A DNA stretch of 64,000 nt from an uncultured Flavobacteriales bacterium (GTDB lineage Bacteria > Bacteroidota > Bacteroidia > Flavobacteriales_G > Salibacteraceae), in the NCBI GenBank assembly GCA_943788725.1, contig CALSRJ010000003.1:434001-498000 (forward strand). Direction: 5' to 3'. This document shows, one piece after another, positions 1 through 64,000 of the stretch. Both the position numbers and the translations under genes were made by a program. The stretch's first letter is position 1; each line of letters begins with the position of its first letter. Below the pieces are notes generated by a model, which made no database searches, was not told the DNA's origin, and was given only the letters and a program-made list of their open reading frames with translations.

Positions 1-2
1 GA

Positions 3-638
3 ATAAAAATGGCGCATCCCAATAAGCGACTTGGCGTGGTTTGGATTGACGCGCACGCAGACTTACATTCTCCTTATACAACGCCATCCGGCAACATTCA
101 TGGTATGCCTCTGGCGGCGAGCATCGGCGACGACAACCTAGATATGAAACGCAATGACCCCAATGACGAGACCGTAGATTTTTGGGAGCGCATGAAGGGA
201 ATGGGTGGTATTTCACCCAAGATTTTGCCGCAGGATTTGATTTTTGTCGGTGTGCGTGATACCGAAAAAGAGGAGATCCACTTGTTGGAAAAGCACAACA
301 TCATCAATTATGAAGTGGCGGAGGTCGACGATATGGGTATGCATAAAATCGGTAAAGAGATTTTGGAGGAGCTGAAGGATTGCGACATCGTCTACGTTTC
401 GTTTGACGTGGACAGCATGGACCCAGATGAGGTCTCCTATGGAACGGGTACACCGGTTCCGAATGGCATCGCCCCCGAGCAAGCAAAGAATTTACTGAGC
501 GTACTGCTCGCCGATCCTAAAGTGTGTTGCTTTGAAATGGTGGAAGTGAATCCACTGCTGGATAAGAAAGGAAATAAAATGGCCACTACCGCCCTCTCCA
601 TCTTGGAGAAAGCCGTAGAAACAATGGAAAATCGATGA
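3..638 (+). CDS. Arginase/agmatinase family protein, 5' end cut by window
   Basis: Hydrolase of the ureohydrolase superfamily, which splits arginine or a related guanidino compound to urea plus an amine using a binuclear Mn centre. The metal-ligand motifs DAHADLHS (about 14 residues after the first visible Met) and SFDVDSMDP are both present. The reading frame is open to the left window edge, and the upstream GGDH metal motif of the family is missing, so the true start lies outside; the ATG at 9 is internal. The last four bases overlap argS (ATGA), suggesting translational coupling. The substrate cannot be assigned from the fragment: arginase is favoured by similarity to bacterial rocF-type proteins, but agmatinase or formimidoylglutamase are possible. 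Confidence 0.85.
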   Translation: MKMAHPNKRLGVVWIDAHADLHSPYTTPSGNIHGMPLAASIGDDNLDMKRNDPNDETVDFWERMKGMGGISPKILPQDLIFVGVRDTEKEEIHLLEKHNIINYEVAEVDDMGMHKIGKEILEELKDCDIVYVSFDVDSMDPDEVSYGTGTPVPNGIAPEQAKNLLSVLLADPKVCCFEMVEVNPLLDKKGNKMATTALSILEKAVETMENR

Positions 639-2410
639 TGGACATCACCCAAAAGATTGCAATTGCAACAGCCGATATCCTGAAGGAGTCGTACGACCAC
701 GTGGTAGAAACTCACGCTGTGCAGATAGACGCAACGCGAAAAGAGTTTGAAGGCGACTATACCGTGGTCATTTTTCCGTATTTGCGGGCTTTGAAGATGA
801 AGCCGGAGGAAGCAGGCAATGCACTTGGCGATCAACTCTTAGCTGCAGTGCCGGAAATTGAGGCCTTCAACGTCATCAAAGGCTTCCTGAATCTTTCGCT
901 CAGTGCGGCCTATTGGAGTGCGGCGCTTGCATCCATTTCCGCGGATGAGCATTGGTTGAAACGGGGCAAAAGTGGGGGCTTATCTTTGGTAGAATACAGC
1001 TCTCCTAATACCAATAAACCGCTTCACTTAGGGCACCTGCGCAACAATTTCCTTGGCCACTCGGTGAGCCTGATCAAGGAGTTTGCGGGCAACGAAGTAA
1101 TCAAAACACAAATCATCAATGATCGTGGCGTGCACATTTGTAAGAGCATGCTCGCTTGGAAGATGCACGGAAAAGGGGAGACGCCCACCTCTGCCGGTAT
1201 CAAGGGAGATAAATTGGTGGGCAAGTACTACGTCATGTACGATGAGCATCTGCGGGCACAGGTGAAGAAATTGGTGGTTGAAGGCCGGAGTGAAGAAGAA
1301 GCAAAGAAGGAGGCACCGCTTTCCAAAATGGTCCAAGACATGCTGCTAAAATGGGAGCAAGGGGATCCAGAAACCATTGCCCTCTGGAGGATGATGAATG
1401 GCTGGGTGTACGAAGGGTTTGATGCAACCTATGCGCGCATGGGTGTCAGCTTCGACAAGCTCAACCATGAGTCAGAGACCTACCTGAAAGGAAAAGACAT
1501 CGTGAAGGTCGGACTAGAAAAAGGGATCTTTTTCACGAAAGACGACGGTTCAGTTTGGGTGAATTTAGAAGCGGATGGACTCGATCAAAAGCTATTGCTC
1601 CGCGCTGATGGCACTACCGTGTATATGACCCAAGACATCGGCACGGCGGCTCAACGCCAGGAGGATTATCCCTCCCTTAAACAAATCATCTATACCGTTG
1701 GTGATGAGCAGGATTACCACTTCAAAGTGCTCTTCTTGATCCTCGAAAAATTGGGGTACGATTGGGCGCCTGCTTGTCGACACTTGAGCTACGGGATGGT
1801 AGACCTGCCTTCGGGTAAAATGAAGTCGCGCGAAGGAACCGTGGTAGACGCCGACGACCTAATGGCGGAGGTTGTAGAAGCTGCCAAGACCTCATCAGAG
1901 GAGAAGGGTAAGCTGGATGAGATGGAACAGGAGGAGCAAGGTCAGCTTTTCGAAATGCTCGGCATTGGCGCTTTGAAATTCTATTTACTGCGGGTTGACC
2001 CACGTAAGCGCATGATGTTTGACCCGGAAGAGTCTGTTTCGCTCAACGGAGATACGGGCCCTTTCGTTCAATATACCCACGCACGCTGCAAAGCGGTATT
2101 GAGAAAGGCTGAGGAATTCCAATGCGGAGCACCGGAAAGCCTGTCTGAAAAGGAACGCCAACTCCTGCGTGCATTGATGCAATTCAGAACCGTCATGAAC
2201 GGCGCTGCTGAAGAGATGAACCCAAGCGCCGTGGCAAGCTATTGCCTTGACCTGGCGAAGATGTACAACCAGTTCTACCACGACCTTCCGATTCTCAAAG
2301 CTGTGGATGAGGAAGTGAAAGGGTTTCGATTGGCGCTGACGAAACTCACGGCTGAGACCCTTGCTACTTCAATGGGGTTGCTGGGAATTCAGGTACCGGA
2401 GCGGATGTGA
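635..2410 (+). CDS. argS: Arginine--tRNA ligase
   Basis: Charges tRNA-Arg with arginine in the cytoplasm; class I synthetase, 591 aa, normal length for the family. Visible parts are an N-terminal additional domain (about 1-110), the HIGH-type signature SPNTNKPLHLGHLRN at 123-137, the KMSKS-type loop KMKSREGT at 395-402, and a C-terminal anticodon-binding helical domain (DALR type) from about 470 to the end. The start ATG overlaps the stop of the arginase-family gene by 4 bp, pairing an arginine-consuming enzyme with arginyl-tRNA synthesis. ATG at 638 is an equally possible start, one codon later. Confidence 0.97.
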   Translation: MMDITQKIAIATADILKESYDHVVETHAVQIDATRKEFEGDYTVVIFPYLRALKMKPEEAGNALGDQLLAAVPEIEAFNVIKGFLNLSLSAAYWSAALASISADEHWLKRGKSGGLSLVEYSSPNTNKPLHLGHLRNNFLGHSVSLIKEFAGNEVIKTQIINDRGVHICKSMLAWKMHGKGETPTSAGIKGDKLVGKYYVMYDEHLRAQVKKLVVEGRSEEEAKKEAPLSKMVQDMLLKWEQGDPETIALWRMMNGWVYEGFDATYARMGVSFDKLNHESETYLKGKDIVKVGLEKGIFFTKDDGSVWVNLEADGLDQKLLLRADGTTVYMTQDIGTAAQRQEDYPSLKQIIYTVGDEQDYHFKVLFLILEKLGYDWAPACRHLSYGMVDLPSGKMKSREGTVVDADDLMAEVVEAAKTSSEEKGKLDEMEQEEQGQLFEMLGIGALKFYLLRVDPRKRMMFDPEESVSLNGDTGPFVQYTHARCKAVLRKAEEFQCGAPESLSEKERQLLRALMQFRTVMNGAAEEMNPSAVASYCLDLAKMYNQFYHDLPILKAVDEEVKGFRLALTKLTAETLATSMGLLGIQVPERM

Positions 2411-2425
2411 TTTGTTTTAGGAGCT

Positions 2426-2458
2426 AGGAGCTAGATGGGGCTTGCTCCTCATTTTTTT
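2426..2458 (+). terminator. Putative intrinsic terminator after argS
   Basis: AGGAGC (2426-2431) can pair with GCTCCT (2444-2449), followed by CA and seven T. A second AGGAGC copy just upstream (2419-2424) offers an alternative 5' arm. The stem is short, so strength is uncertain. Confidence 0.5.
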
Positions 2459-2503
2459 GGAAATCCCAAGCCTGGTTATCACTCATCTCGAATGGCGATT
2501 TAC

Positions 2504-2511
2504 TACCTTCG
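2504..2511 (+). promoter_or_regulatory. -7 promoter box for ffh
   Basis: TACCTTCG matches the Bacteroidota TAnnTTTG-type -7 element and lies 28 bp before the ffh ATG. No clear -33 TTG at the usual spacing. Confidence 0.45.
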
Positions 2512-2539
2512 CTGCCTTTCACAAAAAAGCGCGTAAAGC

Positions 2540-3886
2540 ATGTTTGAAAGTTTATCAGAGAAGCTGGAGAAATCCTTTAAAATGCTCAAAGGCCAGGGAC
2601 AGATCACTGAGATCAACGTGGCCGAGACGATGAAGGAAATTAGGCGGTCGTTGCTCGACGCCGATGTGAACTATAAGATCGCCAAGGACTTTACCGATAC
2701 AGTAAAGGAAACCGCATTAGGACAGAACGTTCTGACGGCAGTTTCTCCTGGTCAATTGCTGGTGAAGATTACACGCGATGAGTTGGCGAAACTCATGGGA
2801 GGTGAAGCAGAAGACATTGACCTGAGCGGCAAGCCTGCGGTCATCTTGATGGCTGGTCTGCAGGGTTCGGGTAAGACAACCCATACGGGTAAGTTGGCTC
2901 AATTCCTCAAGAACAAACGCGGCCGTCAAGTGATGGTGGTGGCCTGCGACGTTTACCGTCCTGCCGCGATCGATCAGTTGGAAGTGGTTGCCGGACAAGT
3001 GGGCGTAGAAGTTTACACTGAACGGGAGAATAAGAACCCCGTGGAGATCGCCAAGAACGCGATCAAATTAGCCCAGAGCAAAGGCATCAATACGGTCATC
3101 GTGGATACCGCCGGTCGATTGGCCGTGGACGAGCAGATGATGGACGAGATCGAAGCCATTAAGAAAGGCATCAATCCTTCTGAAACCCTATTTGTTGTCG
3201 ATGCGATGACGGGTCAGGATGCAGTAAATACCGCAAAAGCATTCAACGAGCGCATCAATTTCAACGGCGTTATCCTCACCAAACTCGATGGCGATACGCG
3301 CGGTGGTGCGGCGCTCTCGATCCGCACGGTGGTGGACAAGCCGATTAAGTTCGTCGGACTAGGGGAGAAGATGGATGCCTTGGATGTGTTCCACCCAGAC
3401 CGAATGGCGGATCGAATTCTGGGGATGGGTGACATCGTTTCCTTGGTTGAGAAGGCACAAGAGCAATACGACGAAGAGGAAGCCAAGCGCCTCCAAAAGA
3501 AAATTGCCAAGAATAAGTTTGACTTCAACGACTTCCTAGGACAGATCCAGCAGATCAAGAAGATGGGTAACATCAAAGACCTCGCGGGCATGATCCCCGG
3601 AATGGGAAAGGCGATGAAGGATGTAGACATTGACGACGATGCTTTCAAAGGAATCGAGGCGATCATTCGTTCGATGACCAACGAAGAGCGCGAAAATCCA
3701 CACATTATAAAAGGAAGTCGGCGCCAACGCATTGCTTCGGGAAGCGGAACTACCGTGAACGACGTGAACAAGCTTTTGAAGCAATTTGAAGACATGCGCA
3801 AGATGATGCGCATCATGAACGATAAATCGAAGATGAGCCAAATGATGCGGGCCATGAAGAACATGCCTGGCGCGCCAAGAGGATAA
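2540..3886 (+). CDS. ffh: Signal recognition particle protein Ffh
   Basis: GTPase subunit of the signal recognition particle; binds 4.5S RNA and signal sequences and delivers ribosomes to the membrane receptor FtsY. 448 aa with an N-terminal helical bundle (1-90), the GTPase G domain with P-loop GLQGSGKTT (106-114), DTAGRL (189-194) and TKLDGDTRGG (247-256), and a methionine-rich M domain from about 300 that includes the RNA-binding RRQRIASGSG segment. All catalytic motifs are intact. A candidate -7 box precedes the ATG start, and folD follows after 7 bp, probably cotranscribed. Confidence 0.98.
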   Translation: MFESLSEKLEKSFKMLKGQGQITEINVAETMKEIRRSLLDADVNYKIAKDFTDTVKETALGQNVLTAVSPGQLLVKITRDELAKLMGGEAEDIDLSGKPAVILMAGLQGSGKTTHTGKLAQFLKNKRGRQVMVVACDVYRPAAIDQLEVVAGQVGVEVYTERENKNPVEIAKNAIKLAQSKGINTVIVDTAGRLAVDEQMMDEIEAIKKGINPSETLFVVDAMTGQDAVNTAKAFNERINFNGVILTKLDGDTRGGAALSIRTVVDKPIKFVGLGEKMDALDVFHPDRMADRILGMGDIVSLVEKAQEQYDEEEAKRLQKKIAKNKFDFNDFLGQIQQIKKMGNIKDLAGMIPGMGKAMKDVDIDDDAFKGIEAIIRSMTNEERENPHIIKGSRRQRIASGSGTTVNDVNKLLKQFEDMRKMMRIMNDKSKMSQMMRAMKNMPGAPRG

Positions 3887-3893
3887 AACATAC

Positions 3894-4769
3894 ATGGAAT
3901 TACTGGACGGAAAAGCGATATCAAAACAGCTTCGAGAAGAGCTGAAGGAAGAAGTAGAACAAATGGTGGCAGAAGGCCATCGCCCACCGCACTTGGCGGT
4001 GATCCTCGTGGGGAGTAATCCGGCCAGTGAGACGTACGTCAATGCTAAAGTAAAGGCCTGTAAAGACGTGGGATACGAATCTTCGCTCCTTCACTTTCCC
4101 CCAGAGATTTCTCAAGAGATGCTGCTCAATACCATCGATGAGCTCAATGAAAACGAAGACCTCGATGGCTTCATCGTTCAACTTCCACTGCCAAGTCATA
4201 TCGATGATCGAACGGTCATCGAACGCGTCATTCCTGGAAAAGACGTAGATGGCTTCCACCCCATAAACGTAGGCCGAATGGCCTTGGGCTTGGATGCGTT
4301 TATCTCGGCTACGCCCGGCGGGATCGTTGAGTTGATCAAGCGCTACGAAATTGAAACTGAAGGCAAGCACTGCGTTGTTCTCGGACGAAGCAACATCGTC
4401 GGTGGACCGATGAGCATTTTGATGCGGCGCAACACCTATCCGGGGAATTGCACCGTTACCATTGCCCACTCCCGCACCCAGAACCTCAAGGAGGTATGTG
4501 CATCCGCAGATATCCTGATTGCAGCCATTGGTAAGCCTGAATTCGTAACGGCCGATATGGTCAAAGAAGGCGCCGTGGTTATCGACGTCGGTATCAATCG
4601 CATTGACGATGCTTCGCGTGAGCGAGGGTACCGCTTGGTTGGCGATGTGGCATTTGAAGGAGTTTCTCGGAAGTGCAGCTACATTACCCCAGTGCCGGGA
4701 GGCGTTGGTCCCATGACCATTGCTTATTTGCTGAACAACACGATGATCGCCGCGCGGAAACGGAAGTGA
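3894..4769 (+). CDS. folD: Bifunctional methylenetetrahydrofolate dehydrogenase/cyclohydrolase
   Basis: Interconverts 5,10-methylene-, methenyl- and 10-formyl-tetrahydrofolate, supplying one-carbon units for purine and formyl-Met synthesis. 291 aa, typical length. The YVNAKVKAC segment (48-56) carries the expected catalytic Tyr and Lys, DGFH lies near 120, the NAD(P)-binding loop is GRSNIVGGP, and the C-terminal PVPGGVGPMT signature is intact. Only 7 bp separate it from ffh. The loop has GGP where many homologues have GKP, a minor variation. Confidence 0.97.
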   Translation: MELLDGKAISKQLREELKEEVEQMVAEGHRPPHLAVILVGSNPASETYVNAKVKACKDVGYESSLLHFPPEISQEMLLNTIDELNENEDLDGFIVQLPLPSHIDDRTVIERVIPGKDVDGFHPINVGRMALGLDAFISATPGGIVELIKRYEIETEGKHCVVLGRSNIVGGPMSILMRRNTYPGNCTVTIAHSRTQNLKEVCASADILIAAIGKPEFVTADMVKEGAVVIDVGINRIDDASRERGYRLVGDVAFEGVSRKCSYITPVPGGVGPMTIAYLLNNTMIAARKRK

Positions 4770-4821
4770 TTGATTTATACAACCTCAGGGAGATAGACCG
4801 TGCGTACTGAAAACTTGGAGC

Positions 4822-4829
4822 TAGCTTTG
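4822..4829 (+). promoter_or_regulatory. -7 promoter box for MATE gene
   Basis: TAGCTTTG matches TAnnTTTG exactly, 20 bp before the proposed TTG start at 4850. Confidence 0.45.
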
Positions 4830-4849
4830 CGCCCCTACTCATCAACCAC

Positions 4850-6184
4850 TTGACGCACAAACTCCTCACCTACAAGCACATCTTCAAGGTGTCGATTCCC
4901 ATTATCATCAGCGGGCTGTCGGTGAACATCGTGAACATTACAGACACGATCTTCCTCAGCCATATTGGTGAGATTGCTTTGGGAGCCGCCGGAAATGCAG
5001 GTATCCTGTACTACATCTTCGTCCTACTAGGCATGGGCTTTTCGTCTGGAGCACAAATCATCATGGGGCGTAGAAATGGCGAGAAGGAATACGACAAGAT
5101 CGGCAGCCTCCACCTCCAGACGATCTACTTTCTATTCTTCGCATCGATCCTATTCATCGGGCTGATCACGCTCTCGGCGTTTCAGTTTCTTCCCTTGATC
5201 GTTTCTTCTGGAGATGTTCTCGAACAGATTCAGCTCTACTTGAGCATTCGATCTTGGGGCATCGTATTCACCTTGGGTAACCTTGCCTTCATCGCATTCT
5301 ACGTCGGCACTACGCGCACAAGGATTCTTGGCATCATTACGCCAGCCATGGCGGGTTTGAACATTGTGTTGGACTACTTGCTGATTTTCGGCGAGTATGG
5401 AATGCCTGAAATGGGAGTGGAAGGAGCGGCTTTGGCGTCGAACATTTCAGAAGGCCTTGGGTTGCTCTCGATGTTTCTATACACCATATTTCTAAAAGGA
5501 AAAGAAGAGTATCGCCTCTTTGATTGGGAGCTCCCAGATGTTAAAAAGATCGGTCGGATGCTGGTGACAGCAGGTCCCATCATGGTCCAAAATTTTGTCA
5601 CGCTGACGTCTTGGTTCGCCTTTTTTAGCATCATTGAGAACTTGGGTGAACGTTCCTTGGCCGTTTCCCACATCGTGCGCAGTCTCTATATGTTTGTCAT
5701 GATTCCCGTATTTGGATTCGGAGATGCTACCAATACATTGGTCAGCAACCTCATGGGCGAGCACCGCAGCGATTTGATCTTTCCTTTGCTCAAGCGGATA
5801 GGAAGCATCGCCTTGTTGGCCAATGTGGCGATGCTGCCGTTCTTGGTAGTCTTTGCTGATACAACCCTCCTGGTGTTTACACAAGATCCTGAACTGATCG
5901 CTGCTACCATTCCGTCGCTTCGCGTGGTAGCCGGTTCCATGTTTGTCTTTTCATTGGCCTTGATCCTGTTTCGCGCTATCACCGGGATTGGTCGCACGCG
6001 TGAGGCGCTCTACATTGAGGTCATCAGCATCGCGGTCTATATGGCCTATACGTACTACGTGGGCGTGATCTTGCAAGCTTCGCTTCCGGTGGTTTGGGCG
6101 TCTGAATACGTCTATTTCGGACTCATGTTGTTGATGGCGTTTTTGTTTTTGCGCTTTACGAAGTGGCAAGAGACGAAGCTTTGA
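4850..6184 (+). CDS. MATE family multidrug/Na+ efflux transporter
   Basis: Inner-membrane antiporter of the MATE family, which exports cationic compounds in exchange for Na+ or H+. 444 aa with about 12 hydrophobic segments in two six-helix halves; the first helix region contains PIIISGLSVNIVNITDTIFL, typical of MATE helix 1. The proposed start is TTG at 4850; no ATG lies close by in frame and a -7 box precedes it. Monocistronic in appearance. The substrate cannot be inferred. NorM-type and DinF-type are the main subfamily alternatives. Confidence 0.9.
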   Translation: MTHKLLTYKHIFKVSIPIIISGLSVNIVNITDTIFLSHIGEIALGAAGNAGILYYIFVLLGMGFSSGAQIIMGRRNGEKEYDKIGSLHLQTIYFLFFASILFIGLITLSAFQFLPLIVSSGDVLEQIQLYLSIRSWGIVFTLGNLAFIAFYVGTTRTRILGIITPAMAGLNIVLDYLLIFGEYGMPEMGVEGAALASNISEGLGLLSMFLYTIFLKGKEEYRLFDWELPDVKKIGRMLVTAGPIMVQNFVTLTSWFAFFSIIENLGERSLAVSHIVRSLYMFVMIPVFGFGDATNTLVSNLMGEHRSDLIFPLLKRIGSIALLANVAMLPFLVVFADTTLLVFTQDPELIAATIPSLRVVAGSMFVFSLALILFRAITGIGRTREALYIEVISIAVYMAYTYYVGVILQASLPVVWASEYVYFGLMLLMAFLFLRFTKWQETKL

Positions 6185-6300
6185 TGACATCAGCCATTCG
6201 TTGGCAATGAAGTCTTACTCCACAGTTTTGAACACATCCATCCGTTAAACTTTTGAGTCAAACAAGATGGAAGAGTGGAAGCACTTCCGTTCTTTGTTCC

Positions 6301-7311
6301 GTGCGCATTGAACACGATATTGACCTTCAGCCTTTCAACACCTTTGGTTTATCTAGTGTTGCGGAGCGTTTGGTGCATGTGGGAAGCCCCGAGGATGTGG
6401 TGGAATATTTCACTTCGAGCCAACCTTCTCCTTCCTTGGTACTCGGTGGTGGTAGCAACATGTTGCTGACGCGTGATCTTCCAGGCACAACCCTGAAAAT
6501 AGAATTACCGGGCATCGAATTGATTCAAGAGGATGCCGACCATGTCTACGTAAAAGTGGGCGCGGGAGAAGTCTGGCACGAGTTCGTATTGCATGCCATT
6601 TCTCAAGGATGGGCGGGCGTGGAAAACCTTTCCTTGATTCCGGGCAACGTTGGGGCCGCTCCTATGCAGAACATCGGTGCCTACGGCGTAGAGATCAAGG
6701 ATGTGTTTCACGAATTGGAAGCCTTTCTTACGGAAGACAAATCCTTCGCGTCATTTGACTTGGCCGACTGTGCATTTGGGTACCGAGAAAGCGTTTTCAA
6801 GCGAGGATTGAAGCACAAAGCCATCATCACTTCGGTTACGTTCAAGCTGAGCAAACAACCCAGTTTTAACACAAGCTATGGTGCCATCAACCAGCAACTC
6901 GAGGCCATGGGGGTGGAAGATTTAAGCATCAAGGCGGTGAGTGATGCGGTCATCGCCATTCGTCAGAGCAAGTTGCCCGACCCAAAGAAGATCGGTAACT
7001 CGGGTTCTTTCTTCAAAAACCCGGTGATTGAGCAGGTACACTTCGAGCAATTGCAAGAACGATATCCAAGAATCGTCGGCTATCCTGCAGGAGAAGATCA
7101 GATCAAGGTAGCAGCAGGCTGGTTGATCGAGAACGCTGGGTTTAAAGGCAAGCGCATCGGGAATTACGGGGTCCACGCGAAGCAGGCCTTGGTCTTGGTA
7201 AACTACGGGGGCGCCACTGGTAAAGAGGTGTATGACCTGTCTGAAGAGATCATTCGGAGTGTGCAAGAATTATACGGGATAGGCCTGGAGAGAGAGGTGA
7301 ATGTTATCTGA
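6301..7311 (+). CDS. murB: UDP-N-acetylenolpyruvoylglucosamine reductase
   Basis: FAD enzyme that reduces UDP-GlcNAc-enolpyruvate to UDP-MurNAc with NADPH, the second committed step of peptidoglycan synthesis. It shows the N-terminal NTFGL motif, the FAD-binding VLGGGSNMLLT, IPGNVGAAPMQNIGAYG, FGYRESVFK, and the catalytic serine loop GNSGSFFKNP, and is type I like the E. coli enzyme. The open frame extends to a TTG at 6253, but homologues begin just before the NTFG motif and those extra 16 residues look non-coding, so GTG at 6301 (336 aa) is preferred. Stand-alone gene. Confidence 0.95.
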   Translation: MRIEHDIDLQPFNTFGLSSVAERLVHVGSPEDVVEYFTSSQPSPSLVLGGGSNMLLTRDLPGTTLKIELPGIELIQEDADHVYVKVGAGEVWHEFVLHAISQGWAGVENLSLIPGNVGAAPMQNIGAYGVEIKDVFHELEAFLTEDKSFASFDLADCAFGYRESVFKRGLKHKAIITSVTFKLSKQPSFNTSYGAINQQLEAMGVEDLSIKAVSDAVIAIRQSKLPDPKKIGNSGSFFKNPVIEQVHFEQLQERYPRIVGYPAGEDQIKVAAGWLIENAGFKGKRIGNYGVHAKQALVLVNYGGATGKEVYDLSEEIIRSVQELYGIGLEREVNVI

Positions 7312-7463
7312 AGAGGAGCCTTGTGAACCTTCACGAATAGTGATGAGAAGAGCGCGTTATTTTGATTGGGTCGGAGCGATTAAATCCGTAAGCAAAGCCA
7401 ATTGGTGCCTAAATTGAGCGATTCACTCAGCACAGAATGACATTCCATTCATAACTTTATCAT

Positions 7464-8996
7464 ATGCGTCAATTGCTTGTGTGGTTAGTGCTAATGGTCT
7501 TCAGCAGCAGGGTCACTGCACAAAACCCGACGTTCCCGGAGCGTAAAGGTCAACTCGAGTTTTACAGCACCATGACCATCGGAGAGCCAATGCTCGTAGA
7601 TGGACCTGGCGATTTTGTCAAGGGACGGGCAACGCTTAGTGGTAACATTGGGATACAACACCGTTTCGCATTACCCTATGGAATTGGAATAGGTCTAGGA
7701 GGAGAGTTAGGCATCTTACCCTACAATTGGGCATATCGGGATGTGTTTTTGGATTCCTTGTTTGATGAAAATGAAGGGTATTACTGGTCTGCCGGTGCTG
7801 AATATTTCTCAGGCTTTACCATGTCGATTCCATTGTCTATCTCAAAGAGATTTGAACTAGCAGATCGCACAAGGCTCAGGATTTCACTGGCCGCACTGAT
7901 CAATTTTCATCCATTTACCATTAATAGTGGTGGGGTAGGTGGCTCCGCTGGTATTGGCTTGACTGATTCTACAGAATTTACGTACATGGTGTCTGATATC
8001 GTTCCTACCTCTCCTCCATATTCCCATTCTTTCCGCCCTGCGGTGGGGATTGAATTTACGACCAAGCATCAGAATACGATTGGAATTGATGCCCTGGTGC
8101 ATTTGTCCAACCATCGATTGAACGAAGGTTTTGTGTGGGATTTGAGAGAGCAAGGTACGCTTGTGAATTATACGCTATCACAGCGTATTAACTACCTCGG
8201 TCTGCGTTTTAAGTATGGGTTCACGTATCGGCCAGAGGAAGCTCGTGCTTGGGTTTTGGGAAATGAAGAGGAAGTTGAATCCCACAGACAAAAAGTAGAA
8301 CGAAAACCGACCAAATACTGGTGGACGCTCTCCGCCGGGGGCATGGATCTGCGGGAAGGCATAGAAGACGACCGTGGCTATCACGACCCGGATTTCAGTC
8401 CCAACCTGCGCTACGTCTTGGGGTTTGAAGTAGATGATACCTTGAACTGGAAGGTGAATCTGAGCTACTACAATCTGTGGGTTGTAGATGGCCTGAGCAA
8501 AAAGGTGTTGCCAGGCAGTGGTGCTTCTGGAACGGACCCCGTTTGGAACTTGGATGGAGCCATCGGTAAGGACCTATGGACATCCAAAAAAGGCAGTTTC
8601 AAGCTGAAACCATGGGCAGGAGTCGGAGTGACCTATTTACCCAACAATCGATGGACCGATGAGAATGATGCAAATGGTTGGGGATCGATGGACATCGTAA
8701 GAAATGACACGATTCTATACTCAGATACCTCTATCACCTATTACCGCAACGATTTCAATGTGTATGGTTATTTGGCATTAGAGTGCGAATGGCGTTTTCT
8801 CCGGCGCATGAAGTTTTCCATCATGCCGATCTATGCTCAGGGCCTATTACCGATCTATGAAACAGAAGTGAAATATTCCACGCCTGAATTAAAGGATGTG
8901 CACGCCAAAGTCTGGTCGCGCGGGAGTTTTGGCGGAGTGATGTTTCAACTCAAATTCCCGCTCGATGTGCTCGAGCGGAAGCGAGGTGGAGGCTGA
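7464..8996 (+). CDS. Secreted/outer-membrane protein of unknown function
   Basis: 510 aa with a clear signal peptide (residues 1-19, cleavage after VTA-Q). The mature part is rich in alternating aromatic and polar strands (for example GIGIGLGGELG near 72 and LGLRFKYGFTYR near 245), as in outer-membrane beta-barrels. A basic linker near 275-285 (RQKVERKPTKYW) separates two strand-rich halves, suggesting two barrels or a barrel with a repeated porin-like region. No T9SS sorting domain is visible at the C-terminus, which ends in basic and glycine residues. TAACTTTA 5 bp before the start could be a -7 box. No named family recognised. Its 3' end overlaps the convergent reverse gene by 47 bp. Confidence 0.75.
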   Translation: MRQLLVWLVLMVFSSRVTAQNPTFPERKGQLEFYSTMTIGEPMLVDGPGDFVKGRATLSGNIGIQHRFALPYGIGIGLGGELGILPYNWAYRDVFLDSLFDENEGYYWSAGAEYFSGFTMSIPLSISKRFELADRTRLRISLAALINFHPFTINSGGVGGSAGIGLTDSTEFTYMVSDIVPTSPPYSHSFRPAVGIEFTTKHQNTIGIDALVHLSNHRLNEGFVWDLREQGTLVNYTLSQRINYLGLRFKYGFTYRPEEARAWVLGNEEEVESHRQKVERKPTKYWWTLSAGGMDLREGIEDDRGYHDPDFSPNLRYVLGFEVDDTLNWKVNLSYYNLWVVDGLSKKVLPGSGASGTDPVWNLDGAIGKDLWTSKKGSFKLKPWAGVGVTYLPNNRWTDENDANGWGSMDIVRNDTILYSDTSITYYRNDFNVYGYLALECEWRFLRRMKFSIMPIYAQGLLPIYETEVKYSTPELKDVHAKVWSRGSFGGVMFQLKFPLDVLERKRGGG

Positions 8997-9201
8997 ATTC
9001 TTCCGCCGAACTTTCCATCCAATGCCCGCCTTCCATTTTGAGCATGTCCTGAATGAAATTCATGTCAGGAAGAATCTTGGCTTCGATAGGGTGCACTTCC
9101 GCTCGTCGGCCAGTGAGCTTCACTTCAATGAAATGGCGATCGTCCACGATCTTGAAAAAACTCAAGTTGTTTGGATACTTGCGGTATACAGGGAATTGCA
9201 T
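8950..9201 (-). CDS. Small conserved Bacteroidota protein of unknown function
   Basis: 83 aa reverse-strand protein starting MQFPVYRKYPN. It resembles a short cytoplasmic protein commonly seen in Bacteroidota (pattern YRKYxN..FFKI....F.E....G......AKI.PD.N.I.DML); this is family memory, not a search. No signal peptide or membrane segment. Its last 47 bp overlap the 3' end of the convergent outer-membrane gene. The codons after residue 66 (SAEEFSLHLAS) appear in this overlap, so the tail may be specific to this species. A perfect -7 box lies 5 bp upstream of the ATG. Confidence 0.75.
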   Translation of the reverse strand: MQFPVYRKYPNNLSFFKIVDDRHFIEVKLTGRRAEVHPIEAKILPDMNFIQDMLKMEGGHWMESSAEEFSLHLASARAHRAGI

Positions 9202-9206
9202 GGGGT

Positions 9207-9214
9207 CAAAGGTA
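9207..9214 (-). promoter_or_regulatory. -7 box giving a near-leaderless transcript
   Basis: On the reverse strand TACCTTTG ends 5 bases before the ATG of the 83-aa gene. A TTCG lies 18 bp further upstream, near the usual -33 spacing. A transcript starting a few bases after the box would have almost no 5' leader. Confidence 0.5.
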
Positions 9215-9239
9215 TGGATCAGTCCTCAGTTTCGAATTG

Positions 9240-9247
9240 ATACCTTC
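9240..9247 (+). promoter_or_regulatory. -7 promoter box for TPR/nuclease genes
   Basis: TACCTTCT, a near match to the -7 consensus, 24 bp before the TPR gene; it sits in the divergent 70-bp intergenic region opposite the reverse-strand box. Confidence 0.35.
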
Positions 9248-9271
9248 TCTCGGAATCACTATCATTGACAC

Positions 9272-9883
9272 ATGATTTCCAATCATCCCAAGTACATTTC
9301 TGGTAGGGTTAAATTCGAGTCCCAAGACTATGCAGGAGCCTTGGCTGACTATAACCTAGCGCTCGAAGCAGAAGAGAATCCAAATGTATACAGCGAAAGA
9401 GCTGTGGTTTACTACTACCTCAAACAACTCGACAAGAGCCTGGCAGATATGGACCACGCGGCTGAACTTGAACCTGAGAACCCTTACCGATATTCAAGTC
9501 GCGCCTACATCAAGGATGCAATGGGTGATACTGAGGGGGCGATTGTCGACTATCAAAAGGCGATCAACCTCGATCCAGAAGACAGCATCGCACACAATAA
9601 CCTCGGGCTGCTCCAAGAAAAATTGGGCTATAAGGAAAAGGCTAAAAAGAACTATGAGCGAGCGGATCAATTGGCTGACGTGGATAAGCTCCTCAACAAG
9701 ATCCGCAAGGAGCAACGCAATGAAAGCATAGAGCAAGAGCAACAAAAGGAAGCGCCAAAAGAAGCCAGCCACCAAGAGCGAGAAGAGTTGAGCATCGTGG
9801 CTATCTTGCGCAATACCTTTTTGACCAAATCGGGTTTTAAAGAATACCTCGCTTTTATTCGCAATGGCTTCAAACGACAGTAG
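9272..9883 (+). CDS. Tetratricopeptide repeat protein
   Basis: 203 aa soluble protein with about three TPR units between residues 1 and 125 (repeated pattern of A/Y/G spacing such as DYAGALADYNLALEAEENP and AIVDYQKAINLDPED), a charged Glu/Gln/Lys helix near 140-172, and a short hydrophobic-basic tail. No signal peptide, so it is cytoplasmic and likely a scaffold for protein contacts. It overlaps the start of the following nuclease by 20 bp, which suggests coupled expression; a functional link is inference only. Confidence 0.85.
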   Translation: MISNHPKYISGRVKFESQDYAGALADYNLALEAEENPNVYSERAVVYYYLKQLDKSLADMDHAAELEPENPYRYSSRAYIKDAMGDTEGAIVDYQKAINLDPEDSIAHNNLGLLQEKLGYKEKAKKNYERADQLADVDKLLNKIRKEQRNESIEQEQQKEAPKEASHQEREELSIVAILRNTFLTKSGFKEYLAFIRNGFKRQ

Positions 9884-12611
9884 CACACCCTTCTTACACA
9901 GACTGGCCGATTCCATCAAGGAACAAGAAGGGCCACACCTGATCGTTCTCCCGAATCGGCGTTCTCTTTTTGTGCTGAAGGACTTGCTCGCAGATCAAGC
10001 AGAGGTAGAAACGACAACCATAGACGACCTCATGCAGCGCATCAGTGGATTGCAACTGATCGATCCGGAGGAGCTGCAGGTATCTTTCTACGGTGCTTAT
10101 TGCAAGCAAGAGAGGCAGCCGCAATCTTTCGATGTTTTTTCTTCTTGGGCTGTGACCTTCTTAGGCGATGTAAACGATGTTGACTTGCACCTCGGCGACA
10201 TCGATTCACTCTACCAGCACATCCACGAGTTTCACCAGACGGGGGCGCATTTTACAGCTGAAAACGCAGGCCCCATTGAACACGGCTTCTTGAGTTTTTG
10301 GGAGCGATTGCCAAAATATTACCACACCCTTCGCGAAGAATTGGATCGCTTAAAATTGGGCTATCGCGGCCTGATCTATCGGAAGGTAGCCGAAATGACA
10401 GGCGACAACGAAGGAGCACTGCTGGGGCCATTCACAGGTAAACACGTTCATTGGGTGGGCATCGTGCCAGGAAATCCAAGCGAACGCACCTTGTTGGAGC
10501 ATTTGGAAAAGGCGAATATTAAGCTGGATATCTACGCGGACATCGACAAATACTACAGCCGTTCTCCCCACCATGAAGCGGGAAGGTTGTTTCGGGAGTA
10601 TCCATTGACGACCGACGTCTCATGGGAAATTGACGTATTGTGTCACGCGGCAAAAGACATTACCATCCACCCATTGCCAGGTACCATCGTGCAAGTGAGT
10701 CGAGCCAAGGCTTTGCTAGAACAAATCGGGCGAGACCAATGGTTCAAAACTGTGGTGGTTGTGCCAGACAGCACCTTCGTTACTCCCTTCATCAAGTTGT
10801 TTGAAGACGATAAAGACCGCATCAACATCACGAGTGGCTTCCCGATGCGCAACACCATGATCCATCGCTTTATCATGAGCTGGATGAACTTGCATGCCAA
10901 TGCCAATACAAAGGGTCAAGAGCGTTTTTTTTACCACAAATACTTGGAGGAGTTTCTCGGTTACGGTGTTGTTAAAACGTGGCTGTCCGGCTCCATCGAT
11001 TGGGAGGGCATGCGTCACGAGTTGATCCAAGATAATGCGCGCTTTGTACCTGCGTCTAAGTTGAAAGCCCAGATGCAGGGCGACATCTTTGGTCAACAGG
11101 CTTTTGACTTGTTCTTTCAATGGGACAATGACGCAGGGCAGATTTTTCAAAAGATCAGTACCGTGCTGACCGAGTGGAGCAGTAACGCAGGAAAGTTAGC
11201 CATCGCCAAGGTGGAGCAACGGGCCATTAAGACGTATGTCGACAAATTGAAATTGCTGCTCTCTCAGTTCAATGAGCTTTTGCCAGACAAGGACGTGCGG
11301 TCTTTAAAGCGCTTCGTCCATCGCCAAGTGGGATATGCTAGATTGTACATCGAAGAGCCCAACAATGACGCCTTGCAGGTCATGGGAATGCTCGAGACCC
11401 GGATGATCGATTTCGAGCATGTCATTGTGCTGGGAGCTTCGGAGGACAGCCTTCCCGGACCATCGAGAGAGACTACCCACATTCCCTTTATCCATCGTTT
11501 GCATTTCGACTTACCGTCGCGAAGAGAAACGGAGGCGCTCGTAGCCTACCACTTCTACCGACTCATCACCCGCGCCAAATCCGTCGATCTGATCTATGAC
11601 TCCGTCGGCGATGAAATGTCGAGCGGAGAGCCTTCTCGATATATCCTTCAGTTGCATGAAGAGCTGCTTAGCGCAAATGCTAAGGCAACTTGGAAAGAAG
11701 TGGGATTGGATTTCAAAGTTGACGCAGCAGACTTGAAGTCCACGCGTGTGGAGAAGACCCCAGAAGTAATCGAAGATATATTGGGAGCCTTGAAAAGAGG
11801 GCTGTCACCCTCGGCGATCAACACGTTCGTAAACAGTCCGCTAGAGTTCTATTTCTCCTACGTGCTGGGCATCAAGGAGCAGCAGGAAGTGGAGGAAGAT
11901 ATAGAGCACAGCACCTTTGGTACACGTGTCCACAATGTCCTCGAACAGGCGTATCAGCCATTCGTAGGCAAGCAAGTGGATGTCTCCTCTTTGAAGGAAT
12001 TTTTACAGCAATCTGACGAAGCGGTTGAGGCGGAGTTTTTGACAACTTTTCAAGAAGAAGACATTCGGACAGGGCGAAACCTGCTCAAGCTCGAAATGGC
12101 TAAGGAATATGTTCGATCCTTTATCCTTTATGACATTGCTGACATCCAGACGAATGGACCGGTGAAGCTCTTGCACTTGGAGGAGCATTTGGGAACAGAG
12201 CTCGAAGTGGATGGTCAATCCATAAAATTAAAGGGATTTGCCGACCGCATCGATGAACGAAGCGGGGAAATTCGGATCATTGATTACAAGACGGGTAGAA
12301 CGGAAAGCAAGGACTTGAGGTACGACCCATTGCAATTGCCCAACGACAGAAAGATGAGTAAGGCGATGCAACTTGCCATCTACAAGTTTATTTACTGCAC
12401 CAATCACCGCTTGGAGGATGCGCACGTCGGGTCTTATGTGTTTTCTATGCGTAACTTTACCGATGGCTATATGCCCTTGTTCGTCCCTGCAAAGTCAGAA
12501 GATGTGGTAATGGACACCATGGCAACGGTTATCCGCACGGTTGTGCGCGATATGCTTGATCCCACGCAGGCTTTTCAGCACAAGGCGGATTCGGAATACA
12601 CGGCTTTTTAG
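9864..12611 (+). CDS. AddB-like PD-(D/E)XK nuclease, inactivated-helicase family
   Basis: 915 aa protein of the AddB/RecB-nuclease type, expected to process DNA double-strand ends for recombination. The N-terminus (ADSIKEQEGPHLIVLPNRRS) is the position where family members keep a helicase-like fold; no Walker A motif is seen, as in many AddB proteins. The C-terminal nuclease domain starts at SPSAINTFVNSPLEFYFSYV (about 648) and contains FGTRVHNVLEQ and the active-site run GFADRID...IRIIDYKTG (about 790-812), i.e. D-x(n)-D-Y-K. The AddA-like UvrD helicase that usually neighbours it is absent from this window. Overlaps the TPR gene by 20 bp. Confidence 0.85.
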   Translation: MASNDSSTPFLHRLADSIKEQEGPHLIVLPNRRSLFVLKDLLADQAEVETTTIDDLMQRISGLQLIDPEELQVSFYGAYCKQERQPQSFDVFSSWAVTFLGDVNDVDLHLGDIDSLYQHIHEFHQTGAHFTAENAGPIEHGFLSFWERLPKYYHTLREELDRLKLGYRGLIYRKVAEMTGDNEGALLGPFTGKHVHWVGIVPGNPSERTLLEHLEKANIKLDIYADIDKYYSRSPHHEAGRLFREYPLTTDVSWEIDVLCHAAKDITIHPLPGTIVQVSRAKALLEQIGRDQWFKTVVVVPDSTFVTPFIKLFEDDKDRINITSGFPMRNTMIHRFIMSWMNLHANANTKGQERFFYHKYLEEFLGYGVVKTWLSGSIDWEGMRHELIQDNARFVPASKLKAQMQGDIFGQQAFDLFFQWDNDAGQIFQKISTVLTEWSSNAGKLAIAKVEQRAIKTYVDKLKLLLSQFNELLPDKDVRSLKRFVHRQVGYARLYIEEPNNDALQVMGMLETRMIDFEHVIVLGASEDSLPGPSRETTHIPFIHRLHFDLPSRRETEALVAYHFYRLITRAKSVDLIYDSVGDEMSSGEPSRYILQLHEELLSANAKATWKEVGLDFKVDAADLKSTRVEKTPEVIEDILGALKRGLSPSAINTFVNSPLEFYFSYVLGIKEQQEVEEDIEHSTFGTRVHNVLEQAYQPFVGKQVDVSSLKEFLQQSDEAVEAEFLTTFQEEDIRTGRNLLKLEMAKEYVRSFILYDIADIQTNGPVKLLHLEEHLGTELEVDGQSIKLKGFADRIDERSGEIRIIDYKTGRTESKDLRYDPLQLPNDRKMSKAMQLAIYKFIYCTNHRLEDAHVGSYVFSMRNFTDGYMPLFVPAKSEDVVMDTMATVIRTVVRDMLDPTQAFQHKADSEYTAF

Positions 12612-12615
12612 GAGG

Positions 12616-12897
12616 TCAAATATGGATTACCCCGGTTTGGAGGAGTCCTTTCACCGAATTGAGAGCGTAGAGGTATTCATCCCTAGGCAGTCCTTTGATC
12701 GGAATAACGAATTCTGTACCGTACAAAAGGTCGATGCTGCGCACCTTTTTTCCATCTAGGTTGATCAAGTCAAACCGGAGTGGGCGCACACCAGAACCAG
12801 ACACGCGATACAAGAGGTAGCGCTCTGTCTGTTTTAATCGTAAGGTTACTTCGTCTTCACTTCTTTGCAACATAGTATTGCGTTTTTCTGCATACAA
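12616..12897 (-). CDS. Small protein resembling a free-standing T9SS type A C-terminal domain
   Basis: 93 aa (or 85 aa if the second Met is used). The segment from about residue 40, with NLDGKKVRS, then LYGTEFVIPIKGLP, EYLYAL and a final GVIHI, follows the layout of the T9SS type A sorting domain (xDLxGKxV ... L-P-x-G-x-Y ... G-x-x-x-x). It has no signal peptide and no cargo domain, so it cannot be a normal T9SS substrate. It may be a cytoplasmic beta-sandwich homologue or a remnant of a longer gene. It lies convergent to the nuclease gene with 4 bp between them and 33 bp from the response regulator. Confidence 0.6.
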   Translation of the reverse strand: MYAEKRNTMLQRSEDEVTLRLKQTERYLLYRVSGSGVRPLRFDLINLDGKKVRSIDLLYGTEFVIPIKGLPRDEYLYALNSVKGLLQTGVIHI

Positions 12898-12930
12898 GAC
12901 GCAGGGAATACATAAAGAGTTGGTAGGCGG

Positions 12931-13635
12931 TCAAGACTGGTCTACCGGATTGCTGACAAAACGGTAACCCACGCCGCGAATGCTGTGGAAGTGCTTTGGG
13001 TTTTTCGGGTCGCGCTCGAAGGTTTTTCGGAAATGCAGGATGAAGTTGTCAATGGTTCTGCTGCTCGGATAAACATCCACGCCCCAGATCAGGTCGAGCA
13101 TTTCATCGCGACTCACTGTTTCGCCATCGCGCTCTGCCAAGAGCCGCAAGAGCATCATTTCCTTCTTGCCGATGTCGATCATATTGCCCCTGAAATCTTG
13201 CGCCATGTGTTTATCGAAGAATAGGGTACTCCCTCCAAAGCTCAATTCGGATATGCCCACTTTCGCTTCGGTGGAGCGCTCAAGAAGACGCTGTACCCGT
13301 AGAAGCAATTCTTCCAAATCAAAAGGTTTAACGAGGTAGTCGTCTCCTCCAATCTTCAGCCCCATTACCCGGTCTTGGGCAGAATTTTTTGCGGTAAGGA
13401 AAAGGATAGAAACTTTGCGGTTTTCTAGGCGAATCGCACGACAGACGGAGAATCCATCCATGTGTGGAAGCATCACATCCAAGAGGATGAGGTCAAATGG
13501 ACCTTGGTGAAATCGCTCCAAGGCTTCACGGCCATCGCGTGCGACCGTCACCTCGTAGCCCTCCAACTCAAGGTTGAGCTTGACGACTTCGAGCAGTCGT
13601 TCTTCATCTTCAACGAGAAGGATGCGCTTTGACAT
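12931..13635 (-). CDS. OmpR/PhoB-type response regulator, orphan
   Basis: 234 aa DNA-binding response regulator. Receiver domain 1-120 has acidic D10/E11, phospho-acceptor D53 in LILLDVMLPHMDG, and the conserved Lys in LVKPFDLEELL; winged-helix domain 135-230 with SSRTIDNFILHFRKTFE recognition helix and the terminal GVGYRFV motif. No histidine kinase gene is next to it in this window, so the partner must lie elsewhere. Similar orphan-looking regulators in Bacteroidota often control envelope functions, but the targets here are unknown. Confidence 0.93.
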   Translation of the reverse strand: MSKRILLVEDEERLLEVVKLNLELEGYEVTVARDGREALERFHQGPFDLILLDVMLPHMDGFSVCRAIRLENRKVSILFLTAKNSAQDRVMGLKIGGDDYLVKPFDLEELLLRVQRLLERSTEAKVGISELSFGGSTLFFDKHMAQDFRGNMIDIGKKEMMLLRLLAERDGETVSRDEMLDLIWGVDVYPSSRTIDNFILHFRKTFERDPKNPKHFHSIRGVGYRFVSNPVDQS

Positions 13636-13768
13636 GTTACAAAACTAAGTTTCAGGTGCGATGTGCATCCACTTTGCAAGGAGAAGCGTCAACAATCGAG
13701 ACTTGGTAAACTTTAGGTCCATCTAGGACATCATCGGGCCTGCAAGACCTCGAATCCTTGGATTTGGC

Positions 13769-13776
13769 TACCTTCA
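13769..13776 (+). promoter_or_regulatory. -7 promoter box for the metalloprotease
   Basis: TACCTTCA lies 8 bp before the ATG at 13785. It falls downstream of the alternative TTG start at 13758, so the shorter protein is the one that could be made from this promoter. Confidence 0.4.
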
Positions 13777-13784
13777 CTTTTCCA

Positions 13785-14996
13785 ATGAAAAAACTGCTGT
13801 TTACCTGCTTTCTGGCCTTGCTGGTTTCCACGATTCTGGCCCAAGGAAGCTGTTTGACCACCGAGCAGACCCTCCTTGAAATGGAAAGGGATGCAACTTT
13901 CGCTGGTGGCATGGAAGCATTTCAGGTGCTTTCTGAAGCGTTTGAACACGGCACGTTGGATGATGCTTCGCGAGAAGGATTTAAGGAAGTGACCATTCCG
14001 GTAGTAGTGCATGTGCTTTACAGATTAGAAGAAAACAACATTTCCTACGATCAGATTTTATCTCAAATCGAAGTCCTCAATCGGGACTTCAATTGGCAGC
14101 AGTCAGATAAAGACCTCATCCCAGAGGTCTGGCGAGATTTGGGTGCGGCGGCAAAAATCAAATTCAAACTCGCGGATCGAGACCCAGATGGCAACTTCAC
14201 CAATGGCGTTACGCGCACCCAAACCGACGTCGAGAACATAGGAACGGAGGAGTTGTACTACCTGGCACACCGCGGCGGTGTCGCTCCTTGGACGCAGCCA
14301 TTTTACATGAATATCTGGGTGTGTGAACTCAAAGGGAATTCACTTGGTTTCGCGATCCTGCCAGGGTCAACGATGAGCAAACGCGACGGCGTTGTGATCA
14401 GTCCGCGTGCCTTTGGAACCATGGGTACAGCAAAGCCTCCCTACAACTTGGGACGAACCATGGTGCATGAAGCAGGACATTACTTTGGCTTGCGCCACGT
14501 TTGGGGTTCAGACAACGAGAAGTGCGGTTCTACGGACTACATCGACGATACGCCGAAGCAAAAGGCGGAGAACTACGGGTGTAAAACCTTTCCGTCCATT
14601 TCGTGCAACAATGGGCCGAATGGAGATATGTTCATGAACTTCATGGATTATAGCAACGATGTGTGCGCCCTGCTGTTTACCAAGCGGCAGGTTGAATTCA
14701 TGCAACTTGTGTTGAAGACCAACCGACGGGCGATGTTTTACAGCAATGGCGTCACTTCAGTGGCTGATCCAAATCTGAACGAATGGAAGATTTACCCGAA
14801 TCCATCAACCGGAGTTGTACACCTGGAATTCGGAGATACGTTGCCTGGAAAGATGGAACTCTTCAACGTGATGGGAGAGATGGTTGGGCAGTGGATACCC
14901 GCAAATAATATTGAGCGATGGGACCTTTCGTCGCTGCCCAAAGGAGTCTATTACTTGAGGTCACTGGGCCATCATCAATCGTTGATCCTGCGCTGA
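13785..14996 (+). CDS. Secreted M43-type zinc metalloprotease with T9SS sorting domain
   Basis: 403 aa from the ATG at 13785. Signal peptide MKKLLFTCFLALLVSTILAQ, a pappalysin-like catalytic domain with the zinc site HEAGHYFGLRH (around residue 230) and the Met-turn MNFMDYSNDVC, then a C-terminal type A T9SS domain (from about 325: WKIYPNPSTGVVHLEF, ending in SLILR). Hence it is exported by Sec, then across the outer membrane by the type IX system with CTD removal. Likely a protein-degrading exoenzyme. The gene is followed after 1 bp by menF, an odd pairing probably due to genome compaction. Confidence 0.92.
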   Translation: MKKLLFTCFLALLVSTILAQGSCLTTEQTLLEMERDATFAGGMEAFQVLSEAFEHGTLDDASREGFKEVTIPVVVHVLYRLEENNISYDQILSQIEVLNRDFNWQQSDKDLIPEVWRDLGAAAKIKFKLADRDPDGNFTNGVTRTQTDVENIGTEELYYLAHRGGVAPWTQPFYMNIWVCELKGNSLGFAILPGSTMSKRDGVVISPRAFGTMGTAKPPYNLGRTMVHEAGHYFGLRHVWGSDNEKCGSTDYIDDTPKQKAENYGCKTFPSISCNNGPNGDMFMNFMDYSNDVCALLFTKRQVEFMQLVLKTNRRAMFYSNGVTSVADPNLNEWKIYPNPSTGVVHLEFGDTLPGKMELFNVMGEMVGQWIPANNIERWDLSSLPKGVYYLRSLGHHQSLILR

Positions 14997-14997
14997 T

Positions 14998-15984
14998 ATG
15001 AGTAACGTACTCTCTGCCAATTCCGTAGTGTATTCCTTGCCCGGATCGGATGTGTTCCACAAGGCGGTCGCTAAATCAGTGGATCCATCCCCAAGTGCGG
15101 GTACTAAGTCATTTGTGCTTCGCCCTTTTGCACAGAATGCCTCGCCTTTTTTCTTTTCGATGGATGCTGATGAGCCGGTCGATGTCGGTAATTTGGAGGT
15201 GATGCTGCCTGATTATACTGCGAAGTTGACAGCCGTAGATCGGAAGGCGTACATCCAGAAAGTGGAGAAAGCGATTGAGCAGTGCCAGGCCATGAACGGG
15301 AAAATTGTACTGAGTCGTTCGATTGAAGTGCCCATGCGTACCTTGAATATTGGCAACAGCCTCATTTCCCTTAGGGCTCGCTATCCGCAGGCATTTGTGT
15401 ATTTGCTCAACAGCCACAGTCATGGCATTTGGATGGGCGCGAGTCCGGAGGTGCTGCTCGAGAAGGAAGAAGGAATGTACGCTACGATGGCATTGGCAGG
15501 TACGAAATGGGGAGATGCGCTTTTCGAACAAAAAGAATTTGACGAACAACTGACGGTTGCCCGATATATCTTGGCCCAATTGGAAGATGCCGTGGTGGAA
15601 GTAAGCGACATGTACGAGCATCCTTTTGGTGCTCTACGCCATTTGAGGACTGATTTTCGCTGGGAAGACGAGCGCGAGGCTTTGGAATTTGCAGAACGAT
15701 TGCATCCCACCCCGGCAGTGTGTGGATTCCCATTGGAACGCGCTATGAATTTCATTCAAGAGGTGGAGGGTTATAACCGTTCGCTCTACGCGGGATATTT
15801 AGGGATCGTAGATTCGAACGAAAACGCCCATTTGTTTGTTAACCTTCGGTGTATGCAGTTATTTCGCGACCGCGTTTTGGTTTACGTTGGCGGTGGCATC
15901 AATGCCTTGTCAGATCCGGAAGTAGAATGGGAAGAAACAGAAAAGAAGAAGGAATCCGTATTGAGCGCTTTGCACTATGAATGA
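14998..15984 (+). CDS. menF: Isochorismate synthase (menaquinone route)
   Basis: Converts chorismate to isochorismate, the first step of menaquinone synthesis. 328 aa, shorter than many MenF/EntC proteins because the N-terminal part is reduced. Chorismate-binding motifs are visible: KIVLSRSIEV (about 100), GASPEVLL, MALAGTKWG, HPTPAVCGFP, YAGYLGIVD and VGGGI. It overlaps menD by 8 bp, and this neighbour is the main reason for choosing menF over an anthranilate or salicylate synthase. Starts 1 bp after the metalloprotease stop. Confidence 0.9.
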   Translation: MSNVLSANSVVYSLPGSDVFHKAVAKSVDPSPSAGTKSFVLRPFAQNASPFFFSMDADEPVDVGNLEVMLPDYTAKLTAVDRKAYIQKVEKAIEQCQAMNGKIVLSRSIEVPMRTLNIGNSLISLRARYPQAFVYLLNSHSHGIWMGASPEVLLEKEEGMYATMALAGTKWGDALFEQKEFDEQLTVARYILAQLEDAVVEVSDMYEHPFGALRHLRTDFRWEDEREALEFAERLHPTPAVCGFPLERAMNFIQEVEGYNRSLYAGYLGIVDSNENAHLFVNLRCMQLFRDRVLVYVGGGINALSDPEVEWEETEKKKESVLSALHYE

Positions 15985-17662
15985 AATCTCAGACATCGGG
16001 GCAGTCAGGACATTGGTCAGACAGCTGCATCAGCGCGGAATTAGCGACATCGTCTTATCTCCAGGGAGTAGGAATGCTCCATTTATCCTCAGCTTTAATG
16101 CGGTAGATAGTTTTCACTGTCAAAGCATTTTAGATGAACGAACGGCGGGCTTTGTCGCGCTGGGGATAGCACAACAAAAAGGCAGGCCTGCGGTGCTCAG
16201 TTGCACCAGTGGGTCAGCGGTATTGAACTACGCGCCGGCCTTGGTGGAAGCGTATTATCAAAAGGTGCCGCTGATTGCCATTACGGCCGATCGTCCGGCT
16301 GCTTGGATCGATCAAGGAGAGGGGCAGAGCATTCGTCAGGTCGGACTGCTCGATAAAGTGGTTGTCTCTGCGTTTGACTTGGTAGAGGAACAAAACGAAA
16401 CGGATCGATGGTACAACCATCGACTGGTCAATGAAGCATTGGAGACCGCGATGAAAACAAGTCGGCCAGTTCAGATCAACGTTCCGCTATCAGAGCCCCT
16501 ATACGGAATGGCTCCAACCAACATGGAGGATGTGCCGTCATTTGCGTTTACCAACCTTAAGCGGAGCATTCAAGAGGAAGATTTAGGAAGGATGACGGTT
16601 GAATGGGAAGGCGCAAAACGCATCGCAATCTTGGCGACGGATGGAGCGGGGGTTGAAGGCTTGCAAGAGGGGCTGACGCGCTTTCATGACGATTCTCGCA
16701 TTGCCATCATTACAGAGACCAATGCCAATCTCTATCACCTCGGATACATCAGTTGTATAGACCGCACCATTGAATGCTTCATCGGATCGGAGTGGGAAGA
16801 GGAATACATCCCAGACCTGCTCATTACGATTGGCGGAAACGTGATCAGCAAAAAATTAAAGGCCCTCTTCAGACGTCACAAGGAGAAGCTCACCCATCAT
16901 TGGCATTTTGGCACGGAGGTGATGGACACCTTTCAGTCGCTCACACGCCTGATTGATGCAGGACCGCGGGCCGTGTTCGGACAATTGGAGCCGATGGTGT
17001 CGGTAGCAGGCGAAGGATTTGGAACGCGTTGGAAGGCCCGTTTTTTTGAGGTTGAGCAAAAACACGCTGCCTTTTTAGAAACTTGCCCCTACAGTGACTT
17101 GAAAGTCTTTGAGCATTTACTCGATACGCTCCCAGAAGGAAGCGTGCTTCAAATGGGAAATTCGAGTGTGGTGCGGTATGTCCAATTGTTCAATCAAATC
17201 AGGAACATTCGGTATTTCGGCAACCGTGGTGTGAGCGGTATTGAGGGCTGTACTTCCACCGCGGTTGGAGCGGCCCAAGCGAGTGATGCGCTGACTGTAC
17301 TGGTCAGTGGCGACCAGGCTTTTCGATATGACTCCAACGCCTTGGCGGTCAAGGAAGGAATCGAAAAGATGCGGATCATCGTCATCAACAATGGAGGTGG
17401 CAATATCTTCAGGATCATTGATGGCCCGAGCAGGCACGAGGCCAGCGAGGCGTTCATCGAGAAGAAGGATGAAGCATCTATAGCAAAACTTGTGGGCTAC
17501 CATGGCGTAGATTATCTCTCCGCGTCTAACCTAGCAGAATTGGATCAGGCATTGGGTGATTTATTTGCAGTTGAGCGAAATGGTGTTGCTGTCTTGGAGG
17601 TGTTTACCCCGCGTATCGAAAGCCCTGAAATCCTGAAGTCCTATTTCAAGGCGTTGCGATAG
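15977..17662 (+). CDS. menD: SEPHCHC synthase (2-succinyl-5-enolpyruvyl-6-hydroxy-3-cyclohexene-1-carboxylate synthase)
   Basis: Thiamine-diphosphate enzyme joining 2-oxoglutarate and isochorismate in menaquinone synthesis. 561 aa with the three-domain ThDP fold: the Pyr domain with LDERTAGFVALGIAQQ and SCTSGSAVLNYAPAL; a central domain; and the PP domain with the Mg/ThDP motif beginning VSGDQAFRYDSNAL and ending INNGGGNIF. Starts 8 bp inside menF. The remaining men genes (menB, menC, menE) are not in the window. Confidence 0.96.
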   Translation: MNEISDIGAVRTLVRQLHQRGISDIVLSPGSRNAPFILSFNAVDSFHCQSILDERTAGFVALGIAQQKGRPAVLSCTSGSAVLNYAPALVEAYYQKVPLIAITADRPAAWIDQGEGQSIRQVGLLDKVVVSAFDLVEEQNETDRWYNHRLVNEALETAMKTSRPVQINVPLSEPLYGMAPTNMEDVPSFAFTNLKRSIQEEDLGRMTVEWEGAKRIAILATDGAGVEGLQEGLTRFHDDSRIAIITETNANLYHLGYISCIDRTIECFIGSEWEEEYIPDLLITIGGNVISKKLKALFRRHKEKLTHHWHFGTEVMDTFQSLTRLIDAGPRAVFGQLEPMVSVAGEGFGTRWKARFFEVEQKHAAFLETCPYSDLKVFEHLLDTLPEGSVLQMGNSSVVRYVQLFNQIRNIRYFGNRGVSGIEGCTSTAVGAAQASDALTVLVSGDQAFRYDSNALAVKEGIEKMRIIVINNGGGNIFRIIDGPSRHEASEAFIEKKDEASIAKLVGYHGVDYLSASNLAELDQALGDLFAVERNGVAVLEVFTPRIESPEILKSYFKALR

Positions 17663-17709
17663 GCTTTTATTCGTTTCACATTGAGCGTTCTCTAGTATCG
17701 CAGAACGAA

Positions 17710-17717
17710 TAACTTTG
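17710..17717 (+). promoter_or_regulatory. -7 promoter box for the DinB-like gene
   Basis: TAACTTTG, a full match, ends 9 bp before ATG 17727. It overlaps the GTG at 17715, which therefore cannot be the start in this transcript. Confidence 0.5.
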
Positions 17718-17726
17718 TGTACCACC

Positions 17727-18170
17727 ATGAATTATCTACGCCAATTTCAGTACAACGAAGAGATACTCGGTCGTTACATCGATGTACTCAGTGAGCATCC
17801 AGATTCTCCTGAAAAAGTGAGACGCTTGATGAGTCATATGCTGAACGCCTTGGAGATATGGGTAAGTAGGATTGAGCATCGTGAAGCTGAGTGCGAAACA
17901 TGGGAAGAGCATGAAACTTCGACCCTCCACGCATTAAATCGCAAATGCCACGACGCTATTTTTCACTTGCTCGAAACTGGAAATTTGAAGAAGTCGCACG
18001 CCTACGTGAATTCAGAAGGGCAGGCTTTTAGCAATACGCTCGATGAGGTATTGACCCACCTGGTGATTCATTCCGCCCATCACCGTGCGCAGATCGCAAC
18101 CCTTTGGAGCGATGCAGGAATAAAGCCCCCGCCATGTGATTTCATTTTTTGGGCACGGCAATCTCGGTAA
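17727..18170 (+). CDS. DinB-like four-helix protein
   Basis: 147 aa from ATG 17727. The fold is inferred from the DinB/YfiT-type layout: an N-terminal helix with HMLNALEIWVSRI (a conserved His early in the chain), and a C-terminal VIHSAHHRAQIATL where the HxxxHRxQ pattern supplies metal-binding histidines. These metal-dependent proteins often act as thiol transferases or have unknown roles in stress responses. The earlier in-frame GTG at 17715 is rejected because a -7 box covers it. Confidence 0.85.
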   Translation: MNYLRQFQYNEEILGRYIDVLSEHPDSPEKVRRLMSHMLNALEIWVSRIEHREAECETWEEHETSTLHALNRKCHDAIFHLLETGNLKKSHAYVNSEGQAFSNTLDEVLTHLVIHSAHHRAQIATLWSDAGIKPPPCDFIFWARQSR

Positions 18171-18260
18171 GAGTAGTCGTTATTTAAGCATGACTCCCGA
18201 TTGCTGAGCGGTAGTTTGTAGATTTTTACCTTCTTTAGCAACACTAACCCACATCCTCCT

Positions 18261-19304
18261 ATGAGAGAAAACATCCTGCGTCTGCTCATGGAGCTTTTTG
18301 CCATCATTGGTGAAGCCCATCCGGAAAAAGCCTTGGCACGCCGCAAGATGGAGGAAGAATTTCTCAGGCAGACCCTGAGCCTCGAGAAGGCCATGGAGTT
18401 CCTTGCGCTCTACGATCCCTTTGTGTTGGGATACCATACCACTGAAAGTGCGCTCGAAGACCGTCAAACCCGCGCAGCTGAAATCTGCGCAGAACTCAAC
18501 CGTACGCTTACCCAAAAGCAAAAGACGGTTGTCCTTGTCCGCCTGATCCAATACTTATTCATAGATCCCAAGCCTGCGACAGAAGAGGCTGCCTTTTTGC
18601 AGGTGATCCAACGCGCCTTGCGGATTGAAGACGGGGAATTTCAGTTGTTATTGCAGCTGATTACCGACATCGATCAATTTCGTGGCGCTGGCGCTTTGAT
18701 CGTTGGTGGCGACCAAGAGGTGCCGCCTGAGGGTGTGAAGTCTCTCAAACGAAAAGAGCTCAAGGGAAGGCTTCATTTCGCCTTTGTGCAGAGTGCGGAT
18801 TTCTATTTTCTGCGCTACATCGGCAATGAGGACTTAGAGCTCAGTGGCATTCCCATTAAAAGCCATGAGGTCTACATCTTTTCGCCAGGAGCTACCGTGC
18901 GCGGTCCCCTGATCAACCCCGTCTACTTCAGCGATGTGGTTGACCGGTTTTTAGACAAGGAATTGAAGGAATCCATCACCTATCGCGTGGAGGATATTAC
19001 CTGTCATTTTTCAAGTGGAAAGCAAGGCCTTCACCCGCTGAGTTTCGTAGAAAAATCTGGATCATTGGTGGGAATCATGGGCGGGTCAGGTGCAGGAAAG
19101 TCCACCTTACTCAACGTGCTCAATGGCAGTGCTTCTCCTTCTGCGGGAAGCGTTAAAATCAACGGACTCAATCTTCACACCCAAGCTTCAGAATTGGAAG
19201 GGGTAGTAGGGTTCGTTTCTCAGAGCGACCTGTTGATGGAAGACCTCACGGTCTTTCAGAACCTCTATTTCAGCGCAACTGTGCTTGGCGGAACTCAAGG
19301 ATGA
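18261..19304 (+). pseudogene. ABC transporter (ABCG type), N-terminal part, frameshifted
   Basis: First part of a roughly 1000-residue transporter. Residues 1-140 form a helical TerB-like region, 150-235 an FHA/beta-rich region (LHFAFVQSADFYFLRYIG), and from 250 the ABC ATPase begins with Walker A GGSGAGKST and Q-loop GFVSQSD. The frame runs into a stop (TGA 19302-19304) after LYFSATVLGGTQG, while the expected continuation (signature SGGQ, Walker B) is in the next frame. The junction is about 19275-19279. A single-base insertion or two-base deletion accounts for it. Either a real broken gene or a sequence error; see findings. Confidence 0.85.
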
Positions 19305-21234
19305 AGAAATTCGTGAGCGGGTGGACTCGGTGTTGAGTGATTTAGGACTGTTTGAAGCCAAAGACCTCAGGGTGGGCAGTCCACTGGATAAAATCATCAG
19401 CGGAGGACAGCGCAAGCGACTCAACATTGCATTGGAATTGATCCGTGAGCCAGGTGTGCTTTTCCTCGATGAACCAACCTCGGGCCTTTCGTCCCGAGAC
19501 AGTGAGGTCATCATCGACCTGTTGAAGTCATTGGCGTTAAAGGGAAAGTTGGTATTTGTGGTCATCCATCAACCTTCTTCGCAAATCTTTAAGGTATTTG
19601 ACCGCCTCCTCTTATTGGATCAAGGCGGCTACCCTGTATACCTGGGGAATCCGGTGGATGCCATCATCCATTTCAAGCACGCTACACATCAGATCAATCC
19701 AGACATTGGCGAATGCAATTGCTGCGGAAACGTAAACCCCGAGCAGATCTTTTCGATCATCGAAGCGCGCCTTTTAGACGAGCGTGGACTTCCTACAGGA
19801 GAGCGTAGGTTTACGGCGAAGGAGTGGAATCAATATTACCTTGAACATCAAGCCGCGGTCATTCCATCGGAGCAGGTTTTGAAGGATCGCTATGAAAACG
19901 AGTACAGAAAGCCAGGCTTATTGGCTCAATTTGGTGTGTTTGTAAAGCGGGACATTCTTTCCAAACTCAACAACAAGCAGTACTTGCTCATCACCTTGCT
20001 CGAAGCACCGGTATTGGCCTTTATCTTAACCTTCCTGACGCGCTATCAGCGTCCGGGAATGGAATACTCGTTTCAAGACAATCGGAATCTAGTCGCCTAT
20101 GTCTTCATGAGCGTCATCGTCGCTTTGTTCTTAGGTCTGATGATCAGTGCAGAAGAAATCTTCAAGGACAGAAAGATCCTCAAACGAGAGCGCTTTCTCA
20201 ACCTTAGCAAGGGGGCATACCTGTGGAGTAAGATTGTCATCATGCTGTTGATTTCTGCTATACAGTCTTTCCTTTTTGCGGGTTTGGGCAATTGGATCAT
20301 GGGATTTTCCGAGTTGTATTTCGAGTATTGGTTGATGCTCTTCGTCATGTCGCTGTATGCCAATGCACTCGGATTGAATATTTCTTCAGCTTTCAAGAGT
20401 GCGGTGACCATTTATATCCTCATTCCATTTCTCATCATTCCGCAGCTGTTGTTGAGTGGGATTCTGGTCAAGTTTGATGAATTGAACCCAATCATGGCCG
20501 CGCGCAGTGTTGTTCCCGTGCCAGGTGAGGTGATGGGCACGCGATGGGCATTGGAGGGGTTGATGGTGGAATTGTACAAGGAAAACGGATATGAAAAGAA
20601 CTTCTACGAGATTGAAAAGGCCAAGGAAGAGATGAATTACAGGCGTGTGTTTTGGTTCAATGAAATGAAAACATTGCTGAAAGATGCGAAAGCAGGTGAT
20701 GAAGCCGCGTATTCCTTACTGGTTTCAGAATTCGGTCGTGTAGGTGAGGAAGGTATTACCTCAGCTGCCTTGGATGATGGCACAGCGGTCCAACGATTGG
20801 ATGCCTTGCGTTCTGAATTCTCCAAGGAATACCAAAAGGAGGAAGAAAAGTTGGATCAAGCGTTTGAAAAGCTTGCCATTGGCGCGGATCCTGATGCCTA
20901 TTGGTCCAGACAGAAAGGCTTGTATTTCAATGATCGCTTGGCTGACTTGGTATTGAATAAGGATGAGATCGCTGATCGCATTTACCAGGAGAAAGGCGCC
21001 TTGCATTCAGGGCAGAACGCGGTGTACATGGACCCACCCGAGGGCCAATTCTTGCGCGCACATTTCTATGCACCCCGGAAATTCCTTTTCGGAAACTACT
21101 ACGATACCTATTGGGTCAACGTGTTGGTCATTTTGTCCATGACCGTACTGCTCTATATCGCCCTGTATTTTGAATGGTTGGAACGAGGAGTCCGTTTCCT
21201 TGAGCAGCTGTCTCACCGACGAAAGGGCAACTGA
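19285..21234 (+). pseudogene. ABC transporter (ABCG type), C-terminal part with permease
   Basis: Continuation of the split transporter in the +1 frame; the nominal start TTG 19285 is only where the frame becomes usable. It carries the ABC signature SGGQRKRLNIALELI, Walker B VLFLDEPTSGLSS, the H-loop VIHQPSS, a linker with a Cys-rich ECNCCGN motif (about 143-149), then about six membrane segments of an ABC-2 permease between residues 230 and 400 plus one near 620, with a large periplasmic or coiled-coil insertion (about 430-600, EKAKEEMNYRR, KEYQKEEEKLDQAFEKL). Substrate unknown. All motifs downstream of the junction are intact, as expected for a gene broken only recently or by error. Confidence 0.85.
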
Positions 21235-21434
21235 TTACTGCACTTCCAGCGCACTCTAGGATGCTTTTGCGGCGTTGATCCATGGATTTACCTGGACATT
21301 GTTCGGTAAGAACCGTATGCTTTTTTCGTTCTGAAGTACATCAACACAAGCGGGTTGATAATTACAACCTGCCTGTCCTGAGGTGCCCCAAGGCTAACGG
21401 TACATTAGCATATTCCTAAAAACTGTTTGAATTC

Positions 21435-24400
21435 GTGCGATACGTCAAATTCCTTCTCATCGCCCTGATTCTTCTGCCCGCCGCCACAGTGGGACAGATG
21501 ACCATGGCCTACGACAACGATTTCCTCACCTATAATCGGGGGTTGGAGTTATTCCATAAACAGCAATTTGGACCCGCCAAGGCGCAGTTCGAAGCGGCCA
21601 TTTCGACGGTTAAGAATGAACATTCTGAAGTAAGTGCCAATGCCCACTTCTATGTGGCAGCGTGTGCGTTGGAGCTTTTTCACAAGGATGCAGAGTATCT
21701 TTTGAAGGAATTCGTGCGAGATTACAGCACGAGTCCTCGCGTAACCGAAGCTTGGTTTATGCTTGGAAGCTACAACTACCGAAAAAAGGACTGGGAAGAC
21801 GCCATTGATTATTTCGATGAAATCCAAGCCAGTGATTTGGCGGAGCCGGGGCGAAGTGAATATCTATTCAAGAAAGGGTACAGCTATTTTCAAGAAGAAC
21901 GGTACGACGAGGCCGCCGATCAGTTCTTCCAAATGAAGGATCAATTCTCGGTTTACTACGCTCCGGGCGTCTACTATTTCGCCCACATAAACTACGAGCA
22001 AGGTAATTACGCCACGGCATTGAAATCCTTCAAGAGCCTAGAAGGACATCCGCAGTTTGGTGAGGTGATTCCCTACTACATCGTTCAGATTTATCATTTC
22101 CAAAAGGAGTACGACAACCTCGTGGCCTATGGAACGCCATTCCTGGGCAAGGATGGAGTGAAGCGCAAGGCAGAAATCTCTCGACTCGTGGGGGAGGCGT
22201 TGTACAACAAAAGCGAGTACGCTGAAGCTGCTCCATTCCTGGAAGAATTCATGGCGAGTCGCCTACCGAAGCAAAGCCAAGATTATTACGTGCTGGGCTA
22301 CGCATACTATAGAAGCAATCAGTATGACAAAGCCGCCGAACAGTTCTCAAAGATCTCTTACAGCGATGATGCGGTTGGGCAGAATGCTGCCTATCACTTG
22401 GGAGAAACGTATCTGAAGGCAGGGAAGAAATCATACGCACGCAATGCATACCGATCGGCTTCTCGTCTCGACTTTCTTCCTGCGCTGAAAGAGGATGCGC
22501 TTTACAAATACGCACAGCTTTGCTACGAGCTGAGTTATGATCCTTATGATGGTGCCATCGCCGCTTTTAAGGAGTACATCGACACCTATCCAGAGAATGG
22601 GCGCACCAAGGACGCCTTTGATTACTTGGTGAACATATACTTGACTTCCAATAACTACGACGCTGCGCTTTCAAGCATTGAAGAATATGAGGACCCTGAC
22701 ATTCGCTTGAAAGAAGCGTATCAGCGCATCGCTTTCAATAAGGGTGTATCCCTTTATCAAGACCGCATGCTCGAAGATGCAATGAAGTTTTTTGATCGGT
22801 CATTGAAATACCCTCAAAGCAAAACCATTACCGCTGAGGCCAACTATTGGAAGGCCGAAGCATTCTATTACAAAGGCGATTACAAGGAGGCGGTAAAGCA
22901 TTATGAAACGTTCATTTACACTCCGGGGGCGGCCTTAACGCCGTATTTTAATTTAGCCAACTACAACATCGGCTATGCCTATTTCCAACAGGATAAGTTC
23001 ATCGAGGCGCCTTCTTGGTTTCGTCGATTCACCTCGTACAGCAAAGAAAAAGACAAGGTCAAATTGACGGATGCTAACCTTCGGATTGGCGACTGCTACT
23101 TCATGTTGACCCAATACCCGGCTGCGATGGATTATTACGCCATGGCAGTGAAGTTGGGAGGTTCTGATCCCGACTATGCCTTGTATCAAACAGCGATGAC
23201 CCATGGTTTGCTCAACGACCTGAAGGCCAAGATCGCATCGCTGAAAAAATTGACGGATGCTTACCCTGATTCTCGCTACCTAGATGCTGCGCATTACGAG
23301 ACGGGGCGGGCAAACATTCGACTTGGAAAGCAGGATGAAGCGCTTGCGAGCCTTCAAAAGGTGGTGGATGATTTCCCTGGGAGTAGCTATGTGCGAAAAG
23401 CATTGGTGAGCATTGGTCAGACGTATTACAACAGTGAAAAAGACGATGAAGCACTGGGAATTTTCATGCGCATCATTTCAGATTATCCTACCTATGAGGA
23501 TACTCGGGAGGCACTCATCGGCGTACAAAATATTTATTCCGACCGAGGAAAAGTAGACGAGTACGAGAAGTTGATCGCATCACTTGAATACGTCAACATT
23601 TCTGACATGGCATTGGACAGCATCAATTACGAAGCCGCCGAGAACCAATATTTCAATGGCCAGTGCAAAGAAGCAGTGGTAGCATTCAACAAGTACCTCA
23701 GTCGATTTGAGAAGGGAATCTTCGCTTTGAATGCAAAGTTCTACCGTTCGGAGTGTATGTATAAGATGGGGCAGAAGAAAGAAGCCTTGGGGGATTATGA
23801 GTTTGTTGCCAATCAACCGAAGAATCGGTTCTCTGAATCGGCTTTGGTAAAGGCTGCCCGCATCAATTTTGCAAACAACAATTACCCAGACGCCTTAGCG
23901 TATTATCGCCGACTGAGCTTGCTGGGTGAGTACAAGGACAACCTCCAAGAATCAGAGATTGGTCAAATGCGGTGTAACTATCAGTTGAACAACTACCAAG
24001 GATCCATCGCCAATGCAATCATCGCCCTAGAGGACGAGAAGATCGACGAGAACGTGAAGAACGAGGCCAACCTGATCATCGCGAAGTCTAATTTGAAATT
24101 GGAAAGTCCCAAGGAGGCAGGTAGGTACTTGGTCAAGGTAGTTGCAAACGGAGCTCCTTCTCAGGCGGCTGAGGCAATGTACCTCCAAGCGAGGATTCAG
24201 TTCAACCAGGATTCATTGGATTCAACGGAAGCATTGGTGTTCTCGCTGGTTGAGCGCTATCAAACCCAATCGTTTTGGTTGGGGAAGAGCCTGTTGTTGC
24301 TCACGGATGTATACATGACCCGAGGGGATTTATTCCAAGCCAAGGCTACGTTGAACAGCGTGCTGGACAATTACATGAAAGAGGACGAAGTGAAGCAAAT

Positions 24401-24563
24401 GGCGCGTGAGAAGCTCGCTACCATTGAAGAATTGGAATCTGCTTCGGACGAAGAAGAAGCGCCGGAGCTCGAGATCAATTTCCAACAGGACGGAGGAATG
24501 GATCAGCCCGAAGAAACAGAAGAAGAAAATGAAGCACCAAATAACGAGCTCGATGAAGAATAA
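21435..24563 (+). CDS. Large periplasmic TPR protein
   Basis: 1042 aa starting at GTG 21435. Signal peptide MRYVKFLLIALILLPAATVG then about 20 or more tetratricopeptide-type repeats through residue 990 (recurrent patterns YDEAADQFFQMKD, EYAEAAPFLEEF, KDDEALGIFMRII) and an acidic C-terminal tail rich in Glu (ESASDEEEAPELE). Such long solenoid proteins act as scaffolds in the periplasm. Its last 11 bp overlap the next gene, a beta-barrel-like protein, a pairing that suggests a joint envelope complex (inference). No enzymatic domain seen. Confidence 0.9.
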   Translation: MRYVKFLLIALILLPAATVGQMTMAYDNDFLTYNRGLELFHKQQFGPAKAQFEAAISTVKNEHSEVSANAHFYVAACALELFHKDAEYLLKEFVRDYSTSPRVTEAWFMLGSYNYRKKDWEDAIDYFDEIQASDLAEPGRSEYLFKKGYSYFQEERYDEAADQFFQMKDQFSVYYAPGVYYFAHINYEQGNYATALKSFKSLEGHPQFGEVIPYYIVQIYHFQKEYDNLVAYGTPFLGKDGVKRKAEISRLVGEALYNKSEYAEAAPFLEEFMASRLPKQSQDYYVLGYAYYRSNQYDKAAEQFSKISYSDDAVGQNAAYHLGETYLKAGKKSYARNAYRSASRLDFLPALKEDALYKYAQLCYELSYDPYDGAIAAFKEYIDTYPENGRTKDAFDYLVNIYLTSNNYDAALSSIEEYEDPDIRLKEAYQRIAFNKGVSLYQDRMLEDAMKFFDRSLKYPQSKTITAEANYWKAEAFYYKGDYKEAVKHYETFIYTPGAALTPYFNLANYNIGYAYFQQDKFIEAPSWFRRFTSYSKEKDKVKLTDANLRIGDCYFMLTQYPAAMDYYAMAVKLGGSDPDYALYQTAMTHGLLNDLKAKIASLKKLTDAYPDSRYLDAAHYETGRANIRLGKQDEALASLQKVVDDFPGSSYVRKALVSIGQTYYNSEKDDEALGIFMRIISDYPTYEDTREALIGVQNIYSDRGKVDEYEKLIASLEYVNISDMALDSINYEAAENQYFNGQCKEAVVAFNKYLSRFEKGIFALNAKFYRSECMYKMGQKKEALGDYEFVANQPKNRFSESALVKAARINFANNNYPDALAYYRRLSLLGEYKDNLQESEIGQMRCNYQLNNYQGSIANAIIALEDEKIDENVKNEANLIIAKSNLKLESPKEAGRYLVKVVANGAPSQAAEAMYLQARIQFNQDSLDSTEALVFSLVERYQTQSFWLGKSLLLLTDVYMTRGDLFQAKATLNSVLDNYMKEDEVKQMAREKLATIEELESASDEEEAPELEINFQQDGGMDQPEETEEENEAPNNELDEE

Positions 24564-26367
24564 GAGCATATTGATACTGCTGGGCGCCATGCTCGTGGGC
24601 TGGGCTAGCCAAGCTCAAGTGAGTCGATCGGGACGTGAGGATACCATCAAGACTAGCCAGACCACGGTGTTTGAATATCGCCCAACCGTCAGTGACGCGA
24701 AGAAATTGGCGGAGTCGCCATCAACCATTGATACGGTATTGCAAAAGCCTGAGGCGCAGTTTGCATTTGAAACACAGCAACTCCAGACCACCTACACTCC
24801 TGACAGCATCAAAGCGGCCAAGATGAAGGGTGAGCCGCTCGATCCTCTCTATCGCAGCTTTGTGAAAGGTGGGCTGGGAAATGGCATCAACTATCTCTTT
24901 GATGGCTACGTAAACGCCCTTCGCTCACGCGATGGCGCACTGGGCCTGGAGGTGCATGGAAAAGGAACGCAGGGTGTGTTGACCGATCTACCTCCCGCGC
25001 CTTACAATCGTTGGAACACGGCACTTTCAGCGAAACGATTTCTCAAGAAACATCAATTGACAGGCGCCGCCGGCTACGATCGTGAACGAGTGCAGCTCTA
25101 TGGTTACACCTACAACGATACCATCATCGCTCCTTACTTCATAGAATACCAGGGCGATGAGGATGTATTCCGACAAGTCTACACTGAAATTTTTGCCAAC
25201 GTAGGGGTGAAGAGCTTCTACACGGATTCATCCAAGATCAACCACAGCGCTGATGTGCACTATGATTATTTCTTTGATCGCAACGCGGCGAATCAAGAAC
25301 ACAATGTGCGTTTCGACGGTCGCTTATCCCGTTACTTAAACGGTCATTTGGGTAGCTTGGATGCCATGGTAGATATGAATGCAGTAGATTACGTCGAGCA
25401 GTTTTATTCGCATCGCTACGATACCGTTGCAGAGCAGCGCTCCAATGTGCTGGTCGGACTGACGCCTAAATTCACCACCCAAGCGAAAAAATTCAGGGTT
25501 GAAGTAGGGCTGAAATTCCAGATGAGCCTGCAGTCGAATCAAACGGATATTCGGCTCTATCCAGACGTCTATGCCAAGTATAACTTGGTCAAGGAGATCA
25601 TCATTCCCTATGCAGGCGTGACGGGCGGATTGCAGCGAAATAATTTGAACAACTTGACAGAGCAGAATCCATTCCTCTGGACCGGATTGACGGTTTTGCG
25701 CAATACGGATAGGGAATACCATGCTTACGGAGGTTTCAGAGGAGCTGTTTCCCAGCGCTTCACGTACAACCTGCATGCAGGTCAATACAAAGACCGCGAT
25801 GCACCCTTGTTCATCAATTACAATGCTTCTGGGTACAATCCAGGGTTGAATCCATTCGGTGTGAACTACTTTATTGCTGCATATGACACCATCACGACGT
25901 TTGAGATGGGAGGTGAATTGACGTACCGCATCGGAGAGCGTCTTCAGGTAGTGGGTTCAGGGGTGTATAGAAGATTCACCATGGTGCAGGAAGCCAAAGC
26001 GTGGCAGCGACCCAATTTTGAAGTCTCGGCCATGGGACTCTATCAGATCCAAGAACGAATCATCGTTAAAGCGGGTATCAACATTCTAGGTCCGCAAAGT
26101 GCAAAAGGACTCAAGGCATACGATCCGAACGACACGGAGTCTGTTGACTCTGAAGAAATCAATGGTCAATTATTCTCCGTGACCAGCACGCAGATCGATC
26201 CGATTTTCGACTTGAATGTAGGCCTTGAATACCGCTTGTCGGAGCAAATTTCGGGCTTCCTCAACATGCATAATTTGGTTGTTCAGCGATACCAGCGCTG
26301 GAACAATTACCCAGTGCAGCGATTCAACATCATGGGGGGCATCACCTATTCGTTTTGGAAGGAGTAA
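24553..26367 (+). CDS. Outer-membrane beta-barrel protein of unknown function
   Basis: 604 aa from ATG 24553, with signal peptide MKNKSILILLGAMLVGWASQ and a mature body rich in aromatic beta strands (LGLEVHGKGTQG, AYGGFRGAVSQRFTYNLHAG) that ends in a typical barrel tail, NIMGGITYSFWKE, with a terminal aromatic-containing strand. The longer open frame upstream of 24553 reads through the TPR gene and is basic non-coding sequence. No plug or TonB box is recognised, so it is not assigned as a TonB receptor. Overlaps the TPR gene by 11 bp, so translationally coupled. Confidence 0.82.
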   Translation: MKNKSILILLGAMLVGWASQAQVSRSGREDTIKTSQTTVFEYRPTVSDAKKLAESPSTIDTVLQKPEAQFAFETQQLQTTYTPDSIKAAKMKGEPLDPLYRSFVKGGLGNGINYLFDGYVNALRSRDGALGLEVHGKGTQGVLTDLPPAPYNRWNTALSAKRFLKKHQLTGAAGYDRERVQLYGYTYNDTIIAPYFIEYQGDEDVFRQVYTEIFANVGVKSFYTDSSKINHSADVHYDYFFDRNAANQEHNVRFDGRLSRYLNGHLGSLDAMVDMNAVDYVEQFYSHRYDTVAEQRSNVLVGLTPKFTTQAKKFRVEVGLKFQMSLQSNQTDIRLYPDVYAKYNLVKEIIIPYAGVTGGLQRNNLNNLTEQNPFLWTGLTVLRNTDREYHAYGGFRGAVSQRFTYNLHAGQYKDRDAPLFINYNASGYNPGLNPFGVNYFIAAYDTITTFEMGGELTYRIGERLQVVGSGVYRRFTMVQEAKAWQRPNFEVSAMGLYQIQERIIVKAGINILGPQSAKGLKAYDPNDTESVDSEEINGQLFSVTSTQIDPIFDLNVGLEYRLSEQISGFLNMHNLVVQRYQRWNNYPVQRFNIMGGITYSFWKE

Positions 26368-26397
26368 TCAACTGTTAATTGACTGTTGATAAAACCC

Positions 26398-26420
26398 GCG
26401 TAAAACTTAGTGTTTTACGC
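26398..26420 (+). terminator. Hairpin before gyrB
   Basis: GCGTAAAA (26398-26405) and TTTTACGC (26413-26420) are perfect inverted repeats with a 7-nt loop. A short TTTT run follows 2 bases later. Probably ends the barrel-gene transcript; the U-tract is weak. Confidence 0.5.
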
Positions 26421-26442
26421 CGTTTTCCCCTTCCAGCAGAGC

Positions 26443-26450
26443 TATATTTG
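26443..26450 (+). promoter_or_regulatory. -7 promoter box for gyrB
   Basis: TATATTTG, full match to TAnnTTTG, 22 bp before the gyrB ATG. Confidence 0.5.
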
Positions 26451-26451
26451 A

Positions 26452-28425
<1,974 letters not shown>

Positions 28426-28452
28426 CGATCATCATACCTATAGTTCAATAGA

Positions 28453-28486
28453 AAAGCCCCCAACGTTGGTTGAGGGCTTTTTCTTT
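28453..28486 (+). terminator. Intrinsic terminator after gyrB
   Basis: AAAAGCCCCCAAC pairs with GTTGAGGGCTTTTT around a GTTG loop, followed by further T residues. The A-run on the other side makes it usable from both strands, serving the convergent genes. Confidence 0.85.
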
Positions 28487-28527
28487 TATAATTGGTGCAG
28501 TTGGGCTTCGCCCATCTCATTAAGAGA

Positions 28528-29757
28528 TTACTGCATTACAGTTATTCTTCCTTTCAATTCTTGCTGCTCTCCGCACGCATCTTCAGCGATTACGCGGTAG
28601 ATGAATTGTTCGCCCCGCTGAGGGAGGTCGCCTGAGCCGGCAATGCTGCCATTCCAAGCACTTCCTTCGGTGGTTTCAAAGACCAAGGCGTTATCCTTAG
28701 CGCGGAATACCTGAATGGAGTGGGCGTTGCATTTCTCCAGTCCTACGGGTAACCAAGCATCGTTGTTTCCATCGTTGTTCGGACTGAAAGAATTCGGAAT
28801 ATAGATTTCCAATCCACCCTCAACATTGACAAGTATGTTTTGCTGACTTGTACAGCCATGTTCGTTCACAATGTGTACATCTGTGCTATAGGAGCCTCTC
28901 CCTAAGCGCACTTGTGAACTAGAACCGTTGATTTCTTGTTGCGCATTGGACCAAGTGTAGGTATTAGCCCCAGGGTCCGCCTTGAGTTGAACCGTTTGAC
29001 CAAAGCACTGATTGTTTCCTTCTACCGCAAAGGATAGAGCACCTTCAGGACGCTCATAGATTTGAATGACGCGCTTATTGGAGACGGATTTCCCATTTCC
29101 TCCTGAAAGCATCACTACCTCATGGTCTCCAGCGACATCAAACGTATATTCTGTGGCCGCACCTTCTAATACATGCACGCCATCTATGATCCACTTGATT
29201 GCTACACCAGCGTTCGATGCGGCTTTGAATTGAACGGTACTTCCTACGCATTGAATACCAATTGCGCGGAATGAAACTTGATCTGCAACTGCTTTGACCT
29301 CTGTTGGAGCATCCGTCGTATGCGGAGCAGAATTTTCTTTATAGGTTGGAGGTTGTTCTGAGGATGCCGTTTTCTCTGTGACGGGAGATAGCTCCATTTG
29401 AGTCACAGAAAGCTCGTGTATCAATTCAATCTCGTGTTCCTCTTGTGCGGTGTGTATGATAGCTGGAGCCGAAGGGTGACTTGGTACATCATCCTCCGTC
29501 ACAGCCGTTACTTCATGCCGCTCGGTAAGGTAGGAAACCGGATGCTCAGCTTCTCCGACCGGCATAATGCTAAGTACGGATACGATCACCGCTGTTACAG
29601 CAGAGCCAGCAATGAACGAAGGCATAAAGTTTACCTCGTTGCTGGTAGCTGAAGGCGCCTTGCCCAAAGAAGACTCAATGGCATCCCACATTCCGTGATC
29701 TACCGGGTAGTCTACCTGGTTGAGCTTATCAGCTATTATTTTATCAAATTCTTTCAT
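28528..29757 (-). CDS. Anti-sigma-like membrane protein with T9SS type B C-terminal domain
   Basis: 409 aa. Residues 1-35 (FDKIIADKLNQVDYPVDHGMWDAIE) match the short cytoplasmic N-terminal segment that Bacteroidota proteins encoded next to ECF sigma genes often carry; a single transmembrane helix follows at about 47-66; then a Pro/Glu/Thr linker (70-150), two Ig/PKD-like domains (about 160-310) and a gliding-motility type B sorting domain starting IYIPNSFSPNNDGNNDAWLP. There is no cleavable signal peptide. It starts 2 bp after the sigma factor gene, so cotranscribed. Likely role: membrane partner of the sigma factor with an external sensing or assembly domain (inference). Confidence 0.8.
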   Translation of the reverse strand: MKEFDKIIADKLNQVDYPVDHGMWDAIESSLGKAPSATSNEVNFMPSFIAGSAVTAVIVSVLSIMPVGEAEHPVSYLTERHEVTAVTEDDVPSHPSAPAIIHTAQEEHEIELIHELSVTQMELSPVTEKTASSEQPPTYKENSAPHTTDAPTEVKAVADQVSFRAIGIQCVGSTVQFKAASNAGVAIKWIIDGVHVLEGAATEYTFDVAGDHEVVMLSGGNGKSVSNKRVIQIYERPEGALSFAVEGNNQCFGQTVQLKADPGANTYTWSNAQQEINGSSSQVRLGRGSYSTDVHIVNEHGCTSQQNILVNVEGGLEIYIPNSFSPNNDGNNDAWLPVGLEKCNAHSIQVFRAKDNALVFETTEGSAWNGSIAGSGDLPQRGEQFIYRVIAEDACGEQQELKGRITVMQ

Positions 29758-29759
29758 TC

Positions 29760-30338
29760 CTAATCGCTTAATCTATCCACTAGCGGTTGTAGCATTTTTC
29801 TCAAATTCATCCTGGCCTTTGAGAGGTTCGATTTCGACGTTCCTACGCTGATATCGAGCATCTCGGCAATTTCATTGTGGTTGTATCCTTCCATTACGTA
29901 CAGGTTGAATATCGTTCGGTAAGCGGGAGAGAGTTGTTGTACTGCCTCCATCACCTCTGAAATTTGGATTTGGTTATAGATACTATCCTCGTCCAATTCA
30001 TCTTCGAGATCATCACCCAAGCGGTCGGTCAACTCGGAGTCAGTGACTACGGGTTTCACTTTTTTCCGCCTGTAATTATCGATGGCCGTATTGACCACAA
30101 TGCGTTTTATCCAGCCTTCAAAAGAACCATCACCTTTGTAATTCTCTATGCCCTTGAAAACCTTGATGAAACCGTTTTGGAGTAGATCCTTGGCTTCATC
30201 GGGATCGTCAGCGTAACGCATGCAGATTCCAAAAAGGCGTCCGTACATTTTAGAGAACACTTCCTTCTGAGAGGCATGACTGTCGTTCCTGCAACCTTCG
30301 ACCAGTTGCAGTTCTTCATGTCTATGCCATATTCCCAT
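29760..30338 (-). CDS. ECF-type RNA polymerase sigma factor
   Basis: 192 aa. Region 2 at about 25-95 with MYGRLFGICMRYADDPDEAK and GSFEGWIKRIVVNTAID; an acidic linker; region 4 at about 130-185 with LSPAYRTIFNLYVMEGYNHN, then EIAEMLDISVGTSKSNLSKA, the helix-turn-helix binding the -35-type element. It sits between a surface adhesin (45 bp upstream) and the anti-sigma-like protein (2 bp downstream), all on one strand, so its regulon probably includes this operon. The start ATG 30338 is preferred; the next Met in frame (MYGRLF) would remove part of region 2. Confidence 0.92.
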   Translation of the reverse strand: MGIWHRHEELQLVEGCRNDSHASQKEVFSKMYGRLFGICMRYADDPDEAKDLLQNGFIKVFKGIENYKGDGSFEGWIKRIVVNTAIDNYRRKKVKPVVTDSELTDRLGDDLEDELDEDSIYNQIQISEVMEAVQQLSPAYRTIFNLYVMEGYNHNEIAEMLDISVGTSKSNLSKARMNLRKMLQPLVDRLSD

Positions 30339-30383
30339 CTGGTTACTATTGGACGCTTGAATGTGTGGAGGTTGCCTGCAATT

Positions 30384-33332
30384 TTATCGAAGACCTCTAT
30401 AGGATCCATTGCTACTTACAATGACCTGACCGCGTGCTTTTCGGATTTCCCCGTTCTTATCTGAATATCTGAGGGTGAAGGGGTAGGCTCCACTGGGAAC
30501 TAACTCCCCATTGGCACTGCTCTTACCGTCCCAACCAAATTCAGGATTCTTAGAGAAGAATACTTCTTTGCCCCAACGGTCAAAAATTTTGAGTTCGAAG
30601 TACGTGAGCCCTATGCCTTCACCAACGATTTTGAACACGTCGTTAAGACCATCACCGTTTGGCGTAAAGGAACCCGGAATATATAAGGTCTGATCTAAGC
30701 GATTGATCAAGGTCTTTTCTACCGTATCAACACAGCCGTCCTTGGAGATTGCCACGAGGCTCACCACGTAGGCTCCTGTGTCGCTGAACTCATGCACGAA
30801 GATGGAATCCAGGGATAAGGAATCACCATTTAAGTACCAAGCAATTGAATTTGCTTGCTTGCTTCGATCCGTGAATTTGATCAGCGGTGAAAGCGACGAT
30901 GGATTTTCAGGTGAGTGTTCAAAGTTGGCAAATGGAGATTCTAAAATTTTCACCAAGCACTCCTCTGTACGCGTTGCAAAGCAACCGAAGTCAGATACCA
31001 CTGAGAGGGTCACGTCATAGCATCCCGGAGTTTCATACCGGTGTTTTACTGAATCGGTCAAGGCATTTGGATAGGTTTCGCCATCTCCAAAATTCCAAGA
31101 GTAGTCGTAACCGGTCATGTAATTGCCAAAGGAGATCGTTACGTCCGTCTCGGTGCAAGACTCTGCAGGAGATGCAATGAATGGAGGTGCATAAGGCTCC
31201 CCAACATAAATGGTCTTCTTGGCTACACCTGGCTCTGAGAGACAAAGGTCAGAGATAGTGACAGAGTATTCTTTCGTGGAAGTTGGGCGCACAAACTGAA
31301 TAGGGTTTCCATTCATGCTGGCTTCACTCCAAGTGAATACGTACTCGTCTGGCCCACGGAATCCACCGCGACCTGAAGCAATAAGGTAAACGTTTTCACC
31401 CACGCAGATAGAGTCATCTTCCACTCGAATCTCTGTAGAAATAGAACTGTATCCACCTACTTGAACAAAAACGCTGTCCTTATAAGGTGGGGTGCCACAA
31501 GCATCGCTCACCGTTAAATAGTACCAAATAGGTTCGTCTGGACTCACCGTCGTCACAGAGCCGAAGTTACCAGAGCTCCATGAATAGGTATAGATTGAAT
31601 CACCTCCAAAAGCCTCAGCGGTAATGTCAATCGTGTCGTAAGGACAAATGGTATCTACTGGCTCAATGAGAGAAGAAAGTGGGGGACGCACTTTAATAAG
31701 CACTTCCGAAGTGTCACCAGTGCAGCCATTGGCGTCTACGCTGTAAACAAAGTATTGTGTCGTTGTATCTGGAAAGGCAGTATGGAATTGCCCCGTAGAA
31801 ACCACAGGACCAGTTAATGAGCTTTCTGTCCACACGTAGCTGAATGGGGGAGTTCCACCGATCGATGCGGCAGCCAAAGCCGCTGGATTCGTGATGCAAA
31901 TCATCGTATCGCTGTACGCTGTTGTCTGGATCGTGTCTGGTACCCCGATAACTACAAAGGTGTCAGCAGTACAACCGTTGGCATCCGTGACCGTAACGGT
32001 GTTTGTGTCTTGACAAAGCTGATTCGCGATTTGAGTCGTTTCTCCACTCGACCATTGGAAAAAGAAACCTGCTACACCACCCGTCACATTTGCTTGGGCA
32101 GAAGCGTCACAAACGAGTCCGCCGGGACAAGATACAGGCGTTGGATTGGTAATGTACGTTACGAGCAAATCCGGTTCGTCCACAGTGGTAGAGCCCGAAG
32201 TTATATAGCAGCCAGAGGCGTCCACGATCGTAATGAAATAGGTGCCTACGCCCACTGTCTCTAATGTGTCGAACTGTGAATTCTTAATCACGGAGCGCAG
32301 GGTGTCTCCCGCGCTGTTCATCCAGTAGAAGGTCATAGGATAGGTAGCACTCGTATTGGTGTCTTCCACCATGATGTTGCCGGTAGTATCTCCATGGCAA
32401 AGCACATCTTCAACCGTGAAGATTGGAATCTTGCAATAAGGAGAGAGTAAAATACTGTCGATTGCAACGTTGCCATTAGCGGAATCGAGTATGGCGTACA
32501 CGTACTCGCATTCTTCGGGGTATACCCCGTTGCTCGGGCTGATTTCTAAACTTGGACCTTCACCGACCGTGTCGCCGTCGTAAATCCATTGAAGCATGGG
32601 TAAGCTGTATCTCCACGATTCTGTGGATGCAGTAAACGCATTGTCATTTCTGCTCAAAACGATTTCCGCGTCCGTCCCATTGCTGTTATGGATGGCTTGA
32701 ACACCATCTCCATTTCCCCAACCTGTGCAGGTGGGTACGACTGAAAGATTGTTGTCGATCACGTTCGTTGTCTCATACAATACCACTTGGAAAGTGCCAT
32801 AGGTGGTAGTACACGAGAACATCGGTACGCTTGACCAGGTAATGACCTTTCTTCGGTAGGGTGCCGTTCCTTGCGTTTGATAGGTTACATAAGGTCCACT
32901 ACCAACCGCTGGATTCCAATCCCGCCATGGAGCCATGACGCAATTTTTGGGGCGGTTAAAAAGTGTGCTTGGAACAGGATTTACGACCCAAGTGGACGTT
33001 TGACCTGAAGAAAATCCAACCCATCCGTTGGAACAGATATAGAAAGAAGTGTAGGTATTGCAATAATAGTCGAAGGAGAATCCTAAGCTGAATGGACCGA
33101 GAATTTGATCGTCTGACATGGATACCGAAGTGCCTCCCGCCGTGTAAAAGTTGTAGGGAATTGAATCAACAGAGTATTCGCATCCCCCACCGCCTAATCC
33201 ATGGATGTCAAAAGTCGCTGGAGGGCAAAATCCAGTATCGGGCGTTGAAATGAGATTTGCTGGTATCAAGGTTTGTCCAAAACCAAGCACAGTATATAAT
33301 GATGCGATAAGTGTCAGGAACGCTATTCTCAT
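30384..33332 (-). CDS. Large secreted adhesin-like protein with PKD domain and T9SS type B CTD
   Basis: 982 aa. Signal peptide MRIAFLTLIASLYTVLGFGQ; an N-terminal nidogen-like beta domain (about 50-245, with ICSNGWVGFSSGQ); a run of SprB/Ig-like repeats (about 300-700, for example VEDVLCHGDTTGNIMVEDT and CTADTFVVIG); a PKD domain (YDYSWNFGDGETYPN, about 752); and the gliding-motility type B sorting domain (YIPGSFTPNGDGLNDVFKI, ending in EIRKARGQVIV). Exported by the type IX system and held at the cell surface or released. It heads the operon with the sigma and anti-sigma-like genes. Function likely adhesion or gliding-related. Confidence 0.92.
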   Translation of the reverse strand: MRIAFLTLIASLYTVLGFGQTLIPANLISTPDTGFCPPATFDIHGLGGGGCEYSVDSIPYNFYTAGGTSVSMSDDQILGPFSLGFSFDYYCNTYTSFYICSNGWVGFSSGQTSTWVVNPVPSTLFNRPKNCVMAPWRDWNPAVGSGPYVTYQTQGTAPYRRKVITWSSVPMFSCTTTYGTFQVVLYETTNVIDNNLSVVPTCTGWGNGDGVQAIHNSNGTDAEIVLSRNDNAFTASTESWRYSLPMLQWIYDGDTVGEGPSLEISPSNGVYPEECEYVYAILDSANGNVAIDSILLSPYCKIPIFTVEDVLCHGDTTGNIMVEDTNTSATYPMTFYWMNSAGDTLRSVIKNSQFDTLETVGVGTYFITIVDASGCYITSGSTTVDEPDLLVTYITNPTPVSCPGGLVCDASAQANVTGGVAGFFFQWSSGETTQIANQLCQDTNTVTVTDANGCTADTFVVIGVPDTIQTTAYSDTMICITNPAALAAASIGGTPPFSYVWTESSLTGPVVSTGQFHTAFPDTTTQYFVYSVDANGCTGDTSEVLIKVRPPLSSLIEPVDTICPYDTIDITAEAFGGDSIYTYSWSSGNFGSVTTVSPDEPIWYYLTVSDACGTPPYKDSVFVQVGGYSSISTEIRVEDDSICVGENVYLIASGRGGFRGPDEYVFTWSEASMNGNPIQFVRPTSTKEYSVTISDLCLSEPGVAKKTIYVGEPYAPPFIASPAESCTETDVTISFGNYMTGYDYSWNFGDGETYPNALTDSVKHRYETPGCYDVTLSVVSDFGCFATRTEECLVKILESPFANFEHSPENPSSLSPLIKFTDRSKQANSIAWYLNGDSLSLDSIFVHEFSDTGAYVVSLVAISKDGCVDTVEKTLINRLDQTLYIPGSFTPNGDGLNDVFKIVGEGIGLTYFELKIFDRWGKEVFFSKNPEFGWDGKSSANGELVPSGAYPFTLRYSDKNGEIRKARGQVIVSSNGSYRGLR

Positions 33333-33336
33333 AAGA

Positions 33337-33344
33337 CAAAATTA
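33337..33344 (-). promoter_or_regulatory. -7 box of the adhesin operon, near-leaderless
   Basis: Reverse strand TAATTTTG ends 4 bases before the adhesin ATG, so transcription would start at or just after the start codon region. It faces the divergent mdh promoter about 60 bp away. Confidence 0.45.
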
Positions 33345-33379
33345 ATCTTCTTAGCTATGGACGTGGTACATAAATACAG

Positions 33380-33410
33380 TTGCTTTCCGCCTTCCTATAT
33401 TTTAGTTTTG
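33380..33410 (+). promoter_or_regulatory. Promoter of mdh (-33 TTG and -7 box)
   Basis: TTG at 33380-33382, 20-bp spacer, TAGTTTTG at 33403-33410; the ATG is 28 bp downstream. Spacing and both boxes fit the Bacteroidota sigma-A pattern. Confidence 0.6.
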
Positions 33411-33438
33411 TGGCCCTGAAAATAAACAGATAAGGATT

Positions 33439-34371
33439 ATGAAAATCACAGTAGTAGGTGCTGGTGCAGTTGGAGCAAGTTGCGCCGAGTACATCGCCAT
33501 CAAGAATTTCGCTTCGGAAGTTGTCTTGATTGACATCAAAGAAGGTTTTGCAGAAGGAAAGGCAATGGACCTGATGCAGTGTGCTTCCCTGAATGGTTTC
33601 GATACCAAGATCACGGGAACCACAAACGATTACTCCAAGACCGCAGGCAGTGATATCGCAGTGATTACAAGTGGTATTCCACGTAAACCTGGGATGACCC
33701 GTGAAGAACTCATCGGCATCAATGCAGGCATTGTGAAGGAAGTTTCTGCTAACCTTATAAAGCATTCACCCAATACCATCATCATCGTGGTGAGTAACCC
33801 GATGGATACCATGACCTACTTGGTGCACAAAACAAGTGGGCTGCCTAAAAACCGCATCATCGGTATGGGAGGAGCATTGGATAGCGCACGGTTTAAGTAC
33901 CGTTTAGCAGAAGCGTTGGAATGTCCAACTTCAGATGTTGACGGCATGGTGATTGGCGGGCACAGCGATACGGGCATGGTGCCGTTGATTCACAAGGCAG
34001 CTCGTAATAGCGTCAAAGTATCCGAATACTTGAGTGCTGAGCGTATGCAACAAGTAGTTGAAGACACCAAAGTTGGTGGTGCTACCTTGACCAAGCTTTT
34101 GGGAACTTCAGCATGGTACGCGCCGGGTGCTGCGGTGTCAGGATTGGTTCAAGCAATCGCTTGTGATCAAAAGAAAATGTTCCCATGCTCCGCTTTATTA
34201 GAAGGTGAGTACGGACTAAACGATCTCGCAATTGGCGTTCCTGTCGTCCTCGGCAAGAATGGAATCGAGCGCATTGTTGAAATTGAATTGAACGACGAAG
34301 AGAAGGTGAAGTTGGCTGAGAGCGCGGAAGGCGTGAAGAAAACCAACGCATTACTCGACGGCGTCATTTGA
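33439..34371 (+). CDS. mdh: Malate dehydrogenase
   Basis: NAD-dependent oxidation of malate to oxaloacetate in the TCA cycle. 310 aa LDH-like MDH: Rossmann motif GAGAVGASC (7-15), the substrate-binding arginine segment RKPGMTREEL, NPMDTMTYL, GGALDSARF, and catalytic His in GGHSDTGMVPL. The RKPGMTR sequence at the specificity loop (Arg present) favours malate over lactate. Monocistronic with its own promoter and terminator. Confidence 0.96.
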   Translation: MKITVVGAGAVGASCAEYIAIKNFASEVVLIDIKEGFAEGKAMDLMQCASLNGFDTKITGTTNDYSKTAGSDIAVITSGIPRKPGMTREELIGINAGIVKEVSANLIKHSPNTIIIVVSNPMDTMTYLVHKTSGLPKNRIIGMGGALDSARFKYRLAEALECPTSDVDGMVIGGHSDTGMVPLIHKAARNSVKVSEYLSAERMQQVVEDTKVGGATLTKLLGTSAWYAPGAAVSGLVQAIACDQKKMFPCSALLEGEYGLNDLAIGVPVVLGKNGIERIVEIELNDEEKVKLAESAEGVKKTNALLDGVI

Positions 34372-34402
34372 TGCTTCAACCAAGATTTTGACCCATTTTT
34401 TG

Positions 34403-34430
34403 AAAGGCATCCGCTGGGGTGCCTTTTTCA
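34403..34430 (+). terminator. Intrinsic terminator after mdh
   Basis: AAAGGCA (34403-34409) and TGCCTTT (34420-34426) stem with a 10-nt loop and a T run. Confidence 0.85.
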
Positions 34431-34488
34431 TTTTTCATAGAAATAAAATACCTGCTTCGGAATACTACGACCGAACAAGTTGAAATTC

Positions 34489-34496
34489 TATATTTG
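34489..34496 (+). promoter_or_regulatory. -7 promoter box for secDF
   Basis: TATATTTG, full match, 42 bp before the ATG. The 5' leader can form a small hairpin GCCCTT/AAGGGC (about 34500-34515). Confidence 0.5.
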
Positions 34497-34538
34497 CACG
34501 CCCTTTTTTAAGGGCTATTTTACTAATACGTAGACATT

Positions 34539-37500
34539 ATGCAGAATAAAAGTGCCATCTGGACATTCGCGATCTTGTTGTCGATAGCTTGTCTTTACCA
34601 GCTATCCTTCTCTTTCGTGACTTCAGGTGTAGAGAGTGATGCTATTGCGAATGCGCAATCGCGAGTGGATAGCCTTGTGCTGGAACAGTCGGATATGGGA
34701 CAAGTTCAGCAGGATAGCGCAATGCAGAAGTTTGAGCAGGAGTATCTCCAAAAGATGAATACACGTGAGGTGTATCCAGTGCTTGGTTTTACCTACGCCT
34801 ACTGTAAGCGCAATGAGATCAACCTAGGTCTTGACCTTCAGGGCGGTATGAACGTGACATTGCAAGTGCAGGTGAAGGACTTGATCAAAGCCCTTTCTGG
34901 AAACAACACGCATCCGATGTTTACGGAGGCGTTGAACCTCGCTTCTGCTAATCAGAAGAACAGTCAGGAGGATTACGTCACCCTGTTTGAGCAAGCATGG
35001 AATCAAGTGAATCCAGGCGGACAACTCGCCAGTGTGTTTCACAATCGTGAAAACAAAGACAAGTTTGCGATCGACGCTACCAATGAAGAAATCTTGCAGA
35101 TTGTCAATGAGGAAGCAGACGCAGCGGTGAGCAGAACAGAGCAGGTGCTCCGGAGAAGGATTGACGGTCTGGGTGTTGTGCAACCAACCATCCAACGTCA
35201 ACCCGGTACTGGTCGTATCATCGTTGAACTTCCAGGTATTAAAGACAAGGAGCGGGTCCGTAAGATCCTTCAGGGAACGGCTAAGCTTGAATTCTGGGAA
35301 TGCTACGACAACTCTGAGATCTACAATGGTATGATCGAGGCCAATAAGATGTTGGCAGATAAGTTGGGCGTTCGCGATGAAAAAGCAGCAAAGACTTCGA
35401 ATGATACTACACTTGCTTCATCCAATGAAACGTTGACGGCCGATTCATCAGCTGCTCAGGCGGTCGATACCAACAGCCTTGAAAATCTTCTTGGTAGTGA
35501 TGTGGCTGTTACCTCTTCTGATTCTAACGATACGGCAGATGTAAGTGCGCTCATCGCAGAGCAACGCAAGAACAATCCGCTGTGGTCTGTGATGCGTCCT
35601 GCCATCTTTGATTCTGAGAGTGGCGACGGTCAGTTCGCGGGTAGAGGTCCAGTAGTGGGTTATGCTAGAATCCTGGATACGGCCAAAGTGAATGAGTTCC
35701 TCGCCCGAAAGGATGTCAAAGGAATTTTCTCTCGTAGGACTAAATTCCTCTGGGATGCAAAACCTTATGATGATCAGCAAACCTTCCTTCGTTTGTACGC
35801 GATCAACGTGACCAACAAAGAAGGGAAGGCACCATTGGAAGGTGATGTCATTACCAATGCACGGGTGTCGAGTGACCCACTGGGAAATCCTGAGATATCT
35901 ATGAGTATGAACGCAGAAGGCGCGAAGACTTGGAGAAACATTACGGGAGAAGTGGCCAATCAAACCCCTAAGAAGTCCATCGCGATCGTATTGGACAACC
36001 TGGTCTACAGCGCTCCGCGAGTGGATCAAGAAATTTCAGGTGGACAATCGTCGATCTCTGGTCAATTCAATGTGGAAGAGGCGGAAGACCTTGCCAACGT
36101 TTTGAAGGCGGGTAAGCTTCCTGCTCCTGCGCGCATCATTGAAGAAGCGGTAGTAGGACCAACCCTGGGTGCTGAAGCGATCAACGCTGGATTCATTTCC
36201 TTCGTGTTGGCACTCATCATCGTGCTTGCCTACATGGCATTCTATTACGCTTCGGCTGGAATCGTTGCTGACCTTGCCCTGATGGCGAACCTGTTCTTTG
36301 TGATGGGAGTGCTATCATCTCTCGGAGCAACGTTGACACTTCCTGGTATTGCAGGTATCGTGCTTACGATCGGTATGTCGGTGGATGCGAACGTGCTTAT
36401 CTATGAACGGATCCGTGAGGAGCTCCGAGCTGGTAAAGGTGTCCGCCTTGCAATTGTAGATGGATACAAGAATGCCTATAGTTCTATCATTGATGCGAAC
36501 ATCACAACCTTACTTACAGGTATCATTCTGTACATCTTCGGTACTGGACCGATCAAAGGTTTTGCGACAACGCTGATCATCGGTATCGCGACCTCTCTCT
36601 TTGCTGCCATCTTCATCACTCGACTCATGTTCGAATGGAGATTGGACCGTCACGCTACGCCTTCGTTCTCTTCTAAGATGACGGCAAATCTGATGACCAA
36701 CGTCAACTTTATGTTCGTTGCAAAAAGAAAAACGTTTTATGCCATCTCAGGTATCGTCGTTTTGTTGGGTGTTGGTTCACTCGCAACCCGAGGCTTGAAT
36801 TACGGCGTTGATTTTACCGGAGGAAGATCATACATCGTGCGATTCGCTGACGCGTTTCCCGTAAGCGAGATTACTTCAGTGCTCACCGATGAATTCATCA
36901 ATGAAAGTGGATTGAAAGTGGCTCCAGAGGTGAAAACCTATGGATCTTCGAATCAGGTGAAGATTACCACGAAGTATATGATTGATTCGGAAAATGAAAA
37001 GGCCGATGAGATCGTTGAAGGTAAATTGAGAGAAGGGCTGTCTAAAATTGATCCTGGATTCGAAGTCATGAGTTCTCAAAAGGTTGGACCTACGATTGCG
37101 GATGACATTAAAGCAGGTGCAGTTTGGGCCGTATTGTTCTCTCTTATTGTCATCTTCCTTTACATCGTCTTGCGATTCCGTAAGTGGCAATTTGGACTTG
37201 GGGCGCTCATCGCAATGTTCCATGACGTTTTGATTGTACTCTCTCTGTTCTCATTGTTCTATGGAATCTTGCCATTCTCACTCGAGATCGATCAGGCGTT
37301 TATTGCCGCGATCTTGACCGTCGTTGGATACTCCATCAACGATACAGTGGTAGTGTTTGACCGTATTCGTGAGTTTATTGGATTGCACAAACGAAAAGAT
37401 CAAGACATCGTAATCAATGACGCACTCAACGCTACTTTAAGTAGAACCTTGAATACATCGTTGAGTACCTTGGTTGTATTGTTGATGATCTTCTTCTTCG

Positions 37501-37622
37501 GAGGAGAGGTGATCCGCGGATTTGTTTTCGCATTGATCATCGGTATCATCGTCGGTACTTACTCTTCACTTTGCGTGGCAACACCAATTGTTGTTGACTT
37601 GAGTAAAAAGAAGAAGGCATAA
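34539..37622 (+). CDS. secDF: Fused protein translocase SecDF
   Basis: 1027 aa fusion of SecD and SecF, proton-driven membrane proteins that help pull preproteins out of the Sec channel. The SecD half has a first TM (about 8-26), a periplasmic P1 domain with GLDLQGGMNV (98-107) and FAGRGPVVGYARIL, and TM 2-6 from about 545; the SecF half starts near 725 (FMFVAKRKTFYAISGI) with GVDFTGGRSY and the IDDTVVVFDR-type motif (as SINDTVVVFDRIRE). A low-complexity Ser/Thr/Asp insertion at about 285-335 is unusual but seen in Bacteroidota. Own promoter and terminator. Confidence 0.96.
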   Translation: MQNKSAIWTFAILLSIACLYQLSFSFVTSGVESDAIANAQSRVDSLVLEQSDMGQVQQDSAMQKFEQEYLQKMNTREVYPVLGFTYAYCKRNEINLGLDLQGGMNVTLQVQVKDLIKALSGNNTHPMFTEALNLASANQKNSQEDYVTLFEQAWNQVNPGGQLASVFHNRENKDKFAIDATNEEILQIVNEEADAAVSRTEQVLRRRIDGLGVVQPTIQRQPGTGRIIVELPGIKDKERVRKILQGTAKLEFWECYDNSEIYNGMIEANKMLADKLGVRDEKAAKTSNDTTLASSNETLTADSSAAQAVDTNSLENLLGSDVAVTSSDSNDTADVSALIAEQRKNNPLWSVMRPAIFDSESGDGQFAGRGPVVGYARILDTAKVNEFLARKDVKGIFSRRTKFLWDAKPYDDQQTFLRLYAINVTNKEGKAPLEGDVITNARVSSDPLGNPEISMSMNAEGAKTWRNITGEVANQTPKKSIAIVLDNLVYSAPRVDQEISGGQSSISGQFNVEEAEDLANVLKAGKLPAPARIIEEAVVGPTLGAEAINAGFISFVLALIIVLAYMAFYYASAGIVADLALMANLFFVMGVLSSLGATLTLPGIAGIVLTIGMSVDANVLIYERIREELRAGKGVRLAIVDGYKNAYSSIIDANITTLLTGIILYIFGTGPIKGFATTLIIGIATSLFAAIFITRLMFEWRLDRHATPSFSSKMTANLMTNVNFMFVAKRKTFYAISGIVVLLGVGSLATRGLNYGVDFTGGRSYIVRFADAFPVSEITSVLTDEFINESGLKVAPEVKTYGSSNQVKITTKYMIDSENEKADEIVEGKLREGLSKIDPGFEVMSSQKVGPTIADDIKAGAVWAVLFSLIVIFLYIVLRFRKWQFGLGALIAMFHDVLIVLSLFSLFYGILPFSLEIDQAFIAAILTVVGYSINDTVVVFDRIREFIGLHKRKDQDIVINDALNATLSRTLNTSLSTLVVLLMIFFFGGEVIRGFVFALIIGIIVGTYSSLCVATPIVVDLSKKKKA

Positions 37623-37649
37623 AGACCTTAGCATAGATGGATTTATTTA

Positions 37650-37677
37650 GCCCCGATTCTTTCGGGGCTTTTTTTGC
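37650..37677 (+). terminator. Intrinsic terminator after secDF
   Basis: AGCCCCGA (37650-37657) and TCGGGGCT (37663-37670), 5-nt loop, then seven T. Confidence 0.9.
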
Positions 37678-37697
37678 ATAGTACATTTGGCGACAGA

Positions 37698-37925
37698 ATG
37701 ATGACCGCAATGCTTCTTTTCTTCAACCTAGGTGGTGGCGAAATTTTCGTCGTCTTGATGTTCGTGCTGCTCTTTTTTGGATCGAAACGGATACCAGAGG
37801 TGGCGCGTAACCTGGGGAGGGGTATACGTCAATTCAAAAATGCTGCTGAAGACATCCAACGCGACATCACCGATAGCGTGAATGATGTGAAGCAAAAAGT
37901 GGAACAAGAAAACGATAAAGAGTAA
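37698..37925 (+). CDS. tatA: Sec-independent (Tat) translocase subunit TatA/E
   Basis: 75 aa from ATG 37698. One N-terminal membrane helix (GGGEIFVVLMFVLLFFGSK), the conserved FGSKRIPE hinge, and an amphipathic helix plus charged tail (ARNLGRGIRQFKNAAED, VKQKVEQEN). Forms the protein-conducting oligomer of the twin-arginine export route. The frame extends upstream to TTG 37674, but that lies in the secDF terminator, so a start at 37698, 37701 or 37710 is more plausible. Its stop overlaps the next start (TAATG). Confidence 0.88.
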   Translation: MMTAMLLFFNLGGGEIFVVLMFVLLFFGSKRIPEVARNLGRGIRQFKNAAEDIQRDITDSVNDVKQKVEQENDKE

Positions 37926-38872
37926 TGGTGCTCGATTGGGTTCAGCTCATAGGCGGACTCTTAATCTTGATCATCGGCGGCGACTTCCTCGTCCGCAGTT
38001 CGGTTAAATTGGCCCTCTATCTCAGGATCAGTTCATTGGTCATTGGGCTCACAGTAGTGAGTTTTGGGACGTCCTTCCCTGAGCTGGTGGTGAGCTTAAA
38101 CGCGGCCCTCGACAGTCATCCAGACATATCCGTTGGTAATGTAGTAGGAAGTAATATCGCGAACCTGGCCTTGGTGCTTGGAATTTCTGCCATGTTCTTC
38201 CCGATGGCCGTGCGCAGATCTACCGTCGTGTTTGACTGGCCCATTATGCTGTTGGCTACGATAATACTTATAGTCTTTTCGTGGGATTTGCGGATTGAAT
38301 TGTGGGAAGGCTTGGTGTTCTTCAGCGGACTGATTACTTACAATGCGGTCTTGATCAGGGGGTCGCGTAAAGAAAACAAAACGGAAATTGCTGAAGAGTT
38401 CGATGTGGAGATTGAGGCCAGTGATAGTGCGGATTTGATCCGTGCCATCATCCTATTTGGATTGAGTCTCATTGCCTTAGTAGGTGGGGCCGAGTTATTG
38501 GTCAATGGCGCAGTGGGAGTAGCGCGATCCATTGGCATCGAAGAACGCATCATTGCAGTCTCTATCGTAGCCTTTGGTACCAGCGCACCAGAGCTGGCAA
38601 CTTCTCTCATCGCCTTGTATAAAAAGGAGACTTCGATCAGTGTCGGTAACTTGATCGGTTCCAATGTATTCAACATCCTCGGCATTCTCGGCCTAACGGC
38701 TATAGTAAGTCCAGTTGATGTGAACCCTGCAATTCTTTCGTTTGACATGTTTTGGGCATTGGCCATTCCCTTGCTATTGTATCCTATGCTCCTGACGCGC
38801 CTGCGTGTGGCTAGGATCGAAGGAGTCCTCCTCTTTGCCACCTATGTGATCTACCTGATCCTGATTTTTTAA
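37925..38872 (+). CDS. Calcium/sodium antiporter (YrbG family)
   Basis: 315 aa inner-membrane exchanger of the CaCA superfamily, expected to move Ca2+ (or K+) against Na+. About 10 hydrophobic helices in two inverted halves, each with the ion-binding alpha repeat: VVSFGTSFPELVVSL with GNVVGSNIANL, and IVAFGTSAPELATSL with GNLIGSNVFNI. A short acidic cytoplasmic loop at about 145-170. Translationally coupled to tatA by a 1-base overlap. Confidence 0.93.
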   Translation: MVLDWVQLIGGLLILIIGGDFLVRSSVKLALYLRISSLVIGLTVVSFGTSFPELVVSLNAALDSHPDISVGNVVGSNIANLALVLGISAMFFPMAVRRSTVVFDWPIMLLATIILIVFSWDLRIELWEGLVFFSGLITYNAVLIRGSRKENKTEIAEEFDVEIEASDSADLIRAIILFGLSLIALVGGAELLVNGAVGVARSIGIEERIIAVSIVAFGTSAPELATSLIALYKKETSISVGNLIGSNVFNILGILGLTAIVSPVDVNPAILSFDMFWALAIPLLLYPMLLTRLRVARIEGVLLFATYVIYLILIF

Positions 38873-38900
38873 AAATTTCGGTTATCAACCAAAAAAAAAT

Positions 38901-38944
38901 GGGGGTGTGAATAAAAATTTTACACTTTTCATGACGACACCCCC
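38901..38944. repeat. Inverted repeat upstream of glnN
   Basis: GGGGGTGT (38901-38908) and its exact complement ACACCCCC (38937-38944), 28 bp apart and AT-rich between. A protein-binding site or RNA hairpin after the antiporter gene; no U-tract follows it, so a terminator is unlikely. Confidence 0.5.
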
Positions 38945-38963
38945 TATATCTGATATAGTTTTG
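38944..38963 (+). promoter_or_regulatory. Palindromic operator overlapping the glnN -7 box
   Basis: CTATATC-T-GATATAG (38944-38958) is a perfect 7-bp palindrome with a one-base centre. The -7 box TAGTTTTG (38956-38963) begins inside its right arm, 20 bp before the glnN ATG. A bound repressor here would block the promoter. Confidence 0.5.
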
Positions 38964-38983
38964 ACCAAAATTTATAAAAAATC

Positions 38984-41173
38984 ATGGCAAAGCTCAGATT
39001 TGAGGCTCTTCAAGCCCTGCTCAACCGCAAGTATGACCTTCCCACGGAGAAATCAAGCAAGATTTCTGACTATTACGGTGAAAATGTATTTCATGATCGT
39101 GCAATGCAGCAGTACCTGTCGAAAGACATTTATAAGCGACTGCGCGCTTGCATGAACAATGGCAAAACCTTGGAGCGTGACCTTGCAGATGAGGTAGCTT
39201 CTGGTATGAAGGCATGGGCGATGTCTAAGAATGTCACCCATTATACACACTGGTTTCAGCCGCTGACAGGGCGAACGGCTGAAAAGCACGATGCTTTTTT
39301 CTCTCCTACTGGCGGAGGCGAGTCGTTTGAGGAGTTTGGTGGGTCTCAATTGGTGCAGCAAGAGCCAGATGCTTCCAGTTTTCCAAACGGAGGATTGAGG
39401 AATACCTTCGAAGCAAGGGGTTACACTGCCTGGGATCCGAGTTCGCCTGCATTTGTCATTGGCGATACGCTTTGTATTCCGACAGTTTTTGTGGCGTATA
39501 CAGGCGAGGCATTGGATTACAAAGCCCCATTGTTGAAGGCCTTGTACGCCTTGAACGAAGCAGCCGTTCCCGTCGCTCAATACTTTGATCGCAACGTTTC
39601 TCGCGTGATTGCTACCCTCGGTTGGGAGCAAGAGTATTTCTTAGTAGATGATGCGTTGTTCCGCGCTCGCCCCGACCTTGTAATGACGGGAAGAACAGTG
39701 TTTGGTCATTCCTCTTCGCGCGGTCAGCAATTGGACGATCATTATTTTGGATCCATTCCAGAGCGCGCGAGTGCTTTGATGCGTGATTTCGAGAAGGAAT
39801 CACATAAGTTGGGCATTCCGATCAAGACTCGCCACAACGAAGTAGCACCGAATCAATTTGAGTGCGCACCCATCTTTGAAGAAGCCAACCTGGCGGTTGA
39901 TCATAACCAACTGCTCATGGATATGATGGAGAAGGTGGCGCATCGTCACGGTCTGCGAGTGCTCCTTCATGAGAAGCCTTATGCCGGAATCAACGGCAGC
40001 GGAAAACACAACAACTGGTCGCTGTCTACAGATACGGGCGTTAACCTATTGAGTCCTGGAAATACACCCAAGACTAATATTCGCTTCTTGACCTTTTTCA
40101 TCAATACCATTAAGGCTGTACACGATCATGCAGACCTCCTAAGGGCATCCATCGCATCAGCAGGTAACGACCATCGTTTGGGTGCCAACGAGGCTCCTCC
40201 TGCCATCATTTCGGTATTCATTGGTTCACAGCTTACCCAAGTATTGAATGACCTTGAGAAAAAGGTGAAAGACAAAGGGATGTCGCCTGACGAGAAAACC
40301 GAGGTTAAATTGAACATCGGTAGGATTCCGGAGATTTTACTGGACAATACCGATCGAAACCGCACGTCGCCATTTGCGTTTACCGGAAATAAGTTCGAGA
40401 TGCGAGCAGTTGGTTCTCAAGCGAACTGTGCGGGACCGATGATCGTGATGAACAGCATCATGGCTAATCAATTAAAGGTCTTCAAGAACGATGTAGACGC
40501 TTTGATCAAAAAAGGAAAGAAGAAGGATGAAGCCATTCTTTCTGTATTGAGAAGATACGTCATGGAATCGCGTAACATTCTCTTCGAAGGAAACGGATAC
40601 AGTGATGAGTGGGTTAAGGAAGCTGCAAAGCGTGGGTTGTCGAACATCAAAACCACGCCACATTGCCTAGATGTGTACCTGCGAAAGGAATCTATAAAAC
40701 TGTTTGCAGACCTAGATGTGATGAGTGCCCATGAACTCGAGGCGCGTACTGAGATTTATCAGGAAAATTATAAGATGAAGATCCAGATTGAATCGCGGGT
40801 AATGGGAGACTTGTGCATGAACCACATCATTCCCGCTGCGATTTCTTATCAAAATAAGGTGATCGAAACCTTGAAGAATCTTAAGGAAGTGTACGCTGGC
40901 GAGGACTTCAAGCGACTTGCGGCTCCGCATGATAAAATCATCAAGGAGATCTCTGAACGCATAGCTAAGGTGCAAGAACTTGTACACGATATGATCGAAG
41001 AGCGTAAGAAGGCTAATGTGCTCGAAGAAGAACGCGAAGCGGCCATGTGGTACTGCGAAAAGGTGATTCCTTACATGTCCGACATCCGCTACCAGGTTGA
41101 TAAGCTGGAACTTGTGGTGGAAGATGACCTATGGCCACTTCCGAAGTATCGAGAAATGCTCTTCTCCCGTTGA
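38984..41173 (+). CDS. glnN: Glutamine synthetase type III
   Basis: ATP-dependent amidation of glutamate to glutamine for ammonium assimilation. 729 aa, the usual length of the GSIII class, about 60 percent longer than GSI. Markers are the long N-terminal segment with FSPTGGGESFEEFGGS (about 106), the ATP/Glu-binding KTRHNEVAPNQFE (about 282) and NGSGKHNNWS (about 332), NRTSPFAFTGNKFE (about 457), and a helical C-terminal domain. Own promoter with palindromic operator and a strong terminator, so expressed alone. Confidence 0.97.
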   Translation: MAKLRFEALQALLNRKYDLPTEKSSKISDYYGENVFHDRAMQQYLSKDIYKRLRACMNNGKTLERDLADEVASGMKAWAMSKNVTHYTHWFQPLTGRTAEKHDAFFSPTGGGESFEEFGGSQLVQQEPDASSFPNGGLRNTFEARGYTAWDPSSPAFVIGDTLCIPTVFVAYTGEALDYKAPLLKALYALNEAAVPVAQYFDRNVSRVIATLGWEQEYFLVDDALFRARPDLVMTGRTVFGHSSSRGQQLDDHYFGSIPERASALMRDFEKESHKLGIPIKTRHNEVAPNQFECAPIFEEANLAVDHNQLLMDMMEKVAHRHGLRVLLHEKPYAGINGSGKHNNWSLSTDTGVNLLSPGNTPKTNIRFLTFFINTIKAVHDHADLLRASIASAGNDHRLGANEAPPAIISVFIGSQLTQVLNDLEKKVKDKGMSPDEKTEVKLNIGRIPEILLDNTDRNRTSPFAFTGNKFEMRAVGSQANCAGPMIVMNSIMANQLKVFKNDVDALIKKGKKKDEAILSVLRRYVMESRNILFEGNGYSDEWVKEAAKRGLSNIKTTPHCLDVYLRKESIKLFADLDVMSAHELEARTEIYQENYKMKIQIESRVMGDLCMNHIIPAAISYQNKVIETLKNLKEVYAGEDFKRLAAPHDKIIKEISERIAKVQELVHDMIEERKKANVLEEEREAAMWYCEKVIPYMSDIRYQVDKLELVVEDDLWPLPKYREMLFSR

Positions 41174-41191
41174 TTTGAAAGAGTTTTTAGA

Positions 41192-41223
41192 AAACAGGCC
41201 TAAAATGAGGCCTGTTTTTTTTT
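41192..41223 (+). terminator. Intrinsic terminator after glnN
   Basis: AAACAGGCCT (41192-41201) and AGGCCTGTTT (41208-41217), 6-nt loop, long T run. Confidence 0.93.
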
Positions 41224-41250
41224 GGACGCCAAGCCAATATCATATTTCAT

Positions 41251-41258
41251 TAGATTTG
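41251..41258 (+). promoter_or_regulatory. -7 promoter box for the PorE-like gene
   Basis: TAGATTTG, full match, 51 bp before the GTG start at 41310. Confidence 0.4.
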
Positions 41259-41309
41259 TCGGTCTTGTAATTCGCAAGGATACAGACTTGAAGAATAACT
41301 AGAAGAAAC

Positions 41310-43367
41310 GTGAAGCGTATGATTTACTTGAGGGGAGCTTTAGGCACTCTTTGCTTTGTGATCATTTCAACCATCGCATTCGGTCAGAAGAGTCTGACCA
41401 AAGAAGCCGACTTGATTTATCAAGCAGGTTCTTATTATGCCGCCGTTGATGCATACAAGAAAGCATATTCAAAAGAGAAGACTCAATCTGAAAAGGCCAG
41501 GATTCTATTCCGAATAGGTGATTCGTATCGATTGATCCAAGAGCCCGACCAGGCCGAAGTATGGTACCTTAAGGCAGAGGCTGCGGAATATCCAGATCCT
41601 ATGATCTATGTTCACTTGGGTGACATCTTGCGTGTTCAAGGGGAGTATGAAGAATCCATTGAGCGTTATCGCTCCGCTGCAGGTAAAGCTTCAGGTGACG
41701 TCAAGGCCTTGGCAGAAAAAGGCATTTCGGCATGTGAAAAGGCCGTCAAATGGCAAAAGTCTCCTGCACGATATGTGGTGAACAATGAAGTCCAACTCAA
41801 TTCGAAGTTCTATGATTTCAGCCTGATCTACGCTGATAAGAAATTAGAAAGTGTGCTCTTTACATCCTCTCGCCCTGGAGCCTCTGGCAACTCAGTCGAT
41901 GAGATTTATGGAGAGAGCTTTAGCGATATCTACTTCTCAGAACGCGATAACAAAGGAAAATGGTCTACTCCTGTTCCTTTGTCTGAAAACATCAATAGCG
42001 AGGCTAACGAAGGAGCTTCCTTCCTAGACAGCAAGTTCAGCCAACTTTATTTCACCCGCTGTGGTTACGACAAGAACAAGCCGTTTGGTTGTCAGATCTA
42101 CACAGCACGTAGTCAAGGGCAAGCCTATGCAGACCCTGAATTACTCGATTTTGGTATCGATGATACCACCGCGGCCGGACATCCGGTTGCCCTAGATGAT
42201 GAATTGATCCTCTTCGCCTCTGACATGTATGGAGGTCAAGGTGGGAAAGACTTATGGACTATCCGCTACGATAAGAAAGCAAAGCTTTGGGGACCTGCGG
42301 TAAACCTTGGTCCAGACATCAATACTGCCGGAGATGAGATGTTCCCGTACGTTCATGAGAATGGAGACCTCTACTTTGCTTCTAGCGGTCATGTTGGAAT
42401 GGGTGGTCTTGACATCTTCAAGAGCAAAATGAAAGGCGAAGAAGTAGAGGATTTGAAATGGGGCACACCGGAGAACTTAGGTGCTCCAATCAACTCATCT
42501 GCCAACGATTACGCCATCATTTGGGAGGAGGATAAAGACAGAGGATTTTTCACTTCCGATCGACGTGGTGGTAAGGGTGGTGATGACATCTACAGCTTTA
42601 TGATGCCTCCGCTGATTTTCAAGTTAGAAGGAACCGTTACAGATGTGGATACCAAGGAGCCGCTTGGCGACGTCAAAGTAAGCATCGTAGGAACAGATGG
42701 TTCGGTAGGAGAAGTAATGACAGATCCAACAGGACATTACGAATTTGAAACCAGGGATAACGACGAACGATACATTTTAGAGAGTACTTCGTATACCGTG
42801 GAAGTGACTGCAATTGAAAAGCCCGCATCTAACGGACATAAGTACCTTGGAGCGAAAGGTCAAGAGACCACAGTAGGCTTGAAAGAGTCAACTGCGTTTG
42901 TGAAGGATTTCGCACTGTTGTGTGCTGATTGTAACAAAGAGATCAAGATGCCTTTGGTGTTGTATGAACTCGGTAAGTGGGATCTGATGGTGGACGAAGC
43001 GAAGAACATCAACTCGAAGGATTCGCTCGAGTACCTCTTCAGCATCCTTTCAGAGAACCCAACCATTATTGTCGAATTGGCGGCACATACCGATACACGT
43101 GGATCGGATAAGTCGAACCAGATTCTATCTCAAAAGCGTGCTGAAACCTGTGTGAAGTACCTGATCGAAAGAGGTATTGAGCCAGAACGAATGGTTCCTG
43201 TCGGATACGGCGAAACGCGTCCGATCATCAGCGACGCTCAAATCGCTGCATTGCCTTCTGAAGAAGAACGAAATGCTGCGCACCAGAAAAACCGTCGTAC
43301 GGTATTTCAGGTATTGAGTTTTGACTTTATTCCTAAGGATACCGATGGAGACACGGGTTCTAAGTAG
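41310..43367 (+). CDS. PorE-like OmpA family protein (TPR, PD40, CRD, OmpA)
   Basis: 685 aa. Signal peptide to about residue 25 (FGQKS), TPR-like repeats 30-145, a PD40/WD40-like beta-propeller 170-430 (ASFLDSKFSQLYFTRCGYD, TAGDEMFPYVHENGDLYFAS), a carboxypeptidase regulatory-like domain about 435-520 (FKLEGTVTDVDTKEPLGDVK), and an OmpA peptidoglycan-binding domain 560-675 (ELAAHTDTRGSDKSNQILSQ). This domain order is that of PorE, a T9SS envelope component, but Bacteroidota carry paralogues; the lipoprotein Cys of PorE is not seen here. Start is GTG 41310 or ATG 41319. Confidence 0.88.
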   Translation: MKRMIYLRGALGTLCFVIISTIAFGQKSLTKEADLIYQAGSYYAAVDAYKKAYSKEKTQSEKARILFRIGDSYRLIQEPDQAEVWYLKAEAAEYPDPMIYVHLGDILRVQGEYEESIERYRSAAGKASGDVKALAEKGISACEKAVKWQKSPARYVVNNEVQLNSKFYDFSLIYADKKLESVLFTSSRPGASGNSVDEIYGESFSDIYFSERDNKGKWSTPVPLSENINSEANEGASFLDSKFSQLYFTRCGYDKNKPFGCQIYTARSQGQAYADPELLDFGIDDTTAAGHPVALDDELILFASDMYGGQGGKDLWTIRYDKKAKLWGPAVNLGPDINTAGDEMFPYVHENGDLYFASSGHVGMGGLDIFKSKMKGEEVEDLKWGTPENLGAPINSSANDYAIIWEEDKDRGFFTSDRRGGKGGDDIYSFMMPPLIFKLEGTVTDVDTKEPLGDVKVSIVGTDGSVGEVMTDPTGHYEFETRDNDERYILESTSYTVEVTAIEKPASNGHKYLGAKGQETTVGLKESTAFVKDFALLCADCNKEIKMPLVLYELGKWDLMVDEAKNINSKDSLEYLFSILSENPTIIVELAAHTDTRGSDKSNQILSQKRAETCVKYLIERGIEPERMVPVGYGETRPIISDAQIAALPSEEERNAAHQKNRRTVFQVLSFDFIPKDTDGDTGSK

Positions 43368-43384
43368 ATACATAACATAAAAGG

Positions 43385-43421
43385 AACCGTATGAGCGCAG
43401 CGTTGCTCATACGGTTTTTTA
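43385..43421 (+). terminator. Strong intrinsic terminator before purM
   Basis: AACCGTATGAGC (43385-43396) and GCTCATACGGTT (43405-43416), a 12-bp perfect stem with 8-nt loop and T run. Confidence 0.93.
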
Positions 43422-43433
43422 TTTCCTGAAACC

Positions 43434-44612
43434 ATGGATGTAAGCGACAAATATTCAGCAAGGGGCGTTTCGGCAGGAAAAGCCGATGTACACAACGCCA
43501 TCAAGAACATCGATAAAGGACTCTTTCCAAGAGCTTTCTGTAAGATCATCCCAGATGTGTTGACCAACGACGAAAAGAAGTGCTTGGTAATGCATGCTGA
43601 TGGTGCTGGCACAAAGTCCTCTTTGGCATATGCGTATTGGAAGGAAACCGGTGACTTGAGCGTTTGGAAGGGCATTGCCCAGGACGCAGTAGTGATGAAT
43701 ACCGATGACTTGCTATGCGTCGGAGCGAAAGGCCCCATTGCACTTTCTTCCACCATCGGAAGGAACAAACACGAAATTCCAGGCGAGGTGATCAAGGCCA
43801 TCATCGAAGGCACCGAAGAACTCTTGCAGAGCATGCGTGAACATGGATTCGACATCTATTCTACCGGTGGTGAAACCGCTGATGTAGGGGACTTGGTGCG
43901 CTCCATCATCGTAGACAGTACCGTAACCGCTGTGATGGATAGATCTGGGGTAATCGACAACGGCAATATCAAAGCAGGAGACGTAATCGTGGCCCTGGCG
44001 TCTGATGGTCAAGCTAACTATGAGTCACAATGGAACGCCGGCATGGGTTCGAATGGCCTTACTTCCGCACGCCATGACATGTTCAACAAGCAGGTTGCCC
44101 AGAAGTACCCAGAGAGTTTTGACGGAGCTATGGGCAATGACCTTGCGTACGTAGGACCGTACTTCCTTACTGATAGGATCGAGGGAGTGCCCGTTGACGC
44201 TGGTAAAATGGTGCTGTCACCGACCCGAACCTATGCGCCAGTCATGATGCGTGTGTTCGAAGAACTCAAAGGACAAATCCACGGTATGATCCATTGCTCT
44301 GGAGGCGGACAGACCAAAGTCATGCACTTCATGCAACATAACCATGTCATCAAGGATGACCTTTTTGATACCCCAATTCTTTTTCGCTTGATCCAGGAGC
44401 ATTCTGAAACCGCCTGGAAAGAGATGTATCAAGTCTTTAACATGGGCCATCGCCTCGAACTGTATTTGAGCGAACAGCACGCATCTGCCGTCGTCGATAT
44501 TGCGCATTCCTTTGGGATAGCAGCTAAAATCATCGGTAGAGTAGAGGCCAGTGAAGAAGCGAAGTTGAGCATACATCACCGCGGAGAGGTGATCGAATAC
44601 AATCGCTCTTGA
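43434..44612 (+). CDS. purM: Phosphoribosylformylglycinamidine cyclo-ligase (AIR synthase)
   Basis: ATP-dependent ring closure giving aminoimidazole ribotide, step five of purine synthesis. 392 aa, the longer Bacteroidota form (E. coli PurM is about 345). Conserved parts are the N-terminal YSARGVSAGKADVHNAI, MHADGAGTKSSLA, MNTDDLLCVGA, GETADVGDLV and HCSGGGQTKVMHF. Begins the compact run purM-prfA-pyrF-DUF2851, with 3-13 bp between the genes, just after a strong terminator; no clear promoter box was identified in the short leader. Confidence 0.93.
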   Translation: MDVSDKYSARGVSAGKADVHNAIKNIDKGLFPRAFCKIIPDVLTNDEKKCLVMHADGAGTKSSLAYAYWKETGDLSVWKGIAQDAVVMNTDDLLCVGAKGPIALSSTIGRNKHEIPGEVIKAIIEGTEELLQSMREHGFDIYSTGGETADVGDLVRSIIVDSTVTAVMDRSGVIDNGNIKAGDVIVALASDGQANYESQWNAGMGSNGLTSARHDMFNKQVAQKYPESFDGAMGNDLAYVGPYFLTDRIEGVPVDAGKMVLSPTRTYAPVMMRVFEELKGQIHGMIHCSGGGQTKVMHFMQHNHVIKDDLFDTPILFRLIQEHSETAWKEMYQVFNMGHRLELYLSEQHASAVVDIAHSFGIAAKIIGRVEASEEAKLSIHHRGEVIEYNRS

Positions 44613-44615
44613 TCC

Positions 44616-45698
44616 ATGAGTAAACTGATCCCAAAATTAGAGGCCATCAAGGAGCGCTGGGCGGAAGTTGAGCTTAAGCTTTCAGACCCCGAGATCACCG
44701 GCGATATGAAGCGCTACGTGAAGCTTAATAAGGAGTACAGCGAACTGGATCTCATTGTGAAGGCGTACGGCAAATACAAGGACATGTTGGACAACTTGGC
44801 CAGCACTAAAGTGATGTTGGATAACGAAAAGGATCCAGAGATGCGCGAGATGGCTAAGGAAGAATTGTCTATGCTCGAAGATGCCATCCCTGCTATAGAG
44901 GATGAAATTAAGTTCATGCTCATTCCCAAGGATCCGGATGATGGTAAAAATGCCGTCCTGGAAATCAGAGCGGGAACCGGAGGTGATGAGGCGAGTCTAT
45001 TTGCTGGAGACCTTTACCGAATGTACGCTCGGTACATGGAAAAGCAGGGGTGGACCGTTGAACTAGTCGATGAGACGGAAGGTACCGCTGGCGGATACAA
45101 GGAAATTGTATTGAAGGTTACGGGTGACGATGTGTATGGAACATTGAAATACGAGGCTGGTGTGCATCGTGTACAACGCGTGCCTGAAACGGAAACCCAA
45201 GGGCGCGTGCATACATCGGCAGCTACGGTTGCGGTATTGCCAGAGGCCGAAGAGGTAGATGTTGAAATCAACCCAGCTGACCTGCACTATCAAACTGCCC
45301 GATCAAGCGGAGCAGGTGGGCAGAACGTCAATAAGGTTGAGACGAAAGTGCAGTTGACCCATAAGCCAACGGGGATTATGATTCAGTGTCAGGTGTCGAG
45401 AAGTCAGTTGGCAAACCGTGAAATGGCGCTGGAATTACTCCGTTCAAAGCTGTATGAAATTGAACTGAACAAGCACTTGAATGAAATATCATCGAAGCGG
45501 AAGACCATGGTCTCTTCGGGTGATCGAAGTGCGAAAATTCGAACCTACAACTATCCACAAGGAAGGATTACCGATCACAGGATAGGACTGACCCTTTATA
45601 ACCTCGATGCCGTAATGAATGGTGATATTCAAAAGGTGATCGATGAATTGAAGATCGCCGAGAACGCAGAAAAATTGAAGGAAGGAGAAACCGCATAA
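44616..45698 (+). CDS. prfA: Peptide chain release factor 1
   Basis: Ends translation at UAA and UAG. 360 aa, standard. The codon-recognition motif is PxT as PET in [11 protein letters not shown] (about 190); the catalytic GGQ is in [14 protein letters not shown] (about 235). Domain 1 helical region 1-110 is complete. RF1 rather than RF2 because of the PxT motif in place of SPF. Starts 3 bp after purM. Confidence 0.96.
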
Positions 45699-45707
45699 CA
45701 CTAGGCA

Positions 45708-46514
45708 ATGAATAAAGAAGCACTGGTCGAATTGATCCGAAGGAAGCAATCCTTCTTATGTGTAGGGCTTGACACAGATCCTGACAAGCTACCTGAGCAC
45801 CTTGGTAAGGACGCAGAGGCGGTGTACTTGTTCAACCGGTCGATCATCGAATCTACGCTTCCCTACGCGGTGAGCTACAAGCTCAACATTGCATTTTACG
45901 AAGCGATGGGGACGGATGGATGGGACGTGCTAAAGCGCACCGTCGACTTGATTCCAAAAGGAGAAGCCTTGATCATTGCGGATGCAAAGCGGGGAGACAT
46001 TGGCAACACGGCTGCTCGTTACGGAAAAGCCTTCTTCGAAACCTTTGACTGTGATGCGATTACGGTCAACCCCTACATGGGTGAAGATTCAATCACACCT
46101 TTCCTGGCGTATGCGGGTAAATGGACCATTGTGCTTGGACTGACCTCGAACAAAGGGGCTCAAGACGTTGAATTGCTCGAATTGAAAGACGGTCGCTTTG
46201 TATTTGAAGCGGTAATCGAAAGGGTGGCTGAATTGGGATCATCTGATAACCTCATGTTCGTAGTCGGTGCTACGCAAACCGATCACCTCGAACGCGTTCG
46301 AAAGATCATACCTGATCACTTCCTGCTTGTGCCAGGCGTTGGAGCGCAGGGAGGTAAGTTAGAAGACCTCAAAGCATTGATGAATGGAGACGTCGGAATC
46401 TTGGTAAATTCATCAAGAAAGATTATTTATGCTTCATCGAAGGGCGACTTCGCTGAGCGGGCTGCTGATGAGGCGGCGGCCATGCAAGCACAGATGAAGG
46501 AAATGCTCGCCTGA
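45708..46514 (+). CDS. pyrF: Orotidine 5'-phosphate decarboxylase
   Basis: Final step of UMP synthesis. 268 aa, the long PyrF type found in Bacteroidota and mycobacteria. The catalytic motif DAKRGDIGNTA is intact, with NPYMGEDSITPF and the phosphate-binding VPGVGAQGG. Starts 9 bp after prfA. Grouped here with purM, giving purine and pyrimidine genes around a release factor. Confidence 0.96.
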   Translation: MNKEALVELIRRKQSFLCVGLDTDPDKLPEHLGKDAEAVYLFNRSIIESTLPYAVSYKLNIAFYEAMGTDGWDVLKRTVDLIPKGEALIIADAKRGDIGNTAARYGKAFFETFDCDAITVNPYMGEDSITPFLAYAGKWTIVLGLTSNKGAQDVELLELKDGRFVFEAVIERVAELGSSDNLMFVVGATQTDHLERVRKIIPDHFLLVPGVGAQGGKLEDLKALMNGDVGILVNSSRKIIYASSKGDFAERAADEAAAMQAQMKEMLA

Positions 46515-46526
46515 CGGTGAGCACGG

Positions 46527-47792
46527 ATGAAAGAGGATTTTTTGCACTTTATTTGGCAGCATCGCCTATACGACGCTGCGCGCCTGACGACCACGGTTGG
46601 GGATGGAATAACCGTCTTGCAGACCGGCTTCCTGAATCACTCATCGGGTCCTGATTTTAGCGAGGCGCGCATAGGGTTTGATCAAACCACATGGGCGGGC
46701 TCCGTAGAAATACATCTTCGTTCAAGCGATTGGTTTGCCCACGGCCACGATTCAGACTCGGCCTACGATAACGTCATTCTTCACGTGGTGTATGAGCACG
46801 ACCGAGAAGTGACTACTACAACGGGTGATGTCATTCCAACCCTGGAACTGAAAGGCCGGATCCGAAAAGACCTACTCGTTCGTTACGGCCAGCTGCAAAA
46901 GAGCAAGTCTGAAGTTCCTTGTGCGAAGTCCTTGCCCGATATCCCCACTATCTTTTGGCGCAATTGGCTCGACCGTGTGCTCGCGGAGCGATTGGAGCGC
47001 AAGGCGGGGGAAGTGGAGCTTCACTTAAAACATCATGAAGGGCACTGGCTTCAGGTGTATTATACCTTGCTGGCAGGTTACCTCGGCGGAAATTGGAACA
47101 AGCTGCCCATGTTCGAATTGACGCGACGGGTGCCGCTGCGCATCATTGGACTATACAAGGATGACCCTTTGAAACGAGAAGCGATCCTTTTGGGCACGGC
47201 CGGCTGGATACCCGAAGATTCCCAAGACCCTTATGTGCGATTGCTAAAGCGGGAATTCGAGCACTTGAGCAACAAGTACAGCATTCAACCACTTCACCAA
47301 ATATGGAAGACAGGAAGGATTCGTCCCGATAATGCCCCTGTGCATCGAATTGTCCAATTGTCCGGGCTGTGCGTATCGATGGAAGAGGCATTTGAACAAT
47401 TAATCGAACAAGGCGCCTACGATTGGCAGGAAGTTCCACTATCGCGGTCTGCCTTCTGGGATCACAACCTGGGTTTTGCAATTCCTCGCCGAAACATGGG
47501 TGAAAGGATATCGCAAAGCATGAGCGATCTGCTGGCCATAAACGTGCATGCTCCCTTACTTTTTCAGTACGGACTTCACACCGGGGATGTGGGGTTAAAA
47601 TCGTTGGCTATTGAAGGTCTAGGTTCTGTCGCTCCTGAAAACAACGTGGTTATTCGTAAGTGGATGAAATGGGTCGGACGTCCAGAATCAGCCGCAGACA
47701 CGCAAGCATTGCTGGAGTTAAATACGTGTTATTGTACTCCTAAAAAATGCGTAATTTGCAACGTCGGTAGAACAATAATAAGCAGGGCATGA
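46527..47792 (+). CDS. DUF2851 family protein
   Basis: 421 aa conserved Bacteroidota protein of unknown function. Recognisable family features are the start MKEDFLHFIWQHRLYD, GPDFSEARI, AGSVEIHLRSSDWFAHGHD with HVVYEHD, and a C-terminal Cys cluster CYCTPKKCVICNVG (about 406-417) that could bind zinc. The N-terminal half has the look of a PD-(D/E)XK-like fold (EIHLRSSDW, charged) but this is inference. No signal peptide. Overlaps the PspC-mini gene by 4 bp. Confidence 0.85.
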   Translation: MKEDFLHFIWQHRLYDAARLTTTVGDGITVLQTGFLNHSSGPDFSEARIGFDQTTWAGSVEIHLRSSDWFAHGHDSDSAYDNVILHVVYEHDREVTTTTGDVIPTLELKGRIRKDLLVRYGQLQKSKSEVPCAKSLPDIPTIFWRNWLDRVLAERLERKAGEVELHLKHHEGHWLQVYYTLLAGYLGGNWNKLPMFELTRRVPLRIIGLYKDDPLKREAILLGTAGWIPEDSQDPYVRLLKREFEHLSNKYSIQPLHQIWKTGRIRPDNAPVHRIVQLSGLCVSMEEAFEQLIEQGAYDWQEVPLSRSAFWDHNLGFAIPRRNMGERISQSMSDLLAINVHAPLLFQYGLHTGDVGLKSLAIEGLGSVAPENNVVIRKWMKWVGRPESAADTQALLELNTCYCTPKKCVICNVGRTIISRA

Positions 47793-48010
47793 AAGAAGAA
47801 TTTCAAGCTTTCTTGGAGAGACAAGCCTTTGGGGTTTGTGAGTGGTTAGGAGAGAAGTGGGGCATCAAATCCTCACGGATTCGAATATATTTCATTTACA
47901 TATCCTTCTTCACTTTTGGCTCTCCCATTATCATCTACTTTGTCTTGTTGTTCTGGATAGAAAACAAGGATTTCTTTCGGACGAAACGTCCGACAATTTG
48001 GGATTTCTAA
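47789..48010 (+). CDS. Single-domain PspC-like membrane protein
   Basis: 73 aa with an amphipathic N-terminus (FLERQAFGVCEWLGEKWGI), the PspC-type RIRIYFIYISFFTFGSP and one membrane helix (about 35-54), then a short charged tail. PspC proteins modulate envelope stress responses; this minimal version occurs next to DUF2851 in Bacteroidota. Too small to hold the full PspC C-terminal region. Starts inside the stop of DUF2851 (ATGA). Confidence 0.8.
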   Translation: MKEEFQAFLERQAFGVCEWLGEKWGIKSSRIRIYFIYISFFTFGSPIIIYFVLLFWIENKDFFRTKRPTIWDF

Positions 48011-48022
48011 GTAGCGACCTAC

Positions 48023-49063
48023 TTGCGACAACTGCGATTCATTTTGAACTTTAAGTACTTCAAAGAGATGTACTACGCCGTGGGATTCCTCGTGGCGGTA
48101 TTGATCGGTGGTACTTTGGGATTCATGTATATCGAGGATTACAACCTCCTCGATGCCTTTTACATGACCGTCATTACGGTTTCCACGGTCGGGTTTGGTG
48201 AGATTCGTGAATTGCATCCGATAGGAAAGCTTTTTACTTCTTTCCTCATCATCACCACTTTCGGTACGTTCGCATACGTAGTAAGTACGATTACGCGATA
48301 TTTGATATCCGGAGAATACAAGGTTTATCTAAAAGACTTTCAAGATTTGCACGAACTCGAGAAACTAGACCGGCATGTGATCATTTGTGGTTACGGCCGA
48401 AACGGTAGGCAAGCCGTCAAAACATTGACGGCGCACAAGCAGCCTTTTGTAATCATTGAGTCAGAATCAGACCTGATCCAAAAGATGCAAGAGCAAGATC
48501 CCGATTTTCTGATCATCGAAGGAGACGCGACGGATGACTCCATCATCATGAAAGCCGGTATTGATCGTGCGAAAGCCCTGATTACAACCTTGCCAAGGGA
48601 TACCGACAATTTGTTCGTTGTGCTGACGGCAAGGGAGATAAATAAATCACTCACGATTATTTCGCGTGCTTCGGATGATCGCAGCGAGAGTAAACTGCGC
48701 ATCGCTGGCGCCAATAATGTCATCCTTCCAGATAAGGTAGGAGGGTCTCACATGGCTTCGTTGGTGACCACACCAGATCTCATGGAGTTTTTGGATCACA
48801 TTTCCATGATGGGCGAAGATGAGACCACCTTGGTGGAAATCCAGTTTAAGAACTTGCCTGCTGACTTCGAGCATAAGTCCATCGTAGAATTGGAGAGGCG
48901 CTATCAGACGGGGGCGCGCATCATTGGATTCAAGACGCCAGAAAATAGAATTATTGTCAATCCTTCTCCTGAAACGGAGCTGGTTCCAAAGTCTAAGCTC
49001 TTCGTCTTGGGTAACATCCATCAGATCGTGCGACTCAAAGAGGCCTTGCACATTGATGAGTAA
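48023..49063 (+). CDS. Two-TM potassium channel with TrkA-N (RCK) domains
   Basis: 346 aa. TM1 (about 16-35), pore helix and selectivity filter TVGFGE (about 55-60), TM2 (about 72-92), then an NAD-binding RCK domain (ICGYGRNGRQAVKTL, about 124) and a C-terminal TrkA-C-type lobe ending before IDE. A homotetrameric K+ channel gated by cytosolic ligands such as nucleotides or Ca2+. Start is TTG 48023, no ATG before TM1 except M16 (MYYAVGF). Overlaps the next gene by 8 bp. Confidence 0.9.
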   Translation: MRQLRFILNFKYFKEMYYAVGFLVAVLIGGTLGFMYIEDYNLLDAFYMTVITVSTVGFGEIRELHPIGKLFTSFLIITTFGTFAYVVSTITRYLISGEYKVYLKDFQDLHELEKLDRHVIICGYGRNGRQAVKTLTAHKQPFVIIESESDLIQKMQEQDPDFLIIEGDATDDSIIMKAGIDRAKALITTLPRDTDNLFVVLTAREINKSLTIISRASDDRSESKLRIAGANNVILPDKVGGSHMASLVTTPDLMEFLDHISMMGEDETTLVEIQFKNLPADFEHKSIVELERRYQTGARIIGFKTPENRIIVNPSPETELVPKSKLFVLGNIHQIVRLKEALHIDE

Positions 49064-49946
49064 ACGAGTCCTCCTTACAGGATCAACCGGATTGATCGGT
49101 CGGCATGTAGCGAGGGCTTTACACGGTAAACATCAACTTATCCTTGCATCGCATGCGGGACACCCTATTCCAGAAGGAAGGACATTGCCGTTTGACCTTA
49201 GAGAAGCAGGGAAGATTACTACCTGGTTAGATAGCTTAACCCCCGATGTCGTTGTTCATACGGCCGCAGTTACCTCTGCCGACGCCGCTGTTCAATCTCC
49301 AGAAGAGGCAGAATTACTCAACGTTACCGCGACCCGTACGATCGCCGAGTGGTGTGCGATGCGTGGCGCTCGAATGATTCATTTTTCTACGGACTTTGTG
49401 TTTGATGGAACCAAGTCAGGCTGGACCGAATTCGAGAAACCTGTCCCGCTCAGCTGGTATGGTGAAACCAAACTCAAGAGTGAGGTCATGGTGCGTGAGG
49501 CGCTGGAAAACCATGTCATCCTACGTCCCATACTTGTCTATGGTCGAGCTGACGCACTGTCCCGATTAAACTTCCCCTTATTAGTGTTGGATAAGTTGAG
49601 GGCGGGTGAAACCATGCGCATTACTGCCGATCAATTTCGCATGCCCACGTATGCAGGGGATGTAGCCGTGGCTGTGGATCAGCTCCTTGAGCATTCCTTT
49701 AGCGGGGTAATGCATTTGGCCGGACCGGATTATGTCAGCGTTTATTCATTTGCCGAACGGGTGGCAGCGTCTTTTGGGCTGAACCGTGAGTTACTTCATC
49801 CAGTTTCCACGCATGAAATGCAATTCCTAGCAGAGCGTCCCTTGATCAGCGGATTTGATACTTCCCTCGCTCAGAGTGAGATAGGGTGGTCGCCCACCGG
49901 GATTGATCAAGGGCTTTCTCAAATGAAGGAGGACATGGTCTTGTAA
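49056..49946 (+). CDS. SDR family oxidoreductase, RmlD-like
   Basis: 296 aa from ATG 49056; the frame extends upstream through the channel gene but those residues are not family-like. Rossmann motif [16 protein letters not shown], then [13 protein letters not shown], and the catalytic Tyr/Lys pair [11 protein letters not shown]. It resembles dTDP-4-dehydrorhamnose reductase (RmlD) but no other rhamnose gene is nearby, so the substrate is uncertain; methionine adenosyltransferase-beta-like or sugar epimerase roles are alternatives. Confidence 0.82.
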
Positions 49947-49989
49947 ACGGTCCGCTATGATTTCTATATTTGGCCAACTCCAAACAATT

Positions 49990-51552
49990 ATGAGGTCATT
50001 TCTTACCAAGTCTATACTGCTTATTGCAGCGCTTTTGTCGTCCACCAGTCTGCTCGCCCAAGAAAAGGCTGAGCGAACCATTGACGATGCAATCAATGAT
50101 TTCATGGAGCCGATTACAGGCGCCATGATGGAGGTGATCTTTTTCACCATTCCGATTGGGTCGATGGATATTCCGTTCGTGTTGGTTTGGTTGATTGTTG
50201 GTGCGCTGTTCTTTACGGTGTACATGGGTTTCATCAACATCAGAGGATTCAAACACGCAATTGAAGTCGTCAGTGGTAAATATGACAACCCAGATGACGC
50301 GGGAGAAGTATCGCATTTTCAAGCCCTAACGGCTGCTTTGTCAGGTACGGTTGGAGTAGGAAACATTGCGGGCGTCGCTATTGCGATTTCTTTGGGGGGA
50401 CCTGGAGCTACCTTTTGGATGATCAGCGCTGGATTGATTGGGATGTCTTCAAAATTTGTGGAATGTACCCTGGGTCTAAAGTACCGCAAGGAGATGCCTG
50501 ACGGAAGCGTATCCGGAGGACCGATGTACTACCTGAGCCAGGGATTGGCGAAGCAGGGTAAGGCAGGGCTAGGAAAGATTTTAGCCGCCATTTTTGCCAT
50601 CGCTTGTATTGGAGGGTCGTTTGGTGGAGGAAACATGGTGCAAATCAACCAGGCAACCCAGCAACTCATTGATGTTACAGGAGGTGAGGCCAGTATGTTT
50701 TTTGAAAGAGGATGGATATTTGGCGTGATCATGGCCGTTATCGTTGGGGCGATCATCATCGGGGGCATTAAGAGTATCGCCCGAGTTACCGATAAAGTTG
50801 TTCCATTTATGGTCGGAATTTATGTTTTAGCCGCTTTGATTGTGATTGGTGTCAACATCCATAACATCGGCTGGGCATTCGAACAGATTTTCGTTGGGGC
50901 GTTTAGTCCAGAGGCGATGTACGGAGGATTCATCGGCGTGCTGGTTTTGGGTTTCAAACGAGCCGCATTCTCTAATGAGGCGGGAATTGGATCTGCATCC
51001 ATCGCACACTCTGCGGCGAAGACGGATGAACCTGTTAGTGAGGGCATCGTAGCCTTGCTTGAACCGTTCATCGACACCGTGGTGATTTGTACCATGACAG
51101 CCTTGGTGATCATTTTTGCTGACTATGGCCAATACACACATGTTGAGGCTTTCGACGCAGCTTCTACCGGAGGGAATGCCGCGGGTATCGGATTGACATC
51201 TTCAGCATTTGCGGAGACCATCAGTTGGTTCCCAGTAGTGCTCAGCGTTGCTGTGATTCTTTTTGCCCTTTCTACCATGATCAGCTGGAGCTATTATGGC
51301 ATCAAGGCGTGGACGTACCTTTTCGGAGATAGCAAGGCGTCGATCACAACGTATAAAGTCATCTTTTGCATGCTCATTGTGGTTGGAGCAGCCATCAGCG
51401 CTAACCAGGTCTTTGATTTTGGAGATGCCATGATCTTTGCCATGTGTTTCCCTAACGTTCTTGGATTGTACTTCCTCTCCAAGGAGGTGAAAATCGATTT
51501 GAAGAGTTATTTCGCTCGCATCAAATCTGGGGAGATCAAGGCCTATAAGTAA
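49990..51552 (+). CDS. Alanine/glycine:cation symporter (AGCS family)
   Basis: 520 aa from ATG 49990 (an ATG at 49957 would add 11 residues). Sodium-coupled uptake of alanine or glycine. An N-terminal signal-like helix ([20 protein letters not shown]) precedes an amphipathic [13 protein letters not shown] stretch, then about 11 TM segments with [30 protein letters not shown] and [17 protein letters not shown], diagnostic of AGCS. The cleavable-looking N-terminus is extra compared with E. coli members. Confidence 0.93.
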
Positions 51553-51562
51553 ATCATTGCCA

Positions 51563-52474
51563 ATGGGGTGGAGGCAAGTACTACGGAATTATTTCACCTT
51601 CAATCGCCGCGAACGCAGAGGAGTTACCCTCCTTCTTGCTGTGCTTGGAGTTTTGCTCTGCGTGCAAGTTTGGCTGCGCGTGACGCCAAGTGCTTTGGAA
51701 AATCCGGACGCCTTGGACCCTGATTTGGTCTTTGTGGAAGATCCTAGGGTCAGCAGACAGCCTATTGCAGACACATCCAACGATCGCATCTCGTCTGCCC
51801 AAAAAGATGGGGCCTTTGATGCCATTGACTGGAGTCCATTCGACCCCAATACGGTCACCGCAGAGACCTTGATTGAACTCGGACTCGATGAGCGCATTGC
51901 GGAACGGTGGGTGCGTTTTCGAGAAAAGGGAGGTTCGTTTTCTGAAGCGGCAGACATGTATGTGGTTTACGGAATCGATAGCTCCTGGGTAGATGCTGCA
52001 GCACATTATGCAATCATGGAGGCTTCTCCGGTGCAAGCAACCCAGCAAAAGAAACGTCAAGAGCAAGCGCAGCAGGCGCGGATCGACTTGAACCGGGCAG
52101 ATACGAATGCATTGATGTCTATTCGCGGTGTTGGTGCTTTTTACGCTCGGGAGGTAGTCAAGCTGCGCGACCGGCTGGGTGGTTTCTTCCGCTTTGATCA
52201 GTTGATGGACGTCTATCGCATGCGAGATGAAACCTTGACGAGCATTGCAGAGAATAGCTTTATCGATACAACGCTCGTCTCCAAGATTGACATCAACACT
52301 TGTTCTGTTGACCCGCTCGGAATGCATCCCTACCTGACGTGGAAGGAGGCCAAGGTCATCGTTTCGTATCGACAGCAGCACGGTCGGTATGCACATCCGC
52401 GAGAAATCAAGAAAACCCGTGTGGTTACCGACTCTGTTTACGCTAAAATTGCACCCTATTTAATTGCACGATGA
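51563..52474 (+). CDS. Membrane-anchored helix-hairpin-helix protein (ComEA-like)
   Basis: 303 aa from ATG 51563 (TTG 51557 is less likely). A short cytoplasmic N-terminus with basic NRRERRG, one TM helix (about 20-38), then three HhH motifs: one around 95-130 (FDPNTVTAETLIELGLDE), a best match ARIDLNRADTNALMSIRGVG (about 173) and a third near 250 (KIDINTCSVDPLGMHPYL). DNA-binding by HhH in the periplasm suggests a role like ComEA in DNA uptake, although no other competence genes are here. Overlaps apt by 4 bp. Confidence 0.85.
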   Translation: MGWRQVLRNYFTFNRRERRGVTLLLAVLGVLLCVQVWLRVTPSALENPDALDPDLVFVEDPRVSRQPIADTSNDRISSAQKDGAFDAIDWSPFDPNTVTAETLIELGLDERIAERWVRFREKGGSFSEAADMYVVYGIDSSWVDAAAHYAIMEASPVQATQQKKRQEQAQQARIDLNRADTNALMSIRGVGAFYAREVVKLRDRLGGFFRFDQLMDVYRMRDETLTSIAENSFIDTTLVSKIDINTCSVDPLGMHPYLTWKEAKVIVSYRQQHGRYAHPREIKKTRVVTDSVYAKIAPYLIAR

Positions 52475-52998
52475 GCTTAGCCACACGGTTAGAAGCAGCC
52501 ATACGAACCATATCTGATTTCCCTCGCAAGGGAATACAATTCAAGGATATCACCCCGGTTTTGAAAGACCCTGCATTGTGTGCTGAGATCGTCGAAACGC
52601 TTGTGGAGCCGTTCATCGAGATGGAGGTAGATATGATTGCCGGTATTGAAAGTAGAGGCTTTCTCTTCGGTCCGCTGATGGCGCAGCGACTAGGTTGTGG
52701 GTTTACGCTTGTGCGCAAGAAGGGCAAGTTACCGGCCCAAACCCTTGAGCAATCCTATGATCTGGAATATGGTCAAGCCGTGATTGAAGTGCATGCTGAT
52801 GCGCTGAAGAGGGGGCAAAGGGTGGTGATCCATGATGATCTTTTAGCCACTGGCGGCACGGCTGCGGCGGCCGGGTCATTGATCCAAAAAGCCGGGGGTG
52901 AAATTTTGGGCTTCAACTTCCTGATTGAATTAGCATTTTTGGAGGGAGCTAAGAAGCTCGAACCGTATAGTAAGAACATTGTTTCAATTGTAAAATAA
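52471..52998 (+). CDS. apt: Adenine phosphoribosyltransferase
   Basis: Salvages adenine to AMP using PRPP. 175 aa, standard size. [20 protein letters not shown] near the start, [12 protein letters not shown] in the middle, and the PRPP loop [16 protein letters not shown] (about 114-129). Start overlaps the HhH gene by ATGA. Confidence 0.96.
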
Positions 52999-53005
52999 AG
53001 CGAGA

Positions 53006-54145
53006 ATGGAATTCGGGAATTACGAGAATCAGGAGATGATCACGCAAATGGTGCGTGACTTTGCAGAGAAGGAAATCCGTCCGAAGATGATGGAGTGGGA
53101 TGAGAAGCAGCATTTTCCTGTAGAGCTGTTTAAGAAGATGGGAGAGCTTGGAATGATGGGAGTGTTTGTTCCCCAAGAATACGGCGGTGCTGGATTTGGC
53201 TACTTTGAGTATTACACCATCGTCAGCGAAATCGCGAGGGTATGTGGTTCTATCGGACTCAGTGTTGCTGCGCATAACTCACTCTGCACCAACCACATTC
53301 TTATGTTCGGCACGGAAGAGCAAAAGCAGAAGTGGATGCCAAAACTGGCAACGGGCGAGTGGATTGGAGCTTGGGGTTTGACGGAAACAGGAACAGGTTC
53401 AGATGCAGGCGGTATGAATACTACTGCGGTAAGAGACGGAGACGATTGGGTCATCAATGGCAGCAAGAATTTTATCACGCATGCCATCAGCGGAGATGTA
53501 GCGGTGGTCATTGTTAGAACAGGAGAGAAAGGCGATTCGCACGGCATGACCACTTTTGTGATTGAGAAAGGAACCCCTGGATTTTCAGGAGGAAAGAAGG
53601 AAGATAAGTTGGGCATGCGCGCTTCGGAAACCGCTGGGTTGTTCTTTGACAACTGCCGCGTACCCCATGCAAATATGCTCGGTGAGGAAGGCGACGGCTT
53701 CGTGCAAGCCATGAAGATCCTGGACGGTGGACGTATTTCTATCGCTGCATTATCTGTAGGTATAGCTAAAGGAGCTTTAGATGCATCTGTGAAGTACTCA
53801 AAAGAGCGAGAGCAATTTGGCAAGCCCATTTCGAAGTTCCAAGCCATCGCATTCAAGTTGGCGGATATGGCCACTGAAGTAGAAGCAGCTGAATTGCTTA
53901 CGCTGCAGGCAGCAGATTTGAAGAATCGAGGTTTAAACGTGACGAAGCAATCTGCTTTTGCGAAGTATTACGCATCGGAAGTGGCGGTTCGCTGCGGAAA
54001 TGAAGCGGTACAAATCTTTGGAGGTTACGGCTTTACGAAGGACTTTCCTGCGGAGAAATTCTACAGAGACGCGAAGCTATGTACCATCGGCGAGGGAACC
54101 TCTGAAATCCAGAAACTCGTTATCTCAAGAGAAATTCTCAAATAA
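53006..54145 (+). CDS. Acyl-CoA dehydrogenase
   Basis: 379 aa FAD enzyme introducing the trans-2 double bond in acyl-CoA during beta-oxidation or branched-chain amino acid breakdown. N-terminal helical domain 1-115, a beta domain with [15 protein letters not shown] (about 125) and the flavin-binding NFITHA, and a C-terminal helical domain with the catalytic Glu in [11 protein letters not shown] (about 363). This position of the catalytic Glu fits the short-chain/butyryl type. Not near other beta-oxidation genes. Confidence 0.93.
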
Positions 54146-54176
54146 TTGTTGGAGATTAGATTTATTTCTAACTTCG
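54146..54176 (+). promoter_or_regulatory. Promoter of rpsU
   Basis: TTG at 54146-54148, 20-bp spacer, -7 box TAACTTCG at 54169-54176 (a second TTG gives 17 bp); the rpsU ATG is 22 bp downstream. Confidence 0.6.
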
Positions 54177-54198
54177 CGCCCCCAATTAAGAAGAGTAT

Positions 54199-54390
54199 AT
54201 GTTGATTATTCCAGTAAAAGAAGGTGAGTCTATTGAAAAGGCTCTTAAGAAGTACAAGAAGAAATTCGAGCGCACTGGCGTGATGAAGCAGCTTCGTAAA
54301 CGTCAGAAGTTCACCAAGCCTTCTATTTTGAATCGTGAGCAAAAGCTTAAGGCGATTTATAAGAATCTTAAGTACGGTACGGAAGAGTAA
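54199..54390 (+). CDS. rpsU: 30S ribosomal protein S21
   Basis: 63 aa basic protein (LIIPVKEGESIEKALKKYKK, RRKQKF-like KRQKFTKPS). Small-subunit protein near the anti-Shine-Dalgarno; in Bacteroidota, where SD use is rare, S21 is thought to help mask it. Own promoter and terminator, so independently tuned. Confidence 0.96.
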   Translation: MLIIPVKEGESIEKALKKYKKKFERTGVMKQLRKRQKFTKPSILNREQKLKAIYKNLKYGTEE

Positions 54391-54413
54391 TCACTCTTTG
54401 CATAACTTTAGGA

Positions 54414-54447
54414 AAAGATCCATCCCAATCGGGTGGATCTTTTTTTA
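54414..54447 (+). terminator. Intrinsic terminator after rpsU
   Basis: AAAGATCCA-T-CCC and GGGTGGATCTTT, a 12-bp stem with one bulged T, loop AATC, then T run. Confidence 0.88.
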
Positions 54448-54464
54448 TTTTGGTGAAGTCGCTC

Positions 54465-55367
54465 ATGGCCATCAAAACCAACATAGAAGACTTCTTGGAT
54501 CACCTGGCTTATCAAAAGAGGTACAGTGTGCATACCGTCAAGGCCTATAGAACAGATCTGCTGGCATTTGCTGACTATGTTGAGGTTTTCTATGAGTCCA
54601 GTGCATTGGAAGAGGTGACGCGAAGGATGATCAGTTCTTTTATCGCCGATCAAGCAGAGATTGGCATTGCCCCTCGATCGATTCACCGGAAGTTGAGTGC
54701 CATTCAATCCTTTTTGAACCATGGGATGAAAGAAGGTTGGGTTGCTCAGAACGCAGCTAAGCATATACAGCGACCCAAGACGTCAAAGCATTTGCCGAAG
54801 GTCATGCGTAGCGAGCAGATTGATGACCTGTTTTCACCCAAACACTTTACCGATGATTTTGAAGGGCGGCGGGACCATGCCTTGCTCGCTGTTTTATATG
54901 CCTGTGGGTTGCGGCGGGATGAGCTGATCGAGTTGAAGGCGGACGATGTTGACTTTTCGGTTGGGCAGCTCAAGGTCTTGGGTAAACGGAATAAGGAGCG
55001 AATTCTTCCGATCGGTGCCTCGGTGGTAAAGTTGCTCCAAGACTATTTGCTTGAACGCAAGGACGTGGAAGGGGTAGCGGAAACATCGCAGGTTTTTGTC
55101 ACGGCCAAAGGGCAGAAAATGTATCCCAACCTTGTTTATACGATCGTAAAAAATTACCTTTCGAAAGTGACGACAATGGAACAGCGCAGTCCGCATGTTC
55201 TTAGACACACATTCGCCACGCACTTATTAAACGAAGGAGCAAACTTGCAGTCGATCAAAGAACTTCTTGGTCATTCCAGCTTAGGCACAACGCAGGTCTA
55301 TACGCATACTTCGTTAGAGAAATTGAAAGACGTTTACAAACAAGCTCATCCAAGGAGCAAAAAATGA
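54465..55367 (+). CDS. xerC: Tyrosine recombinase XerC
   Basis: 300 aa site-specific recombinase that resolves chromosome dimers with XerD at dif near the terminus. N-terminal SAM-like core-binding domain 1-85, catalytic domain with Arg in YACGLRRDELI, the beta-hairpin Lys (LGKRNKERIL), HVLRHTFATH and the nucleophile Tyr in TTQVYTHTS. All five catalytic residues are present. The frame reaches TTG 54450, but that lies in the rpsU terminator U-tract, so ATG 54465 is taken. Its place before hpf is conserved in Bacteroidota; not a mobile-element integrase by context. Confidence 0.93.
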   Translation: MAIKTNIEDFLDHLAYQKRYSVHTVKAYRTDLLAFADYVEVFYESSALEEVTRRMISSFIADQAEIGIAPRSIHRKLSAIQSFLNHGMKEGWVAQNAAKHIQRPKTSKHLPKVMRSEQIDDLFSPKHFTDDFEGRRDHALLAVLYACGLRRDELIELKADDVDFSVGQLKVLGKRNKERILPIGASVVKLLQDYLLERKDVEGVAETSQVFVTAKGQKMYPNLVYTIVKNYLSKVTTMEQRSPHVLRHTFATHLLNEGANLQSIKELLGHSSLGTTQVYTHTSLEKLKDVYKQAHPRSKK

Positions 55368-55373
55368 AGTCAA

Positions 55374-55676
55374 ATGGAAATCAAAGTTCATTCGATCCAC
55401 TTCGACGCGGATCACAAGCTTATCGAATTCATCCAGTCAAGGGTGAGGAAACTAGATATGTTCTATAATGATATCATATCTACGGAGGTCTATTTACGCT
55501 TAGATAAAAACAACGATGAAGGAAACAAAGTCGCAGAGATCCGTTTGAATACTCCGGGAAAAGAAATGTTCGCCAAAAAACAGTGTAAAAGTTTTGAAGA
55601 AGCGACGGATTTGGCAGCTGAAGCATTGAGGCGTCAAGTGAGAAGAAAGAAAGGTAAACTTCAACAAGTGTATTGA
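55374..55676 (+). CDS. hpf: Ribosome hibernation-promoting factor (short form)
   Basis: 100 aa RaiA/HPF domain: MEIKVHSIHFDADHKLIEFI, then a strand with STEVYLRLDKN, and a basic C-terminal helix EALRRQVRRKKGK. Binds the 30S decoding centre in stationary phase. It lacks the long C-terminal dimerisation domain. Starts 6 bp after xerC, same transcript. Confidence 0.92.
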   Translation: MEIKVHSIHFDADHKLIEFIQSRVRKLDMFYNDIISTEVYLRLDKNNDEGNKVAEIRLNTPGKEMFAKKQCKSFEEATDLAAEALRRQVRRKKGKLQQVY

Positions 55677-55727
55677 CCCCCATGAACTGGGCAAAGTAGA
55701 GGGCTTTCGAAAAAAACGAATGTTCTA

Positions 55728-55757
55728 TTGTTTCAATTGAAACTATGTATAAATTTG
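55728..55757 (+). promoter_or_regulatory. Promoter of the tRNA cluster, inside the hpf terminator
   Basis: TTG at 55728-55730, 19-bp spacer, TAAATTTG at 55750-55757. The last base of the -7 box is the first base of the terminator stem, so a transcript starting near 55763 loses the 5' arm and escapes that terminator. Confidence 0.6.
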
Positions 55758-55788
55758 CAGACCTTTTTCGAGGGGGTCTGCATTTTTT
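55757..55788 (+). terminator. Intrinsic terminator after hpf
   Basis: GCAGACC (55757-55763) and GGTCTGC (55775-55781) with an 11-nt loop and T run. Confidence 0.85.
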
Positions 55789-55814
55789 ATGTAGTTCATT
55801 GAAATACATCTTTT

Positions 55815-55888
55815 GCCGGTGTAGCTCAGTTGGCCAGAGCAGCTGATTTGTAATCAGCGGGTCGGGGGTTCGAATCCCTCCACCGGCT
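55815..55888 (+). tRNA. tRNA-Thr (TGT)
   Basis: 74 nt. Acceptor GCCGGTG/CACCGGC, D arm GCTCAGTTGG, anticodon stem GCTGA/TCAGC with loop TTTGTAA (anticodon TGT), T arm GGGGTTCGAATCCCTC. CCA not encoded. Confidence 0.95.
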
Positions 55889-55929
55889 CTTGAGAAAATC
55901 GTGGGGTTTAAAAACCCAGCAGAAGTGTA

Positions 55930-56012
55930 GGGGAGATACTCAAGCGGCCAACGAGGACAGACTGTAAATCTGTTGGTATACACCTTCGCAGGTTCGAATC
56001 CTGCTCTCCCCA
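55930..56012 (+). tRNA. tRNA-Tyr (GTA)
   Basis: 83 nt with a long variable arm (class II). Acceptor GGGGAGA/TCTCCCC, anticodon stem ACAGA/TCTGT with loop CTGTAAA (GTA), T arm GCAGGTTCGAATCCTGC. CCA not encoded. Its last 16 nt are the head of the first copy of the 96-bp tandem array. Confidence 0.95.
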
Positions 56013-56236
56013 CGAAGGCCAAAAGATGAGGAGGCGATGGGCCTTTCTTCTGGAAACAGAAGTCAAGGTGGCTTAGGCAGGATCACGCAAGTAATCCTGC
56101 TCTCCCCACGAAGGCCAAAAGATGAGGAGGCGATGGGCCTTTCTTCTGGAAACAGAAGTCAAGGTGGATCAGGTAGGATAACGCAAGTAATCCTGCTCTC
56201 CCCACGAAGGCCAAAAGATGAGGAGGCGATGGGCCT
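55997..56236 (+). repeat. 96-bp tandem array seeded by the tRNA-Tyr 3' end
   Basis: Copy A 55997-56092, B 56093-56188, C (partial, 48 bp) 56189-56236. Each begins AATCCTGCTCTCCCCAC, i.e. the T-arm 3' strand plus acceptor 3' strand of tRNA-Tyr. Copies A and B are nearly identical until the last 21 bases, where they differ at several positions. Each full copy can fold: AAGGCC/GGCCTT, then CTTCTG-GAAA-CAGAAG, and before the next head GCAGG (or GTAGG) pairing with CCTGC, which recreates a T-arm-like stem with a new loop. The region between tRNA-Tyr and tRNA-Gly otherwise holds no gene. Confidence 0.9.
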
Positions 56237-56260
56237 CCCATTTGAAAGTAGGAGTTAAGT

Positions 56261-56278
56261 CGTGAAGTTCGCTTCACG
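56261..56278 (+). other. UUCG-tetraloop hairpin after the array
   Basis: CGTGAAG-TTCG-CTTCACG, perfect 7-bp stem with a stable tetraloop. A TTTTTT run occurs 12 bases later, so a weak terminator or processing barrier is possible. Confidence 0.5.
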
Positions 56279-56333
56279 TAGATGTATAGTTTTTTGAAAT
56301 AGCGTTCGGTCGTTGACTGGATAGAAAATTTAA

Positions 56334-56406
56334 GCGGGAGTAGCTCAGTTGGTAGAGCATCAGCCTTCCAAGCTGAGGGTCGCGGGTTCGAGTCTCGTCT
56401 CCCGCT
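56334..56406 (+). tRNA. tRNA-Gly (TCC)
   Basis: 73 nt. Acceptor GCGGGAG/CTCCCGC, anticodon stem TCAGC/GCTGA, loop CTTCCAA (TCC), T arm GCGGGTTCGAGTCTCGT. CCA not encoded. Confidence 0.95.
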
Positions 56407-56472
56407 CTTTCTTTTCTGTCGGTGACTGTTTCACTAGGAGAGCTTAGAGGCTCAACCTGGAGAGTTATGCAA

Positions 56473-56544
56473 GCCGATGTAGCTCAGGGGTAGAGCGCTT
56501 CCTTGGTAAGGAAGAGGTCAGGGGTTCAATTCCCCTCATTGGCT
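56473..56544 (+). tRNA. tRNA-Thr (GGT)
   Basis: 72 nt. Acceptor GCCGATG/CATTGGC with one G-T pair, anticodon stem CTTCC/GGAAG, loop TTGGTAA (GGT), T arm GGGGTTCAATTCCCC. CCA not encoded. Its 3' half is repeated in the 118-bp array that follows. Confidence 0.95.
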
Positions 56545-56787
56545 CTCGATAGTTCTTTGATGCGAGTCAGTTAGTGAGGTGCTTTTAGCCCTCTTTTGAG
56601 GTCAGGGGTTCAACCGACCGAAGGGAGCTCACGACCAAAGGGAGTAATTCCCCTCATTGGCTCTCGATAGTTCTTTGATGCGAGTCAGTTAGTGAGGTGC
56701 TTTTAGCCCTCTTTTGAGGTCAGGGGTTCAACCGACCGAAGGGAGCTCACGACCAGAGGGAGTAATTCCCCTCATTTGGCTCGATCG
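56528..56787 (+). repeat. 118-bp tandem array seeded by the tRNA-Thr(GGT) 3' end
   Basis: Copy A 56528-56645, B 56646-56763 (one difference, CCAAAG to CCAGAG), C partial from 56764. Each head AATTCCCCTCATTGGCT is the tRNA 3' end. Near the end of each copy, GAGGTCAGGGGTTCAA (56598-56613) repeats 16 nt of the tRNA variable/T-arm, then a 32-nt insert (CGACCGAAGGGAG-CTCA-CGACCAAAGGGAG, a 13-bp direct repeat) sits where the T-loop would be, then the next head. So each unit rebuilds a tRNA 3' half with an enlarged T-loop. Copy C has an extra T (CATTTGGC). Confidence 0.92.
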
Positions 56788-56811
56788 TTCTTTATAGTAA
56801 AGCAATTTCTC

Positions 56812-56841
56812 CAAGCATTCGAAATGACGAATGAATGCTTG
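56812..56841 (+). promoter_or_regulatory. Hairpin in the tuf leader
   Basis: CAAGCATTC (56812-56820) and GAATGCTTG (56833-56841), perfect 9-bp stem, 12-nt loop, 51 bp before tuf. No U-tract directly after. No clear -7 box was seen between the array and tuf, so tuf may be read from the tRNA promoter. Confidence 0.5.
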
Positions 56842-56891
56842 ATGAATATATAGGTAAGTAATCAATAATTAAACTAAATAGGTAATAAGTC

Positions 56892-58076
56892 ATGGCAAAG
56901 GAAAATTTTGACCGTTCCAAACCACACTTGAACATCGGAACCATCGGTCACGTTGACCACGGTAAGACCACTTTGACTGCTGCTATCACTACAGTATTGG
57001 CAAAGAAAGGTTTCTCTGAGTTGCGTTCATTCGATTCAATCGACAACGCTCCAGAAGAAAAAGAAAGAGGTATCACCATCAACACCTCACACGTAGAATA
57101 CCAAACAGAGTCTCGTCACTACGCTCACGTTGACTGTCCAGGTCACGCTGACTATGTGAAGAACATGGTTACGGGTGCTGCGCAGATGGACGGTGCTATT
57201 CTTGTTGTTGCTGCAACAGATGGACCAATGCCACAGACACGAGAGCACATCCTTCTTGCACGTCAGGTAGGTGTTCCTCAGATCGTTGTATTCATGAACA
57301 AGGTTGACCTTGTTGATGACGAGGAGCTTCTTGAGCTCGTTGAAATGGAGATCCGTGAATTGCTTTCTTTCTACGATTACGATGGCGACAACGCTCCAGT
57401 TATCCAGGGTTCTGCTCTCGGAGGCTTGAACGGTGAGGCTCAGTGGGAAGATCGAATCATGGACTTGATGAATGCAGTTGATAGCTACATTCCACTTCCT
57501 CCACGTGATATCGATAAGGATTTCTTGATGCCAGTGGAAGACGTATTCTCGATCACAGGTCGTGGTACTGTTGCTACTGGACGTATCGAGTCTGGAGTTA
57601 TCAATACAGGTGATTCAGTTGAGATCATTGGTTTCGAAGAGAAACTTACTTCAACCATCACAGGAGTTGAGATGTTCCGTAAGATCCTTGACAGAGGAGA
57701 GGCTGGTGACAACGTTGGTCTTTTGCTTCGAGGTATTGAAAAAGAAGCTATTCGTCGAGGTATGGTAATCTGCAAGCCAGGTTCTGTTAAGCCTCACACG
57801 AAGTTCAAGGCTGAGGTGTACATCTTGAAGAAAGAAGAAGGTGGACGTCACACTCCATTCCACAACAAGTATCGTCCACAGTTCTACTTGCGTACAACTG
57901 ACGTTACTGGTGAGATCATGTTGGGCGAAGGCCGCGAGATGGTAATGCCAGGGGACAACCTTACGATTGAAGTGAATCTGATCGCTCCAGTTGCAATCAA
58001 CCAAGGTCTTAAGTTCGCTATCCGCGAGGGAGGACGTACAGTTGGTGCAGGTCAGGTGACTGAGATCCTTGATTGA
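56892..58076 (+). CDS. tuf: Elongation factor Tu
   Basis: GTPase that brings aminoacyl-tRNA to the ribosome. 394 aa. G1 [10 protein letters not shown], switch I RGITIN, G3 [11 protein letters not shown]4 NKVDLVDD, G5 SAL; domains 2 and 3 complete, with [15 protein letters not shown] at the end. Codon use here is noticeably biased (GGT, CGT, GTT, CCA), fitting a highly expressed gene. Sits between a tRNA cluster and tRNA-Trp/secE, a common bacterial order. Confidence 0.99.
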
Positions 58077-58095
58077 TACTAGTTTAATTATTCAG

Positions 58096-58127
58096 AAGTG
58101 TGGGGCCGAATTTTCGGCTCCACACTT
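58096..58127 (+). terminator. Hairpin after tuf
   Basis: AAGTGTGG-gg-CCGAA and TTCGG-ct-CCACACTT form a long stem with one internal loop, followed by TTCTGTTGTTTT. A terminator with an imperfect U-tract, or a processing site. Confidence 0.6.
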
Positions 58128-58164
58128 TCTGTTGTTTTAGATAAAGGTATAACCGTGCCTCCCC

Positions 58165-58188
58165 AAAACTCCTTGCGAAAGGAGTTTT
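58165..58188 (+). other. Second hairpin between tuf and tRNA-Trp
   Basis: AAAACTCCT-TGCGAA-AGGAGTTTT, perfect 9-bp stem ending in TTTT then AGACCC. Bidirectional terminator or RNA processing signal. Confidence 0.5.
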
Positions 58189-58259
58189 AGACCCTAAAGG
58201 CGGTTGTGAAAAAAGGAATAATGCGGGTTTGGAGAAATCCGAGTTCGGAATTGAAATAA

Positions 58260-58332
58260 ACGGGTGTAGCTCAACTGGTAGAGCACTGGTCTCCAAAACC
58301 AGGGGCTGTGGGTTCGATTCCTACCACCCGTG
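58260..58332 (+). tRNA. tRNA-Trp (CCA)
   Basis: 73 nt. Acceptor ACGGGTG/CACCCGT, anticodon stem CTGGT/ACCAG with loop CTCCAAA (CCA), T arm GTGGGTTCGATTCCTAC. CCA tail not encoded. Typical position just before secE. Confidence 0.95.
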
Positions 58333-58344
58333 CAAATTTGAGAA

Positions 58345-58542
58345 ATGGCAGGAGTTCGTGCATATATAGAAGAAGCGGTAGATGAACTTACCAATAAGGT
58401 AAGCTGGCCTACCTGGTCTGAGCTACAGAGTAGTGGTATCGTGGTGTTGGTTGCAACCTTCATCGTCGCTGCATTGATCTACCTGATGGACCTCGCATTT
58501 GGTCAAGTCATGGACTTGATCTACCTTAAAATATTTGGATAA
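58345..58542 (+). CDS. secE: Preprotein translocase subunit SecE
   Basis: 65 aa, single-TM form: amphipathic helix with the conserved VSWPTWSEL (about 19-27), then TM at about 31-50. Essential clamp of the SecY channel. 12 bp after tRNA-Trp; nusG follows at 1 bp. Confidence 0.95.
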   Translation: MAGVRAYIEEAVDELTNKVSWPTWSELQSSGIVVLVATFIVAALIYLMDLAFGQVMDLIYLKIFG

Positions 58543-58543
58543 C

Positions 58544-59098
58544 ATGTCGGAAACGAAAACGGCTAATAAGTGGTTTGTAGTCCGCGCGATCAGCGGAAAG
58601 GAGAAGAAAGTAAAGGAGTACTTGGAGATTGAGATCGAGCGTCTCGGCCTGCAGGAGTTCGTTACCCAGATCCTCCTCCCGATCGAGAAGGTCTATCAAA
58701 TCCGAAATGGCAAGAAGGTTTCCAAGGAACGTAACCTCTATCCGGGCTATGTCTTCATTGAAGCAAACTTGGTAGGTGAAGTGCCTCACATCATCAAAGG
58801 ATTGACCAATGTGATTGGATTTCTCACCGATAAGAAAGGTGGTAGCCCAATACCATTGCGACAGAATGAGGTGAACCGAATGCTCGGTAAAGTGGATGAG
58901 CTTGCCGAAAGCGAAGCAGAATTGAACATTCCATTCGTAGTGGGTGAGAATGTGAAAGTAATCGACGGTCCTTTCAATTCATTCTCTGGAGTGATTGAAG
59001 AGATCAACGAAGACAAGAAGAAGCTCAAGGTGATGGTGAAAATCTTCGGAAGGAAGACGCCGCTTGAACTGAGCTACATGCAAGTAGAAAAAGAGTAA
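58544..59098 (+). CDS. nusG: Transcription termination/antitermination protein NusG
   Basis: 184 aa from ATG 58544 (the frame extends three codons further up, inside secE). NGN domain 5-110 with WFVVRAISGKEKKVKEYLE and NLYPGYVFIE; KOW domain at 125-180 (VGENVKVIDGPFNSFSGVIE). Couples RNA polymerase with Rho or the ribosome. No extra insertion domain. Confidence 0.96.
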   Translation: MSETKTANKWFVVRAISGKEKKVKEYLEIEIERLGLQEFVTQILLPIEKVYQIRNGKKVSKERNLYPGYVFIEANLVGEVPHIIKGLTNVIGFLTDKKGGSPIPLRQNEVNRMLGKVDELAESEAELNIPFVVGENVKVIDGPFNSFSGVIEEINEDKKKLKVMVKIFGRKTPLELSYMQVEKE

Positions 59099-59114
59099 TC
59101 AATCAATTTTAGGA

Positions 59115-59139
59115 GTCACGTTTTGATGCGTGACGCTTG
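59115..59139 (+). promoter_or_regulatory. Hairpin in the rplK leader, possible L1 autoregulation site
   Basis: GTCACG (59117-59122) pairs with CGTGAC (59131-59136) around TTTTGATG, within 20 bp of the rplK start. A GGAG precedes the stem. L1 is known to repress the L11 operon by binding a leader that mimics its 23S site; this is a candidate by position and shape only. Confidence 0.35.
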
Positions 59140-59155
59140 AACTAAATTTTATACA

Positions 59156-59578
59156 ATGGCCAAAGAAGTAAGTGCACTGATTAAGTTGCAAGTTAGAGGT
59201 GGCGCCGCAAACCCATCTCCTCCCGTTGGTCCCGCACTTGGTGCAAAAGGGGTCAACATCATGGAGTTCTGTAAGCAGTTCAATGCTAGAACCCAAGACA
59301 AGCCAGGTAAGGTTTTGCCTGTGATCATTACGGTTTATGCTGATAAGTCGTTCGACTTCATCATCAAGACACCACCGGTAGCCGTACAAATTAAAGAAGC
59401 AATCAAATTGAAGTCTGGTTCTGCTGAACCTAACCGTCTCAAAGTAGGAAGCATCAGCAAAGCTCAGGTGCGCACCATCGCTGAAGACAAGATGGTTGAC
59501 TTGAATTGTTTCACCGTTGAATCTGCCGAGCGTATGGTAGCGGGCACCGCTCGCGCTATGGGTGTAACAGTTAAATAA
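59156..59578 (+). CDS. rplK: 50S ribosomal protein L11
   Basis: 140 aa. N-terminal [20 protein letters not shown] (the proline-rich thiostrepton-region hallmark) and C-terminal RNA-binding domain ending in ARAMGVTVK. Component of the GTPase-associated centre. First gene of the L11-L1-L10-L7/12 cluster; 8 bp before rplA. Confidence 0.98.
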
Positions 59579-59586
59579 GTACGATC

Positions 59587-60282
59587 ATGGCTACTTTATC
59601 AAAAAACAGAAAAGCAGTACTAGAGAAGTTGGACAAAGATTCAACTTACACATTGGCAGACGCCAGTGCACTAGTCAAAGAAATTACCACAACTAAATTC
59701 GACGCTTCCGTCGATCTTAGCGTACGCCTTGGTGTGGATCCACGTAAATCGAACCAAATGGTTCGTGGTGTAGTCACCCTGCCTCATGGAACAGGAAAAG
59801 ATGTGAGAGTCCTTGTTCTATGCACTCCCGACAAGGAGGAAGAGGCAAAAGAGGCCGGTGCTGACCACGTAGGTCTTGACGAGTTTATCGACAAGATTAA
59901 AGGTGGTTGGACAGACGTCGACGTGATCATTACCACACCTAGCGTGATGGGTAAGGTCGGTCCATTGGGTCGTGTATTAGGTCCTCGTGGCTTGATGCCT
60001 AACCCAAAGACCGGTACCGTTACCATGGATGTGGGAAAGGCCGTCAAAGACGTAAAGGGCGGAAAGATCGATTTCAAAGTCGATAAGTTTGGTATCGTGC
60101 ATGCTTCCGTGGGAAAAGTTTCCTTCGATGCACAAAAAATCGCGGAAAACGCGAGTGAGCTGTTACAGACAATTATTAAGCTGAAGCCTGCTTCGTCAAA
60201 AGGTACTTACATGAAGAGCATCTTCATGTCAAGCACCATGAGCCCTAGCATCGCTGTGGACACAAAGTCTACTAGCTTATAA
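59587..60282 (+). CDS. rplA: 50S ribosomal protein L1
   Basis: 231 aa, standard length. [20 protein letters not shown] and the signature [19 protein letters not shown] (about 128-146). Binds the L1 stalk of 23S rRNA and, in many bacteria, its own operon leader. Confidence 0.98.
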
Positions 60283-60303
60283 TCCACTTAATCATTAAGT
60301 AAG

Positions 60304-60828
60304 ATGACACGTCAAGAAAAAGATTCTTTAATCAGTGATCTTGCTGATCGATTGGGTAACTCCGATGTAGTGTACCTCACGGACATCGCGGAGCTCAACG
60401 CCGAAGATTCAAGCAAATTGCGCCGACTGTGCTTCCAGCGACAGGTGCAACTGCAAGTTGTTAAAAACACGCTGCTCCAAAAAGCGATGGAGCGTGTTGA
60501 AGGCAAGAATTTTGGTGAGCTTCAAAGTGTTCTCAAGGGAAACACAGGTATCATGATCGCAGAGGTAGGCAGTACGCCTGCTAAACTTATCAAAGAGTTC
60601 AGAAAGAAGTCGCAAAAGCCACTTCTGAAAGGAGCTTACATAGAAGAAGGAGTATACATAGGTGATGCTTCGTTGGACATGCTAGCTGCACTGAAGTCTA
60701 AAGAGGAGCTGATCGGTGATATCATCATGTTGCTCCAATCTCCTGCTAAGAATGTAATCTCTGGACTTAAGTCTAGTGGTGGCACCTTGGCTGGAATCGT
60801 CAAGACTCTCCAAGAAAGAGAATCTTAA
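60304..60828 (+). CDS. rplJ: 50S ribosomal protein L10
   Basis: 174 aa. Stalk base protein that anchors L7/L12 dimers through its C-terminal helix (ALKSKEELIGDIIMLLQSPA ...). Only 21 bp lie between rplA and rplJ, too short for the structured L10 leader found in enterics and Bacilli, so L10 control must act elsewhere if present. Confidence 0.96.
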   Translation: MTRQEKDSLISDLADRLGNSDVVYLTDIAELNAEDSSKLRRLCFQRQVQLQVVKNTLLQKAMERVEGKNFGELQSVLKGNTGIMIAEVGSTPAKLIKEFRKKSQKPLLKGAYIEEGVYIGDASLDMLAALKSKEELIGDIIMLLQSPAKNVISGLKSSGGTLAGIVKTLQERES

Positions 60829-60870
60829 ATTATCAATTGAACTTAGGTTAAACATTTAATAAACAAGAAA

Positions 60871-61251
60871 ATGGCTGATTTGAAAGCTTTCGCAGAGCAA
60901 CTCGTAAACCTTACCGTTAAGGAGGTGAATGAACTTGCTGGCATTTTGAAGGATGAATATGGAATTGAACCTGCTGCTGCTGCAGTAGCTATGGCTGGCC
61001 CAGCGGCTGGTGGTGGTGATGGCGAAGCTGCAGAGGAGAAGACAGAATTCGACGTAATCCTCACAAGCGCAGGTGCTTCTAAGCTTGCTGTTGTGAAACT
61101 AGTAAAGGAAATGACCGGACTTGGCCTGAAAGAGGCGAAGGAGCTAGTGGATGGTGCACCAAAACCATTGAAGGAAGGTGTATCAAAAGACGAGGCAGAA
61201 GCACTAAAAAAGCAGCTTGAAGAAGCTGGTGCAGAGGTTGAGGTCAAGTAA
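60871..61251 (+). CDS. rplL: 50S ribosomal protein L7/L12
   Basis: 126 aa. Dimerisation domain 1-33, an Ala/Gly-rich hinge ([20 protein letters not shown]), then the factor-binding domain with [20 protein letters not shown] and [15 protein letters not shown]. Codon use is strongly biased as in tuf. Confidence 0.98.
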
Positions 61252-61273
61252 GACCCACACATAGTATCTTAAC

Positions 61274-61306
61274 AAAGGTTTAGTCCCTCCGGGGACTAAG
61301 CCCTTT
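61274..61306 (+). promoter_or_regulatory. Hairpin between rplL and rpoB (attenuator or processing site)
   Basis: AAAGG-t-TTAGTCCC and GGGACTAA-gc-CCTTT, an 8-bp perfect core extended by an outer stem, loop TCCG. No U-tract directly after. Its position, between L7/L12 and rpoB, is where other bacteria have a partial terminator or RNase III site. Confidence 0.6.
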
Positions 61307-61346
61307 GTGCTTTGTAGTTGTTCCTTTAACTTATTCCAATAATTCC

Positions 61347-62561
61347 ATGACCAAATCGAATATTCCGGAAAGAGTCAATTTTTCCCGCACGCTCAATCAA
61401 CTTCAATACCCGGATTTTCTGGATATCCAGATCAAGTCTTTCAAAGACTTCTTCCAACTGGAGACGTCACCAGAAGATAGAGAAAACGAAGGTCTGTACA
61501 ACGTATTCAGCGAGAACTTCCCGATTACGGATTCCCGCAACAATTTCGTCCTCGAGTTCCTAGACTACTTCGTAGACCCACCCCGCTACGCCATAGAAGA
61601 GTGTATCGAGCGTGGACTTACGTATAGTGTTCCCCTCAAGGCGAAACTTAAGCTCTACTGTACCGACCCTGAGCACGAGGATTTCGAAACCATCGTGCAG
61701 GATGTGTATCTCGGTACCATTCCTTACATGTCTCCTCGTGGATCTTTCGTGATCAACGGAGCCGAGCGCGTTGTTGTATCACAGTTGCACCGTTCACCTG
61801 GCGTATTCTTTGGTCAGAGTTTCCACGCTAACGGAACCAAGCTGTATTCCGCAAGGATTATCCCATTCAAGGGATCATGGATTGAATTTGCTACTGACAT
61901 CAATAGTGTCATGTACGCATACATCGATCGTAAAAAGAAATTGCCTGTCACCACCCTCCTTCGTGCTATTGGCTACGAAAGCGATAAGGAGATCCTTGAG
62001 ATCTTTGACTTGGCCGATGAGGTGAAGGTGAGTAAAACAAGCCTTAAAAAAGTAGTGGGTCGACGCCTTGCAGCACGTGTGCTCAAGACATGGTTTGAAG
62101 ACTTCGTGGATGAAGATACTGGGGAAGTAGTATCGATTGAGCGTAACGAAGTCGTCCTTGACCGTGAAACCGTCATCGAAGATCAACACATGGAGATCAT
62201 CTTGGATGCTGACGTTAAAAACATCCTCCTGCACAAGGAGAATGTGAACGCAGCAGACCACGCGATCATTTACAATACACTCCAGAAGGATCCATCCAAC
62301 TCGGAAATTGAAGCGGTTGAGCACATCTACCGTATCTTGCGTAACGCAGAGCCACCAGATGAGGAAACCGCGCGCGGTATCATCGATAAGCTCTTCTTCT
62401 CTGATAAGCGCTATGACCTCGGAGAAGTAGGCCGTTACCGAATCAACAAGAAACTCGGTCTCGATATCGACATGGAAAACCGTGTGTTGACCAAGAGTGG
62501 ATATCATCGAGATCATCAAGTACCTCATCGAACTCATCAATTCCAAGACGGATGTGGATGA
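61347..62561 (+). CDS. rpoB: RNA polymerase beta subunit, N-terminal part (frameshifted)
   Basis: Start ATG 61347 gives [20 protein letters not shown], the usual Bacteroidota RpoB N-terminus. The frame is intact to VLTK at 62484-62495 and then turns into non-homologous sequence (SGYHRDHQ...) until a stop at 62561. The expected continuation [15 protein letters not shown] is found one base later, from 62500. A one-base insertion within about 62493-62499 explains it. RpoB is essential, so this is almost certainly a sequence or assembly error and the real gene is continuous. Confidence 0.93.
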
Positions 62562-64000
62562 TATCGATCACTTGAGCAACCGTCGCGTTCGTACCGTTGG
62601 AGAGCAGCTTTACAACCAATTTGGTGTTGGCCTTGCTCGTATGGCTCGTACGATTCGCGAACGAATGAATGTGCGTGACAATGAAGTGTTCACCCCAATC
62701 GATTTGATCAACGCGAAGACCCTGTCTTCCGTGATCAACTCCTTCTTTGGAACGAACCAGTTGTCACAGTTCATGGACCAGACCAATCCGCTTTCGGAGA
62801 TCACGCACAAGCGTCGTCTCTCTGCACTCGGACCAGGTGGACTGTCTCGTGAGCGTGCAGGATTTGAAGTACGTGACGTTCACTATACGCACTACGGTCG
62901 ACTCTGTACCATTGAAACACCGGAAGGACCAAACATTGGTTTGATTTCCTCTCTGTGTGTATACGCTAAGGTCAACAAGCTTGGATTTATCGAGACTCCT
63001 TACCGCAAGGTAGGAGAGGGTAAGGTGAAACTGGACGATATCGTTTACCTCAGTGCAGAAGAAGAAGATGAGCAAATGATCGCCCAGGCGAACGCTAAGC
63101 TTTCCAAGAAAGGAACCTTTGAAAACGACCGTGTGAAAGCGCGTTTCGAAGGTGACTTCCCAGTAGTCGAGCCAAGCGAGATTACGCTGATGGACGTAGC
63201 TCCAAACCAGATCGCTTCGATCGCTGCATCGTTGATTCCATTCTTGGAGCACGATGATGCGAACCGTGCGTTGATGGGATCGAACATGAGCCGTCAGGCA
63301 GTTCCATTGCTTCGTCCAGAATCTCCAGTTGTAGGTACAGGTCTTGAGCGCCTTGTGGCACAAGATTCAAGGGTGCTTATCCACGCTGAAGGCGATGGCG
63401 TAATCCATGAAGTGGATGCCAACTCAATCACGGTCAAGTACGATCGCACTGAGTCGGATGAACTCGTAAGTTTTGACAACGAGTACAAGAACTATCCACT
63501 CATCAAATTCAAGAAAACCAACCAAAGCACTACCATTAACCTGAAGCCTATCGTTCTCAAAGGACAGAAGGTGATCAAGGGCGATGTGCTTTGCGAAGGA
63601 TACGCAACTCAACAGGGTGAACTCGCATTGGGTCGCAACCTGATGGTATCGTTCATGCCTTGGAAAGGATACAACTTTGAGGATGCGATCGTGATCTCTG
63701 AAAAGGTCGTTCGCGATGACATCTTCACCAGTATCCACGTTGACGAATACGTATTGGAAGTAAGAGACACCAAGCGAGGCTTGGAAGAACTTACCGCTGA
63801 TATTCCTAACGTCAGTGAAGAAGCTACCAAGAACCTCGACGAAAACGGTTTGATACGCGTTGGTACTGAGGTGAAGGAAGGCGACATTCTGATTGGAAAG
63901 ATTACTCCGAAAGGAGAGACCGATCCAACTCCAGAAGAGAAACTGCTTCGCGCAATCTTCGGCGATAAGGCTGGTGACGTGAAAGATGCATCGCTTAAAG
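62500..64000 (+). CDS. rpoB: RNA polymerase beta subunit, continuation in shifted frame, 3' end outside window
   Basis: Open from 62500 to the window edge with no stop. Contains the lobe segment ending [16 protein letters not shown], the rifampicin region [17 protein letters not shown] and [14 protein letters not shown], where the residues equivalent to E. coli D516, H526 and S531 are wild type, and [14 protein letters not shown]. The first in-frame ATG after the junction is 62641, which an automatic caller may take as a start; that would be false. The rest of rpoB and presumably rpoC lie beyond 64000. Confidence 0.93.

Follow-up and report, generated by a model that had tools for sequence, protein, structure and literature searches.

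Here, we analysed the tandem arrays of tRNA ends that follow two tRNA genes in a 64,000-nucleotide stretch of the genome of an uncultured Flavobacteriales bacterium (hereafter, the window), and we propose, with a probability of about 0.52, that these arrays descend from small selfish GIY-YIG elements which home into tRNA and tmRNA genes, either as relics without an ORF or as non-autonomous derivatives, and were multiplied by recombination. A full element, as reconstructed from sequence comparison, would consist of a free-standing GIY-YIG gene of about 70-110 codons, located downstream or upstream of an intact tRNA, and a displaced partial copy of the tRNA on the far side of the nuclease gene (the 3′ part downstream, the 5′ part upstream), usually interrupted by a palindrome. 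A cut by the nuclease within the tRNA gene or close to it would, on repair, give rise to the partial duplication; the nuclease gene would subsequently decay and be deleted, leaving a plugged tRNA fragment, and unequal recombination between identical fragments would generate arrays such as those in the window. A tRNA-homing GIY-YIG element thus appears to be the best-supported source, at moderate confidence, which is slightly lowered because the genome-level correlation with the nuclease was measured for elements of a class-wide “core” type rather than for the insert found in the window.

The first of the two arrays lies on the forward strand in the spacer between a functional tRNA-Thr(GGT) gene (56473..56545; ARAGORN; RF00005, 71.7 bits) and the EF-Tu gene tuf (56892..58076, same strand). 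It extends over 56528..56793, overlapping the end of the tRNA gene and continuing 3′ of it, and comprises two 118-nt units and a partial third, as delineated by self-comparison and Tandem Repeats Finder (period 118, 2.3 copies, 96% matches, score 497); the two full units (56528-56645 and 56646-56763) are 99% identical to each other. The variable/T-arm 5′ part of tRNA-Thr, the 16-nt GAGGTCAGGGGTTCAA, is present inside the gene at 56514 and recurs at 56598..56613 and 56716..56731. Each of these two copies is followed by a 32-nt T-loop insert (56614..56645 and 56732..56763) and then by the T-arm 3′ strand and acceptor 3′ strand (AATTCCCCTCATTGGCTC at 56646..56663; CATTTGGCTC, with one extra T, at 56764..56782), all in the orientation of the gene, such that the T-stem and acceptor 3′ strand are rebuilt around the insert and the 16 nt on its 5′ side are native tRNA-Thr sequence, with the T-arm 5′ strand kept. 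The word AATTCCCCTCATT accordingly recurs at 56528, 56646 and 56764. The insert reads C, CGACCGAAGGGAG, CTCA, CGACCAAAGGGAG and T in the first copy, that is, two CGACCRAAGGGAG words, and carries CGACCAGAGGGAG in the second. An earlier note, made from the letters of the window, had described 118-bp units that hold a tRNA 3′ half with an enlarged T-loop, the order of their parts, and an insert of two similar words spaced by CTCA; the units were recovered as described, the order is right, with two extra tails, and the letters of 56614-56645 bear out the make-up of the insert.

The second array that the note had reported at a nearby tRNA gene, with a different sequence, is equally real. It follows the functional tRNA-Tyr(GTA) gene (55930..56013, +; ARAGORN and Rfam), two genes upstream of tRNA-Thr, and consists of 96-nt units (55997..56236, +; self-comparison and Tandem Repeats Finder, 97% matches, score 452) unlike those of the Thr array in sequence. 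Copies of the tRNA-Tyr 3′ end (TAATCCTGCTCTCCCCAC) are found at 56092-56109 and 56188-56205, and the first of them closes a hairpin, GCAGGAT...ATCCTGC, in which the T-loop is replaced. The gene order of the cluster is Thr-Tyr-Gly-Thr-tuf-Trp, and no end copies were found for its tRNA-Gly(TCC) gene (56334..56407, +; ARAGORN). The best named matches of tuf (codons 56892-58073 as query) are from Bacteroidota, namely, Litoribacter (86%) and Algoriphagus (85%), with other orders also at 86%. The length and identity of the Thr and Tyr repeats rule out chance. The earlier note had allowed that the arrays might be assembly artefacts or that no other tRNA might share their design; an artefact is unlikely, given that the assembly is in only 7 contigs and that similar arrays are present in unrelated genomes, and many other tRNAs do have the design.

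Displaced tRNA 3′ ends accompanied by duplicated downstream DNA look like attR, and an Xer-type tyrosine recombinase gene is located upstream of the tRNA cluster (about 54372-55367), so the arrays could be envisaged as att-site scars of tyrosine-recombinase elements with tRNA ends as attB. We consider this very improbable. The Xer motif is also present in 9 of 16 relatives' loci, only one of which (L002) has a tail copy, and thus looks like housekeeping synteny; the core element, in its exact form, has no matches in viral contigs; and copies of tRNA 5′ ends with D-loop inserts are left unexplained. A motif scan detected an integrase in none of 20 loci of 1.5-3 kb with tails or GIY-YIG genes, and a tyrosine-recombinase origin was rejected.

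Copies of tRNA ends recur well beyond the window. We searched for 18-nt copies (at most 3 mismatches) of a tRNA's own end within 400 nt, with other tRNAs masked, the earlier note having proposed a genome-wide look for copied 3′ ends, and found that 8 of the 36 tRNA genes of the source genome have such copies beside them, 3′ ends downstream in six cases (Tyr, Thr, Gly(GCC), Lys, Arg(CCT) and Leu(CAG)) and 5′ ends upstream in two (Arg(TCT) and His). In five genomes with 141 tRNAs, tails are found downstream of 17 tRNAs and heads upstream of 9, involving 25 tRNAs in total, against 1 and 0 in the reversed controls, whereas ends of other tRNA types gave 4 (tail) and 7 (head) matches among 3804 tRNA pairs. 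A looser local-alignment test yielded 18 tails and 11 heads versus 4 and 4 in the reversed controls. A nuclease-free, neutral history, whereby slippage duplicates a tRNA, the copy decays, dispersed palindromes enter its loops and unequal crossing over grows the arrays, would account for the 96-99% identity of the tandem units and for the native T-arm 5′ strand kept in the Thr unit; it does not, however, predict the rule that 3′ ends lie downstream and 5′ ends upstream, and on the whole of the evidence, including that from the core elements discussed below, we regard it as unlikely.

The distribution of the copies is uneven. Among the 19 relatives' loci containing the Thr-tuf cluster (L002-L020), a tail copy is found at L002 only, at tRNA-Tyr, and 5′ copies precede tRNA-Thr in L003. 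The latter locus (G015) displays, upstream of tRNA-Thr(GGT), two short hairpins built from the 5′ acceptor strand of tRNA-Thr with a portion of its D-arm; a complementary stretch of its own closes each hairpin. Given that the relatives' Thr-tuf loci are mostly devoid of copies, these seem to turn over quickly. At EF-Tu loci of 80 named genomes, tail copies occur at 2 of 296 tRNAs, both in one Flavobacterium MAG, and thus the phenomenon is patchy. According to the earlier note, the presence of two such arrays suggests that the mechanism recurs or that a function is selected, and not that an accident happened once. The copies at 8/36 and 25/141 tRNAs, and an element of like design at the tails of 12 tRNA kinds and of tmRNA, rule out a one-off accident and make recurrence of the mechanism very likely. 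The proposal of a selected function did not fare as well: with GIY-YIG genes flanked by partial tRNA copies, the sequences speak for selfish elements rather more than for an RNA with a role in the cell.

These nuclease genes are small and closely associated with tRNAs. In 15 genomes, the PF01541 model produced 116 matches, 83 of them in frames under 200 aa, from which the seven weakest were left out to give a set of 76, with members of tandem arrays counted apart. Within this set, 34 genes lie at most 500 bp from a tRNA or tmRNA, all 34 on the same strand as the latter, and 22, distributed over 14 loci, have a partial copy of that tRNA at their flank, in the arrangement [tRNA]-GIY-[3′ part] or [5′ part]-GIY-[tRNA]. 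The other 42 are more than 500 bp away from any tRNA or tmRNA and include additional units of arrays linked to a tRNA. Of 6 loci with long GIY-YIG ORFs (435-618 aa), none contains a tRNA. Where the locus has no tRNA, only 5 of 30 small GIY-YIG genes have a tRNA fragment within 250 bp; the control, for which some windows came from those very loci, gave 30 of 600. Rfam had no matches in 20 GIY-YIG loci without a tRNA. In an alignment of 19 of the proteins, Tyr, Gly, Arg and His columns are kept in all and a Glu column in all 18 that reach it; we take these to be the catalytic residues. None of six proteins reached the cut-off of an NCBIfam family, and two weakly touch a group I intron endonuclease model. 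In genomes other than the source, the best cross-genome match is at the same tRNA type for 13 of 28 proteins (mean of 1.9 and maximum of 12 in 20,000 shuffles); the lineages are thus target-specific, as those of target-specific homing endonucleases would be.

Three further observations concern these genes. Eight tandem GIY-YIG genes with a spacing of ~364 bp are found in L328 (G110:C34:6991-9748), where the fetched 15.5 kb contain no whole tRNA and the unit that was read has a palindrome-plugged tRNA-Met 3′ part 3′ of the GIY-YIG gene. In three genomes (L339, L343 and L348), small GIY-YIG genes are located 178-420 bp 3′ of tmRNA, with no clear tail copy. The tmRNA-linked protein of G015 is closest to that of G571.

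Several features connect the nuclease genes with the ORF-less copies. The two types of units coexist in single loci, at tRNA-Asp (L290) and tRNA-Arg (L299); downstream of tRNA-Asp, L290 has, in this order and in repeats, a GIY-YIG gene, a tRNA-Asp 3′ part and a core element with its tail. The same side and strand rules apply to both. Nuclease genes with an internal stop are present before a tRNA-Pro (TAG), after a tRNA-Leu (TGA) and after tRNA-Ala of the source genome (TAA; G000:C3:13652-13831, PF01541 pseudogene). At GIY-bearing loci, 18 of 23 displaced copies contain a palindrome whose stem is at least 6 long (in one case, a natural anticodon arm), versus 17% of 2800 random windows. Furthermore, GIY-YIG matches average 5.51 per genome in the 63 of 396 genomes with a core match at E<=1e-4, some of which have partial model matches only, versus 3.47, a difference reached in 0 of 10,000 within-family shuffles and one that the neutral scenario does not predict. 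In a subset of 214 genomes, the within-family p value for this difference is 0.010, and that for the Y1 transposase (PF01797) is 0.42. This genome-level correlation between GIY-YIG genes and the core is not causation and, because the window has another insert, it concerns a sister type. Neither window array contains or adjoins a GIY-YIG gene, and of the 4 PF01541 matches in the source genome one, the tRNA-Ala pseudogene, adjoins a tRNA. Since the window arrays have neither a GIY-YIG gene nor the common insert, we infer, rather than observe, their link to the nuclease. The core word GAGAAGTTTAYCC was absent from the nuclease/copy junctions that were read, which contain other palindromes, so the core could be a separate element.

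The inserts of the source genome belong to several types. At tRNA-Lys, Arg and Leu, GAGAAGTTTAYCC and a hairpin come before the copy; this 16-mer occurs without mismatch three times in the source genome, always at these tRNAs. A GAGTAAT junction is common to the Thr and Gly copies, one copy in L021 and the RtT repeats of E. coli, and other copies have short loops with a TAATC end. The core covariance model found matches at chance level only in the window. The Thr insert word CGACCGAAGGGAG is also present at tRNA-Gly(GCC) and as a dispersed repeat in other genomes, as expected if dispersed palindromes enter tRNA loops neutrally. The pattern GGTTCRAN{10,40}GAGTAATCC had 19 matches in 296 genomes of the phylum versus 4 for the control, among which, judging from the matched letters only, that in the source genome alone looked tRNA-linked.

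The core element itself is widespread in the class. The pattern ACGAGAAGNYTAYCCYGAG matched in 4 of 247 class genomes (control, 0), and two of the four matches adjoin tRNA-Trp and end in its tail; the other two (L237 and L239) lead, by eye, into a Trp-like and an Asn-like tRNA end. Nine of 12 elements went into a covariance model (R1), G015 Lys1, Lys2 and L239 having been left out as misaligned by MAFFT. With a threshold of E<=0.05, this model has matches in 116 of 396 Bacteroidia genomes, often forming arrays (for instance, five copies at about 72 nt in G110), although part of these are partial matches. In 22 of 30 loci found with the model, the element ends in the tail of the upstream tRNA. 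The other eight comprise L256, with tmRNA tails; L251, in a tRNA-Asp array; L252 and L263, with tRNA-like ends by eye; L257 and L264, where a tRNA is present with a short tail only; and L241 and L248, without a tRNA. In L256/L350 (G103:C2), the 3′ end of a tmRNA gene (ARAGORN) reappears twice downstream of it, at +83 and +185, with a core element preceding each copy. The 3-kb loci L237/L241 and L239/L248 have no tRNA gene, and their core elements carry, by eye, tRNA-Trp-like and tRNA-Asn-like tails, respectively, and a terminator.

Altogether, 35 distinct core elements end in the tails of 12 tRNA kinds. Perfect complementarity between the tail and the 5′ arm that immediately precedes GAGAAG extends over at least 5 nt in 19 of the 35, compared with 8.4% of 1066 mismatched controls, and over at least 7 nt in 6 of the 35 (control, 0), whereas the native T-stem strand is present in 4 of the 35. 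Inverted matches to the tail are thus commoner among the 5′ arms of the core than leftovers of the tRNA, unlike in the Thr array of the window, where the 5′ 16 nt are native tRNA sequence. Neither a single core at 12 tRNA types nor the tail-complementary 5′ arm is predicted by neutral decay of duplicated tRNAs. Conversely, core-related hairpins do exist away from tRNAs, as that scenario would have it: none of 19 loci with partial core matches holds a tRNA, four of them (L281-L284) show a hairpin, and a search of phage and plasmid sequences with the core returned short weak matches only, including a short part in Sphingomonas plasmids.

The closest design known to us is found in E. coli. To our knowledge, the tRNA-tail repeats of E. 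coli tyrT are a curiosity without an accepted explanation. In the K-12 tyrV locus (L137), the 19-nt tRNA-Tyr tail occurs three times, 178 nt apart, each as AAGGTTCG-[palindromic insert]-GAGTAATCCTTCC, and RF00391 (RtT RNA, rttR) matches three times, at 134-138 bits. As in the window, the tRNA 3′ ends are in tandem downstream of the gene, the T-arm 5′ sequence is kept, the T-loop holds an insert and the GAGTAAT junction is present; the insert is bordered by TTCGA and GAGTAATCC in RtT and by TTCAA and GAGTAATTCC in the Thr array. Moreover, the RtT word GATGAGAAGCTT resembles GACGAGAAGTTT of the Bacteroidia core. By contrast with RtT, the copies described here are found at many tRNAs and at tmRNA. 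The RF00391 covariance model has no match at E<=1 in positions 55600-58500 of the window and none at E<=0.5 in 20 related loci, and the core model scores the E. coli RtT locus at 12.3 bits (E 0.25). With design and junction words shared but no significant covariance-model link, the window arrays are built like RtT and are not identified as RtT.

The likeness to RtT raises the alternative that tRNA-like tail hairpins in the transcript are selected, with a role in maturing tRNA, in the stringent response or in regulating the gene downstream. The perfect pairing of 5′ arm and tail in 19 of the 35 core elements and the location of the window arrays between genes of the tRNA-tuf cluster are in line with such a role. 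However, the elements are patchy among relatives (one tail copy in 19 loci, with 5′ copies in L003), covariation in the alignment of 9 core sequences is unconvincing (the paired percentage is reached by 24 of 500 shuffles and the covariation score by 71 of 500), and tRNA is the sole Rfam family that reaches the gathering score at the loci examined. We accordingly consider a selected RNA element rather improbable. Preferring the derivation from GIY-YIG elements, we tentatively extend it, at somewhat below even odds, to a group of Bacteroidia-wide parasites of tRNA and tmRNA genes, whose target-specific GIY-YIG homing genes would keep the tRNA whole and shed ORF-less, palindromic, array-forming derivatives with locus-specific tRNA ends, the RtT repeats of E. 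coli being a distant counterpart.

The occurrence of a design like that of E. coli tyrT at many tRNA genes of another phylum, together with the nuclease link, offers a testable origin for such repeats and, if true, would reveal a further means by which selfish DNA can persist at essential tRNA genes while sparing them. It would also call for caution in tRNA annotation and in searches for CRISPR and integron arrays. The t-elements of Photobacterium are tRNA-derived repeats between tRNA genes in a tRNA operon. For RtT, one study describes a covariation-supported helix framing tandem GA (PMC8250186), and another assigns the rtT-like enterobacterial elements to BIMEs (PMC2965389). The Bacteroidia elements resemble the RAYT-linked BIME/REP sequences in being short palindromes and differ from them in that the Y1 transposase (PF01797) is not in excess in element-bearing genomes and that the copies carry locus-specific tRNA ends. 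A closer parallel is provided by SegB, a GIY-YIG homing endonuclease of T-even phages that, according to PMC13096335, often adjoins tRNAs, is said to cut in tRNA-containing DNA and has been shown to drive tandem amplification of a tRNA-Tyr segment; in both cases, the nuclease gene lies beside tRNA genes. Unlike SegB, the elements considered here reside in bacterial chromosomes, encode proteins of ~70-110 aa, and involve a partial copy of the target tRNA at the flank, palindromic plugs and ORF-less arrays. The accessible portion of a GIY-YIG phylogenomic analysis (PMC1564403) gives no account of small tRNA-linked GIY-YIG genes, and among the open-access papers listed by our searches none reports, for Bacteroidetes, repeats linked to tRNAs or chromosomal GIY-YIG genes with such a link.

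Finally, in four loci (L082, L083, L103 and L124, downstream of tRNA-Ser, Arg, Ser and Val, respectively), tail copies are located ~150 nt downstream of the tRNA. By eye, the trailer just 3′ of the tRNA in these loci is complementary to a stretch ~100 nt further on, and this pairing would compete with the terminator stem.
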